The notes below the pieces were generated by a model. It was not told where the DNA came from, did not search any database, and saw only the letters and a list, made by a program, of their open reading frames with translations. Below, one piece after another: positions 1 through 64,000 of a stretch of DNA of 64,000 bases; within the stretch, counting starts at the first letter, position 1, and each line of letters opens with the position of its first letter. A program made the translations under genes and the position numbers. The DNA comes from Methylophilus sp. 42 (GTDB lineage: Bacteria; Pseudomonadota; Gammaproteobacteria; Burkholderiales; Methylophilaceae): contig NZ_KB913031.1 of the NCBI RefSeq assembly GCF_000384155.1, forward strand, positions 372,001 to 436,000. Reading direction: 5' to 3'.

Positions 1-105
1 GCAAGCAACGCTCAGCGGCAGGGTAATACTGGTCAAGCACCGGGCCTTGATCAGCCGCCTGTGCTTAAGCTGTACCTGCGAGATGCTCAGGCGGCCGCTC
101 TATGA
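1..105 (+). CDS. C-terminal end of an upstream pilus/secretion-operon protein (partial)
   Basis: Only the last 34 codons are present. They read in frame from base 1 to a TGA at 103-105 and end in ...LRDAQAAAL. The stop overlaps the ATG of the next gene in an ATGA arrangement, so the two are translated as one operon. The visible tail is too short for family assignment. From its neighbours (membrane-anchored 211-aa protein, two prepilin-like proteins) it is probably a component of a type IV pilus-like or type II secretion-like apparatus, but that is inference. Confidence 0.6.
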   Translation, partial: ASNAQRQGNTGQAPGLDQPPVLKLYLRDAQAAAL

Positions 106-737
106 AAGCAAAAGGCTATTGGTCTGCTTTACGTCCAATTTTGCTCGGTTGGTTGATCGCGTTATGCCTGATCACTGTCGCGCTGGCAGTCGTGTTGCAT
201 GAGCAATGGAAGGCTGAAGATGCGTTGAGCCAGGCCAGAAATCAATTGCAGCAACAACAGCAACAGAGTGCGCTTCTGGCTAGTTACCAGCCTGATGTGC
301 ATTATTTCCTTGCGCATCGTGCAGGCTGGCAGAAATTTGGTTTAATGCGGTCGCCTGATTTCGATCATTGGGATCGCACTTTGATCGCCATGCAGCAGCA
401 ATTTACGTTGCCGCATGTTGCGTATGAGATACAGCCTACCGTGTCTTGCACGGCGGTCACCTGTCGTTCGCAATGGCCGACCAGCCAGCCACCAGCGTCG
501 AACTTCACGGCGACGGCTATACAGCTCAATTGGTCCGTATCTCATGAGTCTACCGTCATCGACTGGTTGCAACAGCTTGAGCATGCTTATGCAGGTTTGT
601 TGCTGGTGCGTCACTGCGGCTGGGCATTGGCTGAAGGCGCCGAGGTGATTACTGCGCAGTGCGATCTGGTGTTATTTAACTTCCCCAATGTGTTACCCAA
701 TGAGCTGATTGACGTGCAAGGGGAGGCGCAATCATGA
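102..737 (+). CDS. Membrane-anchored pilus/secretion-system accessory protein, PilO/GspM-like architecture
   Basis: A 211-aa protein with a short cytoplasmic N-terminus, one membrane segment at about residues 12-33, a glutamine-rich stretch that probably forms a coiled coil (about 37-56), and a periplasmic domain. Four cysteines in the periplasmic part (CTAVTC, then HCGW and QCDL) could form disulfides. The layout is that of inner-membrane alignment proteins such as PilO or GspM, though I recognise no family signature. It starts inside the stop codon of the preceding gene, and its own stop overlaps the next start, so it sits in a tightly coupled operon with two prepilin-like genes. Its role in the same pilus or pseudopilus is inferred from position. 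Confidence 0.6.
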   Translation: MKAKGYWSALRPILLGWLIALCLITVALAVVLHEQWKAEDALSQARNQLQQQQQQSALLASYQPDVHYFLAHRAGWQKFGLMRSPDFDHWDRTLIAMQQQFTLPHVAYEIQPTVSCTAVTCRSQWPTSQPPASNFTATAIQLNWSVSHESTVIDWLQQLEHAYAGLLLVRHCGWALAEGAEVITAQCDLVLFNFPNVLPNELIDVQGEAQS

Positions 738-1930
738 TGCCTCATCATGTTGAGCGAGGTGTGCAAACAGGCGTTGCGATCTGGGTCGTGTTGCTATTGT
801 TATCTGGCATGGGCGGAGGGATGCTATATATGGCTCCAGGCACATATCCTGCCCGCCAGCGCGTAATGCAAAAAACCATGGCGTCACTCGCACTGGCGCA
901 GCAAGCCTTGCTGGCTTATGCGCAGCAGCCATTAGGCCTGACGCTGTGTGAGCTGAACTGCCCGCGGCCGGGCGATTTGCCCTGTCCAGACCGCAATAAT
1001 GATGGCATTGCTGAAACATCCTGCAGTAATACGTCACGTTTGGGACGGCTACCCTGGAAAACCTTAGGTGTGGGCGATATACGCGATGGCAGTGGCGAGC
1101 GTTTATGGTATGCCGTTTCCGAGCGCTATAAAAATAATCCGCGTCTGCGGCCATTGAATCTGGATACGACTGGCACTTGGAGTGTGGCTTCGTCAGAAGG
1201 GTTGATGTGGGATGCAACGCAAGGCAATGGTGTCGTGGCGGTGTTGATCGCGCCCATGCAGCCCCTGGTGCGTGAGGGTGGCTGGGTGCAGCAGCGTCAG
1301 GAGGCAACCACGGAGATTGCCAAGCACTATCTGGATATTAATAGCGCGGCTGATAACGCCAGTCCACAGGAGGGCACTTCGCGTGGTTTTGCCAGGGCAC
1401 CAGCCTCCATGCATTTTAACGATGTGGTTTGGCCAGTCACCTCGGGTCAAATGCATCAAGTGATGCAAAAGCAGGTGTTGGCAGAGGTGAAGCGAAGCCT
1501 GCGCTGTGTTGGCGTGCCATGTTTGAGCTACCCGATGGCTGCTGCAGTCAACGATAGCGGTTGCCTAGGCAGTCAGTCATTGAGCGCCGGGCAATGCCTC
1601 TCTACGGCGACCAGCATCGGTCGCTTGCCTTTGGATGTCAATGCTCACTGGCCATGGACAGTACAGCATGTGCTGGATGGCAATCAGCAACATCATTGGT
1701 TTCAGCAGAATGCATGGCGGGAGCAAGTGTTTTACCTACCAGGTCAGACACAAGCCAGCATCATTCTGGGCGGAGAGCGCTTACCAGGGCAGGTTCGTGA
1801 CAGCATCACGGATAAAGGACATCTGAACGTGTATCTGGAAGCGTCTACCTTGCTCGCGTTGCATATACAAGATGCCTCTACGCTCAACTTGCGGAGCAAT
1901 GACCTGCAAGATAAGGTGAGTCGGCCATGA
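734..1930 (+). CDS. Large prepilin-like/pseudopilin-associated protein
   Basis: A 398-aa protein with an N-terminal hydrophobic segment (about residues 13-33) and a long exported domain. The segment 'LPCPDRNNDGIAETSC' followed by 'RLGRLPWKTLGVGD' resembles the beta-strand region of large betaproteobacterial prepilin-like proteins, in which a DxNxDG calcium-type loop sits between cysteines. There is no canonical GFxxxE prepilin cleavage site, so it may be a membrane-anchored relative rather than a processed pilin. It overlaps the preceding stop by 4 bases and ends in an ATGA overlap with the next gene. It probably acts with that gene, which does have a prepilin leader. Confidence 0.55.
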   Translation: MMPHHVERGVQTGVAIWVVLLLLSGMGGGMLYMAPGTYPARQRVMQKTMASLALAQQALLAYAQQPLGLTLCELNCPRPGDLPCPDRNNDGIAETSCSNTSRLGRLPWKTLGVGDIRDGSGERLWYAVSERYKNNPRLRPLNLDTTGTWSVASSEGLMWDATQGNGVVAVLIAPMQPLVREGGWVQQRQEATTEIAKHYLDINSAADNASPQEGTSRGFARAPASMHFNDVVWPVTSGQMHQVMQKQVLAEVKRSLRCVGVPCLSYPMAAAVNDSGCLGSQSLSAGQCLSTATSIGRLPLDVNAHWPWTVQHVLDGNQQHHWFQQNAWREQVFYLPGQTQASIILGGERLPGQVRDSITDKGHLNVYLEASTLLALHIQDASTLNLRSNDLQDKVSRP

Positions 1931-2655
1931 GCCGGGCGCCGCATAACCGCCAAATCGACATCAGGGCCGCGATGTCAGGGTTTAGCTTACTGGAGATGGC
2001 GCTGGCATTGGTGATTTTAAGTTTAATGATGGGCTGGCTGATGACGCCATTACGGGTACAACATGGTTTGCAGAAATACCAGCAAACGGAGCAACGGCTG
2101 TATGTCGCGCAGCAGGCATTGATCGGTCACGCCATTATTTATCATTATTTGCCATGCCCGGATACTGACCAGCCGCCAGATGGCTGGGAAAATGTATCGG
2201 CGAATCAAAGTTGTGCGGGCGATGAGGGCTTACTACCCTGGTTGCAATTGGGGCTCGTTGCAACTGATGCCTGGGGGCGGTTTTTCCGTTACCGGGCGGA
2301 TAGTACGTTTACCCACCATGCGCAGTGGTTTTCGGTGTCTGCGGCAGAGAATGCCAGTAATATTCAAGTATCTGGCGACAATGGGCTCGTGACCAGTGCG
2401 CCCAGTCGTCCGGCAGCGATTGTCCTTTCGCATGGCGAAAACGGGCTGGGTGGCATACAATCGGTGTCTGGCGGGCAAGCGCATGCCATGGCAGCACCCA
2501 CGCATTCTGATGAGCTGGAAAACGCTGATGGCGACCTCGCTTTTGTCGATAAAGCGCAGCAGCAAGCGGCTGGTGCGGTGTTTGATGACCGTTTGGTCAT
2601 GTTGTCGCCCAAAGTATTGATACAGCAGATGGTGCAGGCGCAGCGCCTGCCTTGA
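1927..2655 (+). CDS. Prepilin-type N-methylation protein (type IV pilin-like/pseudopilin)
   Basis: A 242-aa protein carrying a clear class III leader: after an 18-residue basic leader comes G18|F19 in 'MSGFSLLEMALALVIL', with the conserved Glu at +5 (E23) and a hydrophobic helix. A prepilin peptidase would cut after G18 and methylate F19. The C-terminal domain again shows 'YLPCPDTDQPPDG' and 'SCAGDEGLLPWLQLGL', parallel to 'LPCPDRNNDG ... RLPWKTLG' in the gene before it. The two may therefore be paralogous subunits of one fibre. It starts within the stop codon of the preceding gene. Confidence 0.75.
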   Translation: MSRAPHNRQIDIRAAMSGFSLLEMALALVILSLMMGWLMTPLRVQHGLQKYQQTEQRLYVAQQALIGHAIIYHYLPCPDTDQPPDGWENVSANQSCAGDEGLLPWLQLGLVATDAWGRFFRYRADSTFTHHAQWFSVSAAENASNIQVSGDNGLVTSAPSRPAAIVLSHGENGLGGIQSVSGGQAHAMAAPTHSDELENADGDLAFVDKAQQQAAGAVFDDRLVMLSPKVLIQQMVQAQRLP

Positions 2656-2670
2656 ATAAACGGATTTTTC

Positions 2671-3417
2671 ATGCAAGACGATTTACTGTTACGTTACAGT
2701 CGGCACATTATGTTGCCTCAGGTTGAGTACGCTGGGCAGGAAACGCTCACGCAAAGCCATGCGCTGATTATCGGCGCCGGAGGTTTGGGTGCGCCAGTTG
2801 CTATGTACCTGGCTGCTGCTGGCGTGGGGACCTTAACCATTTGCGATTTTGACCACGTGGATTTAACCAACCTGCAACGCCAAATTATTCACACGACAGC
2901 GGCAGTCGGGCAGAACAAAGCCTTGTCCGCGCAGGCAACGATTGCCAGCTTGAATCCCGAGGTCAAAGTGAATGTCGAGACAACGCGGCTTAATGATGAC
3001 GCGCTTGCCGCGCGTGTTGTCGAAGCCGATATAGTGATTGACTGCTCGGATAATTTTGCCACACGCTACTTGCTGAACCAGTTTTGTTTTACCCACAAAA
3101 CACCACTCGTTTCGGGCGCGGCCATCCGTTTTGAGGGGCAGTTAAGCGTGTTTGATTTCCGGCATGACGAAAGCCCGTGTTACCACTGCCTGTATCCTGA
3201 TGTGGGTGATGATCAGGCCTTGCGTTGTGCCGATAACGGGGTGTTTGCACCGTTGGTCGGCATGATAGGCACTGCGCAGGCAGCGGAGGCGATCAAGGTG
3301 TTGCTTAATATTGGCCAAACCATGCAGGGCCGATTGCTGCTGCTGGATGCGCTATCTGCCGAGTGGCGCACCATCCGCTTGAAAAAAGACCCGTCTTGCA
3401 CGGTGTGCGCGCATTAG
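2671..3417 (+). CDS. moeB: Molybdopterin-synthase/sulfur-carrier adenylyltransferase (MoeB/ThiF family)
   Basis: A 248-aa E1-like enzyme. It adenylates the C-terminal Gly-Gly of small sulfur-carrier proteins (MoaD or ThiS) in molybdopterin or thiamin synthesis. The nucleotide-binding loop GAGGLG is at 36-41, DFDHVDLTNLQRQ at 59-71 contributes the Asp/Arg of the active site, and the structural zinc ligands are C170/C173 (CYHC) and C243/C246 (CTVC). There is no C-terminal rhodanese domain, so this is the short MoeB form. It lies 15 bp after the pilin operon and ends convergently, sharing 4 bases with the bfd-like gene. MoeB and ThiF cannot be separated by sequence alone. Confidence 0.88.
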   Translation: MQDDLLLRYSRHIMLPQVEYAGQETLTQSHALIIGAGGLGAPVAMYLAAAGVGTLTICDFDHVDLTNLQRQIIHTTAAVGQNKALSAQATIASLNPEVKVNVETTRLNDDALAARVVEADIVIDCSDNFATRYLLNQFCFTHKTPLVSGAAIRFEGQLSVFDFRHDESPCYHCLYPDVGDDQALRCADNGVFAPLVGMIGTAQAAEAIKVLLNIGQTMQGRLLLLDALSAEWRTIRLKKDPSCTVCAH

Positions 3418-3632
3418 GGTTTGGGCAGTTGTGTGAGGTGTTTGGCGTTGAGGGCATTCACCAGTTCGGTAATCTCCCATTCACAGCCGCCGCAACCGCT
3501 GAGTGCCCCCGAGTAGCGTGAAATGCCTTCAATATCTTTGCCCTGCGCGACCAGGTCAATAATCAGCCCGCGCGTCGTCCCGCTGCAACTGCACAGCACT
3601 TCTTTCGGGTTTTCTTCGTCGGCTTCAGGCAT
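3414..3632 (-). CDS. BFD-like [2Fe-2S]-binding protein
   Basis: A 72-aa protein with the Bfd/NifU-middle cysteine pattern: CSC near residue 14-16 and CGGC at about 47-50. These four cysteines bind a [2Fe-2S] cluster. In the bacterioferritin-associated ferredoxin family this domain passes electrons, for example to release iron from bacterioferritin. The gene is alone on its strand and overlaps the end of moeB by 4 bp. The acidic N-terminus (MPEADEENPKE) is unusual for Bfd. No bacterioferritin gene is in view, so the partner is unknown. Confidence 0.75.
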   Translation of the reverse strand: MPEADEENPKEVLCSCSGTTRGLIIDLVAQGKDIEGISRYSGALSGCGGCEWEITELVNALNAKHLTQLPKP

Positions 3633-3748
3633 CTTGCTATCCTCTAAAACATTATTTTAACGGCAGATGCCGGGCCTGTGTCAGACTTTGGCTTGCTGCT
3701 GGGCTCAAAGCCCGTTAGCATCGATAAACATCCAATCAGGAGCTGCTG

Positions 3749-4780
3749 ATGAATAAAGGCGTTCGATTATCTGAAAAATGGTTTAACCGCGCATTGTGGG
3801 CCGTTGCTTTTATCTTCGCCTGGTTTTTAACCGGTTTGGGTAAAAATATTATCGGCGACCTGCCGCGGGTAGAGACTGAGTACACCACCGAGCATTTTGT
3901 TAATGACCGTGCCATGGAGCCTTTGCGCACAGAGCTGAACGGCATTGTTCAGCAACGGCAACGATTGGCTGATCAACTGGAGCAAGCCAGTTTGCAGCTT
4001 ACGATTAGACAAAAAGACTATCAGGCTGCGCGCAGTACTTTCGATAATTGGGTAGCCACGCGAGACGTGACGCAGTTATCAACGCAGGATGATGAGTTGG
4101 TCAGGCGCACACAGCAATTGGATGCGCTGAAAGTGCAGGAGCGCAATGCTGAGAAGTCGGTAGAGCATATTCAGCAGAAGCAAACAAACCTATTTCAGCA
4201 TGAGGCGCAACTGCAAACGCAGATCAATGCCATGGAAGAGGTGGCACGTAAAAAATTCGACGAGGCCTACCAACACAAGGCGACGCGGGTATTTTTGTAT
4301 CGGCTGTTGCTGACGCTACCTTTGTTGGGGCTAGCTGCCTGGTTGTTTGTAAAGCAGCGCAAATCCCAGTACTGGCCTTTTGTATGGGGCTTTATTATCT
4401 TTGCATTGATGGCATTCTTCGTTGAACTGGTGCCGTATTTGCCAGATTATGGTGGTTATGTGCGCTATATGGTCGGTATTTTGCTAACCGTGGTGGGTGG
4501 CAGGTATGCCATTGCTGCCCTGCAGCGTTACCTGGCACAGCAGCAGTTGGCAGAGTCGCAACCTGAGTTTCAGCGCCGTGAAGAGTTGGGCTATGACACC
4601 GCACTAGAGCGTTTAGGCAAGAATATTTGCCCGGGTTGTGAGCGCCAGGTTGACCTGAAAAATGAGCACAACGACTTTTGTATGCACTGCGGTATTTGTT
4701 TGCACAATTACTGTGTGGGTTGTAATGCCAGAAAAAACGCCTTTGCCAAGTTTTGCCACAAGTGTGGCACCGTCGCCTGA
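3749..4780 (+). CDS. Integral membrane protein with coiled coil and C-terminal multi-cysteine zinc ribbon
   Basis: A 343-aa protein I cannot assign to a named family. In order: one membrane helix at about 12-31; a long, mostly helical, Gln/Arg-rich region (55-175) likely to form a coiled coil; three closely spaced membrane helices at about 182-201, 209-227 and 237-257; then a cysteine-rich tail with C294, C297, C311, C314, C317, C322, C325, C336 and C339. The tail looks like a double zinc ribbon ending in FCHKCGTVA. The topology puts the coiled coil and the zinc ribbon on opposite or adjacent sides of the membrane, depending on the helix count. A spaced SD (AGGAG) precedes the ATG. Function unknown. 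Confidence 0.7.
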   Translation: MNKGVRLSEKWFNRALWAVAFIFAWFLTGLGKNIIGDLPRVETEYTTEHFVNDRAMEPLRTELNGIVQQRQRLADQLEQASLQLTIRQKDYQAARSTFDNWVATRDVTQLSTQDDELVRRTQQLDALKVQERNAEKSVEHIQQKQTNLFQHEAQLQTQINAMEEVARKKFDEAYQHKATRVFLYRLLLTLPLLGLAAWLFVKQRKSQYWPFVWGFIIFALMAFFVELVPYLPDYGGYVRYMVGILLTVVGGRYAIAALQRYLAQQQLAESQPEFQRREELGYDTALERLGKNICPGCERQVDLKNEHNDFCMHCGICLHNYCVGCNARKNAFAKFCHKCGTVA

Positions 4781-4824
4781 TGATAGGCGAGATGCCACAT
4801 TGCAAAATGTTCAGGTTTAAGTGC

Positions 4825-7722
4825 TTAGCTGAGTTTATTTAATTGCGTTTGCAGTTTTTCTAAACTGGCACTGAACTCTGCCAGGCGGGCTTTTTCCTGC
4901 TCGACCACGGTTGCTGGCGCACGTGCAACAAAGCTTTCGTTGCCCAGTTTACTGTTGGCTTTGGTAATCTCGCCTTGTAAACGTGCAATTTCTTTACCTA
5001 AGCGCTCTTTTTCTGCGGCGACGTCAATTTCTACCTTGAGCATCAACTTGAAGTCACTTGCCAGCATGACCGGTGCATCGGCTTCTGGTAAGTCTGCAAC
5101 GATATCAACGTTTTCCAGTTTGGCCAGCGATTTGAGGTAGGGTGCCAAAGCAGCCAGTTGCTCTGCATCGCCGGCGGCAATCAATGGTACCTTGGCTGCG
5201 GGTGAGATGCTCATTTCGCCGCGCAAGCTGCGGCAAGCCTCAACCGCCGTTTTCAGCGTGGCCACCCAGGCTTCCGCCTGCTCATCAATTTTTTCCAGGT
5301 CCGCTTTCGGGTAAGCTTGCAGCATGATGCTGTCAGTGCCGCGTGACTTGTCTTTCAGCTCAGTCATCGGCGCGATGGTCTGCCAGATTTCTTCGGTAAT
5401 AAACGGAATAATCGGGTGCGCTAGGCGCAATATTGTTTCCAGCACGCGTAACAGCGTACGACGCGTTGCGCGTTGCTCGGCCTCGCTGCCGCCCTGGATT
5501 TGTACCTTGGCGATTTCCAGGTACCAGTCGCAATATTGGTCCCAGACAAACTCGTAAATGGCTTTGGCCGCGAGGTCGAAGCGGTAGTCATTAAAGGCGC
5601 GTTCAACTTCAGCTTCAGTGCGTTGCAGCAGTGAGACGATCCAGCGATCTGCCTGGCTGAACTTGCGGCCACCATCTTCGCAACTTTCCACGCCAAAACC
5701 ATTGTCCTGGCCTTCTGTGTTCATCAGCACAAAGCGGGTGGCATTCCACAGTTTGTTGCAGAAGTTGCGATAGCCTTCGCAGCGTTGCAGGTCAAATTTG
5801 ATGTCGCGGCCAGGTGAGGCCAGGCTGGCAAAGGTAAAGCGAAGCGCATCCGTGCCGTAAGCGGCGATGCCTTCCGGGAATTCCTTACGCGTGCGCTTCT
5901 CGATCTTCTCGGCATCTTTTGGATTCATCAGGCCGGTGGTGCGCTTTTTCAGTAGCGATTCCAGGTCAATGCCATCAATCAAATCGATCGGGTCCAGCAC
6001 ATTGCCTTTAGACTTGGACATTTTTTGGCCTTCGGCATCGCGGATCAGGCCATGCACGTAGACATGTTTGAACGGAATCTTGCCGGTGATGTGCTTGGTC
6101 ATCATCACCATACGCGCCACCCAGAAGAAGATAATGTCGAAACCGGTCACCAGCACCGACGATGGCAGGTATTGCTGCAAGGCCTGGTTCTGCGCATCAA
6201 GGGCTTCGTCGCCGGTCCAGTCCAGAGTAGAGAACGGCCACAGGGCAGAGGAATACCAGGTGTCCAGCACATCTGCGTCGCGTTTCAGGGCGCCTGTATA
6301 GCCATCTTTGGCCGCCAGCGATTGCGCTTCGGCTTCATCGTGCGCCACATAGGTTTTGCCGTCATCGCTATACCAGGCCGGGATTTGATGGCCCCACCAC
6401 AGCTGGCGAGAGATACACCAGTCCTGGATATTATTCAGCCACTGGTTGTAAGTGTTGACCCAGTTTTCCGGGTAAAACTTGATCTCACCGTTAGCCACTA
6501 CTTCGAGCGCTTTTTCGGTGATACTTTGACCATCCTCGCCTTTTTTGCTCATGGCCACAAACCACTGGTCAGTCAGCATGGGCTCAATGACCACGTTGGT
6601 GCGGTCGCCACGTGGCACTTTCAATTTGTGTTTTTCAACTTTGATCAAAAAGCCACCGGCTTCGAGGTCGGCAACCACTTGCTTACGTGCAGCAAAGCGC
6701 TCCAGCCCAATCAGGTTGGCGGGCAAGGCGATCGCGGTTTTGGCGCTACCGTCGGCAGCATACACTTCGGCGGCTGCGGGTACAAAGCCTTGCAGGTTGA
6801 GGATAATGATTTTGTCCAGGCCCTGGCGCTGGCCGACCATATTGTCGTTAAAGTCATGCGCAGGCGTCACTTTCACCACGCCGGTGCCAAATTCTTTGTC
6901 TACATAGTCATCGGCAATCACCGGGATTTCACGATTGCACAATGGCAGGATGACATTTTTGCCTATCAGGTGGCTGTAGCGATCATCTTCCGGGTTAACC
7001 ATTACGGCCACGTCACCCAGCATCGTTTCAGGGCGCGTTGTAGCGACAGTCAGTGCGCCTGAGCCATCCGCCAGCGGATAGCTGATGTGCCACATGGCGC
7101 CATCTTCTTCCTCTTGCACGACTTCGAGGTCGGACACGGCCGTGCCCAGTTTCACATCCCAGTTCACCAGACGCTTGCCACGGTAAATCAGGCCTTCGTT
7201 ATACAGGCGTACAAAGGTTTCGGTGACCACTTTGTTCAGGCCTGCATCCATGGTGAAGCGCTCACGGCTCCAGTCGGGCGAGGTACCTAAACGCCGCATT
7301 TGCTGAGTGATGGTGCCGCCAGAATACTCTTTCCATTCCCAGACTTTTTCCAGAAACTTTTCGCGGCCCAGATCGTGGCGGCTGACACCTTGGGCATCGA
7401 GTTGGCGCTCAACCACAATTTGCGTAGCAATGCCCGCGTGGTCTGTGCCTGGTTGCCACAAGGTATTGTCACCGCGCATGCGGTGGTAGCGGGTTAAGGC
7501 ATCCATAATGGTCTGGTTAAAGCCGTGGCCCATATGCAGGGTGCCAGTGACGTTAGGCGGCGGCAGCAAAATACAGAAGTTGTCTTGCACTTGCGGATTC
7601 ATGCCGGCGGCATAAAAGCCTTTGCCTTCCCAAAAGGCATACCATTGGCTTTCAATGGTTTTTGGGTCAAAGGATTTTGCGAGTTCGCGAGGAGTATTGG
7701 CGTTTGGGTTAGAAGTATTCAT
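4825..7722 (-). CDS. valS: Valyl-tRNA synthetase
   Basis: A 965-aa class Ia aminoacyl-tRNA synthetase that charges tRNA(Val). The HIGH-type ATP motif is HMGH at 63-66 and the second signature is KMSKS in '[14 protein letters not shown]'. The CP1 editing domain lies between them, including the '[15 protein letters not shown]' motif typical of hydrolysis of mischarged Thr-tRNA. The C-terminal tRNA-binding arm ends in a Lys/Glu-rich coiled coil (about the last 70 residues). Length and order fit the bacterial enzyme. It lies 63 bp downstream of the photolyase-like gene on the same strand, without obvious coupling. Confidence 0.97.
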
Positions 7723-7785
7723 GCGCGGGATTTTACCACAGGCGGGCAGGCCCGCAGCGCAGGTGCAGGCGCTAGTTTGCGTAAA

Positions 7786-9003
7786 CTAAGCTGTCAGTGT
7801 CGGCTCGACGGCTTTCCAGTAACGGCTAAAACGCATCAGTTGATGGTCGCTCAATGAAGTATCTGTCAAACCAGGCTCTGCGCGCCACTCAATATTCAGT
7901 TCGCCAGCAGCCTGCTTGAGCGCTTGTTGCGGGGTATCCTGGGTAAGGATGCGCCCTTGCGCACGCTGCGCCAATACTTGTCTGGTTTCTCCCAGCCACA
8001 CTTCTGCCCCTGGCATTTCAGCCAAACAATCCGCCATGAATTGTAGCCGCTTGAGTGGCCAGTGCTGGTATAGCGATGCATCAAATACAAACACGGCAGG
8101 CAAATGGAATGCATGCAGTGCGTGCGATGGTGACAGCATTTCATCATGGATCCACACTAGGCTGGCGACGCCTTTCGGTTCGGGTTCAGGCGGGTTCAGG
8201 TGGTGTGTGACCGGTTTATCAGCGGCCACGGCATCCGTAAACAGTTGTTGATGCAGTTGCTCATAACTGCCTTCAAACGGGCAGGCGACACGGCATTGCT
8301 TGCACCAGGGCTCCCCACCAAATTTGATCAGATTTTCTTTGTTAAACAGATAGGGTTTGTTGCTGAAACTGGAGGCAATCCATTGCCAGGACAGGTGGTT
8401 GGACGCGGTATCGCCATCCAGTAATTGGCTTTCAAACCAGTCTGCGGCTTGTCGCCAGTCTATTTTTAGCCAATGGACGACATAGGCTGCAAACCACATG
8501 CGTGCATGGTTGTGTACATAACCATGTTGCTGCAATTGACGCACAATTTCATCCATGCACACCAGCCCGGTAAAGCCCTGTGGAATAAAGTCTGGCATGG
8601 GTTTCTCACCTAAAGCCACTTTTGGTGACTCCATGGGCTGCATGATCGCTGCGCCAAACCGGTACCATACCTGGCGGAAATAATCGCGATAGCTGAGCTC
8701 CGCCGTCAGCTTGTGCGCACGTTTGCCAAAGCGGGTATGAATATCTGCCACGGTTTCCGGCAGCGACAGGCAGCCATGGCGCAAGTAGGGCGAGAGCCCT
8801 GTCACCGCGCCTGTGAGTTGATTGCGGCTACGCGCATAGCCTTCCGCATCCACGGCAGATAATTTCTGCAATGCAGCCGCGCGACCGCCTTGCCATGCCT
8901 GGGACAAGTCTGGCCCGGTGGCTTGCGGAAAACATTCGCTGATTTGTGCCAGCCGTTCGTAACGGTCAGAGGCAAGCGTTAGACGCGTAGGCGGTTGAGT
9001 CAT
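7786..9003 (-). CDS. Photolyase/cryptochrome-family flavoprotein with reversed (circularly permuted) domain order
   Basis: A 405-aa protein. The helical FAD/DNA-binding domain comes first (residues about 5-250): 'RNQLTGAVTGLSPYLRHGCLS', 'SYRDYFRQVWYRFG', 'HNHARMWFAAYVVHWLKIDW' and 'ASNHLSWQWIASSFSNKPYLFN' match the FAD-binding half of photolyases, including the Trp-rich region. After a proline-rich linker (about 270-278) comes 'SLVWIHDEMLSPSHAL ... AVFVFDASL', which resembles the Rossmann-like antenna domain that normally sits at the N-terminus. A CxxCxxxC cluster (C234, C237, C241) is present. I start at ATG 9003; an upstream in-frame TTG at 9042 is possible. Repair activity versus a light-sensing role cannot be told. 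Confidence 0.8.
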   Translation of the reverse strand: MTQPPTRLTLASDRYERLAQISECFPQATGPDLSQAWQGGRAAALQKLSAVDAEGYARSRNQLTGAVTGLSPYLRHGCLSLPETVADIHTRFGKRAHKLTAELSYRDYFRQVWYRFGAAIMQPMESPKVALGEKPMPDFIPQGFTGLVCMDEIVRQLQQHGYVHNHARMWFAAYVVHWLKIDWRQAADWFESQLLDGDTASNHLSWQWIASSFSNKPYLFNKENLIKFGGEPWCKQCRVACPFEGSYEQLHQQLFTDAVAADKPVTHHLNPPEPEPKGVASLVWIHDEMLSPSHALHAFHLPAVFVFDASLYQHWPLKRLQFMADCLAEMPGAEVWLGETRQVLAQRAQGRILTQDTPQQALKQAAGELNIEWRAEPGLTDTSLSDHQLMRFSRYWKAVEPTLTA

Positions 9004-9190
9004 TGCACCATTTTGACACAAGTAGTAATACCATGCCTTCAAATATTCATAGTTGCTCAGGGGCGGTTTATGCAGGCAGGATGCTGGTGGTGAGGCTTGG
9101 GCAGGCGGCTGCCTGACCGTGGACTGAATGCCACCGAGTACAATCCACTGATAGACAACACGACTTCTTACATTGGGCGCTTTCAGACAC

Positions 9191-10102
9191 TTAAGTAAAC
9201 AATTCGATCAGTGTATGGCCTTGCCAGAACCATAGTGCGCCTGCCACTGCCAGAAAGAGAATAGTTAAATGCACGGCACCCCAGTATCGATAGGTATTGC
9301 GTAACTTTTGTGGTGATAGGTTGGATAATAGAAATGGTCGGCCATTTTTTGGTGCCCGCATCACATGGACGCCATCTGATGCGCGGATCTCTCTATGTTC
9401 TTTCTCGACTTCACGCATAGCCGCCCTGCGTGCTAATTCCCATTCTTTAAAATCAATCTCGCCATTACCATCGAGGTCAAAGCGCTGTAACAATGATTGT
9501 TTGTTTTCCTTCCAGGATGCCAGCAAGGCAGCCACATCTGATTTCAAGTCGAGTATGGAGTTAGCGCCGCCTATGGTCGCGAACTCGCCTAAGGCATAAA
9601 CTGAGTCGCTTCTCAGCAGCTCCTCCACGTATTTATAGCTGCCTTGGTTTACCACCCGGCGATCGGGCGCAATGACTTCTGCATGATCTGGATCGATCAC
9701 ACAGCTGCCCGTGCCATCGCTAATCTCTATCGTACTGTCACTGGTATGATTGCTGACCTGGCGCCAGCCTTTGTCTTCTTTTTCATAGACGCGATAACGG
9801 TACCAAATACAACGCGTGTGGCTGTAGGGGCTGATGAGTAGATTGTTGTACGCCATCGCAGTACGTCCATACAATTCAACATAGCCTTGAGCAGCGGAGG
9901 CGATGCGTGAGGTCGGTGTATCTGAAATGACGCGACATCTTTGGTAGTTAGCTGCCCAGGCCCAGAGGCTGATGAGGCCAATCAAACTGCAACAGCCTAT
10001 CCATACTCTTTGATTATGGGCATACACGGCCATCAGCAACAAGGTCAGGTGGCCAACGGATGTGATCGCGTCGTTATCGTGACCGCGTAAAAACTGCAAC
10101 AT
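9191..10102 (-). CDS. GIDE-domain membrane protein with an EF-hand
   Basis: A 303-aa protein resembling prokaryotic GIDE proteins (related to the membrane part of mitochondrial MULAN/MAPL). It has hydrophobic segments at about 17-50 and 276-295 that place the central domain between two membrane anchors. The central region (about 60-200) has the GIDE features 'AAQGYVELYGRT', 'SPYSHTRCIWYRYRVYE' and 'DGTGSCVIDPDHAEV'. A canonical calcium-binding EF-hand loop is inserted at 209-220 (D209, D211, N213, E215, D217, E220), inside a helical stretch. It lies 8 bp downstream of lemA on the same strand. No RING domain is visible, so ubiquitin ligase activity is not implied. Confidence 0.75.
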   Translation of the reverse strand: MLQFLRGHDNDAITSVGHLTLLLMAVYAHNQRVWIGCCSLIGLISLWAWAANYQRCRVISDTPTSRIASAAQGYVELYGRTAMAYNNLLISPYSHTRCIWYRYRVYEKEDKGWRQVSNHTSDSTIEISDGTGSCVIDPDHAEVIAPDRRVVNQGSYKYVEELLRSDSVYALGEFATIGGANSILDLKSDVAALLASWKENKQSLLQRFDLDGNGEIDFKEWELARRAAMREVEKEHREIRASDGVHVMRAPKNGRPFLLSNLSPQKLRNTYRYWGAVHLTILFLAVAGALWFWQGHTLIELFT

Positions 10103-10110
10103 AGTACAAC

Positions 10111-10677
10111 TTAACTATTAAAGCGTTTGCCGATATCGATGTCTCGCAGTTCTTCGCTGGCAAAACGCATGAGCTCAAAGCGTGGAAAGTTAAATAGTTT
10201 CGCCACTAACAGATCGGGAAACTGTTCGATACGTACGTTGTTGATATTAACACTTTCATTGTAAAACTCACGACGGTCAGCAATGGCGTTCTCTAGCCCG
10301 CTGATACGGGATTGCAAATGCAGAAAATTCTCGTTGGCTTTTAATTCAGGATACGCTTCTGCCAGGGCAAACAGATTGCCTAAGCCTGTGCGCAATGCAC
10401 CTTCGGCTGTCCCCAAGGCGTTTATGTCGTGTGACTGCTGCGCTTTAGACACCTGTGACCTGGCTAACATGACCTTTTCCAGGGTTTCTTGTTCATGCTT
10501 CATGTATTGCTTGCAGGTATCAATGAGTTTAGGCAACTCGTCATGACGCTGCTTCAGCAGTATTTCAATATTCGACCAGGCTTTGGCAATGTTGTTTTTA
10601 ACGCTGACTAAACTGTTATACAGCATGATGATATAAAGCGTTAAAACTGCGAATATGACTAAGGTGACGATCTCCAT
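10111..10677 (-). CDS. LemA family membrane protein
   Basis: A 188-aa LemA protein: one N-terminal membrane helix (about 3-20) followed by the long helical LemA domain ('YNSLVSVKNNIAKAWSNIE', 'LKQRHDELPKLIDTCKQY', 'AYPELKANENFLHLQSRI', 'ENAIADRREFYNESVNIN'). LemA proteins are anchored in the inner membrane and often neighbour GIDE or TPM-domain genes. Here the GIDE-domain gene follows 8 bp later, so the two form an operon. The molecular role of the family is still poorly known. The gene is divergent from nfeD, which starts about 140 bp away. Confidence 0.88.
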   Translation of the reverse strand: MEIVTLVIFAVLTLYIIMLYNSLVSVKNNIAKAWSNIEILLKQRHDELPKLIDTCKQYMKHEQETLEKVMLARSQVSKAQQSHDINALGTAEGALRTGLGNLFALAEAYPELKANENFLHLQSRISGLENAIADRREFYNESVNINNVRIEQFPDLLVAKLFNFPRFELMRFASEELRDIDIGKRFNS

Positions 10678-10820
10678 AATTCTCCTTGTTTGGTAACGAT
10701 GTTAAACGGATAGTCTAGGGCATGCTAATACAAGCAGCGTGATTGCCATGTATGCAATAGGCAGCAAGAATACGTTCTTTTCTGATAGGATATATTAAAA
10801 ACAATAGAGAGGTGAGCACC

Positions 10821-11267
10821 GTGCAACTGGTCTGGAGTTGGGGCGTTATCGGCCTGATTTTATTGTGTCTGGAAATGATGTCCGGTACTTTGTATTTGCT
10901 TTGGCCAGGCGTCGCCGCCTTGGTCATGGCATTGTTTTCCTGGTTATTCCCAGCCTTTAGTCTTGCTTGGCAAATCGTCATCTATGCCATTTTTTCCGTA
11001 TTGGCCGTCGCCATCTGGCGCAAGCGGGAACAAGCCCATCCGGCCCCGCGTGTCGGGCAGGCACAGGGTGAGGAGATCGGTCGTCAGGGCGTGATCACCG
11101 TTGCCGTCAGCCCGGCACAGCCAGGCAAAATTCGTTTTAGCCAAGGCGTGATGGGCAGTAAAGAATGGACCGCCTATGCGGACGTAGACATCGCTATCGA
11201 TCAGCCTGCCAAAATCATGGCAGTGGAAGGCAATGGCTTGCGTGTTGCGCCACTGAGACAACACTAA
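10821..11267 (+). CDS. NfeD-like membrane protein
   Basis: A 148-aa protein with three or four membrane segments in the first 70 residues and a C-terminal OB-fold NfeD domain ('GRQGVITVAVSPAQPGKIRF', ending 'NGLRVAPLRQH'). NfeD proteins work with stomatin/SPFH partners, and such a gene follows 70 bp downstream. I prefer GTG 10821 because the sequence GAGGTGA (10809-10815) is an excellent ribosome-binding site 5 bp before it. A GTG at 10812 is in frame but lies inside that site. This is the short form without a protease domain. Confidence 0.85.
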   Translation: MQLVWSWGVIGLILLCLEMMSGTLYLLWPGVAALVMALFSWLFPAFSLAWQIVIYAIFSVLAVAIWRKREQAHPAPRVGQAQGEEIGRQGVITVAVSPAQPGKIRFSQGVMGSKEWTAYADVDIAIDQPAKIMAVEGNGLRVAPLRQH

Positions 11268-11337
11268 GCGACACTAGCCCAAGACTTTTGGGGTTGCTGA
11301 ATGCAGCAGCTCAATATTTTTCACTAGAGGAATACAC

Positions 11338-12180
11338 ATGGAAATCAGCATCATCATATTGATATTGGCGATTATTGCCATCGTTAAAGGCGTACGTATT
11401 GTGCCGCAGGGCGAGGAGTGGGTAGTTGAGCGCCTAGGCAAGTTTGCTGGCATTTTAGTGCCAGGCTTGCATGTGATTAACCCGATTTTGAGTACAGTCA
11501 GTTACAAAGTCACCACCAAGGACATTATTCTGGATGTGCCAGAGCAAGAGGTGATCACGCGCGATAATGCGGTGATTCTGGCCAATGCGGTGGCGTTTAT
11601 CAAAGTCACTAATATCGAACGTGCCGTCTATGGTATTGAAAACTTCCGCGAAGCCATGCGCAATATGGTGCAAACCAGTTTGCGCTCGATTATTGGCGGC
11701 ATGGATTTAAACCACGCGTTGACTTCGCGTGACCGCATCAAGGCCGAACTTAAGGAAGCCATTGCCGATGAGGCGCTGGATTGGGGCCTGACGGTGAAAA
11801 GCGTCGAGATTCAGGATATCAAACCTTCTGCCAATATGCAGGACGCCATGGAAAGACAAGCCGCTGCCGAGCGTGAGCGTGTGGCGGTGGTGACCGAGGC
11901 GGAAGGCGCCAAACAGTCGTTGATTCTGAACGCGGAAGCGCGCCTGGAAGCGGCGCGTAAAGATGCCGAGGCGCAAATGGTGGGTGCTAATGCCTCCGCT
12001 GAGGCGATTAAGATGATTGCTGAGGCGGTGAAAGAAAATAATGCTTCAGCGACCTTTCTATTGGGGGATCGCTACATTCAGTCCTTGCAAAAAATGGCTG
12101 ACTCCAATAACAGTAAAATTGTGGTCATGCCAGGCGATGTCGTCAGCGCCGTGAAAAGCCTGGTAGGCGGCGGTAAATAG
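11338..12180 (+). CDS. qmcA: SPFH/stomatin-like membrane protein (QmcA type)
   Basis: A 280-aa SPFH-domain protein. It has one N-terminal membrane helix (about 3-18), then the SPFH domain ('VPQGEEWVVERLGKF', 'GLHVINPILSTVSYKV', 'VITRDNAVILANAVAF', 'SIIGGMDLNHALTSRD'), then an Ala/Glu-rich coiled coil (about 170-235) that drives oligomerisation. QmcA/stomatin proteins form large membrane rings and cooperate with NfeD proteins and the FtsH protease. The upstream nfeD-like gene supports this pairing. The ribosome-binding site GAGGAA lies shortly before the ATG. Confidence 0.9.
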   Translation: MEISIIILILAIIAIVKGVRIVPQGEEWVVERLGKFAGILVPGLHVINPILSTVSYKVTTKDIILDVPEQEVITRDNAVILANAVAFIKVTNIERAVYGIENFREAMRNMVQTSLRSIIGGMDLNHALTSRDRIKAELKEAIADEALDWGLTVKSVEIQDIKPSANMQDAMERQAAAERERVAVVTEAEGAKQSLILNAEARLEAARKDAEAQMVGANASAEAIKMIAEAVKENNASATFLLGDRYIQSLQKMADSNNSKIVVMPGDVVSAVKSLVGGGK

Positions 12181-12213
12181 TGCTGCAACTAGTGATTTAA
12201 AAAATCTTCTTCG

Positions 12214-12241
12214 GTTGCGCTAGCGCTTATGCTGGCGCAAC
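12214..12241. other. Stem-loop between qmcA and the DUF2126 gene
   Basis: An 11-bp stem (one G-T pair) formed by GTTGCGCTAGC and GCTGGCGCAAC around a 6-nt loop. It has no long T-run behind it, so it may slow rather than end transcription. It separates the qmcA operon from the ligase operon. Confidence 0.4.
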
Positions 12242-12296
12242 TGGCATATTTCCTGCATCTCACTGCTCAGAACCATAATTCTAATAAGGAGTAGCA

Positions 12297-15200
12297 GTGG
12301 CTATCCGCGTTGCTTTGCATCACCGCACCAGTTACAAGTTCGACCGCCTGGTCAATCTGTCTCCTCACGAAGTCCGCCTGAAGCCTGCCGCGCATGCACG
12401 CACGCCTGTGTTGTCGTATTCACTGAGCGTGAAGCCTGAAAAACACTTTATCAATTGGCAGCAAGACCCTTACGGCAATTACATCGCCCGGTTTGTATTC
12501 CCCGAAATGGTGCGCGAACTCGACTTTACGGTCGATTTAGTGGCGGACATGACGGTGATCAATCCGTTTGATTTCTTTGTGGAGAAATATGCTGAACACT
12601 TTCCGTTCAATTACACTGAGCAACAGGCGTTTGAGTTAACCGCTTATTTGCAGGCTGAGCCGATGACGCCTTTGTTGCAAGGCTGGATGGCGCACATTCG
12701 CCAGCAGGTGGTGCAACCCGGGATTGGCATCGTGGATTTTCTGGTCGCGGTGAATCAGCGTTTGCAAGGCGATATTGGCTATACCGTGCGCATGGAGCCA
12801 GGCATTCAAACGCCGGAAGAAACTTTGCAAAAACGCACGGGTTCTTGCAGGGATTCGGCCTGGTTACTGGTACAGATTATGCGCAACCTTGGCCTGGCTG
12901 CACGTTTTGTGTCCGGTTACCTGATACAACTTAAAGCCGATGTTGAGGCGCTGGACGGGCCAAGTGGTACGGCAGTGGATTTTACCGACTTGCATGCCTG
13001 GACCGAGGTGTTTATTCCTGGCGCCGGTTGGGTCGGCTTGGACCCAACCTCAGGCCTGATGGCTGGCGAGGGGCATATTCCGCTTGCCTGCACCGCATTG
13101 CCTTCTTCTGCGGCGCCGGTGGTCGGGTTTACCGATGTCGCTGAAGTCACTTTTCACCACGAGATGTCGGTGACCCGCATTCATGAAGATCCGCGTGTGA
13201 CCAAGCCGTATAGTGAAGCGGACTGGCAGGCCATTGTGAAGCTCGGCGAGCAGGTCGACAAACAGCTGACCAAAATGGATGTACGCTTGACGCATGGGGG
13301 TGAGCCGACCTTTGTGTCGATTGATGATATGGATGGCGCGCAGTGGAATACGCTGGCATTGGGCGAACACAAGCGGCAGTTGGCGGGTGAGCTGGCATCG
13401 CGGCTCAAGGCACATTTTGCCCCCAATGGCTTCCTGCATTACGGTCAGGGTAAATGGTATCCCGGTGAGCCTTTGCCGCGCTGGGCGATTAATATCTACT
13501 GGCGGCCAGATGGCAAGCCGGTCTGGCGCGATGTCAGCCTGTTTTCTGTTGAGTCAGAGAGTGATGGTTACACCGCCAGGCAGGCGCAGGCCTTTGTCTC
13601 GCATTTGGCCGATATCTTGGGTTTTCCGCGTGCCTGTGTGGTGCCTGCTTATGAGGATGTCTGGTCGTTGGCGCAGCAGGAGCAGCAGTTATCGCACAAT
13701 GTGGATCCGCTCAAAGCTGATTTGACCGATGGCGCTGAACGCAAACGATTGGCCAATGTGCTGAATCAAGGGTTGGGCAAGGTGGTCGGCTATGTGATGC
13801 CGTTAAAGCCAGTTGAATCAAAGGCGGCTGGTGAGTGGCTCACCAGTAAGTGGCCGCTGCGGCGCGAACATCTTTATTTATTGGCTGGCGACTCACCGAT
13901 GGGCTTGCGATTGCCATTGTCTTCATTGCCATGGCAGTTACCTGCTGATGTTGAGCCAGCATTTACCCTGGATTCGTTTGCCGAACAAGCCGCGCTGGGC
14001 GATACCAATACGCCCAAAGTCAGGCTTAAACACAAAACCATCCAGCCCAAGGCGCGCGAGGTGATTCACACTGCCTTGTGCGTGCAAGTGCGGCAAGGGC
14101 GCCTATATGTCTTTATGCCGCCGGTGACGCGCCTGGAAGACTACCTCGATTTACTCAGTGCAATCGAGCAAACAGCTGCCGACCTCAAGCTTAAATTGTG
14201 GCTGGAAGGGTATACGCCACCGCGCCATAGCCGCTTGAAATTACTCAGCGTGACGCCGGATCCTGGCGTCATTGAAGTGAATATCCACCCGGCTAAAAGC
14301 TGGGCGGAACTGGTGGCGAATACCGGTACACTGTATGAAGCGGCGCGTGTGTGCAGGTTGGGCACAGAGAAATTTATGCTGGACGGGCGCCATACAGGCA
14401 CCGGCGGCGGTAACCATGTCACCTTGGGTGGTGAGACGGCGGCAGACAGCCCCATGCTGCGCCGCCCGGATGTGCTGCGCAGTTTGATTACCTACTGGCA
14501 GAATCACCCGGCCTTATCTTACCTGTTTTCAGGTACGTTTATTGGTCCTACCAGTCAGGCCCCCCGTGTCGATGAGGCGCGCGACGATAATTTGTATGAA
14601 TTGGGCATTGCTTTCCAGCAGATGGAAAAAATGCTGACGCCGGGTGAGGAGAGTCAGCAGCCTTGGCTGGTTGACAGGTTACTGCGGCATTTGCTGGTTG
14701 ATTTAACCGGCAATACGCACCGGGCCGAGTTTTCTATCGACAAACTGTATTCGCCAGATGGACCGACCGGGCGTTTGGGTCTAGTCGAGTTCCGGGCATT
14801 TGAAATGCCACCGCACGCGCGCATGAGTTTGCTGCAAAGCTTGTTGTTACGCGCGCTGGTCGCCCGTTTCTGGAAAACACCTTACACCGGTAAATTGGTG
14901 CATTGGGGGACTGAGTTGCATGACCGCTGGATGCTGCCCAGTTTTGTGGCGCAGGACATTGCTGATGTGGTGGCTGATTTGCGCGCGGCAGGCTACGCCT
15001 TTGAGCAGCGCTGGTTTGAGCCATTTATTGAGTTTCGTTTTCCACGCTATGGTACGGTTGCCTATTACGGTATTGAGCTGGAGTTACGGCAGGCCATAGA
15101 GCCTTGGAACGTGCTGGGTGAAGAAGTATCTGGCGGCGGCACGGCACGCTATGTGGATTCGTCTGTCGAACGCATGCAGTTGCGGGTGCGCGGCTTGACG

Positions 15201-15587
15201 GATGGTCGCCATGTGGTGACCTGTAACGGTCGCCCGCTGCCGCTGCAAGCGACAGGCAATGCCGGGGAATATGTCGCCGGCATCCGCTTCCGTGCCTGGA
15301 ATCCTTGGTCCGCCTTGCACCCGACGATTCCGGTACAGGCGCCGCTGGTATTCGACCTGGTGGACACTTGGAGTCAAAAGTCGCTGGGGGGATGTACTTA
15401 CCATGTCTCGCATCCGGGCGGGCGCAATTACAGCACTTTCCCGGTCAATGCCAATGAAGCAGAGGCGCGCCGGTTTGCCCGTTTCTGGGCGCATGGACAT
15501 ACGCCAGGCAAGGTGGATGTGGTAAAAGAGCCACCCAATCCGCGTTTTCCATTCACCCTGGACTTGCGCTGGCAGGCCAATGGTTGA
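12297..15587 (+). CDS. Transglutaminase-DUF2126 fusion (predicted amidoligase)
   Basis: A 1096-aa two-part protein. The N-terminal part (about 1-290) is a transglutaminase-like cysteine protease fold with its N-terminal beta domain and triad C184 (GSCRDSAW), H233 (LHAWTE) and D249 (GLDPTSG). The larger C-terminal part is DUF2126. It contains 'LTHGGEPTFVS', 'HTGTGGGNHVTLGG' and 'VEFRAFEMPPHARM'; the His/Glu/Arg pattern is reminiscent of carboxylate-amine ligases of the glutamine synthetase/GCS fold. It is the first gene of an operon with a permuted ATP-grasp protein and a second transglutaminase. Comparative work on amidoligases predicts that such sets make or trim unusual peptides; substrate unknown. 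GTG start with a good AAGGAG site 5 bp upstream. Confidence 0.88.
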   Translation: MAIRVALHHRTSYKFDRLVNLSPHEVRLKPAAHARTPVLSYSLSVKPEKHFINWQQDPYGNYIARFVFPEMVRELDFTVDLVADMTVINPFDFFVEKYAEHFPFNYTEQQAFELTAYLQAEPMTPLLQGWMAHIRQQVVQPGIGIVDFLVAVNQRLQGDIGYTVRMEPGIQTPEETLQKRTGSCRDSAWLLVQIMRNLGLAARFVSGYLIQLKADVEALDGPSGTAVDFTDLHAWTEVFIPGAGWVGLDPTSGLMAGEGHIPLACTALPSSAAPVVGFTDVAEVTFHHEMSVTRIHEDPRVTKPYSEADWQAIVKLGEQVDKQLTKMDVRLTHGGEPTFVSIDDMDGAQWNTLALGEHKRQLAGELASRLKAHFAPNGFLHYGQGKWYPGEPLPRWAINIYWRPDGKPVWRDVSLFSVESESDGYTARQAQAFVSHLADILGFPRACVVPAYEDVWSLAQQEQQLSHNVDPLKADLTDGAERKRLANVLNQGLGKVVGYVMPLKPVESKAAGEWLTSKWPLRREHLYLLAGDSPMGLRLPLSSLPWQLPADVEPAFTLDSFAEQAALGDTNTPKVRLKHKTIQPKAREVIHTALCVQVRQGRLYVFMPPVTRLEDYLDLLSAIEQTAADLKLKLWLEGYTPPRHSRLKLLSVTPDPGVIEVNIHPAKSWAELVANTGTLYEAARVCRLGTEKFMLDGRHTGTGGGNHVTLGGETAADSPMLRRPDVLRSLITYWQNHPALSYLFSGTFIGPTSQAPRVDEARDDNLYELGIAFQQMEKMLTPGEESQQPWLVDRLLRHLLVDLTGNTHRAEFSIDKLYSPDGPTGRLGLVEFRAFEMPPHARMSLLQSLLLRALVARFWKTPYTGKLVHWGTELHDRWMLPSFVAQDIADVVADLRAAGYAFEQRWFEPFIEFRFPRYGTVAYYGIELELRQAIEPWNVLGEEVSGGGTARYVDSSVERMQLRVRGLTDGRHVVTCNGRPLPLQATGNAGEYVAGIRFRAWNPWSALHPTIPVQAPLVFDLVDTWSQKSLGGCTYHVSHPGGRNYSTFPVNANEAEARRFARFWAHGHTPGKVDVVKEPPNPRFPFTLDLRWQANG

Positions 15588-15664
15588 ACATCCTGTTACA
15601 CTGAGTGTCATCTAGATGTATATATTTTGTTAACTAATGGCTTTTGATCGCCCCCTTACCCAGC

Positions 15665-18205
15665 ATGCAATCAGTGCTTAATCAGCTTTATTTTTCTGAC
15701 CGCTACAACGAACTGTTGGATAGCAACGGCCAGGCGCGCCCACACTGGCAAGCGCTGTTGGCACAGCTTGAGTCCGAAGAGCCAACAGCGATGCGCAAAC
15801 GCATTGAGGCGGTGCAAAGGCAGGTGCGGGATAACGGCGTGACGTATAACGTCTACGCCGATACGCATGGCGTACAACGTCCGTGGGACCTGGATGTACT
15901 ACCGCTGATTATTCCGCAGGACGAATGGCAACACATTGCTGCTTCGGTGGCGCAGCGGGCTACTTTGCTTAATCAGGTGTTGCTTGATGTTTATGGCGAG
16001 CAGCGTTTATTGGCCAGCGGTCAATTGCCACCCGCCTTGATTTACGGCCATAACGGCTTTTTGCCGTCATGTGTCGGCATACCGCATTACGATAATGTCG
16101 CCTTGCATCACTACGCGGTCGATCTTGCGCGTGCGCCCAACGGCCAATGGTGGGTGGTGTCTGACCGTACGCAAGGACCGACGGGTGCGGGCTATGCATT
16201 GGAAAACCGCACCATTATTTCAAGTGCTTTTCCAGAGTTGTTCCGTGACTTGAATATTGAGCGGCTGAGCGGCTTTTTTGCCAGCATGCGCGACAGTCTG
16301 GCGCACTGGGGACACCGGGTGGCTGATAATCAGGCACAGACTGTCCCTGGCATCACCGCGCTGGGGCAAGGGGAGCCGCCGTTGGTGGTTATTTTGACTC
16401 CCGGACCTTATAACGAGACTTATCATGAGCAGTCCTTCCTGGCTGGGTATCTGGGCTATCCACTGGTACAAGGCAGCGACCTCACCGTGCGCAATGGCAT
16501 TGTCTGGCTAAAAACCATTGCCGGGCTGCGGCCGGTGCATGCCATCTTGCGCCGTATTGATGATGATTATTGTGATCCGCTGGAGTTGAATGCCGACTCA
16601 TTGCTGGGCGTGGCTGGCCTGACGCAGGCCGCCCGTCTGGGTAATGTGCTGATCGCCAATGCGCTGGGCGCCAATTTGCTGCAATCTGGCGCTTTACTCG
16701 GCTTTTTACCCAATTTATGCCAGTCATTGTTAGGTGAAGCGCTGCGTATGCCATCGGTGGGCACCTGGTGGTGTGGTGAACCCGCCGCGCTGGAATATGT
16801 GATCCAGCATCTGGATGACCTGGTGATCAAACCAGCTTACCCGCAGGTGCGGTCTTCGCCCATTTTTGGTGAGGACTTGAATCCCAGCCAAAAAGAGTCG
16901 TTGATTGAGCGGCTACGGGCGCAGCCTGATCATTATATTGCCCAGGAGCAAGTGGATATTTCGCATGCGCCGGTGCTCACCAGCCACCAGCATCAGCCGC
17001 AAATCGGTTCGCTCGCCGTGAGCCTGCGTGTGTATGCGTTTGCCACACCGAATGGTTATGCGATTTTACCCGGCGGCTTGTCCCGGGTTGCCAGTGGCAA
17101 GGATGCGCGCGTAGTGACCATGCAGCGTGGTGGTACCAGCAAAGATACCTGGGTGTTGTCACATGATAGCCAGCCGCCATTCAGTCTGTTGCGCAAAACC
17201 AATTCCAGCCAGGACTTGGTGCGCGAAAATGCCTATCTCTCGAGCCGCATGGCGGAAAACCTGTTCTGGTATGGTCGCTACTCAGTGCGCAACCTGCAAA
17301 AAGCCATGATGTTGCGTGCCACCATCCGGGCTCTGCTTGAGTACACGCCAGAAATGCGCGATGGCGAGTGGGTCACCATGCAAGGTTTGTGTCAGTGGTT
17401 TGATTTGCTGCCTTGTGCCGAGGACGAAGAAGACTTGGCCAACTGGCAGCCATGGGCAGATGATGATATTGAACCGCTATTGATCCAGTCCGTCTTTTCA
17501 CAACAATCCAATAGCTTGGCCACCAGTGTGCAGCAATTATTCCAGCAGGCATTTAACCTGCGTGAGCGTATTTCGAATGACCACTGGCGTACCGTCAATG
17601 TGTTGTCGCGCTTATTTATTACCCGTCACCAGCATGCCACCCTGCAAGACGCCTTGTCTTACATTGAGCAGGCCATCAATCATTTTGTCACGCTCACCGG
17701 TTTTGCCATGGACTGGATGACGCGTGACCTGGGCTGGCGTTTTATGTCACTCGGGCGGCGTATTGAGCGCTTGCAGTTTATGTGTGTGTTGCTCAGCCGC
17801 GCACTGGGCATGCCGCAGCACAGCAACCTGGAGTGGTTGTTGCAAGTGACCAATAACCTGGTGACCTATCGTGCCCGTTACGCGGCACAGCCGGAATGGT
17901 TGCCGGTGCTGGACCTGCTGTTGATGGACGACAATAACCCTAATTCTGTGGTGTTCCAGATTAAAGGCCTGGTGAAATATCTGGAAGAAATGGATGCGCA
18001 AGATAATGCTGGTGGCATTGCCACCGAGCTCAATGATTGCTGGCAAGCCTTGCTGCAACTGGACCCGGATCAATGCTTTACGGTTGGGAATGCCGCACTG
18101 GCCGAGTGGCTTAACCGCACTTATGCCGTCACACTCACCTTGTCAGACCGGCTGAGTCTGCGTTTCTTCAGTTATGCCAGTCCGCTGGTGATCCCGCGTT
18201 ATTAA
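15665..18205 (+). CDS. Circularly permuted type 2 ATP-grasp protein fused to an alpha-E domain
   Basis: An 846-aa protein. Residues about 1-500 are the circularly permuted ATP-grasp domain, with 'VYGEQRLLASGQLPPALIYGHN'-type opening (first part seen at about 95-115), 'VVSDRTQGPTGAGYALENR' and 'YVIQHLDDLVIKPAY'. Residues about 515-846 are the all-helical alpha-E domain, opening with 'YLSSRMAENLFWYGRYSVRN'. The two are often fused and are predicted to form a peptide (COOH-NH2) ligase. It lies 77 bp after the DUF2126 gene and 9 bp before a transglutaminase gene, all on the same strand. I use ATG 15665; a TTG at 15644 is in frame and neither has a good ribosome-binding site. Confidence 0.9.
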   Translation: MQSVLNQLYFSDRYNELLDSNGQARPHWQALLAQLESEEPTAMRKRIEAVQRQVRDNGVTYNVYADTHGVQRPWDLDVLPLIIPQDEWQHIAASVAQRATLLNQVLLDVYGEQRLLASGQLPPALIYGHNGFLPSCVGIPHYDNVALHHYAVDLARAPNGQWWVVSDRTQGPTGAGYALENRTIISSAFPELFRDLNIERLSGFFASMRDSLAHWGHRVADNQAQTVPGITALGQGEPPLVVILTPGPYNETYHEQSFLAGYLGYPLVQGSDLTVRNGIVWLKTIAGLRPVHAILRRIDDDYCDPLELNADSLLGVAGLTQAARLGNVLIANALGANLLQSGALLGFLPNLCQSLLGEALRMPSVGTWWCGEPAALEYVIQHLDDLVIKPAYPQVRSSPIFGEDLNPSQKESLIERLRAQPDHYIAQEQVDISHAPVLTSHQHQPQIGSLAVSLRVYAFATPNGYAILPGGLSRVASGKDARVVTMQRGGTSKDTWVLSHDSQPPFSLLRKTNSSQDLVRENAYLSSRMAENLFWYGRYSVRNLQKAMMLRATIRALLEYTPEMRDGEWVTMQGLCQWFDLLPCAEDEEDLANWQPWADDDIEPLLIQSVFSQQSNSLATSVQQLFQQAFNLRERISNDHWRTVNVLSRLFITRHQHATLQDALSYIEQAINHFVTLTGFAMDWMTRDLGWRFMSLGRRIERLQFMCVLLSRALGMPQHSNLEWLLQVTNNLVTYRARYAAQPEWLPVLDLLLMDDNNPNSVVFQIKGLVKYLEEMDAQDNAGGIATELNDCWQALLQLDPDQCFTVGNAALAEWLNRTYAVTLTLSDRLSLRFFSYASPLVIPRY

Positions 18206-18214
18206 GGACTGGCG

Positions 18215-19102
18215 ATGCGCTATCAGGTCGAGCACCAAACCCTATACAGCTACGATATTCCTGTGATCCAGTCACAGCAGTTATTGCATATGATGCCGCG
18301 CCAGACGGATTTTCAGCAGTGTGTGTCTTATACGCTGGTCTGTGAGCCGGTGCCTGCCGAGCAGTCACGGCGCCTGGATTTTTTTGGCAATCATAATGAT
18401 TACGTCACCTTATTGGTGCCACATGAGTCACTGGAGGTGACGTCGCGGTTTCAGGTGGATGTGCAGCCGCGGCCTATCCTGGCTGAACTATTACAAAGCC
18501 CGGCCTGGGAAAGCGTGCACGACACCTTGCAATTGCAGGCCACGCAACATTTAAGCGCCACGCCTTTTGTCTATGCCACGGCCAAGGTGCAAGTCAGCGA
18601 GGCGCTGGCCAGCTTTGCACGCCAGTGTTTCACCCCGCAACGGTCGTTGCTGGACGCCGCCATGGCACTCACCCAGCATATCTATTCCGAGTTTGAGTTT
18701 GACCCGCAAGCGACAGATATCTCCACGCCGCTGGATGAAGTGCTCAAAGGTCGCCGCGGTGTTTGCCAGGATTTTGCCCACCTGATGATCGGTGCCTTGC
18801 GTTCACTGGGCCTGGCATGCCGCTACGTCAGCGGCTATATCCTCACACACCCGCCCGCAGGGCAGCCGCGTATGGTTGGTGCGGACGCGTCACATGCCTG
18901 GGTGTCGGTGTATTGCCCGGTGTATGGCTGGGTGGACTTTGACCCGACCAATAACTGCCTGGTGCAGCAAGAGCATATTACCGTGGCCTGGGGCCGCGAT
19001 TTCAGCGATGTATCCCCCATGCGTGGCGTCGTACTGGGTGGTGGTCAGCAACATTTGACCGTGAATGTCACGGTGACGCCGCTAGAATACACTACGGTTT
19101 AG
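18215..19102 (+). CDS. Transglutaminase-like cysteine protease
   Basis: A 295-aa protein with the N-terminal beta region common to bacterial transglutaminase-like proteins and the core domain with triad C184 (GVCQDFAH), H227 (ASHAWVSV) and D243 (DFDPTN). The catalytic Cys number happens to equal that in the DUF2126 fusion, showing that the N-terminal half of that protein and this one share a complete two-domain architecture. AAGGA precedes the ATG, and the gene follows the ATP-grasp stop by 9 bp. In this operon type it is expected to hydrolyse or transfer amide bonds on the peptide product of the ligases. That role is inferred. Confidence 0.9.
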   Translation: MRYQVEHQTLYSYDIPVIQSQQLLHMMPRQTDFQQCVSYTLVCEPVPAEQSRRLDFFGNHNDYVTLLVPHESLEVTSRFQVDVQPRPILAELLQSPAWESVHDTLQLQATQHLSATPFVYATAKVQVSEALASFARQCFTPQRSLLDAAMALTQHIYSEFEFDPQATDISTPLDEVLKGRRGVCQDFAHLMIGALRSLGLACRYVSGYILTHPPAGQPRMVGADASHAWVSVYCPVYGWVDFDPTNNCLVQQEHITVAWGRDFSDVSPMRGVVLGGGQQHLTVNVTVTPLEYTTV

Positions 19103-19180
19103 CTTTACCCTCAGCACGATTTGCAGCGTTTTCAGCAGGCGGTTTGATGTGAGTCAATTCTGGAGGCATGCGCATCGTTT

Positions 19181-19253
19181 AATCTACCCCCTGTGAGGAC
19201 GTAGATTCAGTAGTAAAGTCTACGATTGGCCCCGACTTGTCGGGGCATTTTTT
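19181..19253 (+). terminator. Rho-independent terminator with competing upstream hairpins
   Basis: A 7-bp GC stem GCCCCGA/TCGGGGC with loop CTTG (19229-19246) followed by ATTTTTTTG is a strong intrinsic terminator for the transglutaminase operon. It may also serve the convergent amidase gene. Just before it, GTAGA at 19201-19205 can pair either with the upstream AATCTAC (19181-19187) or with TCTAC at 19219-19223. The two folds exclude each other. Confidence 0.8.
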
Positions 19254-19266
19254 TGCCTGCACATCA

Positions 19267-20160
19267 TTAACCATAGCGCTGTTTATATTCATCCTTGAGT
19301 AATTGCCTGAATTCAGTCATGGTCATTGACAGCGCACCGCCCGGGTCATTTTTGCGCCAGCGGCCTATGCCTTTGGGGCCAGCCACTTCGTCATGGCCGA
19401 GTACATAGTCAAAGTCAAACACGCTGGGGTTGTTTGCTTTGGCCCATAGCAGAAACTCAATCAGCGTGGTTTCCTGCGCTTTGCTATAAGGCAAGTAAGC
19501 ACCGGCCAGCATGTTGTCGGTGTTTTGATCAATCACGCGTACTTTTTTGGCGTCTATGGGCTGTTTGTGGCCGGTATCCCAATAGGTGTAATACTTGCCG
19601 TTATGTACTTCGAGCCGCCCGGGATTGGTGATTTCAATACCCACCAGAAAGTTGGAGACGCCACTGCGTTTTTCACCAGCGATGGTCCAGGCGCTTTCGC
19701 CAGCATGATAGCCCCATTGGTTGAGCGGATTAGCTTGCACCAGTTTGCCGTCGGTGCTGATGCAGCAAAAGAAATACGGGCTGCCCGAAATGGCACTCAC
19801 TGCATTTTCAAGGCCTTTGGTATATTGTCCGGCGGTGAAATGCACGATGGCGCCATAGGGATAGGATTTTGGGTATTCACCCTGTGCCGCGCGTTTAATG
19901 TCCGTGCGTACGACGGCTTCTGGATACCACAGTTTTCTTTCGCCGAGCGGATAGCGCTTTTTTTCAGAGACCACTGCCTCCGGATGCAAACTGGGGCGGG
20001 GTGGTTCCGGCGGCCTGAACTCTTCGGGGACCGGCTCTTCCAGCAATTGCGACAGGATTTCAATCTGGCTGAGTGCCAGTGCATCCACTTTCGGGTCGGC
20101 AGACAGTCTGGCGATTTGCATGGCTGACCAGCGCAAGGTATACAGTTTTGCTTTGTCCAT
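19267..20160 (-). CDS. N-acetylmuramoyl-L-alanine amidase (Amidase_2 family)
   Basis: A 297-aa peptidoglycan amidase that cleaves the lactyl-amide bond between MurNAc and the stem peptide. The amidase_2 core lies at about 100-280: 'GAIVHFTAG' with zinc ligand H107, 'QWGYHAGES' (H152), 'VGIEITN' and 'YVLGHDEVAGPKGIGRW ... DPGGAL' with H256 and D272. There is no signal peptide. The first 80 residues form a helical, Pro-rich leader. Cytoplasmic amidases without signal peptides are often phage-derived lysins, but no holin or other phage gene is near. It may instead act in wall recycling. Confidence 0.82.
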   Translation of the reverse strand: MDKAKLYTLRWSAMQIARLSADPKVDALALSQIEILSQLLEEPVPEEFRPPEPPRPSLHPEAVVSEKKRYPLGERKLWYPEAVVRTDIKRAAQGEYPKSYPYGAIVHFTAGQYTKGLENAVSAISGSPYFFCCISTDGKLVQANPLNQWGYHAGESAWTIAGEKRSGVSNFLVGIEITNPGRLEVHNGKYYTYWDTGHKQPIDAKKVRVIDQNTDNMLAGAYLPYSKAQETTLIEFLLWAKANNPSVFDFDYVLGHDEVAGPKGIGRWRKNDPGGALSMTMTEFRQLLKDEYKQRYG

Positions 20161-20419
20161 CGTGGGGCTCCTTTACGATTTGATACTTTGTCGATTGAAG
20201 TGCCGCCACCTGTTCATCCACGCTACTGTGGCGATCTCTGTATGGCATGAACCGCCGGTGTGCTGGTGTCATGTGCTTTTATATTAGCCACCCTTTGTTA
20301 AGTTGTGTTGATTTGACTGGATGTTGGCGACAAATAAACGTATATATGCTGAAAAGTGTGTGTTTAGCCGCAACTCAGTCGCGGTAAAATAGGGTTTTAT
20401 TTGCACATGAGCATTGTCA

Positions 20420-21091
20420 GTGATTAAAGCGGCTATTTTTGACATGGACGGTCTGCTGATCGATTCCGAGCGCATTATTATGCAAGGCTGCATCCAGGCA
20501 GCAGCTACTATCGGCATCACTTATACACAGGCCGAATATGTCGAGCTGGTGGGGCGGGTATGGTCAGATTCCACGCGGCTGATGACGCAACAGTTGGGCA
20601 GCGAAGCTAACTTCCAGCACGTGATGCAGGGCTTGAATGCGTTTCTAGCACTGCGCGATCATGCATTTCCGCTCAAACATGGCGCGCAGGCCTTGTTGCA
20701 GTATTACCAGTCACAAGGCATTGTCTGCAGTGTGGCCTCTTCTTCGCCGATTCCGCATATCACCCATCGCTTGACGCACACCGGTGTACTGGATTATTTC
20801 AGCCATGTCACCAGCGGGCAGGAAGTCAAACGCGGTAAACCTCACCCGGATATTTACTTATTGGCGCTGGAAAAACTGGGATTGCCCGCAGAGGAATGCA
20901 TTGCGTTTGAAGACAGCGAACTGGGTGCACAGGCCGCGATTGCCGCAGGTTTGCGCGTGGTAGTGGTGCCAGATCTGCGGCAGCCAAGCGAACTGGTAAG
21001 AGCGCATGCACATCAAGTGGTAGAAAGCCTGCAACACTGGCTGGAGCAACATGACAGCCTGGCCGGTTGTGTCTTAGCGCGGGCTGAGTAG
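20420..21091 (+). CDS. HAD-superfamily phosphatase (beta-phosphoglucomutase-like)
   Basis: A 223-aa HAD subfamily I enzyme. The nucleophile motif DMDG is at residues 8-11 (D8 and D10), 'CSVASSSP' is motif II, the Lys of motif III lies in 'VKRGKPHPD', and 'CIAFEDSELGAQAA' is motif IV. The four-helix cap lies between motifs I and II. Closest by pattern are sugar-phosphate phosphatases such as 2-deoxyglucose-6-phosphatase (YniC), and substrate cannot be fixed. The start is unclear: GTG 20420 is used here, with TTG 20414 in frame upstream. It overlaps the convergent tpm gene by 18 bp. Confidence 0.85.
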   Translation: MIKAAIFDMDGLLIDSERIIMQGCIQAAATIGITYTQAEYVELVGRVWSDSTRLMTQQLGSEANFQHVMQGLNAFLALRDHAFPLKHGAQALLQYYQSQGIVCSVASSSPIPHITHRLTHTGVLDYFSHVTSGQEVKRGKPHPDIYLLALEKLGLPAEECIAFEDSELGAQAAIAAGLRVVVVPDLRQPSELVRAHAHQVVESLQHWLEQHDSLAGCVLARAE

Positions 21092-21712
21092 CCAGGCCGT
21101 TTCTTCAGCCGGATACTGTCCTTTCAAGCCTTTTTCCATCGTGATGCTGGCTAACTCTTTCAGCACATAATGTGCCTGATAGTGGGTGGCTACTTCTTCT
21201 TTGTGGACGCTAAAGGGCGGGCCAGGCACTAAGGACTGGTCATATTGGAAACTGACCAGCAATTGCGGTGCCGTTTGCGTGATGGCCATCAGGGATTGGC
21301 AGTATTGTTTGCGCATCTCGTCTGGCAAGGCAATCAGGGCCGCGCGGTCATAGGTGGCATCCACGGTGCCGAGCTGGTCTTGGGTGAGTGCGAAAAAGTC
21401 ACCTTGAAATATCTCTATTTGTTTGGCACGATAGTGCCTGAGGCCACCTGATTGTGTGACTCTTGGTGTGAGTTTAAGCTCCGCAAACAATGCATCCACC
21501 GCTAATGCGCTGAGCTCAGCCCCCACGACTTGCATGCCTTGCGCCAATAACCAGTGAATGTCCAGCGTTTTTCCGCATAAGGGGACAAACACCCGTTGGC
21601 CGGGTTGCAAGTTTAGTGCGTGAAAGTGCGCCAATAAAAACGGATTCACTTCACTTAAGTGAAAACCGATGTGCTGGTGTTGCCAGCGCTGATGCCAGAA
21701 GTCGTGATGCAT
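21074..21712 (-). CDS. tpm: Thiopurine S-methyltransferase
   Basis: A 212-aa SAM-dependent methyltransferase of the TPMT family. The start 'FWHQRWQHQHIGFHLSEVNP' is characteristic, followed by the SAM loop 'RVFVPLCGKTLDIHWLLAQG' and 'VDATYDRAALIALP'. Bacterial TPMT enzymes methylate thiols, selenium and tellurium species and similar soft nucleophiles; the native substrate is uncertain. Length matches the family. It is convergent with and overlaps the HAD phosphatase gene. Confidence 0.9.
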   Translation of the reverse strand: MHHDFWHQRWQHQHIGFHLSEVNPFLLAHFHALNLQPGQRVFVPLCGKTLDIHWLLAQGMQVVGAELSALAVDALFAELKLTPRVTQSGGLRHYRAKQIEIFQGDFFALTQDQLGTVDATYDRAALIALPDEMRKQYCQSLMAITQTAPQLLVSFQYDQSLVPGPPFSVHKEEVATHYQAHYVLKELASITMEKGLKGQYPAEETAWLLSPR

Positions 21713-21765
21713 AGGGTGTTCAGGTGATGGAATAGCACCCAGTATAAAGCATGACGCTGGCCAGC

Positions 21766-23013
21766 TTATTTACCGGCCAGTTGGCTCAGTTTGGCTTGCG
21801 CTTCCAGCACGCCTTCTTCCACGCCGGCCGCTTCCGTGAGTTTGGCTACGTTGTCGCGCGTAAAAAAGCCATCAAAGCCATCGTAGCGTTGCACGTATTC
21901 AATAATCAGTGAGGAATGCTCCGAGGCATTGGAGAATATCTGTTTCAGGCCTTCTTCTTTCGAGCCGATCACATCCAGCAAAAAGCCTTTGCCCTGGCTG
22001 GCAATCGCATTGACGACAAAGTCGATATTTTCCTTGCCATCGCGCGTGCCGTCTTTCACCGATAAAGCAATGTGGTGCAAGCGCGGGCCATAGTTGCGTA
22101 CAAAGGTTTCGGTCGGCGAGGGCAGTTTCTCCAGGTGATTCACAAAGTAGGGCGTGTTGTTGGCGGTGAACACTTTGGCCGGGCTTTTGGTTTCGGCAAA
22201 ACCATGCACACTCTTGGTGACATTGGTTGAGGAGTTCTGGTCCCAGATATTGTAAGCGCCCCAGAAAAAATAGCTGGACCAGGATAGGTACTCCAGAATC
22301 GCCACTTCACGGTTCTGGCTATAGACGCGCGTGGCCAGGTGGTCGACCGGCAGAATCAGGTCGTCTATACGCAGCTTGGCTTGCTGGTCTTTGGCTTGCT
22401 CATACGCGGCCTGCACATCGGTGCGTATGGTGCTGATGCCTAGTGAATACACACGCAGTTCGCCAGGATCTCGTTTCATATAGCCAACGATATTATGCGT
22501 ATACGGCGACGGCTTGCTGATCGCCACATTGCCAGGCAGCTCCAGTTTGCGTACCTCGTCTTGCGTGAAAAAGCGGAATTCGCGCTCTTCCTGTAATTTG
22601 ACCACCTCATGCATATTGCTGACGCGGATAATCTCGCCCATATAGCGGCTATTGGGTTTGCGCGCACCCACCGGGTAAATTTCATTCAGTGAACGGAAAA
22701 TACCACGCAGGTTGGGGTCTTTGACCTCGCGTACCAGCAAGTCTGGCGAGTTGAGGTCTATACGCAACACATGCGTCCAGTGTTTCTCACTCTCCAGCGT
22801 GACCAGGTAATGGTAGGAGGTCATCAGAGACAATTCAGCGATATATTGAATTGAATGATCCGGGTCCACCGTGATCATCAGCGCATCAATTTCCTGAATC
22901 ATCTCCGTCAGACCCATCTGATCGCGCTCTTCAAGCAGCTTTTGTAAATACTCCTCAAAGAAGGCTGAGTTTTGTTTGTCGCCGTGGCGGGCAAAGTCGA
23001 GTGAGTTAATCAT
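21766..23013 (-). CDS. VOC-superfamily, HPPD-like non-heme iron dioxygenase candidate
   Basis: A 415-aa protein whose C-terminal half looks like 4-hydroxyphenylpyruvate dioxygenase. H225 in 'LPVDHLATRVYS', H313/H314 in 'GPRLHHIALSV' and E372 in 'SSLIIEYVQRYDGFDGFF' are placed like the two His and one Glu that hold the iron. The first 200 residues are not the usual N-terminal VOC domain of HPPD by eye, and are of unknown role. No homogentisate or tyrosine pathway gene is near, so true HPPD activity is doubtful. The gene stands alone, with a terminator-bounded gene upstream of it. Confidence 0.65.
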   Translation of the reverse strand: MINSLDFARHGDKQNSAFFEEYLQKLLEERDQMGLTEMIQEIDALMITVDPDHSIQYIAELSLMTSYHYLVTLESEKHWTHVLRIDLNSPDLLVREVKDPNLRGIFRSLNEIYPVGARKPNSRYMGEIIRVSNMHEVVKLQEEREFRFFTQDEVRKLELPGNVAISKPSPYTHNIVGYMKRDPGELRVYSLGISTIRTDVQAAYEQAKDQQAKLRIDDLILPVDHLATRVYSQNREVAILEYLSWSSYFFWGAYNIWDQNSSTNVTKSVHGFAETKSPAKVFTANNTPYFVNHLEKLPSPTETFVRNYGPRLHHIALSVKDGTRDGKENIDFVVNAIASQGKGFLLDVIGSKEEGLKQIFSNASEHSSLIIEYVQRYDGFDGFFTRDNVAKLTEAAGVEEGVLEAQAKLSQLAGK

Positions 23014-23141
23014 GGTGCTTCAACATTAAATGTAAAACCATGTTTAAGCAAGGCGCGTTCCACTTGGCTTTGCCGGAAAAAACCAATTGCTATCAGTGAG
23101 TTGGCATAAAAGTGATGGGTGCTTCGCAGCACACAAAATGC

Positions 23142-23167
23142 AACAGGGCAGCCATGGCTGCCCTGTT
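23142..23167 (-). terminator. Intrinsic terminator downstream of the small exported-protein gene
   Basis: A perfect 13-bp palindrome, AACAGGGCAGCCA paired with TGGCTGCCCTGTT, lies 27 bp after the stop of the minus-strand gene at 23194-23505. T-rich sequence follows on both strands, so it can work in either direction. Confidence 0.7.
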
Positions 23168-23193
23168 TTAGTGCTTTCTTGCTGTCTGAATGG

Positions 23194-23505
23194 TCAACGG
23201 CTTTTACCACTTAATGAGCCGCGCTTGAGGATAGGGTCATCATATGAAATACAGCGACCCATGCCGAGAAAGCTCGGGCGCATACCAAGCGGACAGCCGT
23301 TGCTACGCTCAAATTCTTCCACTTTGACTTTGGCCACCGCGGCCTTTTTGGCGTCTTTAAACTCCCAATAGCCGTTGGAGTGCAGGACTACCTCGTCGCC
23401 TTCTGGCGTTTTGGCTTGAATATCGTCGTCGGCAGATTGGCTGGCAAAACTGTAAGAGGAAGCAAAGCATATGGCAATTAAAAGCCAGCGCGCAGTGTGT
23501 GACAT
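23194..23505 (-). CDS. Small exported protein of unknown function
   Basis: A 103-aa protein with a signal peptide (about 1-22, cleavage near SFA|SQS). The mature part contains 'TPEGDEVVLHSNGYWEFKD', a motif seen in short periplasmic beta proteins, then a Lys-rich stretch and a pair of cysteines (C71 and C85) that could form a disulfide. It lies 64 bp upstream of a terminator-bounded end and 64 bp downstream of prlC on the same strand. No function can be assigned. Confidence 0.65.
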   Translation of the reverse strand: MSHTARWLLIAICFASSYSFASQSADDDIQAKTPEGDEVVLHSNGYWEFKDAKKAAVAKVKVEEFERSNGCPLGMRPSFLGMGRCISYDDPILKRGSLSGKSR

Positions 23506-23569
23506 TAAGGCGTCCTTGTATAAAGTAAATTAAAAAGCCAAGTCTGGCGAGACCTGGCTTGAGGTTGCG

Positions 23570-25600
23570 TTAGTGGCTCATGCCGTTATGTCTGAGCAAG
23601 GCATCCATGCTGGGTTCGCGGCCTCTAAAGGCAACAAACGATTCCATGGCCGGGCGGGCACCGCCTTGCGCTAGCACTTCATTCTTAAAGCGGCTACCCG
23701 CTGTTTCAGACAATACGCCCAGTTCTTCAAACAGGCTGTAGGCATCGGCGGATAATACTTCTGCCCATTTGTAGCTGTAATAGCCCGCGGCATAACCACC
23801 GGCAAAAATATGGCTAAAGCTGTTCGGGAAGCGGTTCCATGCCGGTGGGCGTAATACGGCCACTTCGTCACGTACTTGTGCCAGGATATCCAGAGCGGTT
23901 TGCTTGCCAGCGGGGTCAAACGTGCTGTGCAGGCGCATATCAAACAATGAGAATTCAATTTGACGCACGGTTTGCATGCCGGCCTGGAAGTTTTTGGCCG
24001 CGACCATTTTGTCGAACAGGGCGCGTGGCAATTGCTCGCCAGTTTCCACGTGGGCGGTCATATGGCGCAACACGTCCCATTCCCAGCAGAAGTTTTCCAT
24101 AAACTGGCTCGGCAGTTCGACAGCATCCCATTCCACGCCCTTGATGCCAGACACGCTGTATTCATCGACTTGCGTCAGCATATGGTGCAGGCCATGACCA
24201 AACTCATGGAACAGTGTAATCACTTCGTCATGCGTAAACAGCGCCGGTTTGTCACCGACCGGGGCGGAGAAGTTACAGGTCAGGTAGGCGACTGGCAGCT
24301 CAATGCCGTTGGCAGTTTTGCGGCGCGTGATGCATTCGTCCATCCAGGCACCCCCGCGCTTGCCCTGGCGCGCGTACAAGTCGATATAAAAGTAGGCAAT
24401 CGGCTGGCGCTGCTGGTCGCTGATTTCATAAAAGCCCGCATCTTTATGCCACAGCGGCGCATCGGTTTTACGCACTTGTACGCCAAAAATGGTTTCCACC
24501 ACTTTAAACAGTCCCGCCAGCACCTTATCTTCGGGGAAGTATTGTTTGACCTCCTGGTCGGAGAAGGCGTATTTCTCCTCGCGCAGTTTTTCGCTGATAA
24601 ACGCCACATCCCAGGCTTGCATATCGCTAAAGCCGAGTTTTTCGGCATAGGCTTTCAGTTCGGCCATGTCTTTCTCGGCATATGGTTTGGCGCGTTTAGC
24701 CAGCGTATCCAAAAAGTCGATCACCTGTGCTGGTGTGTCCGCCATTTTGGTCGCCAGTGACAGCTCGGCATAGTTATTAAAGCCCAGCAGTTGTGCTTCT
24801 TCACGTTTGAGTTTGAGCAGGTCGGCAATCAGGTGGGTGTTATCCCACTCGGGCTTGCTGAATTCTGAGGCACGCGTGGCATAGGCGCGATATAGTATTT
24901 CGCGCAGTGCGCGGTTTTCGCAATATTGCATCACCGGCATATAGGACGGGAAATGCAGGCTAAACAGATAGCCTGTTTTGCCTTCGGCCTTGGCGGCTTC
25001 AGCTGCTGCTTGCAGGGCGTCTTCCGGCAAGCCGCCGAGTTCGTCCGCAGTTGCGACCACATGTTTAAAGTCGTTGGTGTTATCGAGAATGTTCTCTTCA
25101 AACTTGCTACCCAATTTAGACAGTTGCTCGGCAATGGCTTTAAAGCGGACTTTTTCTGCCGCTGCCAATTCCGCGCCGCCCAGTTTGAAGCCGCGTACTT
25201 CATTGTCTATGATCTTTTGCTGCGCGCGGCTGAGTTTCGCATAACCTGCACTGACCTGAATGGTTTTGTATTTGTTATACAGACGTTCATCTTGTGACAG
25301 GTCGCTATAAAAATCAGTCAGTTTGGCCAGATTGTCATTGTAGGCTTCACGCAGTTCTGGCGTATTGACCACGGCGTTCATATGGCCGACCGGTCCCCAG
25401 CTACGCGATAGTTTTTCCGAATAGTTTTCGATCGGTTGCACAAAGTTTTGCCAGTCAGGGGTGTCAGTTGCTGTGGCTAATTGCTCAACCAGGGTACGGC
25501 CTTCAGCCAGCAGGCTGTCAATCGCCGGCGACACATGCTCAGGGCGGATGTCATCGAATTTTGGCAGGCCGTTAAAAACGAGTAATGGATTGGTGCTCAC
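23570..25600 (-). CDS. prlC: Oligopeptidase A (M3 family zinc peptidase)
   Basis: A 676-aa cytoplasmic metallopeptidase that degrades oligopeptides, including cleaved signal peptides. The zinc motif HEFGH sits in 'ITLFHEFGHGLHHML', with the third ligand Glu in 'VELPSQFMENFCWE' downstream. I start at GTG 25600 because AAAGGA lies 6 bp before it and the resulting N-terminus (VSTNPLL) matches the E. coli protein. An in-frame TTG at 25651 would add 17 residues with no support. Length agrees with the family (about 680). Confidence 0.95.
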   Translation of the reverse strand: MSTNPLLVFNGLPKFDDIRPEHVSPAIDSLLAEGRTLVEQLATATDTPDWQNFVQPIENYSEKLSRSWGPVGHMNAVVNTPELREAYNDNLAKLTDFYSDLSQDERLYNKYKTIQVSAGYAKLSRAQQKIIDNEVRGFKLGGAELAAAEKVRFKAIAEQLSKLGSKFEENILDNTNDFKHVVATADELGGLPEDALQAAAEAAKAEGKTGYLFSLHFPSYMPVMQYCENRALREILYRAYATRASEFSKPEWDNTHLIADLLKLKREEAQLLGFNNYAELSLATKMADTPAQVIDFLDTLAKRAKPYAEKDMAELKAYAEKLGFSDMQAWDVAFISEKLREEKYAFSDQEVKQYFPEDKVLAGLFKVVETIFGVQVRKTDAPLWHKDAGFYEISDQQRQPIAYFYIDLYARQGKRGGAWMDECITRRKTANGIELPVAYLTCNFSAPVGDKPALFTHDEVITLFHEFGHGLHHMLTQVDEYSVSGIKGVEWDAVELPSQFMENFCWEWDVLRHMTAHVETGEQLPRALFDKMVAAKNFQAGMQTVRQIEFSLFDMRLHSTFDPAGKQTALDILAQVRDEVAVLRPPAWNRFPNSFSHIFAGGYAAGYYSYKWAEVLSADAYSLFEELGVLSETAGSRFKNEVLAQGGARPAMESFVAFRGREPSMDALLRHNGMSH

Positions 25601-25705
25601 AACGTATCCTTTGAGGGTTGCAATATCTGATAGAGGCCTATTATTGGCCAAATGTTCGCGTTTGGGTGATTGTATATATTGATGATGGTGATGAGTTTAC
25701 TAAAT

Positions 25706-25728
25706 GCAAGAGGCTGCGCGCCTCTTGC
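25706..25728 (-). terminator. Hairpin at the end of the PTS operon
   Basis: A perfect 9-bp stem GCAAGAGGC/GCCTCTTGC with a 5-nt loop begins at the last base of the ptsI stop codon. The run after it on the minus strand is only weakly T-rich, so termination is probable rather than certain. Confidence 0.55.
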
Positions 25729-27479
25729 TAAAGCAGCTCACCGTTATATTTTTTAATCAGCGGTACGATTTTTTCCAGGTCATTGAATGACAGGATTTTT
25801 TTTGCCTGCTTGGCCAGTATATTCTCTTCACTCTGCAGGATTTGCGATTTCACGCTCAGAATATGTGCCGGGTGCATGGAGAGCTGGCGCATGCCCATAC
25901 CGACCAGCAGGCGCGTCAGTTTGATATCGCCAGCCATCTCCCCGCAGACCGAGACCGATTTGCCATATTTTGCCGCAGCCTGAATCGTGATCTGCATCAG
26001 GCGCAGCACCGCCGGATGCAAGGGGTTGTACAAATGTGCGACGGCATCATCGGCGCGGTCAATCGCCAGCGTATATTGAATCAGGTCGTTGGTGCCGATG
26101 GACAGAAAATCCAGCTCTTGCGCGAAGGCGTCTGCATTAATGGCGGCGGCAGGGATTTCTATCATGCCGCCTAGCTGAATCTGTTCGTCAAAAGGAATTT
26201 TTTGCTGGCGCAGTGACTCTTTGGCTCGTTCCAGCAAGAGTTTGGTTTGTCGCAGCTCGGCCAGGGTCGACAGCATGGGAATCAGGATTTTGACCTGGCC
26301 ATAATGCGAGGCGCGTAGCAAGGCGCGGAACTGGCTGTGGAAAATATGCGGTTCTGCCAGGCAATAGCGCACGGCACGTAAACCCAGTGCCGGGTTGGTC
26401 GCAGTCACCACTTCATCCGGGTTCAGTTGCTTGTCTGCACCGATGTCCAGCGTGCGGATGGTCACCGGATGGCCTTTCATGGCCTCGGCTACATGTTTGT
26501 AGGCCTCAAACTGCTCCTGCTCGCCGGGCATCTCTGCGCGGTTCATAAACAGAAACTCGGTCCGGTACAAACCGACGCCCACCGCACCAGAGGCTTTGGC
26601 GCTGATGACGTCTTCCGGCACTTCAATATTGGCCAGCAAATCAATCGCGATACCATCCACCGTCACCGCTTTGGTGGTTTTGATCAGTTGCAGCTTTTGT
26701 TGCGCCAGTTGCCACTGGTTTTGTTTGAGTTGGTATTCGGACAGGACTTCCGGATCCGGATTGACGATGACCACGCCTGCGGCGCCATCGACAATCATCA
26801 GCTCGCCGTCGTTGATTAAATCGCGCGCACGTTGCAGCGCCACAATCGACGGAATATTCAGGCTGCGTGCCAGGATGGCGGTATGCGAGGTGACGCCGCC
26901 GACATCGGTAATAAAGGCAGCAAACTGGTGATGTTTAAACTGGATCGCATCCGCTGGTGAAACATCATGCGCCACCAGGATCATGGCGCGCTCTTGCCTG
27001 GCTTGCAGTTTCTTTTCGCTGGCCGCCAGTTGGTCGCGGCCCAGCAATACCTTGATCACGCGCTCGACAACCTGCACCACATCCTGTTTGCGTTCACGCA
27101 GGTAGGCGTCTTCAATGGCATCAAACTGGGCAACAATATCGTCCATTTGCTGCTTGAGCGCCCACTCGGCATTGCATAATTCATTGCGGATAATTGTCTT
27201 TGGTGCCTCGGAGAGTGACTTGTCCGATAGCATGGCCAAATGGGTGTTGATGAATGCACTCAGTTCGGCAGGCGCACTTTTGGGAAGCTGGGATTTGAGT
27301 TGTTCAAGATCTTGCTTGACCAGGTCAATGGCACGCTCAAAACGGGCGATTTCGTCGGCAACACCATCGGCCTCAATTTTAAAGTGCACCACTTCCAGCA
27401 GGGCATGGGAAATCAGGTGGGCATGGCCAATGGCAATGCCACTGGAAACGCCCACGCCGTGCATGCTGAAACTGGTCAA
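25728..27479 (-). CDS. ptsI: PTS enzyme I (phosphoenolpyruvate-protein phosphotransferase)
   Basis: A 583-aa enzyme I, which takes phosphate from phosphoenolpyruvate and passes it to HPr. The phospho-accepting H199 lies in 'GGVTSHTAILARSLN', the PEP-binding barrel shows 'LYRTEFLFMNR', 'RTLDIGADK' and 'FLSIGTNDLIQYTLAIDR', and the catalytic Cys is in 'VSVCGEMAGD'. The start is TTG 27479, directly joined to the TAA of ptsH and preceded by GAGG, which suggests translational coupling; ATG 27464 is the alternative. No sugar EIIB/EIIC is in the window, so this PTS looks regulatory. Confidence 0.95.
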   Translation of the reverse strand: MTSFSMHGVGVSSGIAIGHAHLISHALLEVVHFKIEADGVADEIARFERAIDLVKQDLEQLKSQLPKSAPAELSAFINTHLAMLSDKSLSEAPKTIIRNELCNAEWALKQQMDDIVAQFDAIEDAYLRERKQDVVQVVERVIKVLLGRDQLAASEKKLQARQERAMILVAHDVSPADAIQFKHHQFAAFITDVGGVTSHTAILARSLNIPSIVALQRARDLINDGELMIVDGAAGVVIVNPDPEVLSEYQLKQNQWQLAQQKLQLIKTTKAVTVDGIAIDLLANIEVPEDVISAKASGAVGVGLYRTEFLFMNRAEMPGEQEQFEAYKHVAEAMKGHPVTIRTLDIGADKQLNPDEVVTATNPALGLRAVRYCLAEPHIFHSQFRALLRASHYGQVKILIPMLSTLAELRQTKLLLERAKESLRQQKIPFDEQIQLGGMIEIPAAAINADAFAQELDFLSIGTNDLIQYTLAIDRADDAVAHLYNPLHPAVLRLMQITIQAAAKYGKSVSVCGEMAGDIKLTRLLVGMGMRQLSMHPAHILSVKSQILQSEENILAKQAKKILSFNDLEKIVPLIKKYNGELL

Positions 27480-27749
27480 TTATTCGCCCTCACCAAAGTA
27501 GTCGTTCACTAGGGTCTGCAGGGCAGCAATCGCTTGCGCTTCATCTGCCCCCGTGGCTTCGATATCGATGATGCTGCCTTTGGCGGCAGCCAGCATCATC
27601 ACCCCCATAATGCTTTTGGCATTGACGCGACGGCCATTCTTTTCTACCCAGACTTCGCTTTTGAACTGGCTGGCAGTTTGGGTGAATTTGGTAGAGGCGC
27701 GTGCGTGCAGGCCGAGTTTGTTAATGATTTCGAGAGAAAGTTTGACCAT
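27480..27749 (-). CDS. ptsH: Phosphocarrier protein HPr
   Basis: An 89-aa HPr with the phosphorylation site H15 in 'KLGLHARAS' and the regulatory serine S46 in 'NAKSIMGVM'. S46 is the target of HPr kinase, which is encoded in the same cluster. The gene ends where ptsI begins and starts 12 bp after the EIIA gene. In betaproteobacteria this set controls carbon and nitrogen responses rather than sugar uptake. Confidence 0.96.
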   Translation of the reverse strand: MVKLSLEIINKLGLHARASTKFTQTASQFKSEVWVEKNGRRVNAKSIMGVMMLAAAKGSIIDIEATGADEAQAIAALQTLVNDYFGEGE

Positions 27750-27761
27750 AGGGAGTGAATA

Positions 27762-28169
27762 TTATTGTGCGTGGTGACAAGTGGTTTTGGTAAAGTGGAC
27801 AACGCCATCGCGGCCGCCGCTCAGGGCTTTCTGGATACAGGAGTGCAGGCCTTCATGGCGGTAATTCAATACACGTACCAGCATGGGCAGGTTAACACCG
27901 GCTACGCCTTCGATTTCATCGGGTGTCAGCAAGCGGGTGACGATATTGCATGGTGTCGCACCATAAATATCTGACAACACCAGCACGCCCTGGCCGCTAT
28001 CAAGTTGCTTGACCAGTACCTGTGCTTTAGGCAGTACGCTGGCGGGGTCGTCATGCTTGGAAATTTCCAGGAAATCCAGCTGTGCCGGGCGATTACCCAT
28101 CACATGGGTTGCGCAGTCGATCAGGCTTGGGCCCAGGCTGCCATGCGCAATAATCAATACACCAATCAT
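27762..28169 (-). CDS. PTS mannose-type EIIA protein
   Basis: A 135-aa EIIA(Man)-fold protein with the phospho-accepting H9 in 'IGVLIIAHGSLG' and the family segments 'VLVLSDIYGATPCNI' and 'VAGVNLPMLVRVLNYR'. It receives phosphate from HPr. With no EIIB/C/D partner in sight it probably works as a signalling protein, as found for related orphan EIIA(Man) proteins in proteobacteria. It lies between rapZ and ptsH on the same strand. Confidence 0.9.
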   Translation of the reverse strand: MIGVLIIAHGSLGPSLIDCATHVMGNRPAQLDFLEISKHDDPASVLPKAQVLVKQLDSGQGVLVLSDIYGATPCNIVTRLLTPDEIEGVAGVNLPMLVRVLNYRHEGLHSCIQKALSGGRDGVVHFTKTTCHHAQ

Positions 28170-28193
28170 AATTTTGCTCTCAGACTCCGTAGT

Positions 28194-29075
28194 TTAAGGG
28201 GTAACCGTGGCATGGGCATCTTGTAATTCACGATGACGTATCATGACTTGATGCTGTTGCTTGAAATATGCCCCCAGTTGTTCCACCAGATAGACGGAAC
28301 GGTGTTGCCCCCCGGTGCAGCCGATGCCAATGGTGACATAGCTGCGATGGTCGTGATAAAAGCTTGGTAGCCATTTTTCTATATAGTGCTGAATGTCACG
28401 CTGCATTTCAAGCACCATGGCTTCGTTTTGCAAAAATTGCTGAATTGGGGCCTGCTTGCCATTGTAAGGACGCAAAATCGGGTCGTAATGCGGGTTAGGC
28501 AGGCTGCGTACATCAAATACAAAGTCGGCATCCAGCGGGATGCCATGTTTAAAGCCGAATGAAATAAACGATAACACCAGTGCGTCTGGTCGCGCTTCCT
28601 GGTAGCTTTGCTCAATTTGCAGCATCCAGTCACGCGTATGGTGGCGCAAGGCATTAGCCGATAAATTACTGGTATCCACATGATGGCCGAGGTTATTCAG
28701 GCCGGAGAGCAAGTCACGTTCGTGGTTAATACTTTCGGACAGTGCCTGGTCTGGGGTGCTCAGCGGGTGTTTGCGCCGGGTTTCGGAAAAGCGTTTAACC
28801 AGGGTTTCCAGGCTCGCATCCAGAAACAGCAGGTGCACGGCAATGCCTTGCGCTTTCAGGGTCTGCAAAATATCCGGCAACGACTCAATGGCAATGCTGC
28901 GACTATCAATACTGACAGCGACTTTTGCCGCATCGCGGTCAGCGACGTGGTTTTGAATATGCGGCAGTAAGGTGGCAGGCAGGTTATCAATACAGTAATA
29001 ACCGCTGTCTTCAAACACACGCAAAGCGATGGTTTTACCAGAGCCGGATAACCCTGTGACAATCACTAATTGCAT
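28194..29075 (-). CDS. rapZ: RNase adapter RapZ (YvcJ-type P-loop protein)
   Basis: A 293-aa protein with the Walker A motif GLSGSGKT at 8-15, the 'DSGYYCIDNLPATLLP' signature and the C-terminal 'YVTIGIGCTGGQHRSVYLVE' motif. In enterobacteria RapZ binds small RNAs and directs RNase E to control glucosamine-6-phosphate synthase. Elsewhere the target is less clear. The gene sits 19 bp after hprK and 24 bp before the EIIA gene, the standard proteobacterial PTS(Ntr)-type neighbourhood. Confidence 0.95.
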   Translation of the reverse strand: MQLVIVTGLSGSGKTIALRVFEDSGYYCIDNLPATLLPHIQNHVADRDAAKVAVSIDSRSIAIESLPDILQTLKAQGIAVHLLFLDASLETLVKRFSETRRKHPLSTPDQALSESINHERDLLSGLNNLGHHVDTSNLSANALRHHTRDWMLQIEQSYQEARPDALVLSFISFGFKHGIPLDADFVFDVRSLPNPHYDPILRPYNGKQAPIQQFLQNEAMVLEMQRDIQHYIEKWLPSFYHDHRSYVTIGIGCTGGQHRSVYLVEQLGAYFKQQHQVMIRHRELQDAHATVTP

Positions 29076-29094
29076 ACGTGCGACCCACTTCTTA

Positions 29095-30060
29095 TCATCG
29101 TAATTTGCTTTCTCTGAGCATGATTTGCTTTTGCCGCTGGGTCAGTTGTTTGGTGGCGTTAACGCCGCGCAACAATAGCATATGGTTGCGTACGGCCGCC
29201 TCGACCAGCACGGCGATGTTGCGGCCTGCCGCAATCGGGATAATCACCTTGCTGATTTCGACATCCAGCACGCGTTGCGTCTGCCGGTTGGCGCTCAGGC
29301 GATCCAGGTCTTGCGGCTTCATTTCGTCGGCCAGTTCCAGCTGTATCATCATATCCAGTGGCTTGGTAGGTTTGACCGCATTATCGCCATAGAGTGCGCG
29401 AATGTTCAAAATGCCCAGGCCACGCACTTCTAAAAAGTCCTGTAGCAGTTCCGGGCAGCGGCCTTCGATGCGCTCGGGCGAGGTGCGGTAAAAGTCGACA
29501 ATGTCATCAGCCACCAGGCGATGGCCGCGTGAAATCAGCTCCAGCGCCAACTCACTTTTACCAATCGCCGCACTGCCGGTAATCAGCACACCAAAGCCCT
29601 GCACCTCCATAAACACACCATGCATGCTGGTGGTTTCTGCCGTGGCCACGGCCAGATAGTGGCTGAGCAGCTCCATGAGCTGCGGGCTGATCATGGGGGT
29701 GGTAAATAAAGGGGTTTGCGTTTGCTGGGCGGCCTCCAGCATGATGGGGGGCACTTTTTCACCATTGGCCACCACTACCATGGCCAGGTCGGTGGAGAAC
29801 AGATTGCTCACCGCTTGTTGTAGCGCCAGTATGCTCAGGCTGGCCATGTAGTCCATCTCGGCACAGCCCAGTACCTGCACGCGGTTCGGGTGCACAAAAT
29901 TCAAATGCCCGACCAATGCCAATGAAGGTTTGGTCACGGTGCCGGAGTTGAGTATTTTTTGACTGCCAGACTCGCCAGCCACCCATTTCAATTTGAGTTT
30001 GCTGCGAATCTGCTTGTACAAATCAGCGACTGAGATTTGCGCCATACGTGTTGTCAACAT
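29095..30060 (-). CDS. hprK: HPr kinase/phosphorylase
   Basis: A 321-aa protein. The N-terminal domain is followed by the kinase domain with 'MHGVFMEVQGFGVLITG', a Walker A loop GSAAIGKS (162-169), 'RLVADDIVDF' and the HPrK signature 'LEVRGLGILNIRALYG'. It phosphorylates and dephosphorylates HPr at S46. Two starts are close: ATG 30060 (used) and ATG 30045, which gives MAQISVADLY. Neither has a clear ribosome-binding site. Confidence 0.95.
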   Translation of the reverse strand: MLTTRMAQISVADLYKQIRSKLKLKWVAGESGSQKILNSGTVTKPSLALVGHLNFVHPNRVQVLGCAEMDYMASLSILALQQAVSNLFSTDLAMVVVANGEKVPPIMLEAAQQTQTPLFTTPMISPQLMELLSHYLAVATAETTSMHGVFMEVQGFGVLITGSAAIGKSELALELISRGHRLVADDIVDFYRTSPERIEGRCPELLQDFLEVRGLGILNIRALYGDNAVKPTKPLDMMIQLELADEMKPQDLDRLSANRQTQRVLDVEISKVIIPIAAGRNIAVLVEAAVRNHMLLLRGVNATKQLTQRQKQIMLRESKLR

Positions 30061-30149
30061 GTAAACAGGGAATTGACAGCCATTCTACAACTGAATGCTG
30101 AGCGGTGGGGGTGAAACGACGTAAAAGTGATGTGTGTGGCGGGTTTGAG

Positions 30150-30173
30150 TTCTCTACCCGTGCGGGTAGAGAA
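30150..30173. other. Perfect hairpin between hpf and hprK
   Basis: TTCTCTACCCG and CGGGTAGAGAA form an 11-bp perfect stem with a 2-base TG loop. No T-run follows on the minus strand, which is the coding direction here. It may be an RNA processing or attenuation site, or a repeat remnant, rather than a plain terminator. Confidence 0.5.
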
Positions 30174-30186
30174 TGTGAGGCAAGAC

Positions 30187-30513
30187 TTAGGAACTTAACT
30201 GGTGTTTTACTGCACCGCCGGATTTATGGTGGTCGCCGTGTTTTTCCTTGTGTTTCAATACCTGACGGTCAAGTTTGTCAGTAAGCATGTCGATGGCACT
30301 ATACATATTTTCATCGCTGCAGGTCGCGTGCAAATCGTTGCCTGGCACATGTAATGTCGCTTCAACCTTTTGGGCAAGCTTTTCAACAGACATGGTGACT
30401 TTGACATCAATCACATGATCAAAGTGATTGCTGATGCGGGAGAACTTGGATAAGACGTACTCGCGCAATGCCGGTGTGATTTCTAAATGATGTCCTGTAA
30501 GTTGTAAATTCAT
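30187..30513 (-). CDS. hpf: Ribosome hibernation promoting factor (short HPF/RaiA family)
   Basis: A 108-aa protein of the S30AE domain: 'MNLQLTGHHLEITPALREYV', 'HVIDVKVTMSVEKLAQKVEA', 'ENMYSAIDMLTDKLDRQVLK'. It binds the small ribosomal subunit and supports 100S dimers or inactivation in stationary phase. The length is that of the short type. It is the first gene of the hpf-hprK-rapZ-PTS cluster. rpoN, which commonly precedes hpf in proteobacteria, is absent; alkB lies upstream instead. Confidence 0.93.
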   Translation of the reverse strand: MNLQLTGHHLEITPALREYVLSKFSRISNHFDHVIDVKVTMSVEKLAQKVEATLHVPGNDLHATCSDENMYSAIDMLTDKLDRQVLKHKEKHGDHHKSGGAVKHQLSS

Positions 30514-30708
30514 GACAAACTCCTTTTTCTGAAATTGTCCTGTCGGAATTTTTCACCTATAAAAAAGAAGTGAAAGTGCGATAAGACAGTTTCAGTTTAC
30601 TCTTTTGAAAAACGGATGCAACCCGGAAGTGAGGTGGATTGTTGATGCTAATCAGCATTTGTGCAGACTTCTTTGGGCGGGCATAAGCGCCTGCTTAACG
30701 TTCGTGGC

Positions 30709-31347
30709 TTATTTTGCTTTTCTCCGTGTGAGGTTAATTCGCTTGTTGCCAGTGAGTGGATGCTGATGAGCCCCGATGGCGGCAACACCGTGATAAAAGC
30801 GCCGACTTTCACCTCCCCATACCACGACGTCTCCATGTTGCAGCGGAATTTTGGCTGAGGCGTCATTGCGGTTAGCTCCGCCAAACAAGAATGTGGCCGG
30901 GATGCCGAGGGATACCGAAACAATCGGTTGTGAAAAATCCTGTTCATCTTTGTCCTGGTGTAAGCCCATTTTGCTGCCTGCCTGGTAAATGTTGATCAGG
31001 CAGCTGTCGGGCACAAAGTCGCTGTAACCTGCCTGTGCGGCAGCGTTTGCCGCCAACTGCAAAATCACTGGCGGAACCGCTGGCCATGGTTGTCCGGTGA
31101 CCGGGTCGTATGCGAGATAACCATAGCCTTGCGAACTGCCTACCCAGCCCCAATGGCCCATGCTGCTGGTGGCGACTGACATTAAATAGCCCATGGGTGT
31201 CATCATCTGTTGTGCGGGATGCGCGGCCAGATGCTGCTGTAGCATCTGCCAAAGCGTTGGCATCACTGGTAGGGCAAAGCCGGGCAGCCAATAGGCGCCA
31301 GCGGCGATCGCGACAGGTTCGGTGCGGTGTTCAGGAAATAAATCCAT
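30709..31347 (-). CDS. alkB: Alkylated-DNA dioxygenase AlkB
   Basis: A 212-aa Fe(II)/2-oxoglutarate dioxygenase that removes alkyl groups from N1-methyladenine and N3-methylcytosine. 'LINIYQAGSKMGLHQDKDE' holds the HxD iron ligands and the substrate Tyr, 'RRFYHGV' the second His, and 'KRINLTRRK' the 2-oxoglutarate Arg. Length matches the E. coli protein. It follows the deacetylase-like gene by 15 bp on the same strand. Confidence 0.95.
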   Translation of the reverse strand: MDLFPEHRTEPVAIAAGAYWLPGFALPVMPTLWQMLQQHLAAHPAQQMMTPMGYLMSVATSSMGHWGWVGSSQGYGYLAYDPVTGQPWPAVPPVILQLAANAAAQAGYSDFVPDSCLINIYQAGSKMGLHQDKDEQDFSQPIVSVSLGIPATFLFGGANRNDASAKIPLQHGDVVVWGGESRRFYHGVAAIGAHQHPLTGNKRINLTRRKAK

Positions 31348-31362
31348 AGGGCGTGGACTTGT

Positions 31363-32283
31363 TTATGGCATCCATTCGATGGCCACATTCTTTTGTTTGG
31401 CCAGCTGCTCCATACGCGGGATGGTACGCTCCAGGCGCAGCAGGTAGTCGGCGGCAGATTCCTGGTGAAAGCCCATCACCATTACCGGCCGGTGGGCATT
31501 AAGGAGTTGTTCAAACAGGGTCAGCAATTGTTTTGTGCTGGTGTAATCGGCCATGGCTGCGTTGTCGGGGTATTCCATCAGTTTGTAGCCCAGCGCATAG
31601 GGTTGGTCCATGGGTGTGCTTTGCGGGTGCAGTTGCTGTAGCAGTTTGACTAACGGGCTATCGGCATGCCAGCGCGTGGTGAGTAAATTGGCATCAATAC
31701 GCGAACTGTCCCATAAGAAATGATTGGCCTCCAGCGCCGCTTGTAACTTGGGCCCAAACTGCCAGGCGCCTGCGCGAAAATGTCGCGGACGGTTGAAGCC
31801 GTTACTGACCATCAACTCACTAGCGCAACTGACCAGGTGTGTGAGCTCGGTCTGGCTATAGGCATATTCCAGGCTGACCGTGTGACCGCAACTGGTTTGA
31901 GAGCAGTGCTCGTCCGCGCCGGAAATCGAGGGTTCAGCCTGGTAGCCGATCCCGCAATATTTCACCAGCGTGCGCATGGGGTGTATATGCAGACCGATGG
32001 TGTCTTGCGGTAACAAGGTGCTGCGTATCTGGCTGCCGATTTGTGCGCGGTTAACGCCGGGCTGTATAAAGTAAGCCGGATTGATCAGGTGTAGTAGTGG
32101 AATGTGCGGAAACTGTTGCCTGAATTTCTGCATGGCTTGCAGGTTGTCTTCTTGTAGTGACAAACCTTCCCAATCGACCGTCACCCATACTTGCATCGTC
32201 TCTTGCGCCTGCACTGGCATCCACCAGTTAAAACATATTGGTACCAGGAGTATGGCGAGCAAACAGTGATAAAAGCGACGCAT
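31363..32283 (-). CDS. Secreted polysaccharide deacetylase-like protein
   Basis: A 306-aa protein with a signal peptide (about 1-26, AQA end) and NodB-type motifs in order: 'VTVDWEG' (motif 1 Asp), 'GLHIHPMRTL' (motif 2 His-x-His), 'HFRAGAWQFGP' (motif 3, RxGAW) and a late 'MVMGFHQE' (motif 5 His). This suggests a metal-dependent carbohydrate de-N-acetylase or a non-catalytic relative. Substrate unknown. It is transcribed towards alkB and lies divergent from the MFS gene. Confidence 0.65.
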   Translation of the reverse strand: MRRFYHCLLAILLVPICFNWWMPVQAQETMQVWVTVDWEGLSLQEDNLQAMQKFRQQFPHIPLLHLINPAYFIQPGVNRAQIGSQIRSTLLPQDTIGLHIHPMRTLVKYCGIGYQAEPSISGADEHCSQTSCGHTVSLEYAYSQTELTHLVSCASELMVSNGFNRPRHFRAGAWQFGPKLQAALEANHFLWDSSRIDANLLTTRWHADSPLVKLLQQLHPQSTPMDQPYALGYKLMEYPDNAAMADYTSTKQLLTLFEQLLNAHRPVMVMGFHQESAADYLLRLERTIPRMEQLAKQKNVAIEWMP

Positions 32284-32481
32284 GGTGAGGGCGTTCCTTG
32301 TAAGCAGAGGTCAGGGCGGGTGCGCTCCATCTATATCGGCAGGGTCGCACGGAGTCAACGACGGCTCATCAGCGTGACCGCCTACTGCCTGATTCACTGC
32401 ACCCGCCCGGCTATTTTAGGGGATTCTGCCGCAAGACGCCAATGCACAGGCGGCTGATGGGGATAGCGTATAATAGTGACC

Positions 32482-33714
32482 ATGTCTTTATCCGTTCGTC
32501 AGATTCTTGCCCATCAGGGCTATGCGTTCCCAAAGTTGCTGACCTATCGTATTTTTATGGTGCTGTCGTACCAAATGATGATGGTTGCCATCGGCTGGCA
32601 TATTTATGAAATCACCCATGACCCCTGGTCGCTTGGCCTGATCGGTCTCGCTGAAGTCATCCCTTATATGGGTAGCGCCCTGTTTGCCGGGCATGCGGTG
32701 GATCATTATTTTTCACGCCGTGGCTTTGCCATGGTTTCGGCTTTATTCTTATCGGTGAACGCAGGTTTGCTGGTGTTGATTGCCCAGCATCATCCACAGC
32801 ATACCGAGTGGTGGATTTACGCGACGGTGGCCCTCACCGGTTTTGCCCGGGCCTTGATTTCACCCAGCTACAACACCTTATTCGCCCTGATTATTCCGCG
32901 TGCGTCCATTGCCAAAGCCTCCGGCATTGGCAGCTCCATGTTCCAGATTGGCTTGATTGTTGGGCCAGCCATCGGTGGTCTGCTCATTGGCTTTGCCGAT
33001 AAATCGATTGCGTATGGCTTGTCAGCCATACTGGCGCTGGCGGCGGCTGTTGCGGCAACCACATTACGCGTGCAAGAGCATCACAACCATGAGCCCATGA
33101 ACGTGTTTGCCAGCATAGGCGAAGGCTTGCGTTTTGTAAGGCGCACACAGGTGGTATTGGGCGCGCAATTGCTGGATATGTTTGCGGTGTTGTTTGGTGG
33201 TACGGTCGCCATGTTGCCCGCGTTTGTGCATGATGTTTACCAGATGGGCCCGGAAGGCTTGGGCGTGTTGCGTGCGGCGCCTGCCCTCGGAGCGATTGTG
33301 ACGGGCCTCTGGCTGGCAAAACATCCGATTCATGAGCATAGCGGCCGCTGGTTATTGCTGGCGGTGGCCGGGTTTGGTGTATGTATGATTGCCTTTGGGC
33401 TGTGCAATACCTACTGGCTGGCGATTGTGATTTTAGCGATTTCCGGCATGATGGATGCGGTATCCGTGATCTTGCGGCAAACGATTCTGCAACTGGCGAC
33501 GCCGGATAATATGCGCGGCCGTGTTTCAGCCATTAACGGTATTTTTATTGGTTCGTCTAATGAGCTAGGAGCGTTTGAATCCGGCCTCACTGCCAGGCTC
33601 ATGGGCTTGGTGCCGTCAGTGATATTCGGCGGCTGCATGACCATTGCCGTGGTTGGCGTTACTGCCATCAAGGCGCCTAAACTGCGCGACCTGCATCTTT
33701 CTCATCTGCATTAA
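32482..33714 (+). CDS. MFS transporter (MFS_3/EntS-like exporter)
   Basis: A 410-aa integral membrane protein with about 12 membrane segments and the MFS_3 opening 'YRIFMVLSYQMMMVAIGWHIYEIT', loop 'GHAVDHYFSRR' and late 'RGRVSAINGIFIGSSNELGA'. Such transporters often export small molecules such as siderophores or drugs. I use ATG 32482; a GTG at 32476 is in frame. A perfect TATAAT (32469-32474) lies 7 bp before the ATG and there is no ribosome-binding site, so the transcript may be leaderless. The DUF4186 gene follows after 5 bp. Confidence 0.88.
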   Translation: MSLSVRQILAHQGYAFPKLLTYRIFMVLSYQMMMVAIGWHIYEITHDPWSLGLIGLAEVIPYMGSALFAGHAVDHYFSRRGFAMVSALFLSVNAGLLVLIAQHHPQHTEWWIYATVALTGFARALISPSYNTLFALIIPRASIAKASGIGSSMFQIGLIVGPAIGGLLIGFADKSIAYGLSAILALAAAVAATTLRVQEHHNHEPMNVFASIGEGLRFVRRTQVVLGAQLLDMFAVLFGGTVAMLPAFVHDVYQMGPEGLGVLRAAPALGAIVTGLWLAKHPIHEHSGRWLLLAVAGFGVCMIAFGLCNTYWLAIVILAISGMMDAVSVILRQTILQLATPDNMRGRVSAINGIFIGSSNELGAFESGLTARLMGLVPSVIFGGCMTIAVVGVTAIKAPKLRDLHLSHLH

Positions 33715-33719
33715 ACCCC

Positions 33720-34082
33720 ATGCGCGATCTGGAGTCGTTGTTTCAAGCCCTGCAACGCTCCACCTTTCGTACCAGTTTCACGCTGAACGCAAAAGACTGG
33801 GCTTACCTGCAACAAAAAGGCCTGCCGGTAATACTTGATCATGCCGAACGCTTTATTGCCGATCGGCTCGCACCCGCAGTGGTGGCCAATGACGGCCAGC
33901 AAACGCCAATGCGTGGCCATCCGGTGTTTGTGGCACAGCATGCCACGGCGACCTGTTGTCGTGGCTGTTTGAGTAAATGGCACCGTATTCCTGAGGGCCG
34001 GGCGCTGACGCTAGAAGAACAGGCGTATGTGGTTGTGGTGATTGAGCACTGGTTGATCCGCTTGGCTGAGGGCAAAAAATAA
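33720..34082 (+). CDS. DUF4186 family protein
   Basis: A 120-aa cytoplasmic protein with the DUF4186 signature: 'LQRSTFRTSFTLNAKDWAYL', 'GLPVILDHAERFIADRLAP', 'MRGHPVFVAQHATATCCRGCL', 'KWHRIPEGRALTLEE'. The invariant-looking His and CCxxC suggest metal binding. The function of the family is not known. It is 5 bp downstream of the MFS gene and probably co-transcribed. Confidence 0.85.
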   Translation: MRDLESLFQALQRSTFRTSFTLNAKDWAYLQQKGLPVILDHAERFIADRLAPAVVANDGQQTPMRGHPVFVAQHATATCCRGCLSKWHRIPEGRALTLEEQAYVVVVIEHWLIRLAEGKK

Positions 34083-34110
34083 GGGAGAAGGCCGGCGGCG
34101 CTTCTCCCTT
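34073..34110 (-). terminator. Intrinsic terminator of the RND efflux operon
   Basis: A 10-bp perfect stem AAGGGAGAAG/CTTCTCCCTT with a 10-nt GC-rich loop (34081-34110). On the minus strand it is followed by ATTTTTTG, so it ends the operon that runs leftward from 39867. It overlaps the last codons of the plus-strand DUF4186 gene. Confidence 0.8.
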
Positions 34111-34127
34111 TGGCAAGTGAATAAAGG

Positions 34128-35600
34128 TTATTGCTTGGTTGCCGTTGTTTCCGCAGTCTGCCAGCCACCGCCCAGCGAGCGATACAAATCGACTACGGCT
34201 GCCACTTGTTGCTGCTTGGTCTCAATCAGCTCCATTTTGGCATCCAGCGCATCCCGTTGCGTCAGCAACACTTCCATATAGTCAGCACGTGCAGCTTTAA
34301 ACAGCTGGTTGGCCACGTCAATGGATTGCGTCAATGCTTCCACCTGCTTGTTTTTTAGCTGGTAGTTTTTATCCAGGTTGTCGATATTGGCAATCTGGTT
34401 AGCCACTTCCATATAAGCATTGATAATCTTTTGCTCGTAGTCATAGGCCGCCTGGATCTGCACGGCATTGGCGCTCTTGTATTGCGCTTCAATGGCATTC
34501 CGGTTGATCAGCGGCGCGACCAGCTCGCCACCGAATGAGGCCATGACCGAGGCCGGAATATTAAGCAGGTATTTAGGATCAAACGCCTGGAAGCCCAAGC
34601 CTGCCCGGATAGAGAACGACGGGTAGAAATTGGCTTTGGCCACATCAATATTCAACTTGGCTGCAGAGAGTTCAAGCTCGGCCTGGCGAATATCCGGGCG
34701 GTTGGCCAATAATTCTGAAGGCACGCCGGTTTGCATCACCTTGTTCTGCATGGCCATAAAGTTTGCTGATGCACGTTTGATCGGCTGCGGCGTTCTCCCC
34801 AGCAGATAATTGATGCGGTTTTCGGTTTCGACAATGCTCTGTTTCAGCACATACTGGCGGCTCTGGTTTTTTTCTACCTCTGCCTCAAACCGCTTCACTG
34901 CCAATGAATTGGCGCGCGCATATTGTTGCAACTGCTTCACCACTTCGAGCGCGTTTTGCTGAATTTTGATGTTTGTATCCAGCGTGTCCAGTTCATTATC
35001 CAGCGCGATCAGCTCATAGTAAGCATGGGCCACTTCGGCCACCAGGTTGGTGACCAGAAAGTTTTTGCCTTCAATGGTGGCCATATACTCCATGACCGCC
35101 ACTTTGGTGGCATTGCGCAGTTTTTTCCACACGTCCAGTTCCCACGACGCCACCAGGCCAAACTGGTAGTTGCCGAGGAACCTGGGGTTGGAGCGCCCTT
35201 CCTTGATATCCAGGTTTTCTTCAACGGCGCCATTGCGGGTGTACTTGCCGACTTTCTCTTTATCGGCGCTGGCGCCGATGCCGACAAATGGCAAATATTC
35301 ACCCTTACGGGCCTGGATTTCATTCTGCGCCACGGTGATCCGTTGCGCCATGATATGAATTTCCTTGTTGTTGTTTACGGCCGTATCAATCAACGCCACC
35401 AGGTTTTGGTCATCAAAAAAGTCCTGCCATTTGACGCTGGCACTATTGCCAGCTGGGGCAGCCGTCTCCTGGTATTGCGTTGGCAGATTGGTATCAGCCT
35501 GCTTGCTGGTGATAAATGGGATGGCGCAAGATTGCAGCATCAACGACACTGCACCAGCGACCATCCAGGTTAAATGCTTATTCTTCATCGTCATCATCAT
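34128..35600 (-). CDS. RND efflux outer-membrane lipoprotein (OprM/NodT family)
   Basis: A 490-aa outer-membrane channel. The signal peptide ends in a lipobox (LMLQSC) with the acylated Cys near residue 25. Two TolC-type repeats follow, with 'GVPSELLANRPDIRQAELELSAAKLNIDVAKANFYPS' split across the second repeat. It forms the exit duct of the RND pump encoded just upstream, whose gene it overlaps by 23 bp. Several in-frame ATGs (35600, 35597, 35594, 35588) could serve as start. Confidence 0.93.
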   Translation of the reverse strand: MMMTMKNKHLTWMVAGAVSLMLQSCAIPFITSKQADTNLPTQYQETAAPAGNSASVKWQDFFDDQNLVALIDTAVNNNKEIHIMAQRITVAQNEIQARKGEYLPFVGIGASADKEKVGKYTRNGAVEENLDIKEGRSNPRFLGNYQFGLVASWELDVWKKLRNATKVAVMEYMATIEGKNFLVTNLVAEVAHAYYELIALDNELDTLDTNIKIQQNALEVVKQLQQYARANSLAVKRFEAEVEKNQSRQYVLKQSIVETENRINYLLGRTPQPIKRASANFMAMQNKVMQTGVPSELLANRPDIRQAELELSAAKLNIDVAKANFYPSFSIRAGLGFQAFDPKYLLNIPASVMASFGGELVAPLINRNAIEAQYKSANAVQIQAAYDYEQKIINAYMEVANQIANIDNLDKNYQLKNKQVEALTQSIDVANQLFKAARADYMEVLLTQRDALDAKMELIETKQQQVAAVVDLYRSLGGGWQTAETTATKQ

Positions 35601-38600
35601 CCTGATGGGAGTTGTATTTGTAGGTCTCGGTCAGTGGTTCGGTCTCTTCTTTGCGGATCAGTGATTTACGATCGGCCAGGGTACCAAAAATATAGTACAA
35701 GCCTGGAATCACAATCACACCGAAGATGGTGCCGAACAGCATGCCGCCCATGGCTGAGGTACCAATGGTGCGGTTGCCCACTGCGCCCGCACCCGTGGCG
35801 ATCACCAATGGAATCAGGCCTGCAATAAAGGCGAACGAGGTCATCAGGATAGGACGGAAGCGGGTTTTGGCCCCTTCAATCGCTGCATCGCGGATAGACA
35901 TGCCCTGGCCATGTTTCTGCACGGCAAATTCCACAATCAACACGGCGTTTTTACCCAACAGGCCAATCAGCATAATCAGGCCGACCTGCGCGTAAATGTC
36001 ATTGGCAAGCCCCAGTATCTTCAGCAGGAACAGCGAGCCAAAAATACCTGCAGGCAAGGACAGAATGACCGCGAACGGCAAAATAAAGCTTTCGTACTGC
36101 GCGGCCAACACCATGTAGACAAACACCAGCACCACGATAAAGATCATCAGCGCTTCATTGCCGCGTTTCTCTTCGTCGTAAGACAGGCCTTCCCAGGCAA
36201 TGTCGTAGCCTTTCGGCAGCGTAGTGCGTGCGACTTCTTTCACGGCATTGATAGCCGATTCAGTGGTGTAACCCGGTGCCGGTTCAGCACGGATCGCCGC
36301 TGAGTTGTACAGGTTGTAACGGGTGATCTCGTTAGGGCCCTGGCGTTTCTTCATGGTCATGAAGGCGGAGTAGGGCACCATTTCACCCTCTTCGTTTTTC
36401 ACAAAGTAATTCAGCACGTCACTGGGGTAACGGCGGAACTCAGGCCCGGCCTGGGTATACACCTTGAAGAAGTTATTAAAGCGGATAAAGCCTTGCTCGT
36501 AAGTACTACCGATCAGGATGTCCAGGTTGTTCATGGCATCTTCGATCGATACTTTCTTCTGCATCGCCAACTGGTTATCGATAATCAACTCATATTGCGG
36601 ATAGTTGGCCGCATAAAACGTGAACAGGCCAGTCAACTCTTTGCGCTTGCCCAGGTTCTGCATGAACTCCTTGTTGATCTTGTCAAACACGTAGTAGTCC
36701 GCGCTGGTGGTTTTATCCAGCAAGCGCAGTGACAGACCAGAAGCCGCACCATAACCAGGCACGGCTGGCGGTTGGAAGTACTCCACCACCGCACCGAAGT
36801 TTTTGGTTTTTTCTTCCAGTTCTTCGATGATCTGTTTTACTGACTGTTTACGCTCAGACCAGTCCTTGAGGTTGATAATACACGTACCCGCGTTGGAGCC
36901 ACGCCCCTCGGTCAAGACTTCATAACCCGCCAGTGAGGAGACGGATTCCACGCCTTCCACTTGCTTGGCCAACATTTGCAAATGACGTGCGACCTTGTTG
37001 GTGGTTTCTAGCGTTGAGCCCGGTGGTGTCTGGATAATGGCGTAAATCATGCCCTGGTCTTCACCTGGGATAAACCCGGCAGGCAGGATTTTGTCGACAT
37101 AGAAAATACCGGCCGAGAACAGCGCCAGCACGACAAAGGTCACGGTACGCAGGGTGACGACTTTTTCCAGGAAGTTGGTATAACGGCCGGTGACCTTTTC
37201 AAATACCCAGTTAAAGCCATCCAAAAACACCGAGATGGGTGTTTTGCGTTTAGGCTGGCCGTGCGTGTCTTTGAGGATCATGGCGCACAGTACTGGCGTT
37301 AATGTCAGCGCCACGATACCGGACAACACGATTGAAGAGGCCATGGTAATGGCGAACTGGCGGTAGAACACGCCGACCGGGCCTGGCATAAAGGTGATCG
37401 GGATAAATACCGAGGTCATCAATAATGTAATGGCCACAATGGCGCCGCCGATTTCACCCAGCACGCGTTGCACCGCTTTGTATGGGCCGACATGGTCAGA
37501 GGCCATTTTGGCATGCACGGCTTCCACCACCACGATGGCGTCATCCACCACCACACCAATGGCGAGCACGAGGGCGAACAGCGTGACCAGGTTAATACTG
37601 AGCCCAAACGCCTTCATGACAAAAAAGGCACCAATCAGCGAAATAGGTACCGCCAGTGTCGGGATCAGCGTCGAGCGCCAGTCGCCGAGGAAAATAAACA
37701 CCACCAGCGCTACCAGTACAAAGGCTTCTGCCAGCGTATGAATGACTTTTTCAATCGAGGCGTCGAGGAACTTGGAGACGTCGTAATTGATTTCATAATC
37801 CATGCCAGCCGGGAAGCTTTGTTTCAGCTCTTCCATCTTGGTTTTTACGTCAGCAATCACTTCGCTGGCGTTGGTGCCATAGTTTTGCTTGAGCACAATC
37901 GCGGCAGAAGGGTAGCCGTCTTTGTTGGAGTAAATATCAAAAAACTCACTGCCTAACTCAATTTTGGCAATGTCTCTGAGGTGCAGGATTTCGCCATTGG
38001 AATCGGCGCGGATAATAATGTTGCCGTACTCTTCAGGCTTGTTGTAACGGCCTTTGTAAACCAGCACATACTCTTTGGATTGGGCGTAAATACCCGAGCT
38101 CTGGCCCAAACGACCGGGGCGGCCAATCACGCTCTGGCTGCTGATCGCATCCATCACGTCTTTGGATGAGATCTTGTAAGCCCGCATGCGTTCCGGGTTG
38201 AGCCAGATACGCATCGCAAACTGGCGGCTACCCAAGTTCTGGGCCTGGGCGATACCGTGGACACGCTGAATTTCAGGAATCACGCTGACGTTGACGTAGT
38301 TAAACAGGAATTTCTCGTCGGCATTTTTATCTTTACTGTACAAGTTCACATACATCAGCATGCTCGGCTGTACGGTATTGACGATCACCCCCTCTAACTG
38401 CACCAGGGGCGGTAGTTTACTCATGACCTGGTCCAGCCTGGTTTTTACCAGCACCATGGCGGCGTTCGGGTCTACGCCGAGGTCAAAAATCACCTGTATC
38501 GTCGCTTCACCGGCACTGGTGGCGTCAGACACAATGTATTTCATGCCTGGCACCCCGTTGATGGCGCGCTCGATAGAAATCAGTGAAGACTGTACCAGCA

Positions 38601-38766
38601 CGTCCGCGCTGGAGCCTGGGAATGCCAGCGTCACAATCACGCGTGGCGGGGCAATTTCCGGAAACTGCGAAATTGGCAGAGTTTTAATCGACAGAAAGCC
38701 GAGGAAAACCATCACCAGCGATAGCACAATCGCCATCACCGGTCGTCTGAGGAAGATGTTTAACAT
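35578..38766 (-). CDS. RND multidrug efflux permease (HAE1/AcrB family)
   Basis: A 1062-aa inner-membrane proton-driven pump. It starts 'MLNIFLRRPVMAIVLSLVMV' and has the proton-relay Asp pair in 'GVVVDDAIVVVE', the 'FIPGEDQGMIYAIIQTPPGST' motif and the second-half 'LLGKNAVLIVEFA' with the Lys of the relay. It ends in an unusual acidic tail, 'SHQDDDDDEE'. The HAE1 family exports hydrophobic drugs rather than metals. It lies between the adaptor gene (18 bp) and the outer-membrane gene (overlap). No regulator gene is adjacent. Confidence 0.96.
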   Translation of the reverse strand: MLNIFLRRPVMAIVLSLVMVFLGFLSIKTLPISQFPEIAPPRVIVTLAFPGSSADVLVQSSLISIERAINGVPGMKYIVSDATSAGEATIQVIFDLGVDPNAAMVLVKTRLDQVMSKLPPLVQLEGVIVNTVQPSMLMYVNLYSKDKNADEKFLFNYVNVSVIPEIQRVHGIAQAQNLGSRQFAMRIWLNPERMRAYKISSKDVMDAISSQSVIGRPGRLGQSSGIYAQSKEYVLVYKGRYNKPEEYGNIIIRADSNGEILHLRDIAKIELGSEFFDIYSNKDGYPSAAIVLKQNYGTNASEVIADVKTKMEELKQSFPAGMDYEINYDVSKFLDASIEKVIHTLAEAFVLVALVVFIFLGDWRSTLIPTLAVPISLIGAFFVMKAFGLSINLVTLFALVLAIGVVVDDAIVVVEAVHAKMASDHVGPYKAVQRVLGEIGGAIVAITLLMTSVFIPITFMPGPVGVFYRQFAITMASSIVLSGIVALTLTPVLCAMILKDTHGQPKRKTPISVFLDGFNWVFEKVTGRYTNFLEKVVTLRTVTFVVLALFSAGIFYVDKILPAGFIPGEDQGMIYAIIQTPPGSTLETTNKVARHLQMLAKQVEGVESVSSLAGYEVLTEGRGSNAGTCIINLKDWSERKQSVKQIIEELEEKTKNFGAVVEYFQPPAVPGYGAASGLSLRLLDKTTSADYYVFDKINKEFMQNLGKRKELTGLFTFYAANYPQYELIIDNQLAMQKKVSIEDAMNNLDILIGSTYEQGFIRFNNFFKVYTQAGPEFRRYPSDVLNYFVKNEEGEMVPYSAFMTMKKRQGPNEITRYNLYNSAAIRAEPAPGYTTESAINAVKEVARTTLPKGYDIAWEGLSYDEEKRGNEALMIFIVVLVFVYMVLAAQYESFILPFAVILSLPAGIFGSLFLLKILGLANDIYAQVGLIMLIGLLGKNAVLIVEFAVQKHGQGMSIRDAAIEGAKTRFRPILMTSFAFIAGLIPLVIATGAGAVGNRTIGTSAMGGMLFGTIFGVIVIPGLYYIFGTLADRKSLIRKEETEPLTETYKYNSHQDDDDDEE

Positions 38767-38784
38767 GTTTTTTTCACCTTAAGG

Positions 38785-39867
38785 TTATTCTGCGTACAGT
38801 TCCAACTCAGGAACGACTTTTTCAGGTGCTTTGTAATCGGTATCGATTTTTTGTCCGTTTCTGACGCGGCGCAAACCTTCCAGCAACACAGTGTCTGTGT
38901 CCTTGAGGCCGGATTTCACGATAAACAAATGGGGTAGTTCGGCGGCGATTTGAATCATGCGCTGTTCGATCTTATGGTCTTTGTTGACCACATACACAAA
39001 GGTCTTATCCAGCACTTCAAAGGTCGCTTTTTGCGGGATCAGCATCGCATTCGGGTAGGGCACTTCTAGCAAAATGGTGCCGGTTTCGCCATGGCGCAAC
39101 AAACTATGCGGGTTAGGGAAATCGGCCCTGAACTCGATGTTGCCGGTTTTGTTATCAAAGTCGGCCTCCACGGTTTCAATCGCACCGGCTTGGTCAAACA
39201 AGGCGCCATTGGCCATGCGCAATTTCACCGGCACGCCTTTTTCGTTTTTCTGGTGAATCTTGAAGTCCAGGTATTCTGCTTCTGGCACGTTGAAATAAAC
39301 CCACATGCGGCTGTTGTCAGACAGCGTGGTCAGCAAGTCGCCTTCATCCAGCAAGCTGCCTTTTCGCACCAGCAGATGATCCATGATGCCGGTAAACGGC
39401 GCATTGATATTGGTAAAGTTCAGGTGGGTTTGTGCCAGCTGCACTTCGGCATTGGCTTTGTCCAATTTGGCTTTACCCAGTGCCAATTCATTTTGCGAGA
39501 CAATGTTTTTCTCGGCCAGCGCCTTGGTGTTTTCATATTCGATTTGCACGGTTTTGGCCTCAGCCTGTGCTTTCAGCAAATCGACCTGGTAGACGTTAGG
39601 CATGATTTTGAACATGGGCTGGCCCTGTTTGATGACCTGGCCTTCACCGGCATAGACGTCCTGCAAATAGCCGCGCTCCAGTGCCCGCAATTCAATATGC
39701 TGGATGGCATGAATCTGGCAGACATATTCCTTGGTGATCATGGTGTCTTTGTGCCATGGGGTAGTGACTTCGAGTTTCGGTGGCGCTTCTTCGTGCGCCT
39801 CTTCCTGATGACAAGCGCTGAGCAGGGAGCCAAGCAAGCCTAAAACGATTAAGTTCTGTTTAATCAT
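38785..39867 (-). CDS. RND efflux periplasmic adaptor (membrane fusion lipoprotein)
   Basis: A 360-aa adaptor with a lipobox (LGSLLSAC, Cys near 19), barrel-sandwich/lipoyl halves ('HIELRALERGYLQDVYAGEG', 'NAPFTGIMDHLLVRKGSLL'), a helical hairpin between them and the beta-barrel and membrane-proximal domains. It links the permease to the outer-membrane duct. It is the first gene of the three-gene operon, downstream of a small unknown membrane protein gene on the same strand. Confidence 0.94.
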   Translation of the reverse strand: MIKQNLIVLGLLGSLLSACHQEEAHEEAPPKLEVTTPWHKDTMITKEYVCQIHAIQHIELRALERGYLQDVYAGEGQVIKQGQPMFKIMPNVYQVDLLKAQAEAKTVQIEYENTKALAEKNIVSQNELALGKAKLDKANAEVQLAQTHLNFTNINAPFTGIMDHLLVRKGSLLDEGDLLTTLSDNSRMWVYFNVPEAEYLDFKIHQKNEKGVPVKLRMANGALFDQAGAIETVEADFDNKTGNIEFRADFPNPHSLLRHGETGTILLEVPYPNAMLIPQKATFEVLDKTFVYVVNKDHKIEQRMIQIAAELPHLFIVKSGLKDTDTVLLEGLRRVRNGQKIDTDYKAPEKVVPELELYAE

Positions 39868-40090
39868 AGTGTGTTCTTATCTTAAAAAATGAAGAGAAAT
39901 ACTTGCAAAAACAGGTGGTTGGCGGATGCCTGGCTGCAGGGGGCCTGTCTTGATCGTCAGACTATCCTTTCTTGCTGCAAACCACAACCGCTAGCCTAGG
40001 CTCCGTCCTGGGTGGACGCTTAAGGGAGTGCTGGTAACAACGAGGGGAAGGGGGGCGATCAGCGGCGTTGAGCAGGGGCGCAAACGCGGA

Positions 40091-40432
40091 TTACACCTGG
40101 GGATGGCTGGGTGGGGCGCGCGAGTGCAGGTGACGAACAAACACCGGGCGTGGGGTCACGCGGCGGCGAGGCAGAGCCAGCAACGCAAACAGAATCACGC
40201 AAGCAATCGTCATGCTTGCGGGTGGTGAAATTAAGGGAATGAGGGAAGAGAACGGCGTTTCACCATCACCAGAATACTCAACGACTTCGGCTACGCGTAC
40301 GCGTACGGTGTCGTCGCTGTAGCTGGAGTGGTCAGAGAATTCTGCGACTAATGCAAAGCCGAGCACAGCCAACAGCACTGTGACGACCCACAGTCTGAGC
40401 TGCAACGCGGCGGTATTCAGATGTTTATGCAT
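40091..40432 (-). CDS. Small membrane protein of unknown function upstream of the efflux operon
   Basis: A 113-aa protein with two membrane segments (about 12-31 and 74-90) joined by a short periplasmic loop rich in Ser and Asp. The tail is rich in Arg and Pro ('RRRVTPRPVFVRHLHSRAPP'). It lies about 220 bp upstream of the RND adaptor gene on the same strand and may share its promoter region. I recognise no family. The base composition and codon use match its neighbours, which favours a real gene. Confidence 0.5.
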   Translation of the reverse strand: MHKHLNTAALQLRLWVVTVLLAVLGFALVAEFSDHSSYSDDTVRVRVAEVVEYSGDGETPFSSLIPLISPPASMTIACVILFALLALPRRRVTPRPVFVRHLHSRAPPSHPQV

Positions 40433-40719
40433 AAGTCAGTTAACGGAAATAAAATGTCAATTCTGTAGTGGTATGTGCGTTATATCGCCTTAGGCGCAGT
40501 ATTTATTCAAATTAGATGGCTGATCGGTCAACATCGATAAAATCTAAAATATATTATCGTAAATGCTCTTTACATTGCTTACATTAAACGCTTTTACATA
40601 GCGAATGACAAGACGCAATCAAGCGTAGTTCGAAGAAAAGCGGTGTTTGTAAGCTGGTTGTCAGTTTTGAGTGCACCAAGTTGGTGCGTGCGTTTGCGCT
40701 GTTTTGGAGATGATCACTT
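40433..40719. other. Gene-free AT-rich segment with a palindrome
   Basis: This is an AT-rich intergenic stretch with no convincing open reading frame. It holds the perfect palindrome GCACCAA-G-TTGGTGC at 40673-40687, which could be an operator. It precedes the first structured repeat copy. The promoter of the minus-strand gene at 40432 must lie near its left end. Confidence 0.45.
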
Positions 40720-41019
40720 ACTTTTTCGCCTTTTTGGCGAGTTACTTTTCTTTGCTTGCCCAAAGCGAAGACTATTCTATGATTGATCTATTTCGCCTCT
40801 CGGCGACCATTCTTTCTTATGCTTGTCCATAAGAAAGAAGGCAAAGAACAAGACACCCCAGCTTCCGCTTGATTCCTGTGCTACTCGGTTTGTCGGGCGC
40901 CCATCGAAACTCGCCCTGACAAGCCACACAAGGCGTGGCTTGTTGCGGAACTCGGACAGCCGATGGCCGAAAACTCCCGCCAACCCTGCGTTGCTCGGCG
41001 CGGCAGATGGGGGCCCCCA
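40720..41019 (-). repeat. Structured intergenic element, copy A
   Basis: A 300-bp copy of the dispersed element. Left to right: hairpin TTCGCC/GGCGA (40724-40740), stem ending in loop CTTGCC, a second TCGCC/GGCGA hairpin, a perfect 12-bp stem TTCTTTCTTATG/CATAAGAAAGAA with loop CTTGTC (40810-40839), then a 9-bp stem ACAAGCCAC/GTGGCTTGT (40919-40943) and a GC-rich end 'CTCGGCGCGGCAGATGGGGG'. The end module is doubled relative to the other copies. It faces copy B in opposite orientation, 105 bp apart. Confidence 0.8.
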
Positions 41020-41124
41020 ACACCAGGTGAGCGCCATCGTTTAGAGGGCTTAATAAAAGAATCCGGTTTTTGAGTCGTTCAGATTTCGACAATGTCAGTT
41101 TGGTGAGATAAATCCCATTCCATC

Positions 41125-41345
41125 ACGCTGAGTAGCGGAGACAAAGTGGGAGTAGTCGGCCATCGGCTGTTCGAGTTCCGCGGTGGCTTGCGGGTTGTGC
41201 AAGCCGCTAGGGCGAGTTTCGATGGACGCCCACTTTGTTGAGCAACGCAAGGAAGCCGTAAGGCCGTGATGGCTGGGTGCCCTCTTCTTTGGTTACTTTC
41301 TGAGGGGCAAGCATCAGAAAGTAACTCGCCAACAAGGCGAAAAGA
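41125..41345 (+). repeat. Structured intergenic element, copy B
   Basis: The copy inverted relative to A. It contains GAGTAGCGGAG near the inner end, the stem GGCTTGC/GCAAGCC (41185-41205), a perfect 12-bp stem GTTACTTTCTGA/TCAGAAAGTAAC with a loop containing GCAAG (41292-41325), and TCGCC/GGCGA at the outer end. Stem sequences differ from those of A, but the pairings and the loop are kept. The rest of 41020-41124 and 41346-41397 holds no gene. Confidence 0.8.
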
Positions 41346-41397
41346 ATCTGTATTAAGCAGCTAAAAGCTATTTAATACAAATTTAGTTCCAGCATGG

Positions 41398-42138
41398 CTA
41401 AAACCCCAGATGCGGTCGCAGATAAGTTAACACGATGGGCAAACCTATCGCGCTGATCACACCATTCAGCCCCATCGCCATGCTGGCAAATACCCCGGCT
41501 TCTTCGTTGACACTAAAGGCGCGCGTAATACCCAGCCCATGTGCGCCGACGCCAATCGCTGTGCCGCGTATCCACCATTGATGTACTTTGACTGCGTTGA
41601 GGATGTAGGGCGCCAGAATCGCGCCCAGCATGCCGGTAATGACGGTAAACACGGCGGTCAGTGTCGGTGACACACTTAGCCGTTCGGCAATGCCCATGGC
41701 AATCGGTGCCGTGACGGATTTGGCATACATGCTGCCGACAATGTTATCTGATGCCCCCATCCATTTGGCGATAGCCACAGCACTGGCGATCGAGACTGTG
41801 CTGCCGACGGTCAAGGCCACCCAAATATGAAAAATCTTGCCCTGCATGCGCTTGAAGCCGTTGTAAATCGGCACTGCCAACGCGACCGTTGCCGTGCCCA
41901 GTAAAAAATGTACAAACTGGGCGCCTTCAAAATACTTTTCATACGGCATGTCCATTAACGCGATGGCCAGGCAGGTCAGAATGACCGAAATCGCCACCGG
42001 GTTGACCAGTGGATGCCGTTTGGCGCGCACATACAGCAGGTAACCTAACTGGTAAGTCGCCAATGTAATAATCAACGCAAACAGCGGGTCACCAGAAAGA
42101 TAGACCCATATTTCGGAAATCGGGATGCGCTTATTCAT
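41398..42138 (-). CDS. lrgB: LrgB family membrane protein
   Basis: A 246-aa integral membrane protein with about seven or eight segments and LrgB motifs ('LLGTATVALAVPIYNGFKRM', 'SVTAPIAMGIAERLSVSPTL', 'GTAIGVGAHGLGITRAFSVN'). LrgB works with LrgA, a holin-like protein, in control of autolysis or in pyruvate/short-chain acid transport. I start at ATG 42138, which overlaps the lrgA stop by 8 bp, as expected for this pair. An upstream in-frame start at 42225 would lie wholly inside lrgA. Confidence 0.93.
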   Translation of the reverse strand: MNKRIPISEIWVYLSGDPLFALIITLATYQLGYLLYVRAKRHPLVNPVAISVILTCLAIALMDMPYEKYFEGAQFVHFLLGTATVALAVPIYNGFKRMQGKIFHIWVALTVGSTVSIASAVAIAKWMGASDNIVGSMYAKSVTAPIAMGIAERLSVSPTLTAVFTVITGMLGAILAPYILNAVKVHQWWIRGTAIGVGAHGLGITRAFSVNEEAGVFASMAMGLNGVISAIGLPIVLTYLRPHLGF

Positions 42139-42517
42139 GGCGATGTCCTTTATGCATCGTGATGTGTTTATTGCGCTTGAGCGAAAAGTACCAGAACACT
42201 TTAAGCACCAGCGCGGTGACAGCAATCGTCAGAATCACACTAACCAGCAAGGCGGTGCTGACGGCCAGCGCATGCGTTTGTAGTTCCGGTAAAAACAGCA
42301 ATACGCCGACCGATGCCGGCACAAACAGCAAGCCCAGATGCTGGCGGAAACTGTCTGCGACCAGCGCCAGGTCGCTATCCACCTGTTTTCTTAAGCATAA
42401 AAATGCCAATAGCAACAGCAGGCCAAGCACCGGGCCTGGAATGCCGGGTAAAAAGAATTTACTCAGCAGCTCGCCCAGGCCTTGCCACAAAAAGAGTTGA
42501 ACCAAACCTGATATCAT
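42131..42517 (-). CDS. lrgA: LrgA/CidA holin-like protein
   Basis: A 128-aa protein with four membrane segments and the LrgA signature 'LPGIPGPVLGLLLLLAFL' followed by 'RQHLGLLFVPASVGVL'. The C-terminus is basic and His-rich. CidA/LrgA proteins oligomerise like holins and partner LrgB, whose gene overlaps its end. The gene is divergent from DUF2490, 78 bp away. Confidence 0.9.
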   Translation of the reverse strand: MISGLVQLFLWQGLGELLSKFFLPGIPGPVLGLLLLLAFLCLRKQVDSDLALVADSFRQHLGLLFVPASVGVLLFLPELQTHALAVSTALLVSVILTIAVTALVLKVFWYFSLKRNKHITMHKGHRHE

Positions 42518-42595
42518 GCAGTCCCCTCAGATGCCCAGGCGGGCGGACTACCGCTCATATTGATGCCTGGAATTATTGATACATAGAATGCCGCG

Positions 42596-43303
42596 ATGTT
42601 AATGTCATTTTTCCGATTCGACTATATTTTTTTGAGCCGTGTTTTTTTCATATTCGCCGTATGTGGGCTGCCGCAAGCCATGGCCGACACCGAAGAAGAT
42701 GGCCGTTACTGGTTTAGCATCTACACCCAGGGCAAATTACCGGCAGAAAATTTTTACTGGAGCATGGATACGCATCCGCGCTGGCGCAACGAAGGCCAGC
42801 ATTTTGATCAATTGATCCTGCGGCCATCGGTGTTTTATAAGTTCAATCCCAAGGCCAGCGTCTGGCTGGGCTATGACACCATTATCAGCCATCCGCCCGG
42901 CCAGTCGTCGCAGCGCGAAAACCGGCTATGGGAGCAGTTTCAGTATCAGTTTGATGCTGTCGCCAATGTGACTTTCACCAGCCGCACGCGCTTTGAGCAG
43001 CGGCGGCGTGAAGACTTCCAGGATGTTGGTCATCGCTTGCGGCAGATGGTGCGCGCAACCATGCCCTTGCCAGTGCATCCCAAATTATCGCTGGTGATGT
43101 TTGACGAGTTGTTTATTAACCTGAACCAGACTGAGTGGGGTGCGCACCGTGGCATCGATCAAAACCGCTTGTTTATCGGTGCCAATTGGAAGTTCAGTGA
43201 TTTCTCCAATCTCGAAACGGGCTATCTGCATCAGTACATCAACACGCGCAGCGTTGATCGCGAAAATCATGTGCTGATGACTACTGTGCGCTTTAACTTC
43301 TAG
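42596..43303 (+). CDS. DUF2490 family exported beta-strand protein
   Basis: A 235-aa protein with a signal peptide (about 1-30, QAMA end). The mature part has alternating amphipathic strands ('RYWFSIYTQGKL', 'VWLGYDTIISHPP', 'WEQFQYQFDAVANVTFTSRT') and ends in a C-terminal Phe (VRFNF), as outer-membrane barrels do. DUF2490 proteins are predicted small outer-membrane barrels of unknown role. ATG 42602 is another possible start. It is followed within 83 bp by metH. Confidence 0.8.
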   Translation: MLMSFFRFDYIFLSRVFFIFAVCGLPQAMADTEEDGRYWFSIYTQGKLPAENFYWSMDTHPRWRNEGQHFDQLILRPSVFYKFNPKASVWLGYDTIISHPPGQSSQRENRLWEQFQYQFDAVANVTFTSRTRFEQRRREDFQDVGHRLRQMVRATMPLPVHPKLSLVMFDELFINLNQTEWGAHRGIDQNRLFIGANWKFSDFSNLETGYLHQYINTRSVDRENHVLMTTVRFNF

Positions 43304-43385
43304 GCCTTGCGTTGCCTCGGCATCGTTTGCCGGGCTGCGTGGCGCCTTGTGATAAAATATCGCTTTTGTTTTCAAGTTGATACGC

Positions 43386-46300
43386 ATGCCGCAACTGCCC
43401 ATCTCCGCCACTGAACAATGGTTACGTGACGCGCTTTCCAAGCGCATCCTGATTCTGGATGGCGCAATGGGCACCATGATTCAGCAATACAAGCTGACCG
43501 AGGCTGATTATCGCGGGGCGCGTTTCAAAGACTTTCAAGGGCCGCCAGGCGAGCGCGAGTTGTTCGTCAAAGGCAACAACGAGCTGCTGACGCTGACACA
43601 GCCACAGGTCATCCAAGAAATCCACGAAAAATACCTGGCGGCTGGGGCCGATATCATCGAAACCAACACCTTTGGTGCCACCAGCGTCGCGCAAGACGAT
43701 TACCATATGGCGCATCTGGTGTACGAGATGAACGTTGAATCCGCCAAGTTAGCCAAAGCTGCCTGCGTCAAATACAGCACACCGGACAAACCGCGTTTCG
43801 TGGCGGGCGCATTAGGCCCCACGCCGAAAACGGCGTCTATTTCACCGGATGTGAATGACCCTGCCGCACGTAATGTCAGTTTTGACCAGCTGGTAACTTC
43901 TTACCTGGAGCAAATCCGCGGCCTGGTCGACGGTGGCGCCGATATCCTGATGGTGGAAACCATTTTCGATACGCTCAACTGTAAAGCGGCGTTGTTTGCG
44001 ATTGAGACCTTTTTTGACGAGCAGGGCAAAACCTGGCCGATCATGATTTCCGGTACGGTGACCGATGCTTCTGGCCGTATCCTGTCTGGCCAGACCGTGA
44101 CCGCCTTCTGGCACTCGGTACGTCATGTGAAACCGCTGACTGTCGGTTTGAACTGTGCTCTCGGTGCGACACTGATGCGTCCTTATGCTGAAGAACTGAG
44201 CAAAGTGGCCGATACCTTTGTTTGTATCTACCCCAACGCCGGTTTGCCTAACCCGATGTCTGATACCGGCTTTGATGAAACGCCTGATGTGACTTCCAGC
44301 CTGGTCAAAGAGTTTGCAGACAGCGGTTTTATCAATATTGCCGGGGGCTGTTGCGGCACCACGCCAGACCATATCAACGCGATTTACAACGCGATTAAAG
44401 TCTTGCCGCCGCGTCAGGTGCCTACTCTGCCGATCACGACCAAACTGTCTGGTTTAGAGCCATTTATCATTGATGAAAGCTCGCTATACGTCAACGTCGG
44501 CGAGCGGACCAACGTCACCGGGTCCAAAGCGTTTGCGCGCATGATCATCAACGAGCAATACGAAGAAGCGCTGAGCGTGGCACGCCAGCAGGTAGAAAAC
44601 GGCGCGCAAGTGATCGACATCAACATGGACGAAGGCATGCTGGATGCGGTCAAGGCCATGACACACTTCCTCAATCTGGTCGCCTCTGAGCCTGACATTG
44701 CGCGCGTGCCTATCATGATCGACTCCTCCAAATGGGCGGTGATTGAGGCGGGTCTCAAATGTGTGCAGGGCAAGGCCATCGTTAACTCAATTTCGATGAA
44801 AGAAGGCGAAACTGAGTTTTTGCGCCAGGCCAAATTGTGCCAGCGCTATGGCGCCGCGGTAGTGGTGATGGCGTTTGATGAAACCGGTCAGGCCGATACT
44901 TATGCGCGTAAAACTGAGATTTGCAAACGTGCTTACGACTTGCTGGTGGGCACTGGTTTTCCGCCCGAAGACATTATCTTCGACCCGAATATCTTTGCTG
45001 TGGCGACGGGCATTGAAGAGCATAACAACTACGCAGTAGACTTTATCGAAGCCACGCGCTGGATCAAGCAGAATTTACCTTACGCCCGTATTTCCGGCGG
45101 TGTGTCCAACGTCAGCTTTAGCTTCCGAGGTAACGAACCCGCGCGTGAAGCCATCCATACCGTGTTCCTTTACCACGCCATCCAGGCGGGCATGACCATG
45201 GGTATCGTCAATGCTGGCATGGTCGGCGTCTATGACGATATTCCGGCCGAGTTGCGTGAGCGCGTCGAAGACGTGGTGCTCAACCGTGTGGTCGATCCGG
45301 ATAATCCACTGGCCGCAACCGAGCGTATGATCGAAATCGCCGGTACTTTGGTGGCTGGTGGCAAAAAACAGGAAGCCACATTGGCCTGGCGTGGCACGCC
45401 AGAGCAACCGGTGCCAGCCAGCAAGCGCCTGGAATATGCGCTGGTGCATGGTATCACCGACTTTATCGTCGCCGACACTGAAGAAGTGCGCCAGGACATT
45501 ATGAATAAGGGTGGTCGCCCCATTCACGTCATTGAAGGTCCGCTCATGGATGGCATGAATGTGGTCGGTGACTTGTTCGGACAGGGCAAAATGTTTTTGC
45601 CGCAAGTCGTGAAGTCGGCCCGTGTGATGAAGTCCGCCGTGGCGCATTTGATTCCGTTTATCGAGGAAGAAAAAGCCGCTGAAGAGCGCCGTACTGGTTT
45701 GGTTGCCAAACCTAAAGGCAAGGTGGTGATTGCTACCGTTAAAGGCGATGTGCACGATATCGGCAAAAACATCGTCTCCGTCGTGTTGCAGTGCAACAAC
45801 TTCGAAGTGGTGAATATGGGCGTGATGGTGCCCGCCGCTGAAATCCTGGCCATGGCTAAAGCCGAAAATGCCGATATCATTGGCTTGAGCGGCCTGATTA
45901 CACCGTCACTGGAAGAAATGGCCTATATCGCCAAAGAAATGCAGCGCGACCCGCATTTTGTCGAAAACCAGACGCCGTTACTGATTGGCGGCGCAACGAC
46001 TTCGCGCGCGCATACCGCAGTGAAAATTGCGCCTAATTATGAAGGCCCGGTGATTTATGTGCCGGATGCGTCACGTTCAGTCAGTGTCATGCAAAATCTG
46101 CTGACGCCGGAAACGCGTGGTGCCTATTTGGCCGAGATCCAGGCCGATTACGAAAAAGCGCGCCACCAGCATGCCAATAAAAAAGGCGTGCCGATGTTAA
46201 GCCTGGCCGATGCACGCGCCAATGCGGCCAAAGTCGAATTTACAGGCGACAAGGCGCCGGTGAAGCCCAAATTTATCGGCCGCCGCGTATTCAAAAATAT

Positions 46301-47192
46301 CGACCTGGCACTGATCGCACAATATATCGACTGGGGCCCGTTCTTCCAGACCTGGGATCTGGCCGGTTTTTACCCGGCCATTTTGAAAGACGAGATTGTC
46401 GGCGAAGCGGCGACCAAGGTATTTGCTGAGGCGCAGGTCATGCTGAAGCGCATCATCGATGGCCGTTGGTTAAGTGCTAATGGTGTAATCGCTTTGTACC
46501 CTGCCAATCAGGTCAACAGTGATGATATTGAAATTTATACCGACGAATCCCGCAGCCAGGTTGCGCTGACCTGGTACGGCATGCGCCAGCAAACACAAAA
46601 ACCAGTCATCGACGGCGTAGCCCGTCCCAACCAGTGCCTGGCGGATTTTATCGCGCCTAAAGGGCCATCAAGAAATGAAACTATAGACGATTACATCGGC
46701 CTGTTCGCCGTGACAGCGGGTCTGGGCATGGAAAAGCGTCTGGCGGACTTTGAAAAGAATCATGATGACTACAACGCCATTATGTTCAAATCGCTGGCCG
46801 ACCGCTTGGCCGAAGCCTTTGCCGAATACATGCACGAACGTGTGCGGCAAGACCTGTGGGGATATGCCGCAAGTGAAGCCTTAGATAAAGAAGCACTGAT
46901 TAAAGAACAATATCAAGGCATCCGCCCGGCGCCTGGCTACCCGGCCTGCCCGGATCACACGGTCAAGGAAGATATGTTCAAGGTACTGCAAGCGACTGAA
47001 ATCGACATGTTGCTGACCGACAGTTACGCCATGCTACCAGCCGCCGCGGTGAGTGGTTTTTATTTCGCGCATCCTGAATCCAGGTATTTCAGTGTGGATA
47101 AAATAGGCAATGATCAGCTGGAGGATATGGCGAAACGGCGCAATGTGGATAAGGATTGGCTGGAGCGGTGGTTAGCGCCTAACCTTGGGTAA
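43386..47192 (+). CDS. metH: Cobalamin-dependent methionine synthase
   Basis: A 1268-aa full-length MetH. In order: homocysteine methyltransferase domain with zinc ligands including C322/C323 ('[10 protein letters not shown]'); the pterin-binding domain ('[18 protein letters not shown]'); the cap and B12 domain with the cobalt-ligand H790 in DVHDIGKNI; and the SAM-binding reactivation domain ('[13 protein letters not shown]'). It moves a methyl group from methyltetrahydrofolate to homocysteine and needs vitamin B12. ATG 43386 is used; an in-frame TTG lies at 43377. No B12 or SAM riboswitch is visible in the 82-bp upstream gap. Confidence 0.97.
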
Positions 47193-47216
47193 TGGGTTTG
47201 TGGGTTGAGCGAGAAG

Positions 47217-47242
47217 GGCGTACTGAGAGGTACGCCTTTTTT
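47217..47242 (+). terminator. Rho-independent terminator of metH
   Basis: The stem GGCGTAC/GTACGCC with a 6-nt loop is followed by TTTTTTG. It begins 25 bp after the metH stop. Confidence 0.9.
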
Positions 47243-47299
47243 GTTTTTTGATGCGCGGGAAAGGTAATTTTTCGGTTTGTGTGTTTATGTGGCGTTTTG

Positions 47300-47525
47300 T
47301 TTCGCCTTTTCGGCGAGTTACTTTTCTTTGCTTGCACAAAGAATAAGTAACCAAAAGAAAGTGCACCCTAGCTTCCGCTTGTTTCCTGCGTTGCTCGCCA
47401 AAATAAGCGGTCACGAAACTCAACCTGGTAGCTCACATACAACGTGAGCTACTGCGGGATTCGGACAGTCGCTCCCTTTCTCCTTATTTTGCCTGTGCTA
47501 CTCGGCGCGGCAGATAGGGGCCCGA
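47300..47525 (-). repeat. Structured intergenic element, copy C
   Basis: Same orientation as copy A. It shows TTCGCC/GGCGA at the outer end (47301-47316), a 14-bp stem GTTACTTTTCTTTG/CAAAGAA-T-AAGTAAC with loop CTTGCA and one bulge (47317-47351), and a perfect 9-bp stem GTAGCTCAC/GTGAGCTAC (47428-47452). The inner end is again CTCGGCGCGGCAGATAGGGG. The stem at 47428 has a quite different sequence from the matching stem in A but pairs perfectly. Confidence 0.8.
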
Positions 47526-47685
47526 TTAAACCCCGCCACGATGAGGCGTTTGTTAGGCATATTACGTGGAGGGCGCTGGGCTGTTGTTGCTAGACTTAAC
47601 AACGTATTGTTTTTGTTTTTTTGCGCTGGTTGAGCGGCATGTGATGTAAAAAGATTCACGTAAGTTAAGGGCGTGTGGTTTTATG

Positions 47686-47911
47686 GGTCCCTATCTGCCG
47701 CGCCGAGTAGCGCAGGCAGCGTGGGAGTCTTCGGCCAGCGGCTGTTCGAGTTCCGCGGTGGCTTGCGGAGTTTGCAAGCCGCTAGGGCGAGTTTCGTTGG
47801 CCGCCCATGCTGATGAGCAACGCAGGAAACAGGCGGAAGCTAGGGTGTCTTGTTCTTTGCCTTCTTTCTTATGGACAAGCATAAGAAAGAATGGTCGCCG
47901 AAAGGGCGAAA
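47686..47911 (+). repeat. Structured intergenic element, copy D
   Basis: Inverted relative to C and 160 bp from it. It contains GGCTTGC/GCAAGCC (47761-47781), the perfect 12-bp stem TTCTTTCTTATG/CATAAGAAAGAA with loop GACAAG (47862-47891), and TCGCC/GGCGA at the outer end. C and D together repeat the head-to-head arrangement of A and B. The rest of 47243-47968 shows no gene. Confidence 0.8.
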
Positions 47912-47968
47912 TAAATCGCCACAATAACGAATGTGTATTGAAGTGCTCATCGATACTTCGCTAAAGAA

Positions 47969-49234
47969 TTACTTTTTTAATAGCGGCTCAATTGCTACCA
48001 TCAGCCTCTGTGTCGTCCCTCTATGCTGCAACGTAAACCCCTTCGCCGCTTGCGCCATTGTCGTCACTTTCATCTTATCCGCCGCCAGCGTGGCAATCAT
48101 GTCATGCAGCTCAGCCACATCACTTAACTGCACAGCCGAATCTGCTAGCACAGCCGCTTGCGTCACCTGCGCAAAATTAAACATATTCGGCCCCAATATC
48201 GTTGGTACACCCATGGCCGCTGCTTCAATCAGGTTCTGCCCACCCAATGGCTGCAAGCTGCCACCCATCACCGCGAAATCACTCGCTGCGTAATAGGTAT
48301 ACATTTCACCCATACTATTGCCCAGCACCACCTGTACATCGCCATTCAAGGGCTGCACCAGCTCCGTACGCAATACATAGCGCAGGCCGCGTGCCTTGAG
48401 CAGCGATTCGACTTCAGCAAAGCGTTGCGGGTGGCGTGGCACTAACAGCGTGAGCACGTCCGTGCCTTGCACGGCATCGAGGATTAATGACTCTTCACCC
48501 TCACGCGTACTGGCAGCCATGAAGACTGTGCGATCTTTACCCAATAGCTGGCGTAATGCTGCACCTTTGGCCGCGCTGTCTTCTGGCGGCGTGACGTCAA
48601 ATTTTAAATTGCCACAGATGACCGGATGTTTTGCACCCAGCGTTTGCAGGCGTTCGGCATCGGCGGCGGTTTGTGCGGCGACCAGTGATAGTTGTTGCAG
48701 GCCACGGCGCGTCAGGCTGCCGAGTCTTGCGTAGCCAGCGGCCGATTTGGGTGAGAGGCGCGCACTCAGTAGCGCCATGGGAATATTCAAACGCGTGGCC
48801 TGGTCGATGGCATGGAACCATAGTTCGGTTTCCATTAATAGGCCTAATGAAGGCTTGAAGTATGTCAGGAAGCGTTTGGTCGCGCCTGGTGTGTCGACGG
48901 TCAAGTAAGCTTGCAATACGCGGCCACTGGCGATCTCCTGATCAAATAACTGGCGACCAGTCTCACGGCCGGTGGGGGTGCCGTGGGTCATGAGTAATTG
49001 GTGTTGCGGGTAATGTGCCAGCAGCGCATGAATCAGCGGCTGTGTCGCACGTGTTTCACCTACCGAAACACAATGCACCCAAATCAGCGGTGCGTTGACG
49101 GTTTGCGTGTAAAAGCCATAGCGTTCGCCCACATGCTGGCGGTATTCGGGTTGCTTGAGGCCACGCCAGAATAGCTTGAGCGGCAGCAGGGTGGCTACCG
49201 CGAACATGAGCAGGGTATAGACGAATCTTGGCAT
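47969..49234 (-). CDS. waaA: 3-deoxy-D-manno-octulosonic acid (Kdo) transferase
   Basis: A 421-aa membrane-anchored GT30-type glycosyltransferase that adds Kdo to lipid A. The N-terminal segment (about 1-18) is hydrophobic, followed by 'IWVHCVSVGETRATQPLIHAL', the catalytic Glu in 'LLMETELWFHAI', and the donor-site 'GGSLQPLGGQNLIEAAAMGVPTI' split over the C-terminal domain. ATG 49234 gives the family N-terminus; an upstream in-frame start at 49282 is unlikely. It is divergent from nrdJa. Confidence 0.94.
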   Translation of the reverse strand: MPRFVYTLLMFAVATLLPLKLFWRGLKQPEYRQHVGERYGFYTQTVNAPLIWVHCVSVGETRATQPLIHALLAHYPQHQLLMTHGTPTGRETGRQLFDQEIASGRVLQAYLTVDTPGATKRFLTYFKPSLGLLMETELWFHAIDQATRLNIPMALLSARLSPKSAAGYARLGSLTRRGLQQLSLVAAQTAADAERLQTLGAKHPVICGNLKFDVTPPEDSAAKGAALRQLLGKDRTVFMAASTREGEESLILDAVQGTDVLTLLVPRHPQRFAEVESLLKARGLRYVLRTELVQPLNGDVQVVLGNSMGEMYTYYAASDFAVMGGSLQPLGGQNLIEAAAMGVPTILGPNMFNFAQVTQAAVLADSAVQLSDVAELHDMIATLAADKMKVTTMAQAAKGFTLQHRGTTQRLMVAIEPLLKK

Positions 49235-49609
49235 GGCGTTATTCTCGCATATTTGCGCTGACATCTCGCCTGCACGCACCAATCAAATGCATGCAAAACA
49301 GGAGAGTGATGACTCACCTATGCCTGAGGCCTTGTGGTTAAAGTGATTGCAAGAATGCAAGCAATACGCACCAAAAAAAGGCGTAAAAAATCGATTGACG
49401 TCAACAAAGTATAGGCATAAATTACTGCCAGCAACACAAGATGTTGTGTTTGGTTGAAGCCGCATCTCAATCCATAGCGTGCGGCAATATAAGCGTGCAA
49501 ACGCTTGTTTCAAGCCAATCTTCGTGCCAACGCGTTGTCAGCCGCAGGGGTTTTTCCGGTTCACAGCGCGTTATCAATTAATAAGAATCGCCAAAGGTGG
49601 GAGAGCTCG
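49235..49609. promoter_or_regulatory. Divergent waaA-nrdJa intergenic region with an NrdR box
   Basis: This 375-bp region carries no gene. At 49434-49449 it has ACACAAGATGTTGTGT, a near-perfect palindrome close to the NrdR operator consensus. NrdR represses ribonucleotide reductase genes and normally uses two boxes about 31 bp apart; I see only weak matches at that spacing on either side. No cobalamin riboswitch motif was recognised. Confidence 0.55.
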
Positions 49610-51775
49610 ATGCTGAAAGCAGTTGAACAAAAGAAAGTCCATTCAGAAGAGGTCGCGGCCGAGATTCCGGTGCAGCCTGTCTCACTTGATATCTGGGATA
49701 AAAAATACCGCCTGAAAACCAAATCTGGCGAGCATGTAGACCTGGATATGGACGATTCTTACAGCCGCGTGGCGCGTGCACTGGCTGACGTCGAGACCAC
49801 CGAAGAGAAAAAAACCGAATGGCATGAAAGGTTTCTGTGGGCGTTGCGCCGTGGCGCGATTCCGGCCGGCCGTATTACCTCCAACGCCGGTGCGCAAGAG
49901 CATAAACCAGCCACTTCTACCATTAACTGCACCGTGTCTGGCGTGGTAGAAGACAGCATGGACAATATTCTGGCCAAGGTACACGAAGCTGGACTTACTT
50001 TAAAAGCGGGTTGCGGCATTGGTTACGAGTTTTCAACGCTGCGTCCAAAAGGCGCATTTGTCGCCGGTGCCGGTGCCTACACTTCCGGCCCACTGTCGTT
50101 TATGGATATCTACGACAAAATGTGTTTCACCGTGTCTTCAGCCGGTGGCCGTCGTGGCGCGCAAATGGCGACGTTTGATATCAGCCATCCGGACGTGACT
50201 GACTTTATCAAAGCCAAACGTGAAAATGGCCGTTTGCGCCAGTTCAACTTAAGCTGCCTGATTACCAAAGAGTTTATGGAAGCCGTCAAAGCCGATGATG
50301 AATGGCGTTTGGCCTTCCCGGTCACCGAGAAAGAAGCCATTATTGATGGCCTCAACGTCAACGATGAGTCGCAAGTCGTGTGGCGTGACTGGCCGATCAA
50401 AGGCAAATACCTGACCAAAACCGAAGGCCCTGAGGCCGGTAAAGTCGCTTGCCGCATTTACAAAACCATCAAGGCGCGCCGTCTGTGGGATGTCATCATG
50501 TCTTCCACCTACGACTTTGCTGAGCCAGGCTTTATCCTCATCGATCGCGTCAACGAGATGAACAACAACTGGTTCTGCGAAAACATCCGCGCCACCAACC
50601 CTTGTGGCGAGCAACCATTGCCACCTTACGGCGCCTGCCTGTTGGGTTCCGTCAACCTGACCAAATTTGTGCGCAAGCCATTTACTGACGACGCACATTT
50701 TGACTGGGACGAATACCGCGAAGTGGTTGGCGTATTTACCCGTATGCTGGACAACGTGGTGGAAATCAATGGTTTGCCTTTAGAGCAGCAGCGCCAGGAA
50801 ATCGCCCGCAAACGCCGTCATGGCATGGGCTACCTCGGCCTGGGTTCCACACTGACCATGTTGAAAATGAAATATGGTGAAGAAGACTCAGTGAAATTCA
50901 CTGAAGAAGTCACCCGCATCATGGCCGAAGTGGGTTGGGAAGTCGGCGTGCAACTGGCTGAAGAAAAAGGTCCGGCACCGATTATGGACGAGAAATTTGA
51001 AGTCACCGCCGACATGCTGCGCGTACGCCCGGAAATGGCCGCTGATGGCATCAAGGTTGGCCAGAAACTGGCTGGTAAAGTGTTGCTGGGTAAATACAGC
51101 CGCTATATGCAGCAATTCCCCGAAGGTCTGCGTAACCAGATAGCGACCAAGGGTGTACGCTTCACGCATCACAGCTCCATCGCGCCAACCGGTACGATTT
51201 CCCTGTCACTGGCCAATAACGCCAGCAACGGCATCGAGCCTAGCTTTGCCCACCACTATGCCCGTAACGTCATCCGTGAGGGCAAAAAGTCCAAAGAGAA
51301 AGTTGATGTATTCAGCTACGAGCTGCTGGCGTACCGTGAACTGGTGAATGCGAACGCCATGCCATTCAGCGACAAGCCAGAAGAGCAATTGCCGGATTAC
51401 TTCCTGGATTCATCCACCATCATGGCAAAAGCGCACGTCGATATTCAGGCCGCCGCACAAAAATGGATTGATAGCTCTATCTCTAAAACTATTAACGTGC
51501 CGACCGATTACGACTTTGAGGATTTCAAAAACATTTACCTCTACGCGTATGACAAAGGCCTCAAAGGTTGCACCACCTTCCGTTTCAACCCTGAAGCGTT
51601 CCAGGGCGTATTGGTGACCGAGAAAGACCTCGAAAGCACCACTTACAAATTCACGCTGGAAGATGGCACCGAGATCGAAGCAAAAGGTAATGAAGAGATT
51701 GAGTACGACGGAGAAATCCATACGGCGGCCAACCTCTTTGATGCTTTCAAGGAAGGCTACTACGGAAAATTTTAG
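49610..51775 (+). CDS. nrdJ: Adenosylcobalamin-dependent ribonucleotide reductase, large catalytic part (NrdJa)
   Basis: A 721-aa class II ribonucleotide reductase catalytic subunit. It reduces ribonucleotides to deoxyribonucleotides using B12. The active-site triad motif is NPCGEQ (C332 and E334), with 'STINCTVSG' providing the first redox cysteine, 'LKAGCGIGYEFSTLRP' and 'APTGTISLSLANNASNGIEP' as further RNR signatures. It lacks the C-terminal cysteine pair, which is carried by the next gene. I start at ATG 49610 behind GGGAGAG, rather than at an in-frame start at 49505. Confidence 0.93.
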   Translation: MLKAVEQKKVHSEEVAAEIPVQPVSLDIWDKKYRLKTKSGEHVDLDMDDSYSRVARALADVETTEEKKTEWHERFLWALRRGAIPAGRITSNAGAQEHKPATSTINCTVSGVVEDSMDNILAKVHEAGLTLKAGCGIGYEFSTLRPKGAFVAGAGAYTSGPLSFMDIYDKMCFTVSSAGGRRGAQMATFDISHPDVTDFIKAKRENGRLRQFNLSCLITKEFMEAVKADDEWRLAFPVTEKEAIIDGLNVNDESQVVWRDWPIKGKYLTKTEGPEAGKVACRIYKTIKARRLWDVIMSSTYDFAEPGFILIDRVNEMNNNWFCENIRATNPCGEQPLPPYGACLLGSVNLTKFVRKPFTDDAHFDWDEYREVVGVFTRMLDNVVEINGLPLEQQRQEIARKRRHGMGYLGLGSTLTMLKMKYGEEDSVKFTEEVTRIMAEVGWEVGVQLAEEKGPAPIMDEKFEVTADMLRVRPEMAADGIKVGQKLAGKVLLGKYSRYMQQFPEGLRNQIATKGVRFTHHSSIAPTGTISLSLANNASNGIEPSFAHHYARNVIREGKKSKEKVDVFSYELLAYRELVNANAMPFSDKPEEQLPDYFLDSSTIMAKAHVDIQAAAQKWIDSSISKTINVPTDYDFEDFKNIYLYAYDKGLKGCTTFRFNPEAFQGVLVTEKDLESTTYKFTLEDGTEIEAKGNEEIEYDGEIHTAANLFDAFKEGYYGKF

Positions 51776-51782
51776 TGTTTGC

Positions 51783-51893
51783 CTGCTGCGCTCGCCATTG
51801 CGGCGTTAAAAAGCAGTTTTAAATCCTCATGTACTATTTATACACTCCGGTTTAAAACCGCTTTTCGCCTGGCACTGGCTTCGCTCGCAACGG
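51783..51893. repeat. Imperfect 110-bp palindromic element between nrdJa and nrdJb
   Basis: Two arms of about 50 bp pair around a centre near 51837. The left arm has GCGCTCGCCATTGCGGCG and GCAGTTTTAAA (51813-51823). The right arm has TTTAAAACCGC (51851-51861) and ends CACTGGCTTCGCTCGC. It sits inside a 190-bp gap between two genes whose products must work together. Confidence 0.7.
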
Positions 51894-51965
51894 CAACCAT
51901 CTAAAATTTGAGAATGTTAAAAGATTGAATTTATTGAAAAATTAAGCTCCAATAGGGAGAACAAC

Positions 51966-52658
51966 ATGGCAATCAAAATCGACAAAAAAATCACCGCCTA
52001 CAAACTGGTGACCGATGAAGACAAAAAAGCAGCCGAGGCCGCTTCAGCGCCTGTCGCAAACATCATTCAAATGGGTGAACCATTGAGCCGCCCGGATATG
52101 CTCGTGGGTAACACCTACAAAATCAAAACGCCGGTGACCGAGCACGCGCTCTACATCACCATCAACGACGTCATCATGTACGAAGGCACGCCACAAGAGC
52201 ACCGCCGTCCGTTCGAGATCTTCATTAACTCCAAAAACATGGAGCACTTCCAGTGGATAGTCGCGCTGACCCGCGTTATGTCCGCCGTATTCCGCAAAGG
52301 TGGCGATGTCACCTTCCTGGTAGAAGAACTGAAAAGCGTGTTTGAGCCTAGCGGCGGCTACTTCAAAAAAGGCGGCAAATTTGTGCCCAGCCTAGTTGCC
52401 GAGATTGGTGAAGTAGTAGAAAAACACCTGCAAGAAATCGGCATGCTGAAAAAGCCTGGGTTAGACGAACACCAGCAAAAACTGGTAGAAGAGAAAAAAG
52501 CGGAATACCTGGAAAAACACGCCAAGTCAGGTGAAGAGTCAAATGATGAAGGCTTCCCAAAAGGTGCGCAGCTTTGCAAAAAGTGTAATACCAAAGCAAG
52601 TATTTTGATGGATGGATGTATGACTTGCTTGAACTGCGGGGATAGTAAGTGCGGTTAA
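51966..52658 (+). CDS. nrdJ: Ribonucleotide reductase class II C-terminal subunit (NrdJb, TSCPD domain)
   Basis: A 230-aa protein of the TSCPD family. It has 'LYITINDVIMYEGTPQEHRR', 'FEIFINSKNMEHFQWIVALT' and 'GGDVTFLVEELKSVFEPSGG', then a Lys/Glu-rich linker and a cysteine tail 'CKKCNTKASILMDGCMTCLN' ending CGDSKCG. The tail probably carries the redox cysteines that re-reduce the active site of NrdJa, plus a zinc ribbon. Split NrdJa/NrdJb reductases are known in pseudomonads and some betaproteobacteria. A good GGGAGA site precedes ATG, and a strong terminator follows. Confidence 0.88.
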   Translation: MAIKIDKKITAYKLVTDEDKKAAEAASAPVANIIQMGEPLSRPDMLVGNTYKIKTPVTEHALYITINDVIMYEGTPQEHRRPFEIFINSKNMEHFQWIVALTRVMSAVFRKGGDVTFLVEELKSVFEPSGGYFKKGGKFVPSLVAEIGEVVEKHLQEIGMLKKPGLDEHQQKLVEEKKAEYLEKHAKSGEESNDEGFPKGAQLCKKCNTKASILMDGCMTCLNCGDSKCG

Positions 52659-52671
52659 ATAGGTGATAAAT

Positions 52672-52695
52672 AAAAGGGGCAAAAGCCCCTTTTTT
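52672..52695 (+). terminator. Rho-independent terminator after nrdJb
   Basis: AAAAGGGGC-AAAA-GCCCCTTTTTT: a 5-bp GC stem extended by A-T pairs, ending in a run of T. It separates the nrdJ operon from the accessory island. Confidence 0.9.
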
Positions 52696-52726
52696 AATGA
52701 TCTAACTTGAAACTGGGAGTTTCTGT

Positions 52727-53773
52727 GTGAGTGTAGATAGTTATCAGCGAGAGATGCAAAGATATCAGCAGGAACTAGCTAAGCTGCAGCAGGAAAAGAG
52801 TCGTGAAGTTACTCAGGTCGCCGATGCAAATCGAAAAGCAAATGCTGCTGCATCAGCGGCCACAAGGACATCGAATTTAAGCACTCTAAACTCTAAACTG
52901 CGAGAGTCTGAGAGATATCAAGGTGATGCAGCAAGGCATCAGCAAAGGGTCGCACAGCTTGAGTCAAAGATTGCTGACCTTCAAAGACGGCTTTTCGAGG
53001 TTTCTAAACGTTTAGATAGCGCCCAACAGCAACTTGATAGGCGTAATGCACAGTTACAAAAGCAAGCACTACAAAAGCATGAGCGTCAAGTTAGCAATAT
53101 TGTTCATAAGTTGTCACAGCATGATGTAATGCACTCTTTGGCCTTGTCTGCAATTCAAAAGCTACAGCAATTGCCAAATGAGATAACGGTTCTTTTTCTT
53201 GCCTCTAATCCCATAGATCAGCAGCAACTAAGGCTTGATGAAGAGGTTAGATCTATTTCTGAAATGATTAGAAAATCTAAGCATAGAGACGCTGTTAAGT
53301 TGGAGTCTCGCTGGGCTGTGAGGCCATTGGATGTTTTGCAAGCAATTAATGAATGTCAACCGGCCGTTATTCATTTTAGCGGCCATGGCTCTGATCAAGA
53401 CGAAATTGTTTTTCAAGATAACTCTGGTAATACAAAGTTGGTATCCAAAGAGGCTATAGTGCAAACAATGGCAGCAGCTTCAGGGGATATTCAATTGGTT
53501 TTTTTTAATACTTGTTATTCTCGAGGTCAAGCGGAGGCAATTGTTCAACATATTCCGGCTGCAATTGGAATGAATACTTCTATAGGGGATGAGGCTGCAA
53601 GAGTATTTTCTGCGCAGTTTTATTCATCAATAGGGTTTGGGTTATCAATCAAGAAGTCTTTTGATCAGGCAATAGCAGCATTGTTACTTGAAGGAGTGAC
53701 AGAGGAGTCAACGCCAGAGCTTTTAGCAGCAACTGGCCTCGATTTAAGCGAAATTAGATTGCTTAATACTTAG
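52727..53773 (+). CDS. Coiled-coil CHAT-domain caspase-like protease
   Basis: A 348-aa protein in two parts. Residues 1-135 are a long coiled coil, rich in Gln, Lys and Glu ('YQREMQRYQQELAKLQQEK', 'DLQRRLFEVSKRL'). Residues about 150-348 are a CHAT domain, with the catalytic dyad H220 in 'AVIHFSGHGSD' and C263 in 'LVFFNTCYSRG'. CHAT domains are caspase-like proteases used in several anti-phage and cell-death systems. The start GTG 52727 has GGGAG 7 bp upstream. The gene is AT-richer than its neighbours. Substrate and activator are unknown; it precedes darT by 131 bp on the same strand. Confidence 0.85.
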   Translation: MSVDSYQREMQRYQQELAKLQQEKSREVTQVADANRKANAAASAATRTSNLSTLNSKLRESERYQGDAARHQQRVAQLESKIADLQRRLFEVSKRLDSAQQQLDRRNAQLQKQALQKHERQVSNIVHKLSQHDVMHSLALSAIQKLQQLPNEITVLFLASNPIDQQQLRLDEEVRSISEMIRKSKHRDAVKLESRWAVRPLDVLQAINECQPAVIHFSGHGSDQDEIVFQDNSGNTKLVSKEAIVQTMAAASGDIQLVFFNTCYSRGQAEAIVQHIPAAIGMNTSIGDEAARVFSAQFYSSIGFGLSIKKSFDQAIAALLLEGVTEESTPELLAATGLDLSEIRLLNT

Positions 53774-53904
53774 ATTGCTTTTTTATAATGCCATTAAGGC
53801 AATTTTAAGATATTGCAGTATAGTGTCAGGCTACTTTGATTGTTGCACTCCCCAAGAAGTTTGCGTGCGCATAGTGTTCTTTGAAAGGTTGTGAAGGTTC
53901 TACA

Positions 53905-54618
53905 ATGCCAGAAAGATTTGTATTTAGACAGGTAGATTATAGGGACCTTCCAATATTTCTTGCTGATGGCGAGGTTCGTTCAAAAAACCATTCTAATCCA
54001 CAAGTATGCCATCAAACTAGTTATCAGAATTTAGTACAACGGCGTGGTACGAATGATTTTCAGTTGCCCTTTGGTGGAGTAGTGAACGACTGCGTTGCTT
54101 TTTATTTCTCCCCGTTAACATCGTTCACATGTGCAATTCATCGTGGCCGCGTACAGGTGATACCTCCAAGGGGAGGGGTGCCTACAATCTCACGTCTGGA
54201 AGATCGGATTTTCTTGGTTGCAAAAGTGTCTGATTTGTACGGTGCTCAATTACAATGTTGTTTTAGTGATTACGCATTGAATTCAACCGTTCCAGGGCCG
54301 ACGATAGTACGTGATCCTGGTATGCTGGAGTCCCATATCAGATGGGAGTTGTTTGACGAAAATCCTATAGCAGGAGGAATCCAAGAAATTGGGTATGTCG
54401 GCTCTTGTCAGTATTTCCTTAACAAGGATACCCCCGAGCGATATCAGCGACGTGGGCCAATTAGAATGGCAGAGTTTTTGATTCGCACTGCGGTTCCTAT
54501 GAGCGCGTTCATTTGTGTGGTGGCTCCCAATACAAAACAACAGGCTATTGTGCGAGATATGATTCAAGCGGCTGGCTATCAACTTCCTGTATTTTCTAAA
54601 CCTGGATGCTTCGTATGA
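53905..54618 (+). CDS. darT: DarT-family DNA ADP-ribosyltransferase toxin
   Basis: A 237-aa DarT-like (DUF4433) toxin, which attaches ADP-ribose from NAD+ to DNA bases. The motif 'VNDCVAFYFSPLTSF' (60-74) matches the DarT NAD-binding segment, and 'RRGPIRMAEFLIR' holds the probable catalytic E190. The start at ATG 53905 has GAAGG 7 bp upstream; a TTG at 53881 is in frame but poorly supported. It is followed in an ATGA overlap by its antitoxin darG. DarTG systems act in phage defence. Confidence 0.88.
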   Translation: MPERFVFRQVDYRDLPIFLADGEVRSKNHSNPQVCHQTSYQNLVQRRGTNDFQLPFGGVVNDCVAFYFSPLTSFTCAIHRGRVQVIPPRGGVPTISRLEDRIFLVAKVSDLYGAQLQCCFSDYALNSTVPGPTIVRDPGMLESHIRWELFDENPIAGGIQEIGYVGSCQYFLNKDTPERYQRRGPIRMAEFLIRTAVPMSAFICVVAPNTKQQAIVRDMIQAAGYQLPVFSKPGCFV

Positions 54619-55652
54619 GTATTACATTCAAATCAGGAGATTTGTTTTTAGATCAGGCTGAGGCTTTGGTAAATACGGTGAATTGCGTTGGTGTGATGGG
54701 TAAAGGTGTGGCTCTTGAGTTCAAGCGTCGTTGGCCCGATAACTACAAAGCTTACAAAAAAGCGTGTGATGCTAAAGTATTGCGGCCTGGCACCATGCTG
54801 ATATATGAGCTTACGAATTTATTTGGTAAGAGCGAGCCAAAGTTTATTGTTAACTTCCCAACAAAAGATCATTGGCGTGCTAAGTCTAAGCTGGAATATA
54901 TTGCCGAAGGATTAGATGCTCTGGTGGCAGATATAAGAAAATACAAAATCAAATCAATTGCTCTTCCTCCATTAGGATGCGGAAATGGAGGGCTTGATTG
55001 GGAGATTGTTCGACCAATGATATTGGAAAGACTCTCTGTGTTGGATGATGTTAGTGTTTCAATTTACGCCCCATTAATTGAAAGTGACGATCCAGAGTAT
55101 GTGGATACGAATTTAAAAATGACTCTAGGACGGGCTGTTTTTCTCAAAGCAATTGCTGAGCTTGAAACTCCTTTTGGGGGTGTATTAGATCGCCTTTCAC
55201 TTCAGAAGATTGCTTACTTTTTGCAGGTGATGGGTGCGCCATTGAATTTGGACTTCACTAAGAATCTCTATGGACCATATTCAGAAGCCTTGAAAAAAGC
55301 GATAGTTGCTCTTGAAGTTGACTATAAATTAATAGCGGGCTTTCAAGCAGATAGGGAAGCGCATGTTACACCTGCTGGATTTGCAGCAGCTGAAGACTAT
55401 TTGAAGAATGATGAAAAAAGCGAAGCTGTCATAGATAATTTAACGAAGCTGGTAGATGGGTTTGAAACTCCATACGGTTTGGAGCTGCTGTCTACTGTGC
55501 ATAAAATTGCCACTTCACCTGGATTGGATAATAGCGATATTAAGTATATTGCTTCAAAGATGCTTGGTTTAGAAAAAAATAAGCGGAATATTTTCCCAGA
55601 GGATGAAATACGAGTCGCTTTCCAGCGACTGAGGGAAGATAGTTTGCTTTAA
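54615..55652 (+). CDS. darG: DarG antitoxin: macrodomain plus C-terminal helical domain
   Basis: A 345-aa antitoxin. The macrodomain (1-155) opens 'MSITFKSGDLFLDQAEALVN' and has N20/N23, 'GVMGKGVALEFKRRWP' and 'LPPLGCGNGGLDW' (ADP-ribose-binding loops). It removes ADP-ribose from DNA. Residues about 170-345 are a mostly helical domain ('RLSLQKIAYFLQVMG', 'YGPYSEALKKAIVALE') like the part of DarG that binds the toxin directly. ATG 54615 shares the ATGA with the darT stop; an ATG 9 bp earlier is less likely. Confidence 0.9.
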   Translation: MSITFKSGDLFLDQAEALVNTVNCVGVMGKGVALEFKRRWPDNYKAYKKACDAKVLRPGTMLIYELTNLFGKSEPKFIVNFPTKDHWRAKSKLEYIAEGLDALVADIRKYKIKSIALPPLGCGNGGLDWEIVRPMILERLSVLDDVSVSIYAPLIESDDPEYVDTNLKMTLGRAVFLKAIAELETPFGGVLDRLSLQKIAYFLQVMGAPLNLDFTKNLYGPYSEALKKAIVALEVDYKLIAGFQADREAHVTPAGFAAAEDYLKNDEKSEAVIDNLTKLVDGFETPYGLELLSTVHKIATSPGLDNSDIKYIASKMLGLEKNKRNIFPEDEIRVAFQRLREDSLL

Positions 55653-55743
55653 GTTTTTTATTAATAAATAGGGCCGGATTCGATTGATTTTGGTATCCAT
55701 CAATTTTCGTCCATGCTCTTCATTTTTAATTAAGCCAATCCAT

Positions 55744-55809
55744 CTATTGTGCGGCACCTTGCTTCGAGGCACTTAGTGCCTGTCGGTAGGTGGCAGTCGC
55801 TGGAGTTAA
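55744..55809 (-). pseudogene. Decayed C-terminal fragment of a paralogue of the gene at 56631-57488
   Basis: In one minus-strand frame this segment reads LTPATATYRQALSASKQGAAQ and then a stop. It aligns with LPANATYQQAVQASARGAAQW near the end of the unknown 285-aa protein. It has no start and no upstream coding part, and directly follows the stop of the Sel1 gene. Confidence 0.7.
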
Positions 55810-55815
55810 CCTTAC

Positions 55816-56562
55816 TCAGCATCCTTTTAATTGTTGGCTTTTACACTGTGCCGCCAATTGAGTGGCGGAGGCTTTTTGTTCTTCAGTCATTTGCGCCAAA
55901 AGATAATTAAGCATTTTGGTGTGGCGATTCAAAAAATGCTTGTCTTCGTTTTGCGTCGCCAGTATCAACCACATCGCCGCTTTCACTGTATCTTGTTCAA
56001 CGCCAGCGCCTTGTTGGTAGAGGTCGGCCAGATAGCCTTGGGCTTCGGTATTGTTGTTGCTCGCGGCCAGGCTTAACCATTGCACGGCGGCGGGCATATC
56101 TTGCGTAATTACATCGCCCCTTAGATACAGCATGCCTAAATTAAGCTGTGACTTCACATGCCCTTGCTTGGCTGCTTGCTCGTAATAGGTCACCGCTTGC
56201 GGGTAACTGATGCTTTGAATCTGGCGCTGAAACACCAGTGAGGCCAGTGTGTATTGCGCCTCTTTGTAATTTAACTCTGCCGATTTTGTGTACCACTTGA
56301 CTGCTTCGTCCATGTTTTTGGCCACGCCATCGCCATCCTGGTACATCAGGCCCAGGTTGTAGCAGGCTTTGGCATCGTTTTGATTGGCAAGTGACAAGTA
56401 AATGGCATGGGCACCGGCATAGTCTTTTTGCAATAGCTTGTGTTTGGCTTCTTCTAAAGTGTTGGCCTGCGCCACGCTGGCCGCACACAGCGCCAATAGC
56501 ATCAAACCAGTGAACATCGTTTTGGTGAGTAACTTTGCCAAGCCGCTTTCTATTTGCGCCAT
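55816..56562 (-). CDS. Exported Sel1-like repeat protein
   Basis: A 248-aa protein with a signal peptide (about 1-33, AQA end) and about five Sel1-type repeats ('AKACYNLGLMYQDGDGVAKN', 'YKEAQYTLASLVFQRQ', 'HVKSQLNLGMLYLRGD', 'TEAQGYLADLYQQGAGVEQD'). Such solenoids bind other proteins in the periplasm. AAGGA precedes the ATG by 6 bp. It is flanked by a decayed fragment on its downstream side and by the unknown 285-aa gene 68 bp upstream on the same strand. Confidence 0.85.
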   Translation of the reverse strand: MAQIESGLAKLLTKTMFTGLMLLALCAASVAQANTLEEAKHKLLQKDYAGAHAIYLSLANQNDAKACYNLGLMYQDGDGVAKNMDEAVKWYTKSAELNYKEAQYTLASLVFQRQIQSISYPQAVTYYEQAAKQGHVKSQLNLGMLYLRGDVITQDMPAAVQWLSLAASNNNTEAQGYLADLYQQGAGVEQDTVKAAMWLILATQNEDKHFLNRHTKMLNYLLAQMTEEQKASATQLAAQCKSQQLKGC

Positions 56563-56630
56563 GCCTGTTCCTTGTGTGTGGGTACGCGTCGAATGAATAG
56601 TCTCAGACTTGAGCGATTTTGATAAGTGCT

Positions 56631-57488
56631 TTATTCAGAGAGGCCTATCCATTGTGCGGCTCCACGCGCCGAGGCTTGGACTGCTTGTTGATAAGTCGCA
56701 TTAGCTGGCAAATGGTCAGCCAGCTGGTTTAGCGAAATATAACCGGGGTCTAAGCGATAATCTTTTTCGCGGAATATGCTGTGCTCTTTGGCGTAGGTTT
56801 CTGCCAGCGCCCTGAACGATTCAGCAAGCGGTTTGCTCGGCTCGCTGGGGGTAAAGTCGCCCAACAGCCACAGGTGCACATCTTCCTCTGGCGTATAACC
56901 CGCTTTCGGATCTGCCAGCATAAACGCATGGTCTATCCTGGTCTGGTTTTCGACCTCTTTCGGGTCGCCATAAGCCACTTCGTAATATTTTACTTTGGCC
57001 GTGAGTAACGAAGTCGGGCCATCAACTGGCACGTTGCCGACGGCGTAATAGCCTGCAATGGCCCGCAGGCTTTGTAAATGGTGTTCTTTGCCCACAAAGT
57101 GGATGGTTTCACCACATGCTTGTAGCGCTTGGATGCCCGCCGCCATGTCTTTAGTGGCGGCGTAAATAAGCGCTGCATAATCCCCGGCACTTTTGCGGGC
57201 AAGGCTGTAGTTGATCATGGCCGTGCCATTGTCATAGAGCTCCAGTGCGCTGGTGGCCGCCACCTCATTTTGCGCATCTAGCACTACCGAAACTACCATT
57301 TTGGTGCCATTCTCATTACCACCCGCCAAAGCATTGAGCCAGTTTTGTAATTGCTCTGCTGGCCATTCGGGATATTGCTCTCTGGCAAGCACAAACACTT
57401 GTGGCAGCAGCCTAGTTTGTTCTGCCACGCTTAAGTTTTGCAGCCGTAGCGTGGTGTATGTTGGTGGCAGGGTGAAATCGTCGTTCAC
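56631..57488 (-). CDS. Unknown 285-aa protein
   Basis: I do not recognise a family. The middle part ('MVVSVVLDAQNEVAATSALE', 'INYSLARKSAGDYAALIYAA', 'TIHFVGKEHHLQSLRAIAGY') has the alternating pattern of an acetyltransferase-like fold, but no clear acetyl-CoA loop. The C-terminus 'NATYQQAVQASARGAAQWIG' has a decayed relative at 55744-55809. The start is GTG 57488. No signal peptide or membrane segment. A remnant of a DUF2789 gene lies directly upstream. Confidence 0.65.
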   Translation of the reverse strand: MNDDFTLPPTYTTLRLQNLSVAEQTRLLPQVFVLAREQYPEWPAEQLQNWLNALAGGNENGTKMVVSVVLDAQNEVAATSALELYDNGTAMINYSLARKSAGDYAALIYAATKDMAAGIQALQACGETIHFVGKEHHLQSLRAIAGYYAVGNVPVDGPTSLLTAKVKYYEVAYGDPKEVENQTRIDHAFMLADPKAGYTPEEDVHLWLLGDFTPSEPSKPLAESFRALAETYAKEHSIFREKDYRLDPGYISLNQLADHLPANATYQQAVQASARGAAQWIGLSE

Positions 57489-57511
57489 TATCTTGTTATC
57501 CTATTTTATTT

Positions 57512-57598
57512 TCAGTGCAGTCTCGCATAGAGTTCTGCGCAATCGGCATCTTTCAAACGCTCTTCACGTAAAAGTGTAACTTGCATCGCATAGTTCAT
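57512..57598 (-). pseudogene. Truncated DUF2789 remnant
   Basis: A 28-codon reading frame, MNYAMQVTLLREERLKDADC followed by AELYARLH and a stop. It matches 'AAFLREEILKDADWAEVIDQ' and the tail of the intact DUF2789 gene at 60253-60489, with a 12-base internal deletion near the end. The first two thirds of the family are missing. It is most simply a decayed duplicate. Confidence 0.7.
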
Positions 57599-57774
57599 TG
57601 ATCAATATATATTTTTATCCCATCGCGGCCAAAAAGGTATAAATTACGCACTGAAGTTACAATTTGTTACATATAACGATTAAGTCTTCTCGGTGATGCT
57701 GAGTTGCAGGGTATGAATCTTGTGCGTTACGTGCATATAACAAGAATCAGGCTAGATATGTGGGGATGGTTTCA

Positions 57775-60195
57775 ATGACGGATTTATCGTTGCAAGATCG
57801 TTCCAGACTGCTGGAATTAACGTTTGCTTTTGATGAGATTGGTGATGCAGTTTTTTTGGTTAGCCAACAAGGTACGCTCTGTTATACAAATGCCCTGACC
57901 TGCCAGCTCTTTGAATATTCACAGGCTGAGCTATCCGCTTTAAATAACCAACGATTATTGCCTGATTTTTCCCATGAGTGGTGGCGTGAGCATTGGCATG
58001 CGCTGCAAGAGGTTAAATCGCTTAGCTATACAGTTAAAAGTCGCAGCAAATCAGGGCAGCATTTTGATGCAGTCATCACCGCGACAAAAATCAGTCTGGG
58101 CGAAACTGACTATAGCCTGGAGGTCTTACGCAAACTGCCGAATGGCCATGCAGATGAAGGCAAACCTGAGCAATTGGATCGCGAGCATTACCTGCGTACC
58201 TTGCTGGATAATTTTCCTTTTATGGTCTGGCTGAAAGATAAAGATAGCCGGTTGTTAGCTGCCAATAAAGCCTATGCAAAGATGGCCGGTGTGGCGACGA
58301 CTTATGATCTTGAAGGCAAAACAGATTTTGATTTCTTTCCGGCCGAGCTTGCTCAGCAATATGTAGATGGTGACAAAGATGCCTTAAAAAGTGACGCGCC
58401 TATTGGTGTGATCTGCCCGATCAGGGATACGTCTGGAGAGTATTACTGGATAGAGTCATATAAATCCTCTTTGGTCGTCGATGATCAGGTCATTGGCACC
58501 GTGGGTTACGCCAGAGATGTGACCGAGACGCTGCAACGGGAGCGTGAATATCACTCATTGATCTCAAATTTTCCTAATTCCATTGTGCGTTACAACCGCC
58601 AAAATAAGCGCACTTATTTGAATCCTAAAACCGCTGATTTTTACGGTGTCACCTGTGATTTCCTGGTTGGAAAATCGCCTTCTGAGTATCCTGGCGGCGC
58701 TTCAGCGATCGAGTTTGAATCTCATATTCAGGAGGTCTTCGCGGCGGGGATTAATAAAAACGTAGACCTGCATTGGCAAACACCGGAAGGGAGGGGGCGG
58801 ATTATCCATACCTCCCTGATTGCCGAGCTGGACCCGAATGGCGAAGTCATGGCTGTGATAGCGATGGGGCAGGACGTCACGGAGACGGTTGAAAGCCAGG
58901 CACGCATTCATCATCTGGCCTATTTCGATTCATTGACCGAATTGCCCAACCGCGCATTACTCGCCGACCGTTTGAATCAGACCATGGCTGAGGCGGATCG
59001 AAATCATCATCCATTTAGCCTGATGATGCTGGATCTGGACCGGTTTAAAGAAATCAATGATTCATATGGGCATACGGTAGGGGACCAGTTGCTATGTGAG
59101 GCGGCCAGAAGGCTGGAAACACGTATCAGGCGTTATGACACCATTGCCCGCCTTGGGGGCGATGAGTTTGCGATTCTCTTATCTGAAATACATCATCCGC
59201 AAAATGCGTCTAACGTCGGCCAGAAAATTATCGAGGCCATGGCTGAGCCTTTTTACATCGCCGGTAAGGAGTTATTTATTACCGTGAGTATCGGCATTGC
59301 CGTGTTTCCTACCGATAGCCACAAAGTGGAAGATTTACTCAAATACGCGGACTCCGCTTTATATTCGGCCAAGAGCAAAGGCCGCAATAATTTTCAATTC
59401 TATTCTTCGGATCTCACAGAGAAAACGTCGGTACGCATGAATATTGAAAATGCGTTACGCAAGGCGCTACAGAAGGACGAATTCAAGCTGTATTACCAGC
59501 CGCAAGTGGATTTGATGACCAAAGAAGTGGTGGGCGTGGAGGCGCTGATCCGCTGGCATAGAGACCATCGTGAATTGGTTTCCCCAGATCAGTTTATTGG
59601 CATTGCTGAAGAGTCCGGGCTCATCATTAGCATTGGTGAGTGGATCATATCCACTGCATGTAAAGCCGCAGTGCAGTGGAATGCGGGGCGCACCACGCCT
59701 TTTACGGTTTCGATTAACCTGTCCACCAGGCAATTTATTCAGAATGATTTATTTAACTCGGTCATCAACATCCTGACGGAGACGGGATGTAAACCTGAAT
59801 GGATCAAGCTGGAGATCACCGAAAGTCTGTTACTGGAAGATAACGAAGCGATTCAGTCTGTCCTGCAGACTTTCCATAACCATGGGCTATGTATTTCAAT
59901 TGATGATTTTGGCACCGGGTATTCAGCGTTAAGCTATCTGAACCGCTTCCCCATTAGCCAGTTAAAAATTGATCGATCATTTATTAAAGATATCACCACT
60001 AACCTAGATAGAGGATTAATTGTGCAGGCCATTATCTCAATGGCCAGGAGTTTGCGAAAAGGGCTGATTGCCGAAGGCGTTGAAACAGAGGCGCAAGCCC
60101 AATACCTGGCAGCAATCGGTTGTCCTCATGCGCAAGGATATTTGTTTGGCAGGCCAGTGCCCTTTGAGGAAGTGCTAGTCACGGGGCAGTTGTGA
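57775..60195 (+). CDS. PAS-PAS-PAS-GGDEF-EAL cyclic-di-GMP signalling protein
   Basis: An 806-aa cytoplasmic protein. It has at least three PAS-like sensor segments (about 8-130, 145-255 and 260-375), then a GGDEF domain with intact GGDEF (461-465) and an EAL domain with E589-A590-L591 ('GVEALIRW') and 'KLEITESLLL', 'SIDDFGTGYSALSYLNRF'. Both catalytic signatures look intact, so it may make and break c-di-GMP. No membrane segment is seen. I use ATG 57775 behind GGGGA; in-frame starts lie at 57760 and 57766. Confidence 0.92.
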   Translation: MTDLSLQDRSRLLELTFAFDEIGDAVFLVSQQGTLCYTNALTCQLFEYSQAELSALNNQRLLPDFSHEWWREHWHALQEVKSLSYTVKSRSKSGQHFDAVITATKISLGETDYSLEVLRKLPNGHADEGKPEQLDREHYLRTLLDNFPFMVWLKDKDSRLLAANKAYAKMAGVATTYDLEGKTDFDFFPAELAQQYVDGDKDALKSDAPIGVICPIRDTSGEYYWIESYKSSLVVDDQVIGTVGYARDVTETLQREREYHSLISNFPNSIVRYNRQNKRTYLNPKTADFYGVTCDFLVGKSPSEYPGGASAIEFESHIQEVFAAGINKNVDLHWQTPEGRGRIIHTSLIAELDPNGEVMAVIAMGQDVTETVESQARIHHLAYFDSLTELPNRALLADRLNQTMAEADRNHHPFSLMMLDLDRFKEINDSYGHTVGDQLLCEAARRLETRIRRYDTIARLGGDEFAILLSEIHHPQNASNVGQKIIEAMAEPFYIAGKELFITVSIGIAVFPTDSHKVEDLLKYADSALYSAKSKGRNNFQFYSSDLTEKTSVRMNIENALRKALQKDEFKLYYQPQVDLMTKEVVGVEALIRWHRDHRELVSPDQFIGIAEESGLIISIGEWIISTACKAAVQWNAGRTTPFTVSINLSTRQFIQNDLFNSVINILTETGCKPEWIKLEITESLLLEDNEAIQSVLQTFHNHGLCISIDDFGTGYSALSYLNRFPISQLKIDRSFIKDITTNLDRGLIVQAIISMARSLRKGLIAEGVETEAQAQYLAAIGCPHAQGYLFGRPVPFEEVLVTGQL

Positions 60196-60252
60196 CAGCG
60201 TTAGTGGTGGTTCAAGAGGCCATGAATGCCCGCACGCTATGCGAGGGATGAT

Positions 60253-60489
60253 TTACTTTGCATGCAATCTGGCATTCAGCTGGTCTATGACTTCTGCCCA
60301 ATCGGCATCTTTCAATATCTCTTCACGCAGAAATGCGGCCTGTGCGGGTGTCCAATAGGGCGCTTCGGCCAGCGAAATGTAACCCGCCAGATGGCTGTGC
60401 GTTTTAATAAAGCTCTCGATCTCGGCGTCCATATTCGGCAAGCCGAGTTGGGCGAATAGATTATTCAGTGTGTGCAATGAAGCTTCCAT
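60253..60489 (-). CDS. DUF2789 family protein
   Basis: A 78-aa protein: 'TLNNLFAQLGLPNMDAEIES', 'FIKTHSHLAGYISLAEAPYW', 'AAFLREEILKDADWAEVIDQ'. It is a small soluble helical protein of unknown role. ATG 60489 has AGGAG 8 bp upstream; a longer frame to 60615 would overlap the bestrophin gene. A decayed copy is at 57512-57598. Confidence 0.85.
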   Translation of the reverse strand: MEASLHTLNNLFAQLGLPNMDAEIESFIKTHSHLAGYISLAEAPYWTPAQAAFLREEILKDADWAEVIDQLNARLHAK

Positions 60490-60514
60490 GAGGCTGACTC
60501 CTAAAGTCGTTAAT

Positions 60515-61378
60515 TCAAAGTAATTCTTCCACGTGTTTTTTAATATTGGCCGCCATTTTGGGGGTCGGCAAATCATTAGTATCGGTGCCAAACGGGTCTT
60601 CAATTTCTTCGGCAATCAGTTCCAGGCTGGCGAGTACATAAAAAATAAACACCACGACTGGAATCACGTAATAGCCCAGGCTGAATACAAAGCCAAACGG
60701 CAGCGTCATCACGTAGAAGAAGATGAATTTCTTGATAAACGCGCTGTATGAATATGGGATAGGCGTATTCTTAATACGTTCGCACATGCCGCAGACTTCA
60801 GTGAATGATTTGAGCTCGTCGTTGATGATAAACAACTGGTCACCGCTGATTTTGCCTGTGGCGTAGAGCTCGTTGGCTTTTTGAAACAGGCGCTGCGCGA
60901 TCTGGTTGGGGTGGTGTTCGTGGTGGTCGATCTCCAGGTCCAGCCCTTCAAACAGCATTTTGCTGACTTCTTCATTCATCAAGTGCTTGGAAAGCACCGA
61001 GGCAAAGGTCGGGATGATTTTTTTGAAGAATTGTTTATCTTCTTCGTCAGTTAAAAAGGCTGATAGTTTAATGGCGAGGTTACGGCTGTTATTGACCAGT
61101 GTGCCCCAGGCTTTGCGGCCTTCCCACCAGCGGTCGTAGGCGGTGTTGGTGCGGTAGGCCAGCAGCAATGACAACACAAAACCGACGGTGGTGTGGATTA
61201 AGGACAGATTTTTCACATGGCTGCTGTCGGCCAGTTTCCAGTACTCGATTTCGAGGTAGGCGATGCCGCCTGCATAACATCCAATCAACAGCATCATGGG
61301 CATGAGCTGGCGGAAGGTGTCCGATTCGTGAAAGCGGAAGATGAAGGTAATCCAGTCTTTGGGGTTGTATTGAATCAT
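60515..61378 (-). CDS. Bestrophin-like anion channel family protein (UPF0187)
   Basis: A 287-aa protein. It begins 'MIQYNPKDWITFIFRFHESD' and has the bestrophin pattern: membrane helices at about 24-45 and 56-75, 'YRTNTAYDRWWEGRKAWGTL' after the second, 'SYSAFIKKFIFFYVMTLPFG' before the last pair, and 'ELIAEEIEDPFGTDTNDLP' near the C-terminus. Prokaryotic members form pentameric ion channels. ATG 61378 is used; in-frame starts further upstream are at 61417 and 61444. Confidence 0.88.
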   Translation of the reverse strand: MIQYNPKDWITFIFRFHESDTFRQLMPMMLLIGCYAGGIAYLEIEYWKLADSSHVKNLSLIHTTVGFVLSLLLAYRTNTAYDRWWEGRKAWGTLVNNSRNLAIKLSAFLTDEEDKQFFKKIIPTFASVLSKHLMNEEVSKMLFEGLDLEIDHHEHHPNQIAQRLFQKANELYATGKISGDQLFIINDELKSFTEVCGMCERIKNTPIPYSYSAFIKKFIFFYVMTLPFGFVFSLGYYVIPVVVFIFYVLASLELIAEEIEDPFGTDTNDLPTPKMAANIKKHVEELL

Positions 61379-61608
61379 GCGGTGTTGCCTGTTGAAAACT
61401 GGAAGCCAGTTTAACATGGCGACCGGAATAATGGCCGCTTGCACGGGGCGCGACGCATGACAGACGATACTGACAGCAATGTCAGAATAGATCGTCTTTT
61501 TTGTTGCTGTCTGGGTTCTTTACACTCCTGTTATCGGCCAGTCTTTCGTCCGGGCTGCGCGAGCTGTATTCATTATTCGCATTCATTTCTCTCTGGAGGT
61601 TGTTCATC

Positions 61609-63429
61609 ATGGTATCTAGCAACAATGCATTGCAATCTGAAACGAGTATTGACCCTCTCCCTGGCATGGGGGCGATTCCGCATGCTGATGGCGTGGCTTT
61701 CAGGGTGTGGGCGCCGCATGCTGAGCAGGTGTCGGTAATCGGGTCTTTCAATGACTGGCAAGCTGGCGCTGACCCTTGCGTGAGCGAGGGCAATGGTTAC
61801 TGGTATGCCGACCTGGCGCATGCCAAGCCTGGCGATGAATACCAATATCATTTGATCAATCGCGAGCAGCAACTGCAACGCATAGATCCTTATGCCAGAG
61901 TTGTCACTAACTCTGCGGGCAATGCGGTGGTGCCTGCGCTGGATTTTTTTGATCAGCCTGGGTCTGATTTTCAAATGCCGCCATGGAACGAGCTGGTGAT
62001 TTACGAGCTGCACATTGGCACATTTAACGCCAAAGACGAGACGGTAGGCACATTTGATACGGCGATTGAGCGGCTACCGCACCTGCAGGCGCTGGGCATT
62101 AATGCGGTGGAGGTGATGCCGATTGCCGAATTTGCCGGGGATTATTCGTGGGGGTATAACCCGGCGCACCCGTATGCGGTGGAGAGCGCTTATGGCGGAC
62201 CTGAGGCGTTCAAGCGCTTTATTGCCGCCGCGCATGACTTGGGCATCGCCGTGATTGTGGATGTGGTGTACAACCACTTTGGGCCGTCTGACATCAGCCT
62301 GTGGCAGTTTGATGGCTGGCAGGAGAACGGCAAGGGCGGCATTTATTTTTATAACGACTGGCGCTCGGCGACGCCGTGGGGCGATACGCGGCCGGACTAT
62401 GGCCGTGGCGAAGTACGTCAGTATATTTTTGATAATGCCATGATGTGGCTGGACGATTATCACGCCGATGGTCTGCGCTATGACATGACCTTGTATATCC
62501 GCAGTGTCGAGGCGAGTGCACAGCAAATGATTGTAGAAGGCTGGAGCTTGCTGCAATGGATCAACAGCGAGGTGGAGCGGCGCTACCCTGGCAAAATTAC
62601 CATTGCCGAAGATTTGCAAAGTAGCGCAGAACTGACGCTGAAACATGAGGATGGCGGGGCGCACTTCAGCAGCCAGTGGGATGCCGCATTTGTGCACCCG
62701 GTACGCACCGCGCTGATTGAGGTCGATGATGCCAACCGCTCTATGCCCGCGGTGCGTGACGCTTTGCTCAAGCGCTATAACGACGATGCGTTTGAGCGTG
62801 TGGTATATACCGAGTCACACGATGAGGTGGCGAATGGTAAGCAGCGACTGGTGTCTGAGATCGATCCCAGCGAGCAACCTGGGCGTTACGCTATCAAGCG
62901 TTCGTGCCTGGGCGCGGCGCTGGTGATGACGGCGCCGGGTATCCCCATGCTGTTTCAGGGCCAGGAATTTTTGCGTGACCAATGGTTTCGTGATGACCGC
63001 CCTATCGACTGGCATCGCGCAGAGGAATATGCCGATATCACCACCCTCTACCGCGATTTGATCAGCCTGCGCTTAAACCGTAATGGGTATTCTGCGGGCC
63101 TGAGCGGGCAACACACCGCCGTGTATCACGTCAATGATAATGACAAACTGATTGCCATGCACCGCTGGCAAGAAGGTGGTGCCGGTGACGATGTGGTTGT
63201 GGTATTTAATTTTGCTGAGGGGCGTAAAGATCACTATGTGATCGGCTTGCCGCAGCCTGGCGAGTGGACGTTGCGTTTTAATAGTGACGCGACTTTATAT
63301 AGCGAGCAACTGGACGAAACGCCTTCCGGCGATATCACGGCCCAAGACGAGGCGCACGATGGCCATGCGTTTTCAGCCGCCATCACCATCGGCGCTTACA
63401 GTTGCCTGATCTATACGCAGGAAAAGTAG
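61609..63429 (+). CDS. GH13 alpha-glucan enzyme (GlgB/trehalohydrolase-like)
   Basis: A 606-aa protein. An N-terminal CBM48/E-set domain ('GVAFRVWAPHAEQVSVIGSF', 'NDWQ') is followed by the GH13 barrel with 'VIVDVVYNHFGP' (region I), 'DGLRYDMT' (II, nucleophile Asp), 'TIAEDLQ' (III, acid/base Glu) and 'TESHDEVANG' (IV). A beta-sandwich domain ends the protein. Branching enzyme and maltooligosyl trehalose trehalohydrolase are the main possibilities. A strong GGAGGT site lies 8 bp before ATG 61609; an in-frame ATG at 61501 would add a spurious hydrophobic leader. Confidence 0.85.
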   Translation: MVSSNNALQSETSIDPLPGMGAIPHADGVAFRVWAPHAEQVSVIGSFNDWQAGADPCVSEGNGYWYADLAHAKPGDEYQYHLINREQQLQRIDPYARVVTNSAGNAVVPALDFFDQPGSDFQMPPWNELVIYELHIGTFNAKDETVGTFDTAIERLPHLQALGINAVEVMPIAEFAGDYSWGYNPAHPYAVESAYGGPEAFKRFIAAAHDLGIAVIVDVVYNHFGPSDISLWQFDGWQENGKGGIYFYNDWRSATPWGDTRPDYGRGEVRQYIFDNAMMWLDDYHADGLRYDMTLYIRSVEASAQQMIVEGWSLLQWINSEVERRYPGKITIAEDLQSSAELTLKHEDGGAHFSSQWDAAFVHPVRTALIEVDDANRSMPAVRDALLKRYNDDAFERVVYTESHDEVANGKQRLVSEIDPSEQPGRYAIKRSCLGAALVMTAPGIPMLFQGQEFLRDQWFRDDRPIDWHRAEEYADITTLYRDLISLRLNRNGYSAGLSGQHTAVYHVNDNDKLIAMHRWQEGGAGDDVVVVFNFAEGRKDHYVIGLPQPGEWTLRFNSDATLYSEQLDETPSGDITAQDEAHDGHAFSAAITIGAYSCLIYTQEK

Positions 63430-63476
63430 CTTTGTGGTCTGCGCTATGACGACAGCGTGCAGGCAAAGCCCATGAT

Positions 63477-64000
63477 TTAAGGCATATTGAGGTGATGGCC
63501 TGCCGGGTCGTGTCCTTTTAAAAACGCGGCAAAGTCATCCGGCGACAGTGGTTTTGAGAACAGGAAACCTTGCAGCATATCCGCTCCTAGCTCACGGCAA
63601 AGGCTGGCTTGTTCTATGGTCTCTATGCCTTCCACAATCACATCGAGATCCAGGCTTTTCGCCATAACGATCAGGGCTTTTAAAATGCGGCTGTCGGCTT
63701 CGCTCTCAGGCACGTTTTGCACAAACGAGCGATCGACTTTCAAGACCGAGGCAGGCAGCCGTTTTAAATAAGACATGGATGAATAGCCGATGCCAAAGTC
63801 ATCCAGCGCGACTTGTACGCCCAGGGCCTTGAGGTGATTAAGCACGGCGGAGGTTTTGTCGAAGTCTGACACCAATACGCTTTCGGTGACTTCTATAGAC
63901 AGGCATTCACCCGGCAGGCCTGCGGCGGCCAAGTCATGTTGAATATCGCTGAACATACTCTCTTGTTGTAGCAGTTGCTCACTGGCATTGACCGCTAATA
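63477..64000 (-). CDS. EAL-domain c-di-GMP phosphodiesterase, C-terminal part (cut by window edge)
   Basis: The frame is open to the window edge. The visible part is the C-terminal half of an EAL domain: 'LAVNASEQLLQQE', 'CLSIEVTESVLVSDFDKT', 'ALDDFGIGYSSMSYLKRLP', 'LKVDRSF', 'VIVEGIETIEQASLCRELGA' and 'GFLFSKPL'. The catalytic residues visible here (E of EVTES, DD of ALDDFG, K of LKVDRSF, E of VEGIET) look intact. The EAL motif itself lies outside the window. Confidence 0.88.
   Translation of the reverse strand, partial: LAVNASEQLLQQESMFSDIQHDLAAAGLPGECLSIEVTESVLVSDFDKTSAVLNHLKALGVQVALDDFGIGYSSMSYLKRLPASVLKVDRSFVQNVPESEADSRILKALIVMAKSLDLDVIVEGIETIEQASLCRELGADMLQGFLFSKPLSPDDFAAFLKGHDPAGHHLNMP

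Follow-up and report, generated by a model that had tools for sequence, protein, structure and literature searches.

Positions 40,720 to 47,911 of the window, the 64,000-nt stretch of Methylophilus sp. 42 DNA analysed here, carry repeats whose stems differ in sequence while keeping their pairing, which raises the question of what kind of element this is and why its fold has been kept. The earlier note had described four separate copies, A to D; it placed them correctly to within a few bases, but they form two elements, A with B and C with D, each laid out as a half of ~230 nt, a centre of 95 or 162 nt and a second, inverted half (Table 1). The 162-nt centre of element 2 compares with 84–100 nt in the other 28 two-halved elements of the genome. 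The extra piece before half A comprises a mini-hairpin and the 5' part of SL1, and a similar truncated piece occupies the same site in three relatives (G008, G010 and G020). The right-end motif of element 2 overlaps the stop codon of a waaA-like gene, and reading frames within the two elements are only short, mechanical ones of at most 93 aa. The finer details described earlier were recovered as well, with CTTGC or CTTGT in all four SL1 loops when read from the outer end, and with inner stems ACAAGCCAC in A, GTAGCTCAC in C and GGCTTGC in B and D.

Table 1. Parts of the two window elements (window coordinates; motif letters of halves B and D in the pairing rows are those of the plus strand).
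Feature	Position	Strand	Basis or remark
Extra outer piece before half A, truncated	40724..40770	+	nhmmer match, model positions 3-50
Half A of element 1, A-type	40790..41016	+	sequence search, profile search
SL1 of half A, TTCTTTCTTATG/CATAAGAAAGAA	40810..40839	+	
SL1 loop of half A, TGTC; can pair with GACA	40824-40827; 40852-40855	+	
Centre of element 1, 95 nt	41017..41111	.	partly conserved between copies
Half B of element 1, B-type, inverted	41112..41343	-	
SL1 of half B, GTTACTTTCTGA/TCAGAAAGTAAC	41292..41325	-	
Pseudoknot of half B, GGGCA with TGCCC	41305-41309; 41278-41282	-	
Left end of element 2, outer inverted motif AAGGTAATTTTTCGG	47261..47275	+	
Half C of element 2, A-type	47300..47523	+	sequence search, profile search
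SL1 of half C, GTTACTTTTCTTTG and partner with one-base bulge	~47317..47352	+	
SL1 loop of half C, TGCAC; can pair with GTGCA	47333-47337; 47361-47365	+	
Centre of element 2, 162 nt	47524..47685	.	
Half D of element 2, A-type, inverted	47686..47912	-	sequence search, profile search
SL1 of half D	47862..47891	-	
GACA of half D; can pair with TGTC	47874-47877; 47846-47849	-	
Right end of element 2, outer inverted motif GCTAAAGAATTACTTT	47960..47975	-	

Compensatory change around fixed loops, proposed from the four copies, holds across the genus. From 249 model matches, short and N-containing ones having been dropped, 212 halves were aligned in sets of 115 and 97, in which 96.5% and 93.6% of the cells of the named pairs were paired and 26 of 39 and 23 of 36 named pairs, respectively, had undergone double changes. 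A slid control gave 34–48%, and the real pairing lay far above both slid and shuffled controls. The alignments further contained fixed unpaired motifs, a long-range pair swap (GTTGC/GCTAC) and a covarying pseudoknot that joins the SL1 loop to the strand following it downstream, counted with four halves without a readable loop omitted, which was absent from the earlier note. Covariation in the genus alignments comes from a small number of module types that moved as blocks, and these figures therefore represent fewer independent events than cells.

The genome holds 30 such sites, 29 of them two-halved inverted pairs of 437–630 bp, which makes the elements multi-copy, short and gene-free, as expected of MITEs, a kind of non-autonomous DNA transposon. 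Other copies of half A were recovered by blastn far above chance (E down to 7e-134), and no match was found in the plasmids and phages searched. The outer motif AAGGTNATTCTTTNG, allowing at most one mismatch, has 20 genome matches compared with 6 for the backward pattern, and 13 of the 20 fall within 60 bp of an element; in this genus the motif is degenerate and some elements lack it. By our own ORF calls, made like the half types with our own scripts, 19 of the 30 elements lie between convergent genes and 1 between divergent genes; among the window's 42 neighbour pairs the corresponding counts are 9 and 8. Some elements, C/D for example, lie by eye beyond a terminator-like hairpin of the adjoining gene.

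These sites are largely inherited in place, while the sequences within them are exchanged. Among 46 elements sampled from four relatives, 43 shared two flank matches with an element of this genome. The sampled elements sit mostly at orthologous sites, and their gene contexts are therefore not independent. Orthologous halves are nonetheless no more similar than random ones: identity was 0.81 for orthologous halves of the same type, 0.76–0.84 for random halves between genomes and 0.72–0.89 for pairs within a genome, and of 252 orthologous pairs, 98 combined halves of different type. The lrgBA-metH segment, which lies between the two window elements, is inverted in G003 and G004 relative to the window, G008, G010, G020 and G002 (the last on a shorter contig). 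Two of the genome's own sites were sought in 14 genomes, of which 14 and 13 gave a match. Some were occupied, others had a changed neighbour gene, and no clean gap flanked by a duplication was seen; two sites that have lost the element hold remnants by eye. Four candidate copies in relatives with large cargo, a gene lying between the halves, were discarded, three being two ordinary elements each and the fourth two partial elements.

The core is not confined to this genus. A pattern scan gave at least 117 stretches, a figure uninformative on true frequency, of which 80 were examined, yielding 82 pattern matches, 75 of them long enough. The pattern forces SL1 pairing, and SL1 is therefore no evidence in this wide set, whereas the pseudoknot and inner parts are not forced. 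Among the matches listed, 56 of the 75 units from other genera had a perfect 5-mer pseudoknot, in seven versions. In the 19 imperfect ones, internal G-U occurred in 5 and internal A-C in none, as read on the CTTG strand, and A-C at an end pair in 7; taken alone, the pseudoknot gives a weak hint in favour of RNA among these listed matches, opposite to the genus-wide pairs discussed below. Inverted pairs also occur in Thiobacillus and Aggregatibacter. An earlier impression of resemblance to repeats of other betaproteobacteria was thus right but too narrow, as gammaproteobacteria are also among the matches listed. By eye the core is common across genera and the outer ends differ, and wider gaps at two loci of other genera (L225 and L252) held only small frames, none transposase-like by eye.

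A link to transposition comes from Methylobacter tundripaludum SV96, where the core lies within elements of 321 and 368 bp that carry 14-bp terminal inverted repeats (ACTGATGTTACGCA at both ends) and are flanked on both sides by equal 5-mers. Most Methylobacter copies read have a 5-bp duplication, once of 6 bp; in two copies (L214 and L275) and in one 1107-bp element out of three, the ends are damaged or a clear duplication is missing. The ends of these 1107-bp elements are identical to those of the core MITE, and the one with frames listed encodes a 353-aa transposase of the NCBIfam IS701 family (380 bits, cut-off 250). A search of 22 genus genomes, run without a positive control, gave no match to the IS701-type protein. 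Neither a transposase nor a readable target-site duplication was found for this genus's elements.

As the pseudoknotted core recurs in other bacteria, once inside a small transposon, it has the look of an ancient mobile repeat whose fold is unusually well preserved, and we consider the window elements to be fixed descendants of non-coding MITE-type repeats with a conserved folded core, at a probability of roughly 0.6. The core would be a fixed set of hairpins of ~200–230 nt closed by an H-type pseudoknot. Its ancestor would have spread by transposition, as the Methylobacter relative of the core supports and as we infer for the genus itself, and the mobile element probably required this fold, either in single-stranded form or as a cruciform. 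The present elements would be inverted double copies, seemingly immobile, mostly at gene 3' ends and inherited in place, which may swap modules by homologous recombination or gene conversion, as mosaics and the inter-element inversion suggest. Their sole visible effect in present genomes would be as a break point of rearrangement.

Comparison with known repeats places the elements near several classes. Like bacterial MITEs they are short, non-coding and dispersed in many copies, and in Methylobacter the IS701-type MITE of SV96 also has inverted repeats at its termini, duplications of 5 bp and a partner insertion sequence whose ends match its own. They differ from bacterial MITEs in their long pseudoknotted core, common to genera with different outer ends, and, in this genus, in being inverted double units with neither duplication nor transposase found. 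Correia, ERIC and BOX elements are likewise modular intergenic repeats. In the parts of PMC3733652 drawn on here, REP/BIME repeats are palindromic, often form inverted pairs, occupy intergenic regions whose flanking genes are mostly unidirectional or convergent, and are mobilised by RAYT transposases, while some Y1 transposases have long terminal repeats that form repeat families (TIRtrons); the elements here share the palindromic, intergenic and inverted-pair character, but their unit of ~230 nt contrasts with the 20–40 bp of GTAG-tagged REP units as described there. A RAYT/REP origin, pursued through PF01797, was rejected for this genus as far as 30 Y1 loci of relatives show: they held only two chance-like element matches of 22–24 nt, and the genome's own Y1 gene has a different repeat of its own. 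Among 250 mobile or repeat sequence candidates, the consulted parts of PMC11109978 include structured, multi-copy, covarying families, some near transposase genes and with RNA or DNA form undecided, which the present elements resemble in structure, copy number and covariation; one of them, MRSC-65-2, differs in being described there as one long stem in which UYCCGG recurs. No Rfam family matched the window or 10 of the 80 wide-set loci at gathering score, nor positions 40600-48100 at E up to 1, and no description of the repeat was found in the literature (open-licence papers, without figures or supplements).

The earlier reading of selection on the fold is upheld by the compensatory changes; that RNA is the selected molecule is not supported so far. 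Each half could form the 3' untranslated region of its adjacent gene, the inverted pair serving two convergent genes as an exonuclease barrier, terminator or stability element. Such a functional RNA, which we judge unlikely, would suit the tendency of the elements to lie at the 3' ends of genes and between convergent ones, the fixed unpaired motifs, the inverted pairs of Thiobacillus and Aggregatibacter and, among the matches listed, both the seven perfect pseudoknot versions and the internal G-U of the imperfect ones. However, fold z-scores are equal on both strands and the named genus pairs hold 76 G-U and 223 A-C cells (singletons 16 and 22); pairing specific to one strand, as expected of a functional RNA, was not found. 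A lower RNA energy of the inner-to-outer strand in 206 of the 212 halves disappeared as a strand signal against dinucleotide shuffles. Unpaired single units, moreover, have no clear orientation to genes, the outer gene being directed towards the unit in 30 of 51 cases and the inner gene in 23 of 51, and at the metH site a terminator-like hairpin, seen by eye, separates gene from element.

Strand symmetry of the pairing would instead suit a host element acting in DNA. BIMEs have been proposed to sit where positive supercoils collect between convergent genes, and a cruciform or protein site there (for a topoisomerase or nucleoid protein, for example) would agree with the convergent placement, the positions kept across the genus and the remnants at two sites without an element. 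We hold this to be less probable than a functional RNA, as duplex DNA would have no evident need for a loop that pairs with a strand downstream of it in a pseudoknot, and as 2 of 22 genus genomes lacked any match and another 3 had one weak match each. Paired changes might also arise with no selection at all, if template switching corrects imperfect palindromes and conversion homogenises copies; such correction could indeed produce paired changes in simple hairpins, and the few module types exchanged as blocks and the lack of a G-U excess over A-C both fit. The pseudoknot and the GTTGC/GCTAC swap, however, do not involve nearby palindromes, and the pseudoknot is conserved across beta- and gammaproteobacteria among the matches listed, so that we regard this account as very improbable.

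Descent from MITE-type repeats, the reading we favour, faces evidence of its own: the persistence of sites throughout the genus might point to a host function and counts against it, and a shared core with genus-specific outer ends is not what a plain MITE predicts. The failure to find a transposase or target-site duplication in this genus, and the Methylobacter copies with damaged ends or no clear duplication, weigh in the same direction. It is possible, though less likely than not, that the core represents a separate kind of folded nucleic acid, lacking an Rfam entry, carried by different transposons of beta- and gammaproteobacteria and acting single-stranded, as RNA or ssDNA, through its pseudoknot, with some hosts, such as this genus, having retained it at the 3' ends of genes for a function of the host's own. 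The usual view is that small bacterial transposons require nothing beyond their ends. Here the interior has been conserved in several genera, covarying pseudoknot included, which raises the question of why a non-autonomous element would need a fold. The genus offers a natural experiment in this respect, with about 30 fixed sites that exchange sequence and not place; between two of them, metH and the genes around it have been inverted.

The four copies described in the earlier note, A to D, are all present in the window sequence, with the stems and loops claimed for them, but they group as two elements, each consisting of two inverted halves.

Repeat elements of the window and their gene neighbours
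Feature	Position (kb) or location	Halves and strands, or basis of assignment
Element 1	40.79-41.34	A(+)/B(-)
Element 2	47.30-47.91	C(+)/D(-)
LrgB-like and LrgA-like genes	right of B	NCBIfam, under cut-offs
metH, methionine synthase	left of C	NCBIfam, above cut-off
waaA, lipid IV(A) Kdo transferase	right of D	NCBIfam, 520 bits, slightly below cut-off of 524

Searches of the surrounding genome (2.97 Mb, one contig) with A and B, combined with a profile of halves run on the extracted stretches, revealed 30 sites, all of which carry two inverted halves except L069, a single half. The two-halved elements measure 437-630 bp (n = 29), with halves of ~230 nt; the centre spans 162 nt in C/D and 84-100 nt in the other 28. 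Across this genome and its relatives, 72 pairs join the two half types (A/B or B/A), 15 are A/A and one is B/B; in 8 further pairs one half is of unassigned type, and another 4 relations between neighbours join different elements or have a different order. In three compact elements (L165 1631-1930, L196 1628-1911 and L202 1679-1959) the halves overlap, with one inner hairpin seemingly common to both.

Each half begins at its outer end with a mini-hairpin (TTTCGCC..GGCGA) and the stem-loop SL1 with its CTTG loop, followed inward by an A-rich stretch, the pseudoknot strand, stem P1, the 13-mer CCTGYGYTRCTCG and the inner stems P2 and P3, between which lie invariant AACTC and TCGRACAG stretches. 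A second 13-mer and the 3' side of P1 are innermost, and degenerate inverted motifs AAGGTNATTCTTT lie outside the halves. The compensatory pairing proposed earlier holds in separate alignments of 115 A-type and 97 B-type halves, drawn from 13 genomes of the genus, this one included, plus 4 halves from two other genera. Paired cells make up 96.5% of the total for A-type (39 pairs) and 93.6% for B-type (36 pairs), compared with 79% and 81% when columns were shuffled and 41-48% and 34-46% when the structure was slid, the latter comparison being biased in favour of the tested structure because it was derived from the same alignments. Changes on both sides occur in 26 A-type and 23 B-type pairs, versus 3-7 and 5-12 in slid versions.

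The halves further fold into a pseudoknot between loop and partner strand. Within the genus, the mean longest complement over 31 distinct loop/partner combinations is 4.06, and shuffling the partners lowers it to 3.34 (sd 0.14, maximum 3.74 of 500); running counter to this, 31 halves, representing two common combinations, have only 3 consecutive base pairs. In units from other genera, matched by an SL1 pattern that requires SL1 pairing, 33 of 54 distinct combinations contain a perfect 5-mer, versus 8.9 after shuffling (maximum 15 of 300). With a longer search stretch, to which that shuffle baseline does not extend, 56 of 75 usable units do so in seven versions (TCGCC/GGCGA, TAGCC/GGCTA, TGTGC/GCACA, GGTGC/GCACC, TGGCC/GGCCA, CGCGC/GCGCG and CCGCC/GGCGG), and the remainder match at four (17 units) or three (2 units) of the five bases.

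Whether the fold acts as RNA or as DNA was approached from several sides. Mean fold z-scores on the two strands, from dinucleotide shuffles, are -6.42 and -6.33 for units from other genera (60 of 75) and -3.22 and -3.14 for genus halves (40 of 212). The genus alignments show no G-U excess (76 G-U versus 223 A-C cells, more than half of the latter from three columns), and unpaired single units have no clear orientation to neighbouring genes (30/51 and 23/51). Among the 19 imperfect pseudoknots, 5 have an internal G-U, none an internal A-C and 7 an A-C at an end pair. The pseudoknot itself and its exceptions favour a single-stranded form, with numbers too small to decide.

A search of related genomes with A as DNA query gave matches in 20 of 22 genomes of the genus, 4 of 15 others of the family and none of 24 others of the order. 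The folded core is spread more widely: the SL1 pattern matched at least 117 stretches in GTDB contigs, 80 of which were read, and the matches listed include Methylobacter, Methylomonas, Methylotenera, Thiobacillus, Comamonadaceae, Xanthomonas, Lysobacter, Rheinheimera, Aggregatibacter and Psychromonas, among others. Among the loci listed, the succession of hairpin, SL1 and pseudoknot strand is seen again, and the inner domain, judged by eye, is of two kinds. Units are single in Methylobacter loci, paired inward in Thiobacillus, Aggregatibacter, Lysobacter and others, and paired outward in several Xanthomonas loci; the inverted pair is therefore not universal. The element matched nothing in plasmids and phages, nor in Rfam where searched.

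In one relative, Methylobacter, the element takes the form of a MITE, a non-autonomous DNA transposon. Methylobacter tundripaludum SV96 contains 43 exact copies of ACTGATGTTACGCA and none of its backward control. Five short SV96 elements were read, each flanked by equal 5-mers. The core lies on the plus strand in three of them (321, 321 and 368 bp), is apparently reversed in a fourth (331 bp) and is absent from the fifth (106 bp). Of three 1107-bp elements sharing these ends, two have matching flanks (5 and 6 bases) and the third does not; one read for frame encodes a 353-aa DDE transposase of the IS701 family (NCBIfam). In a partly overlapping set of Methylobacter copies, most ends show duplications, those of L214 and L275 being damaged. 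In the genus of the window, a search for an IS701-type transposase found none, and no target-site duplication is readable at the elements. The present elements probably descend from such a MITE, with a fold that would be needed for mobility.

A second transposase (DUF772/DDE_Tnp_1_6) was seen in M. tundripaludum (L353 1628-2986), its ~1.9-kb stretch bounded by the same terminal repeats as the SV96 elements. The sole Y1 (RAYT-like) gene found by PF01797 in the genome of the window (L111 1313-1951, around C1:2183188-2183550) carries on its flanks an inverted REP-like repeat with a GTAG tag, GTAGGGTGGGCAACTAGTTGCCCAC, and similar repeats adjoin Y1 genes of G005 and G020; this repeat is a family separate from the window elements.

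By our own ORF calls, 19 of the genome's 30 elements lie between convergent genes and one between divergent genes, against a baseline of 9 convergent and 8 divergent among 42 neighbour pairs in the window; for 87 sampled elements of relatives, the counts are 55 and 0, with 4 missing one neighbour. Frames of 113 and 235 aa near the elements have no NCBIfam match. The window shares with G008, G010 and G020 the order RND, MFP, p113, element, lrgB, lrgA, p235, metH, element, waaA, rnr, which G002 follows as far as its contig reaches. G003 and G004 carry the stretch from one of these sites to the other (41100-47700 in the window, lrgB-lrgA-p235-metH) in inverted orientation relative to both flanks. 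The break points coincide with the elements, and recombination between elements is the probable cause; in the G004 segment p235 was not found, and extra halves lie at one end.

The sites themselves are stable. Sampling of G002, G008, G010 and G020 gave 46 elements, 43 of which have two flank matches in common with an element of this genome; conversely, 28 of the 30 elements here have a two-flank partner in one or more relatives. L071 has a one-flank partner; L070, partnerless in the flank comparison, occupies a site filled by a full pair in 4 of 14 relatives and partially in 2. Within the stretch examined, an element was seen near metH in 13 of the 20 genomes that matched this gene (this one via L056); in G013 it is ~1 kb away, and G021 showed a single half only. 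Of the seven without a metH-side element, six are more distant (71-74% identity) and G007 is broken by a contig end. Yet orthologous halves of the same type, at an identity of 0.81, are no more alike than randomly paired halves, for which identity is 0.76-0.84 between genomes and 0.72-0.89 inside a single genome. Type differs in 98 of 252 orthologous half pairs. Place is thus inherited while sequence modules are exchanged among elements, the mosaics most plausibly arising by recombination. Directly 3' of metH in G004 (L134), the stretch GGACGGGGGTTCAATTCCCCC resembles by eye the T arm of a tRNA or tmRNA gene and is perhaps an integration remnant.
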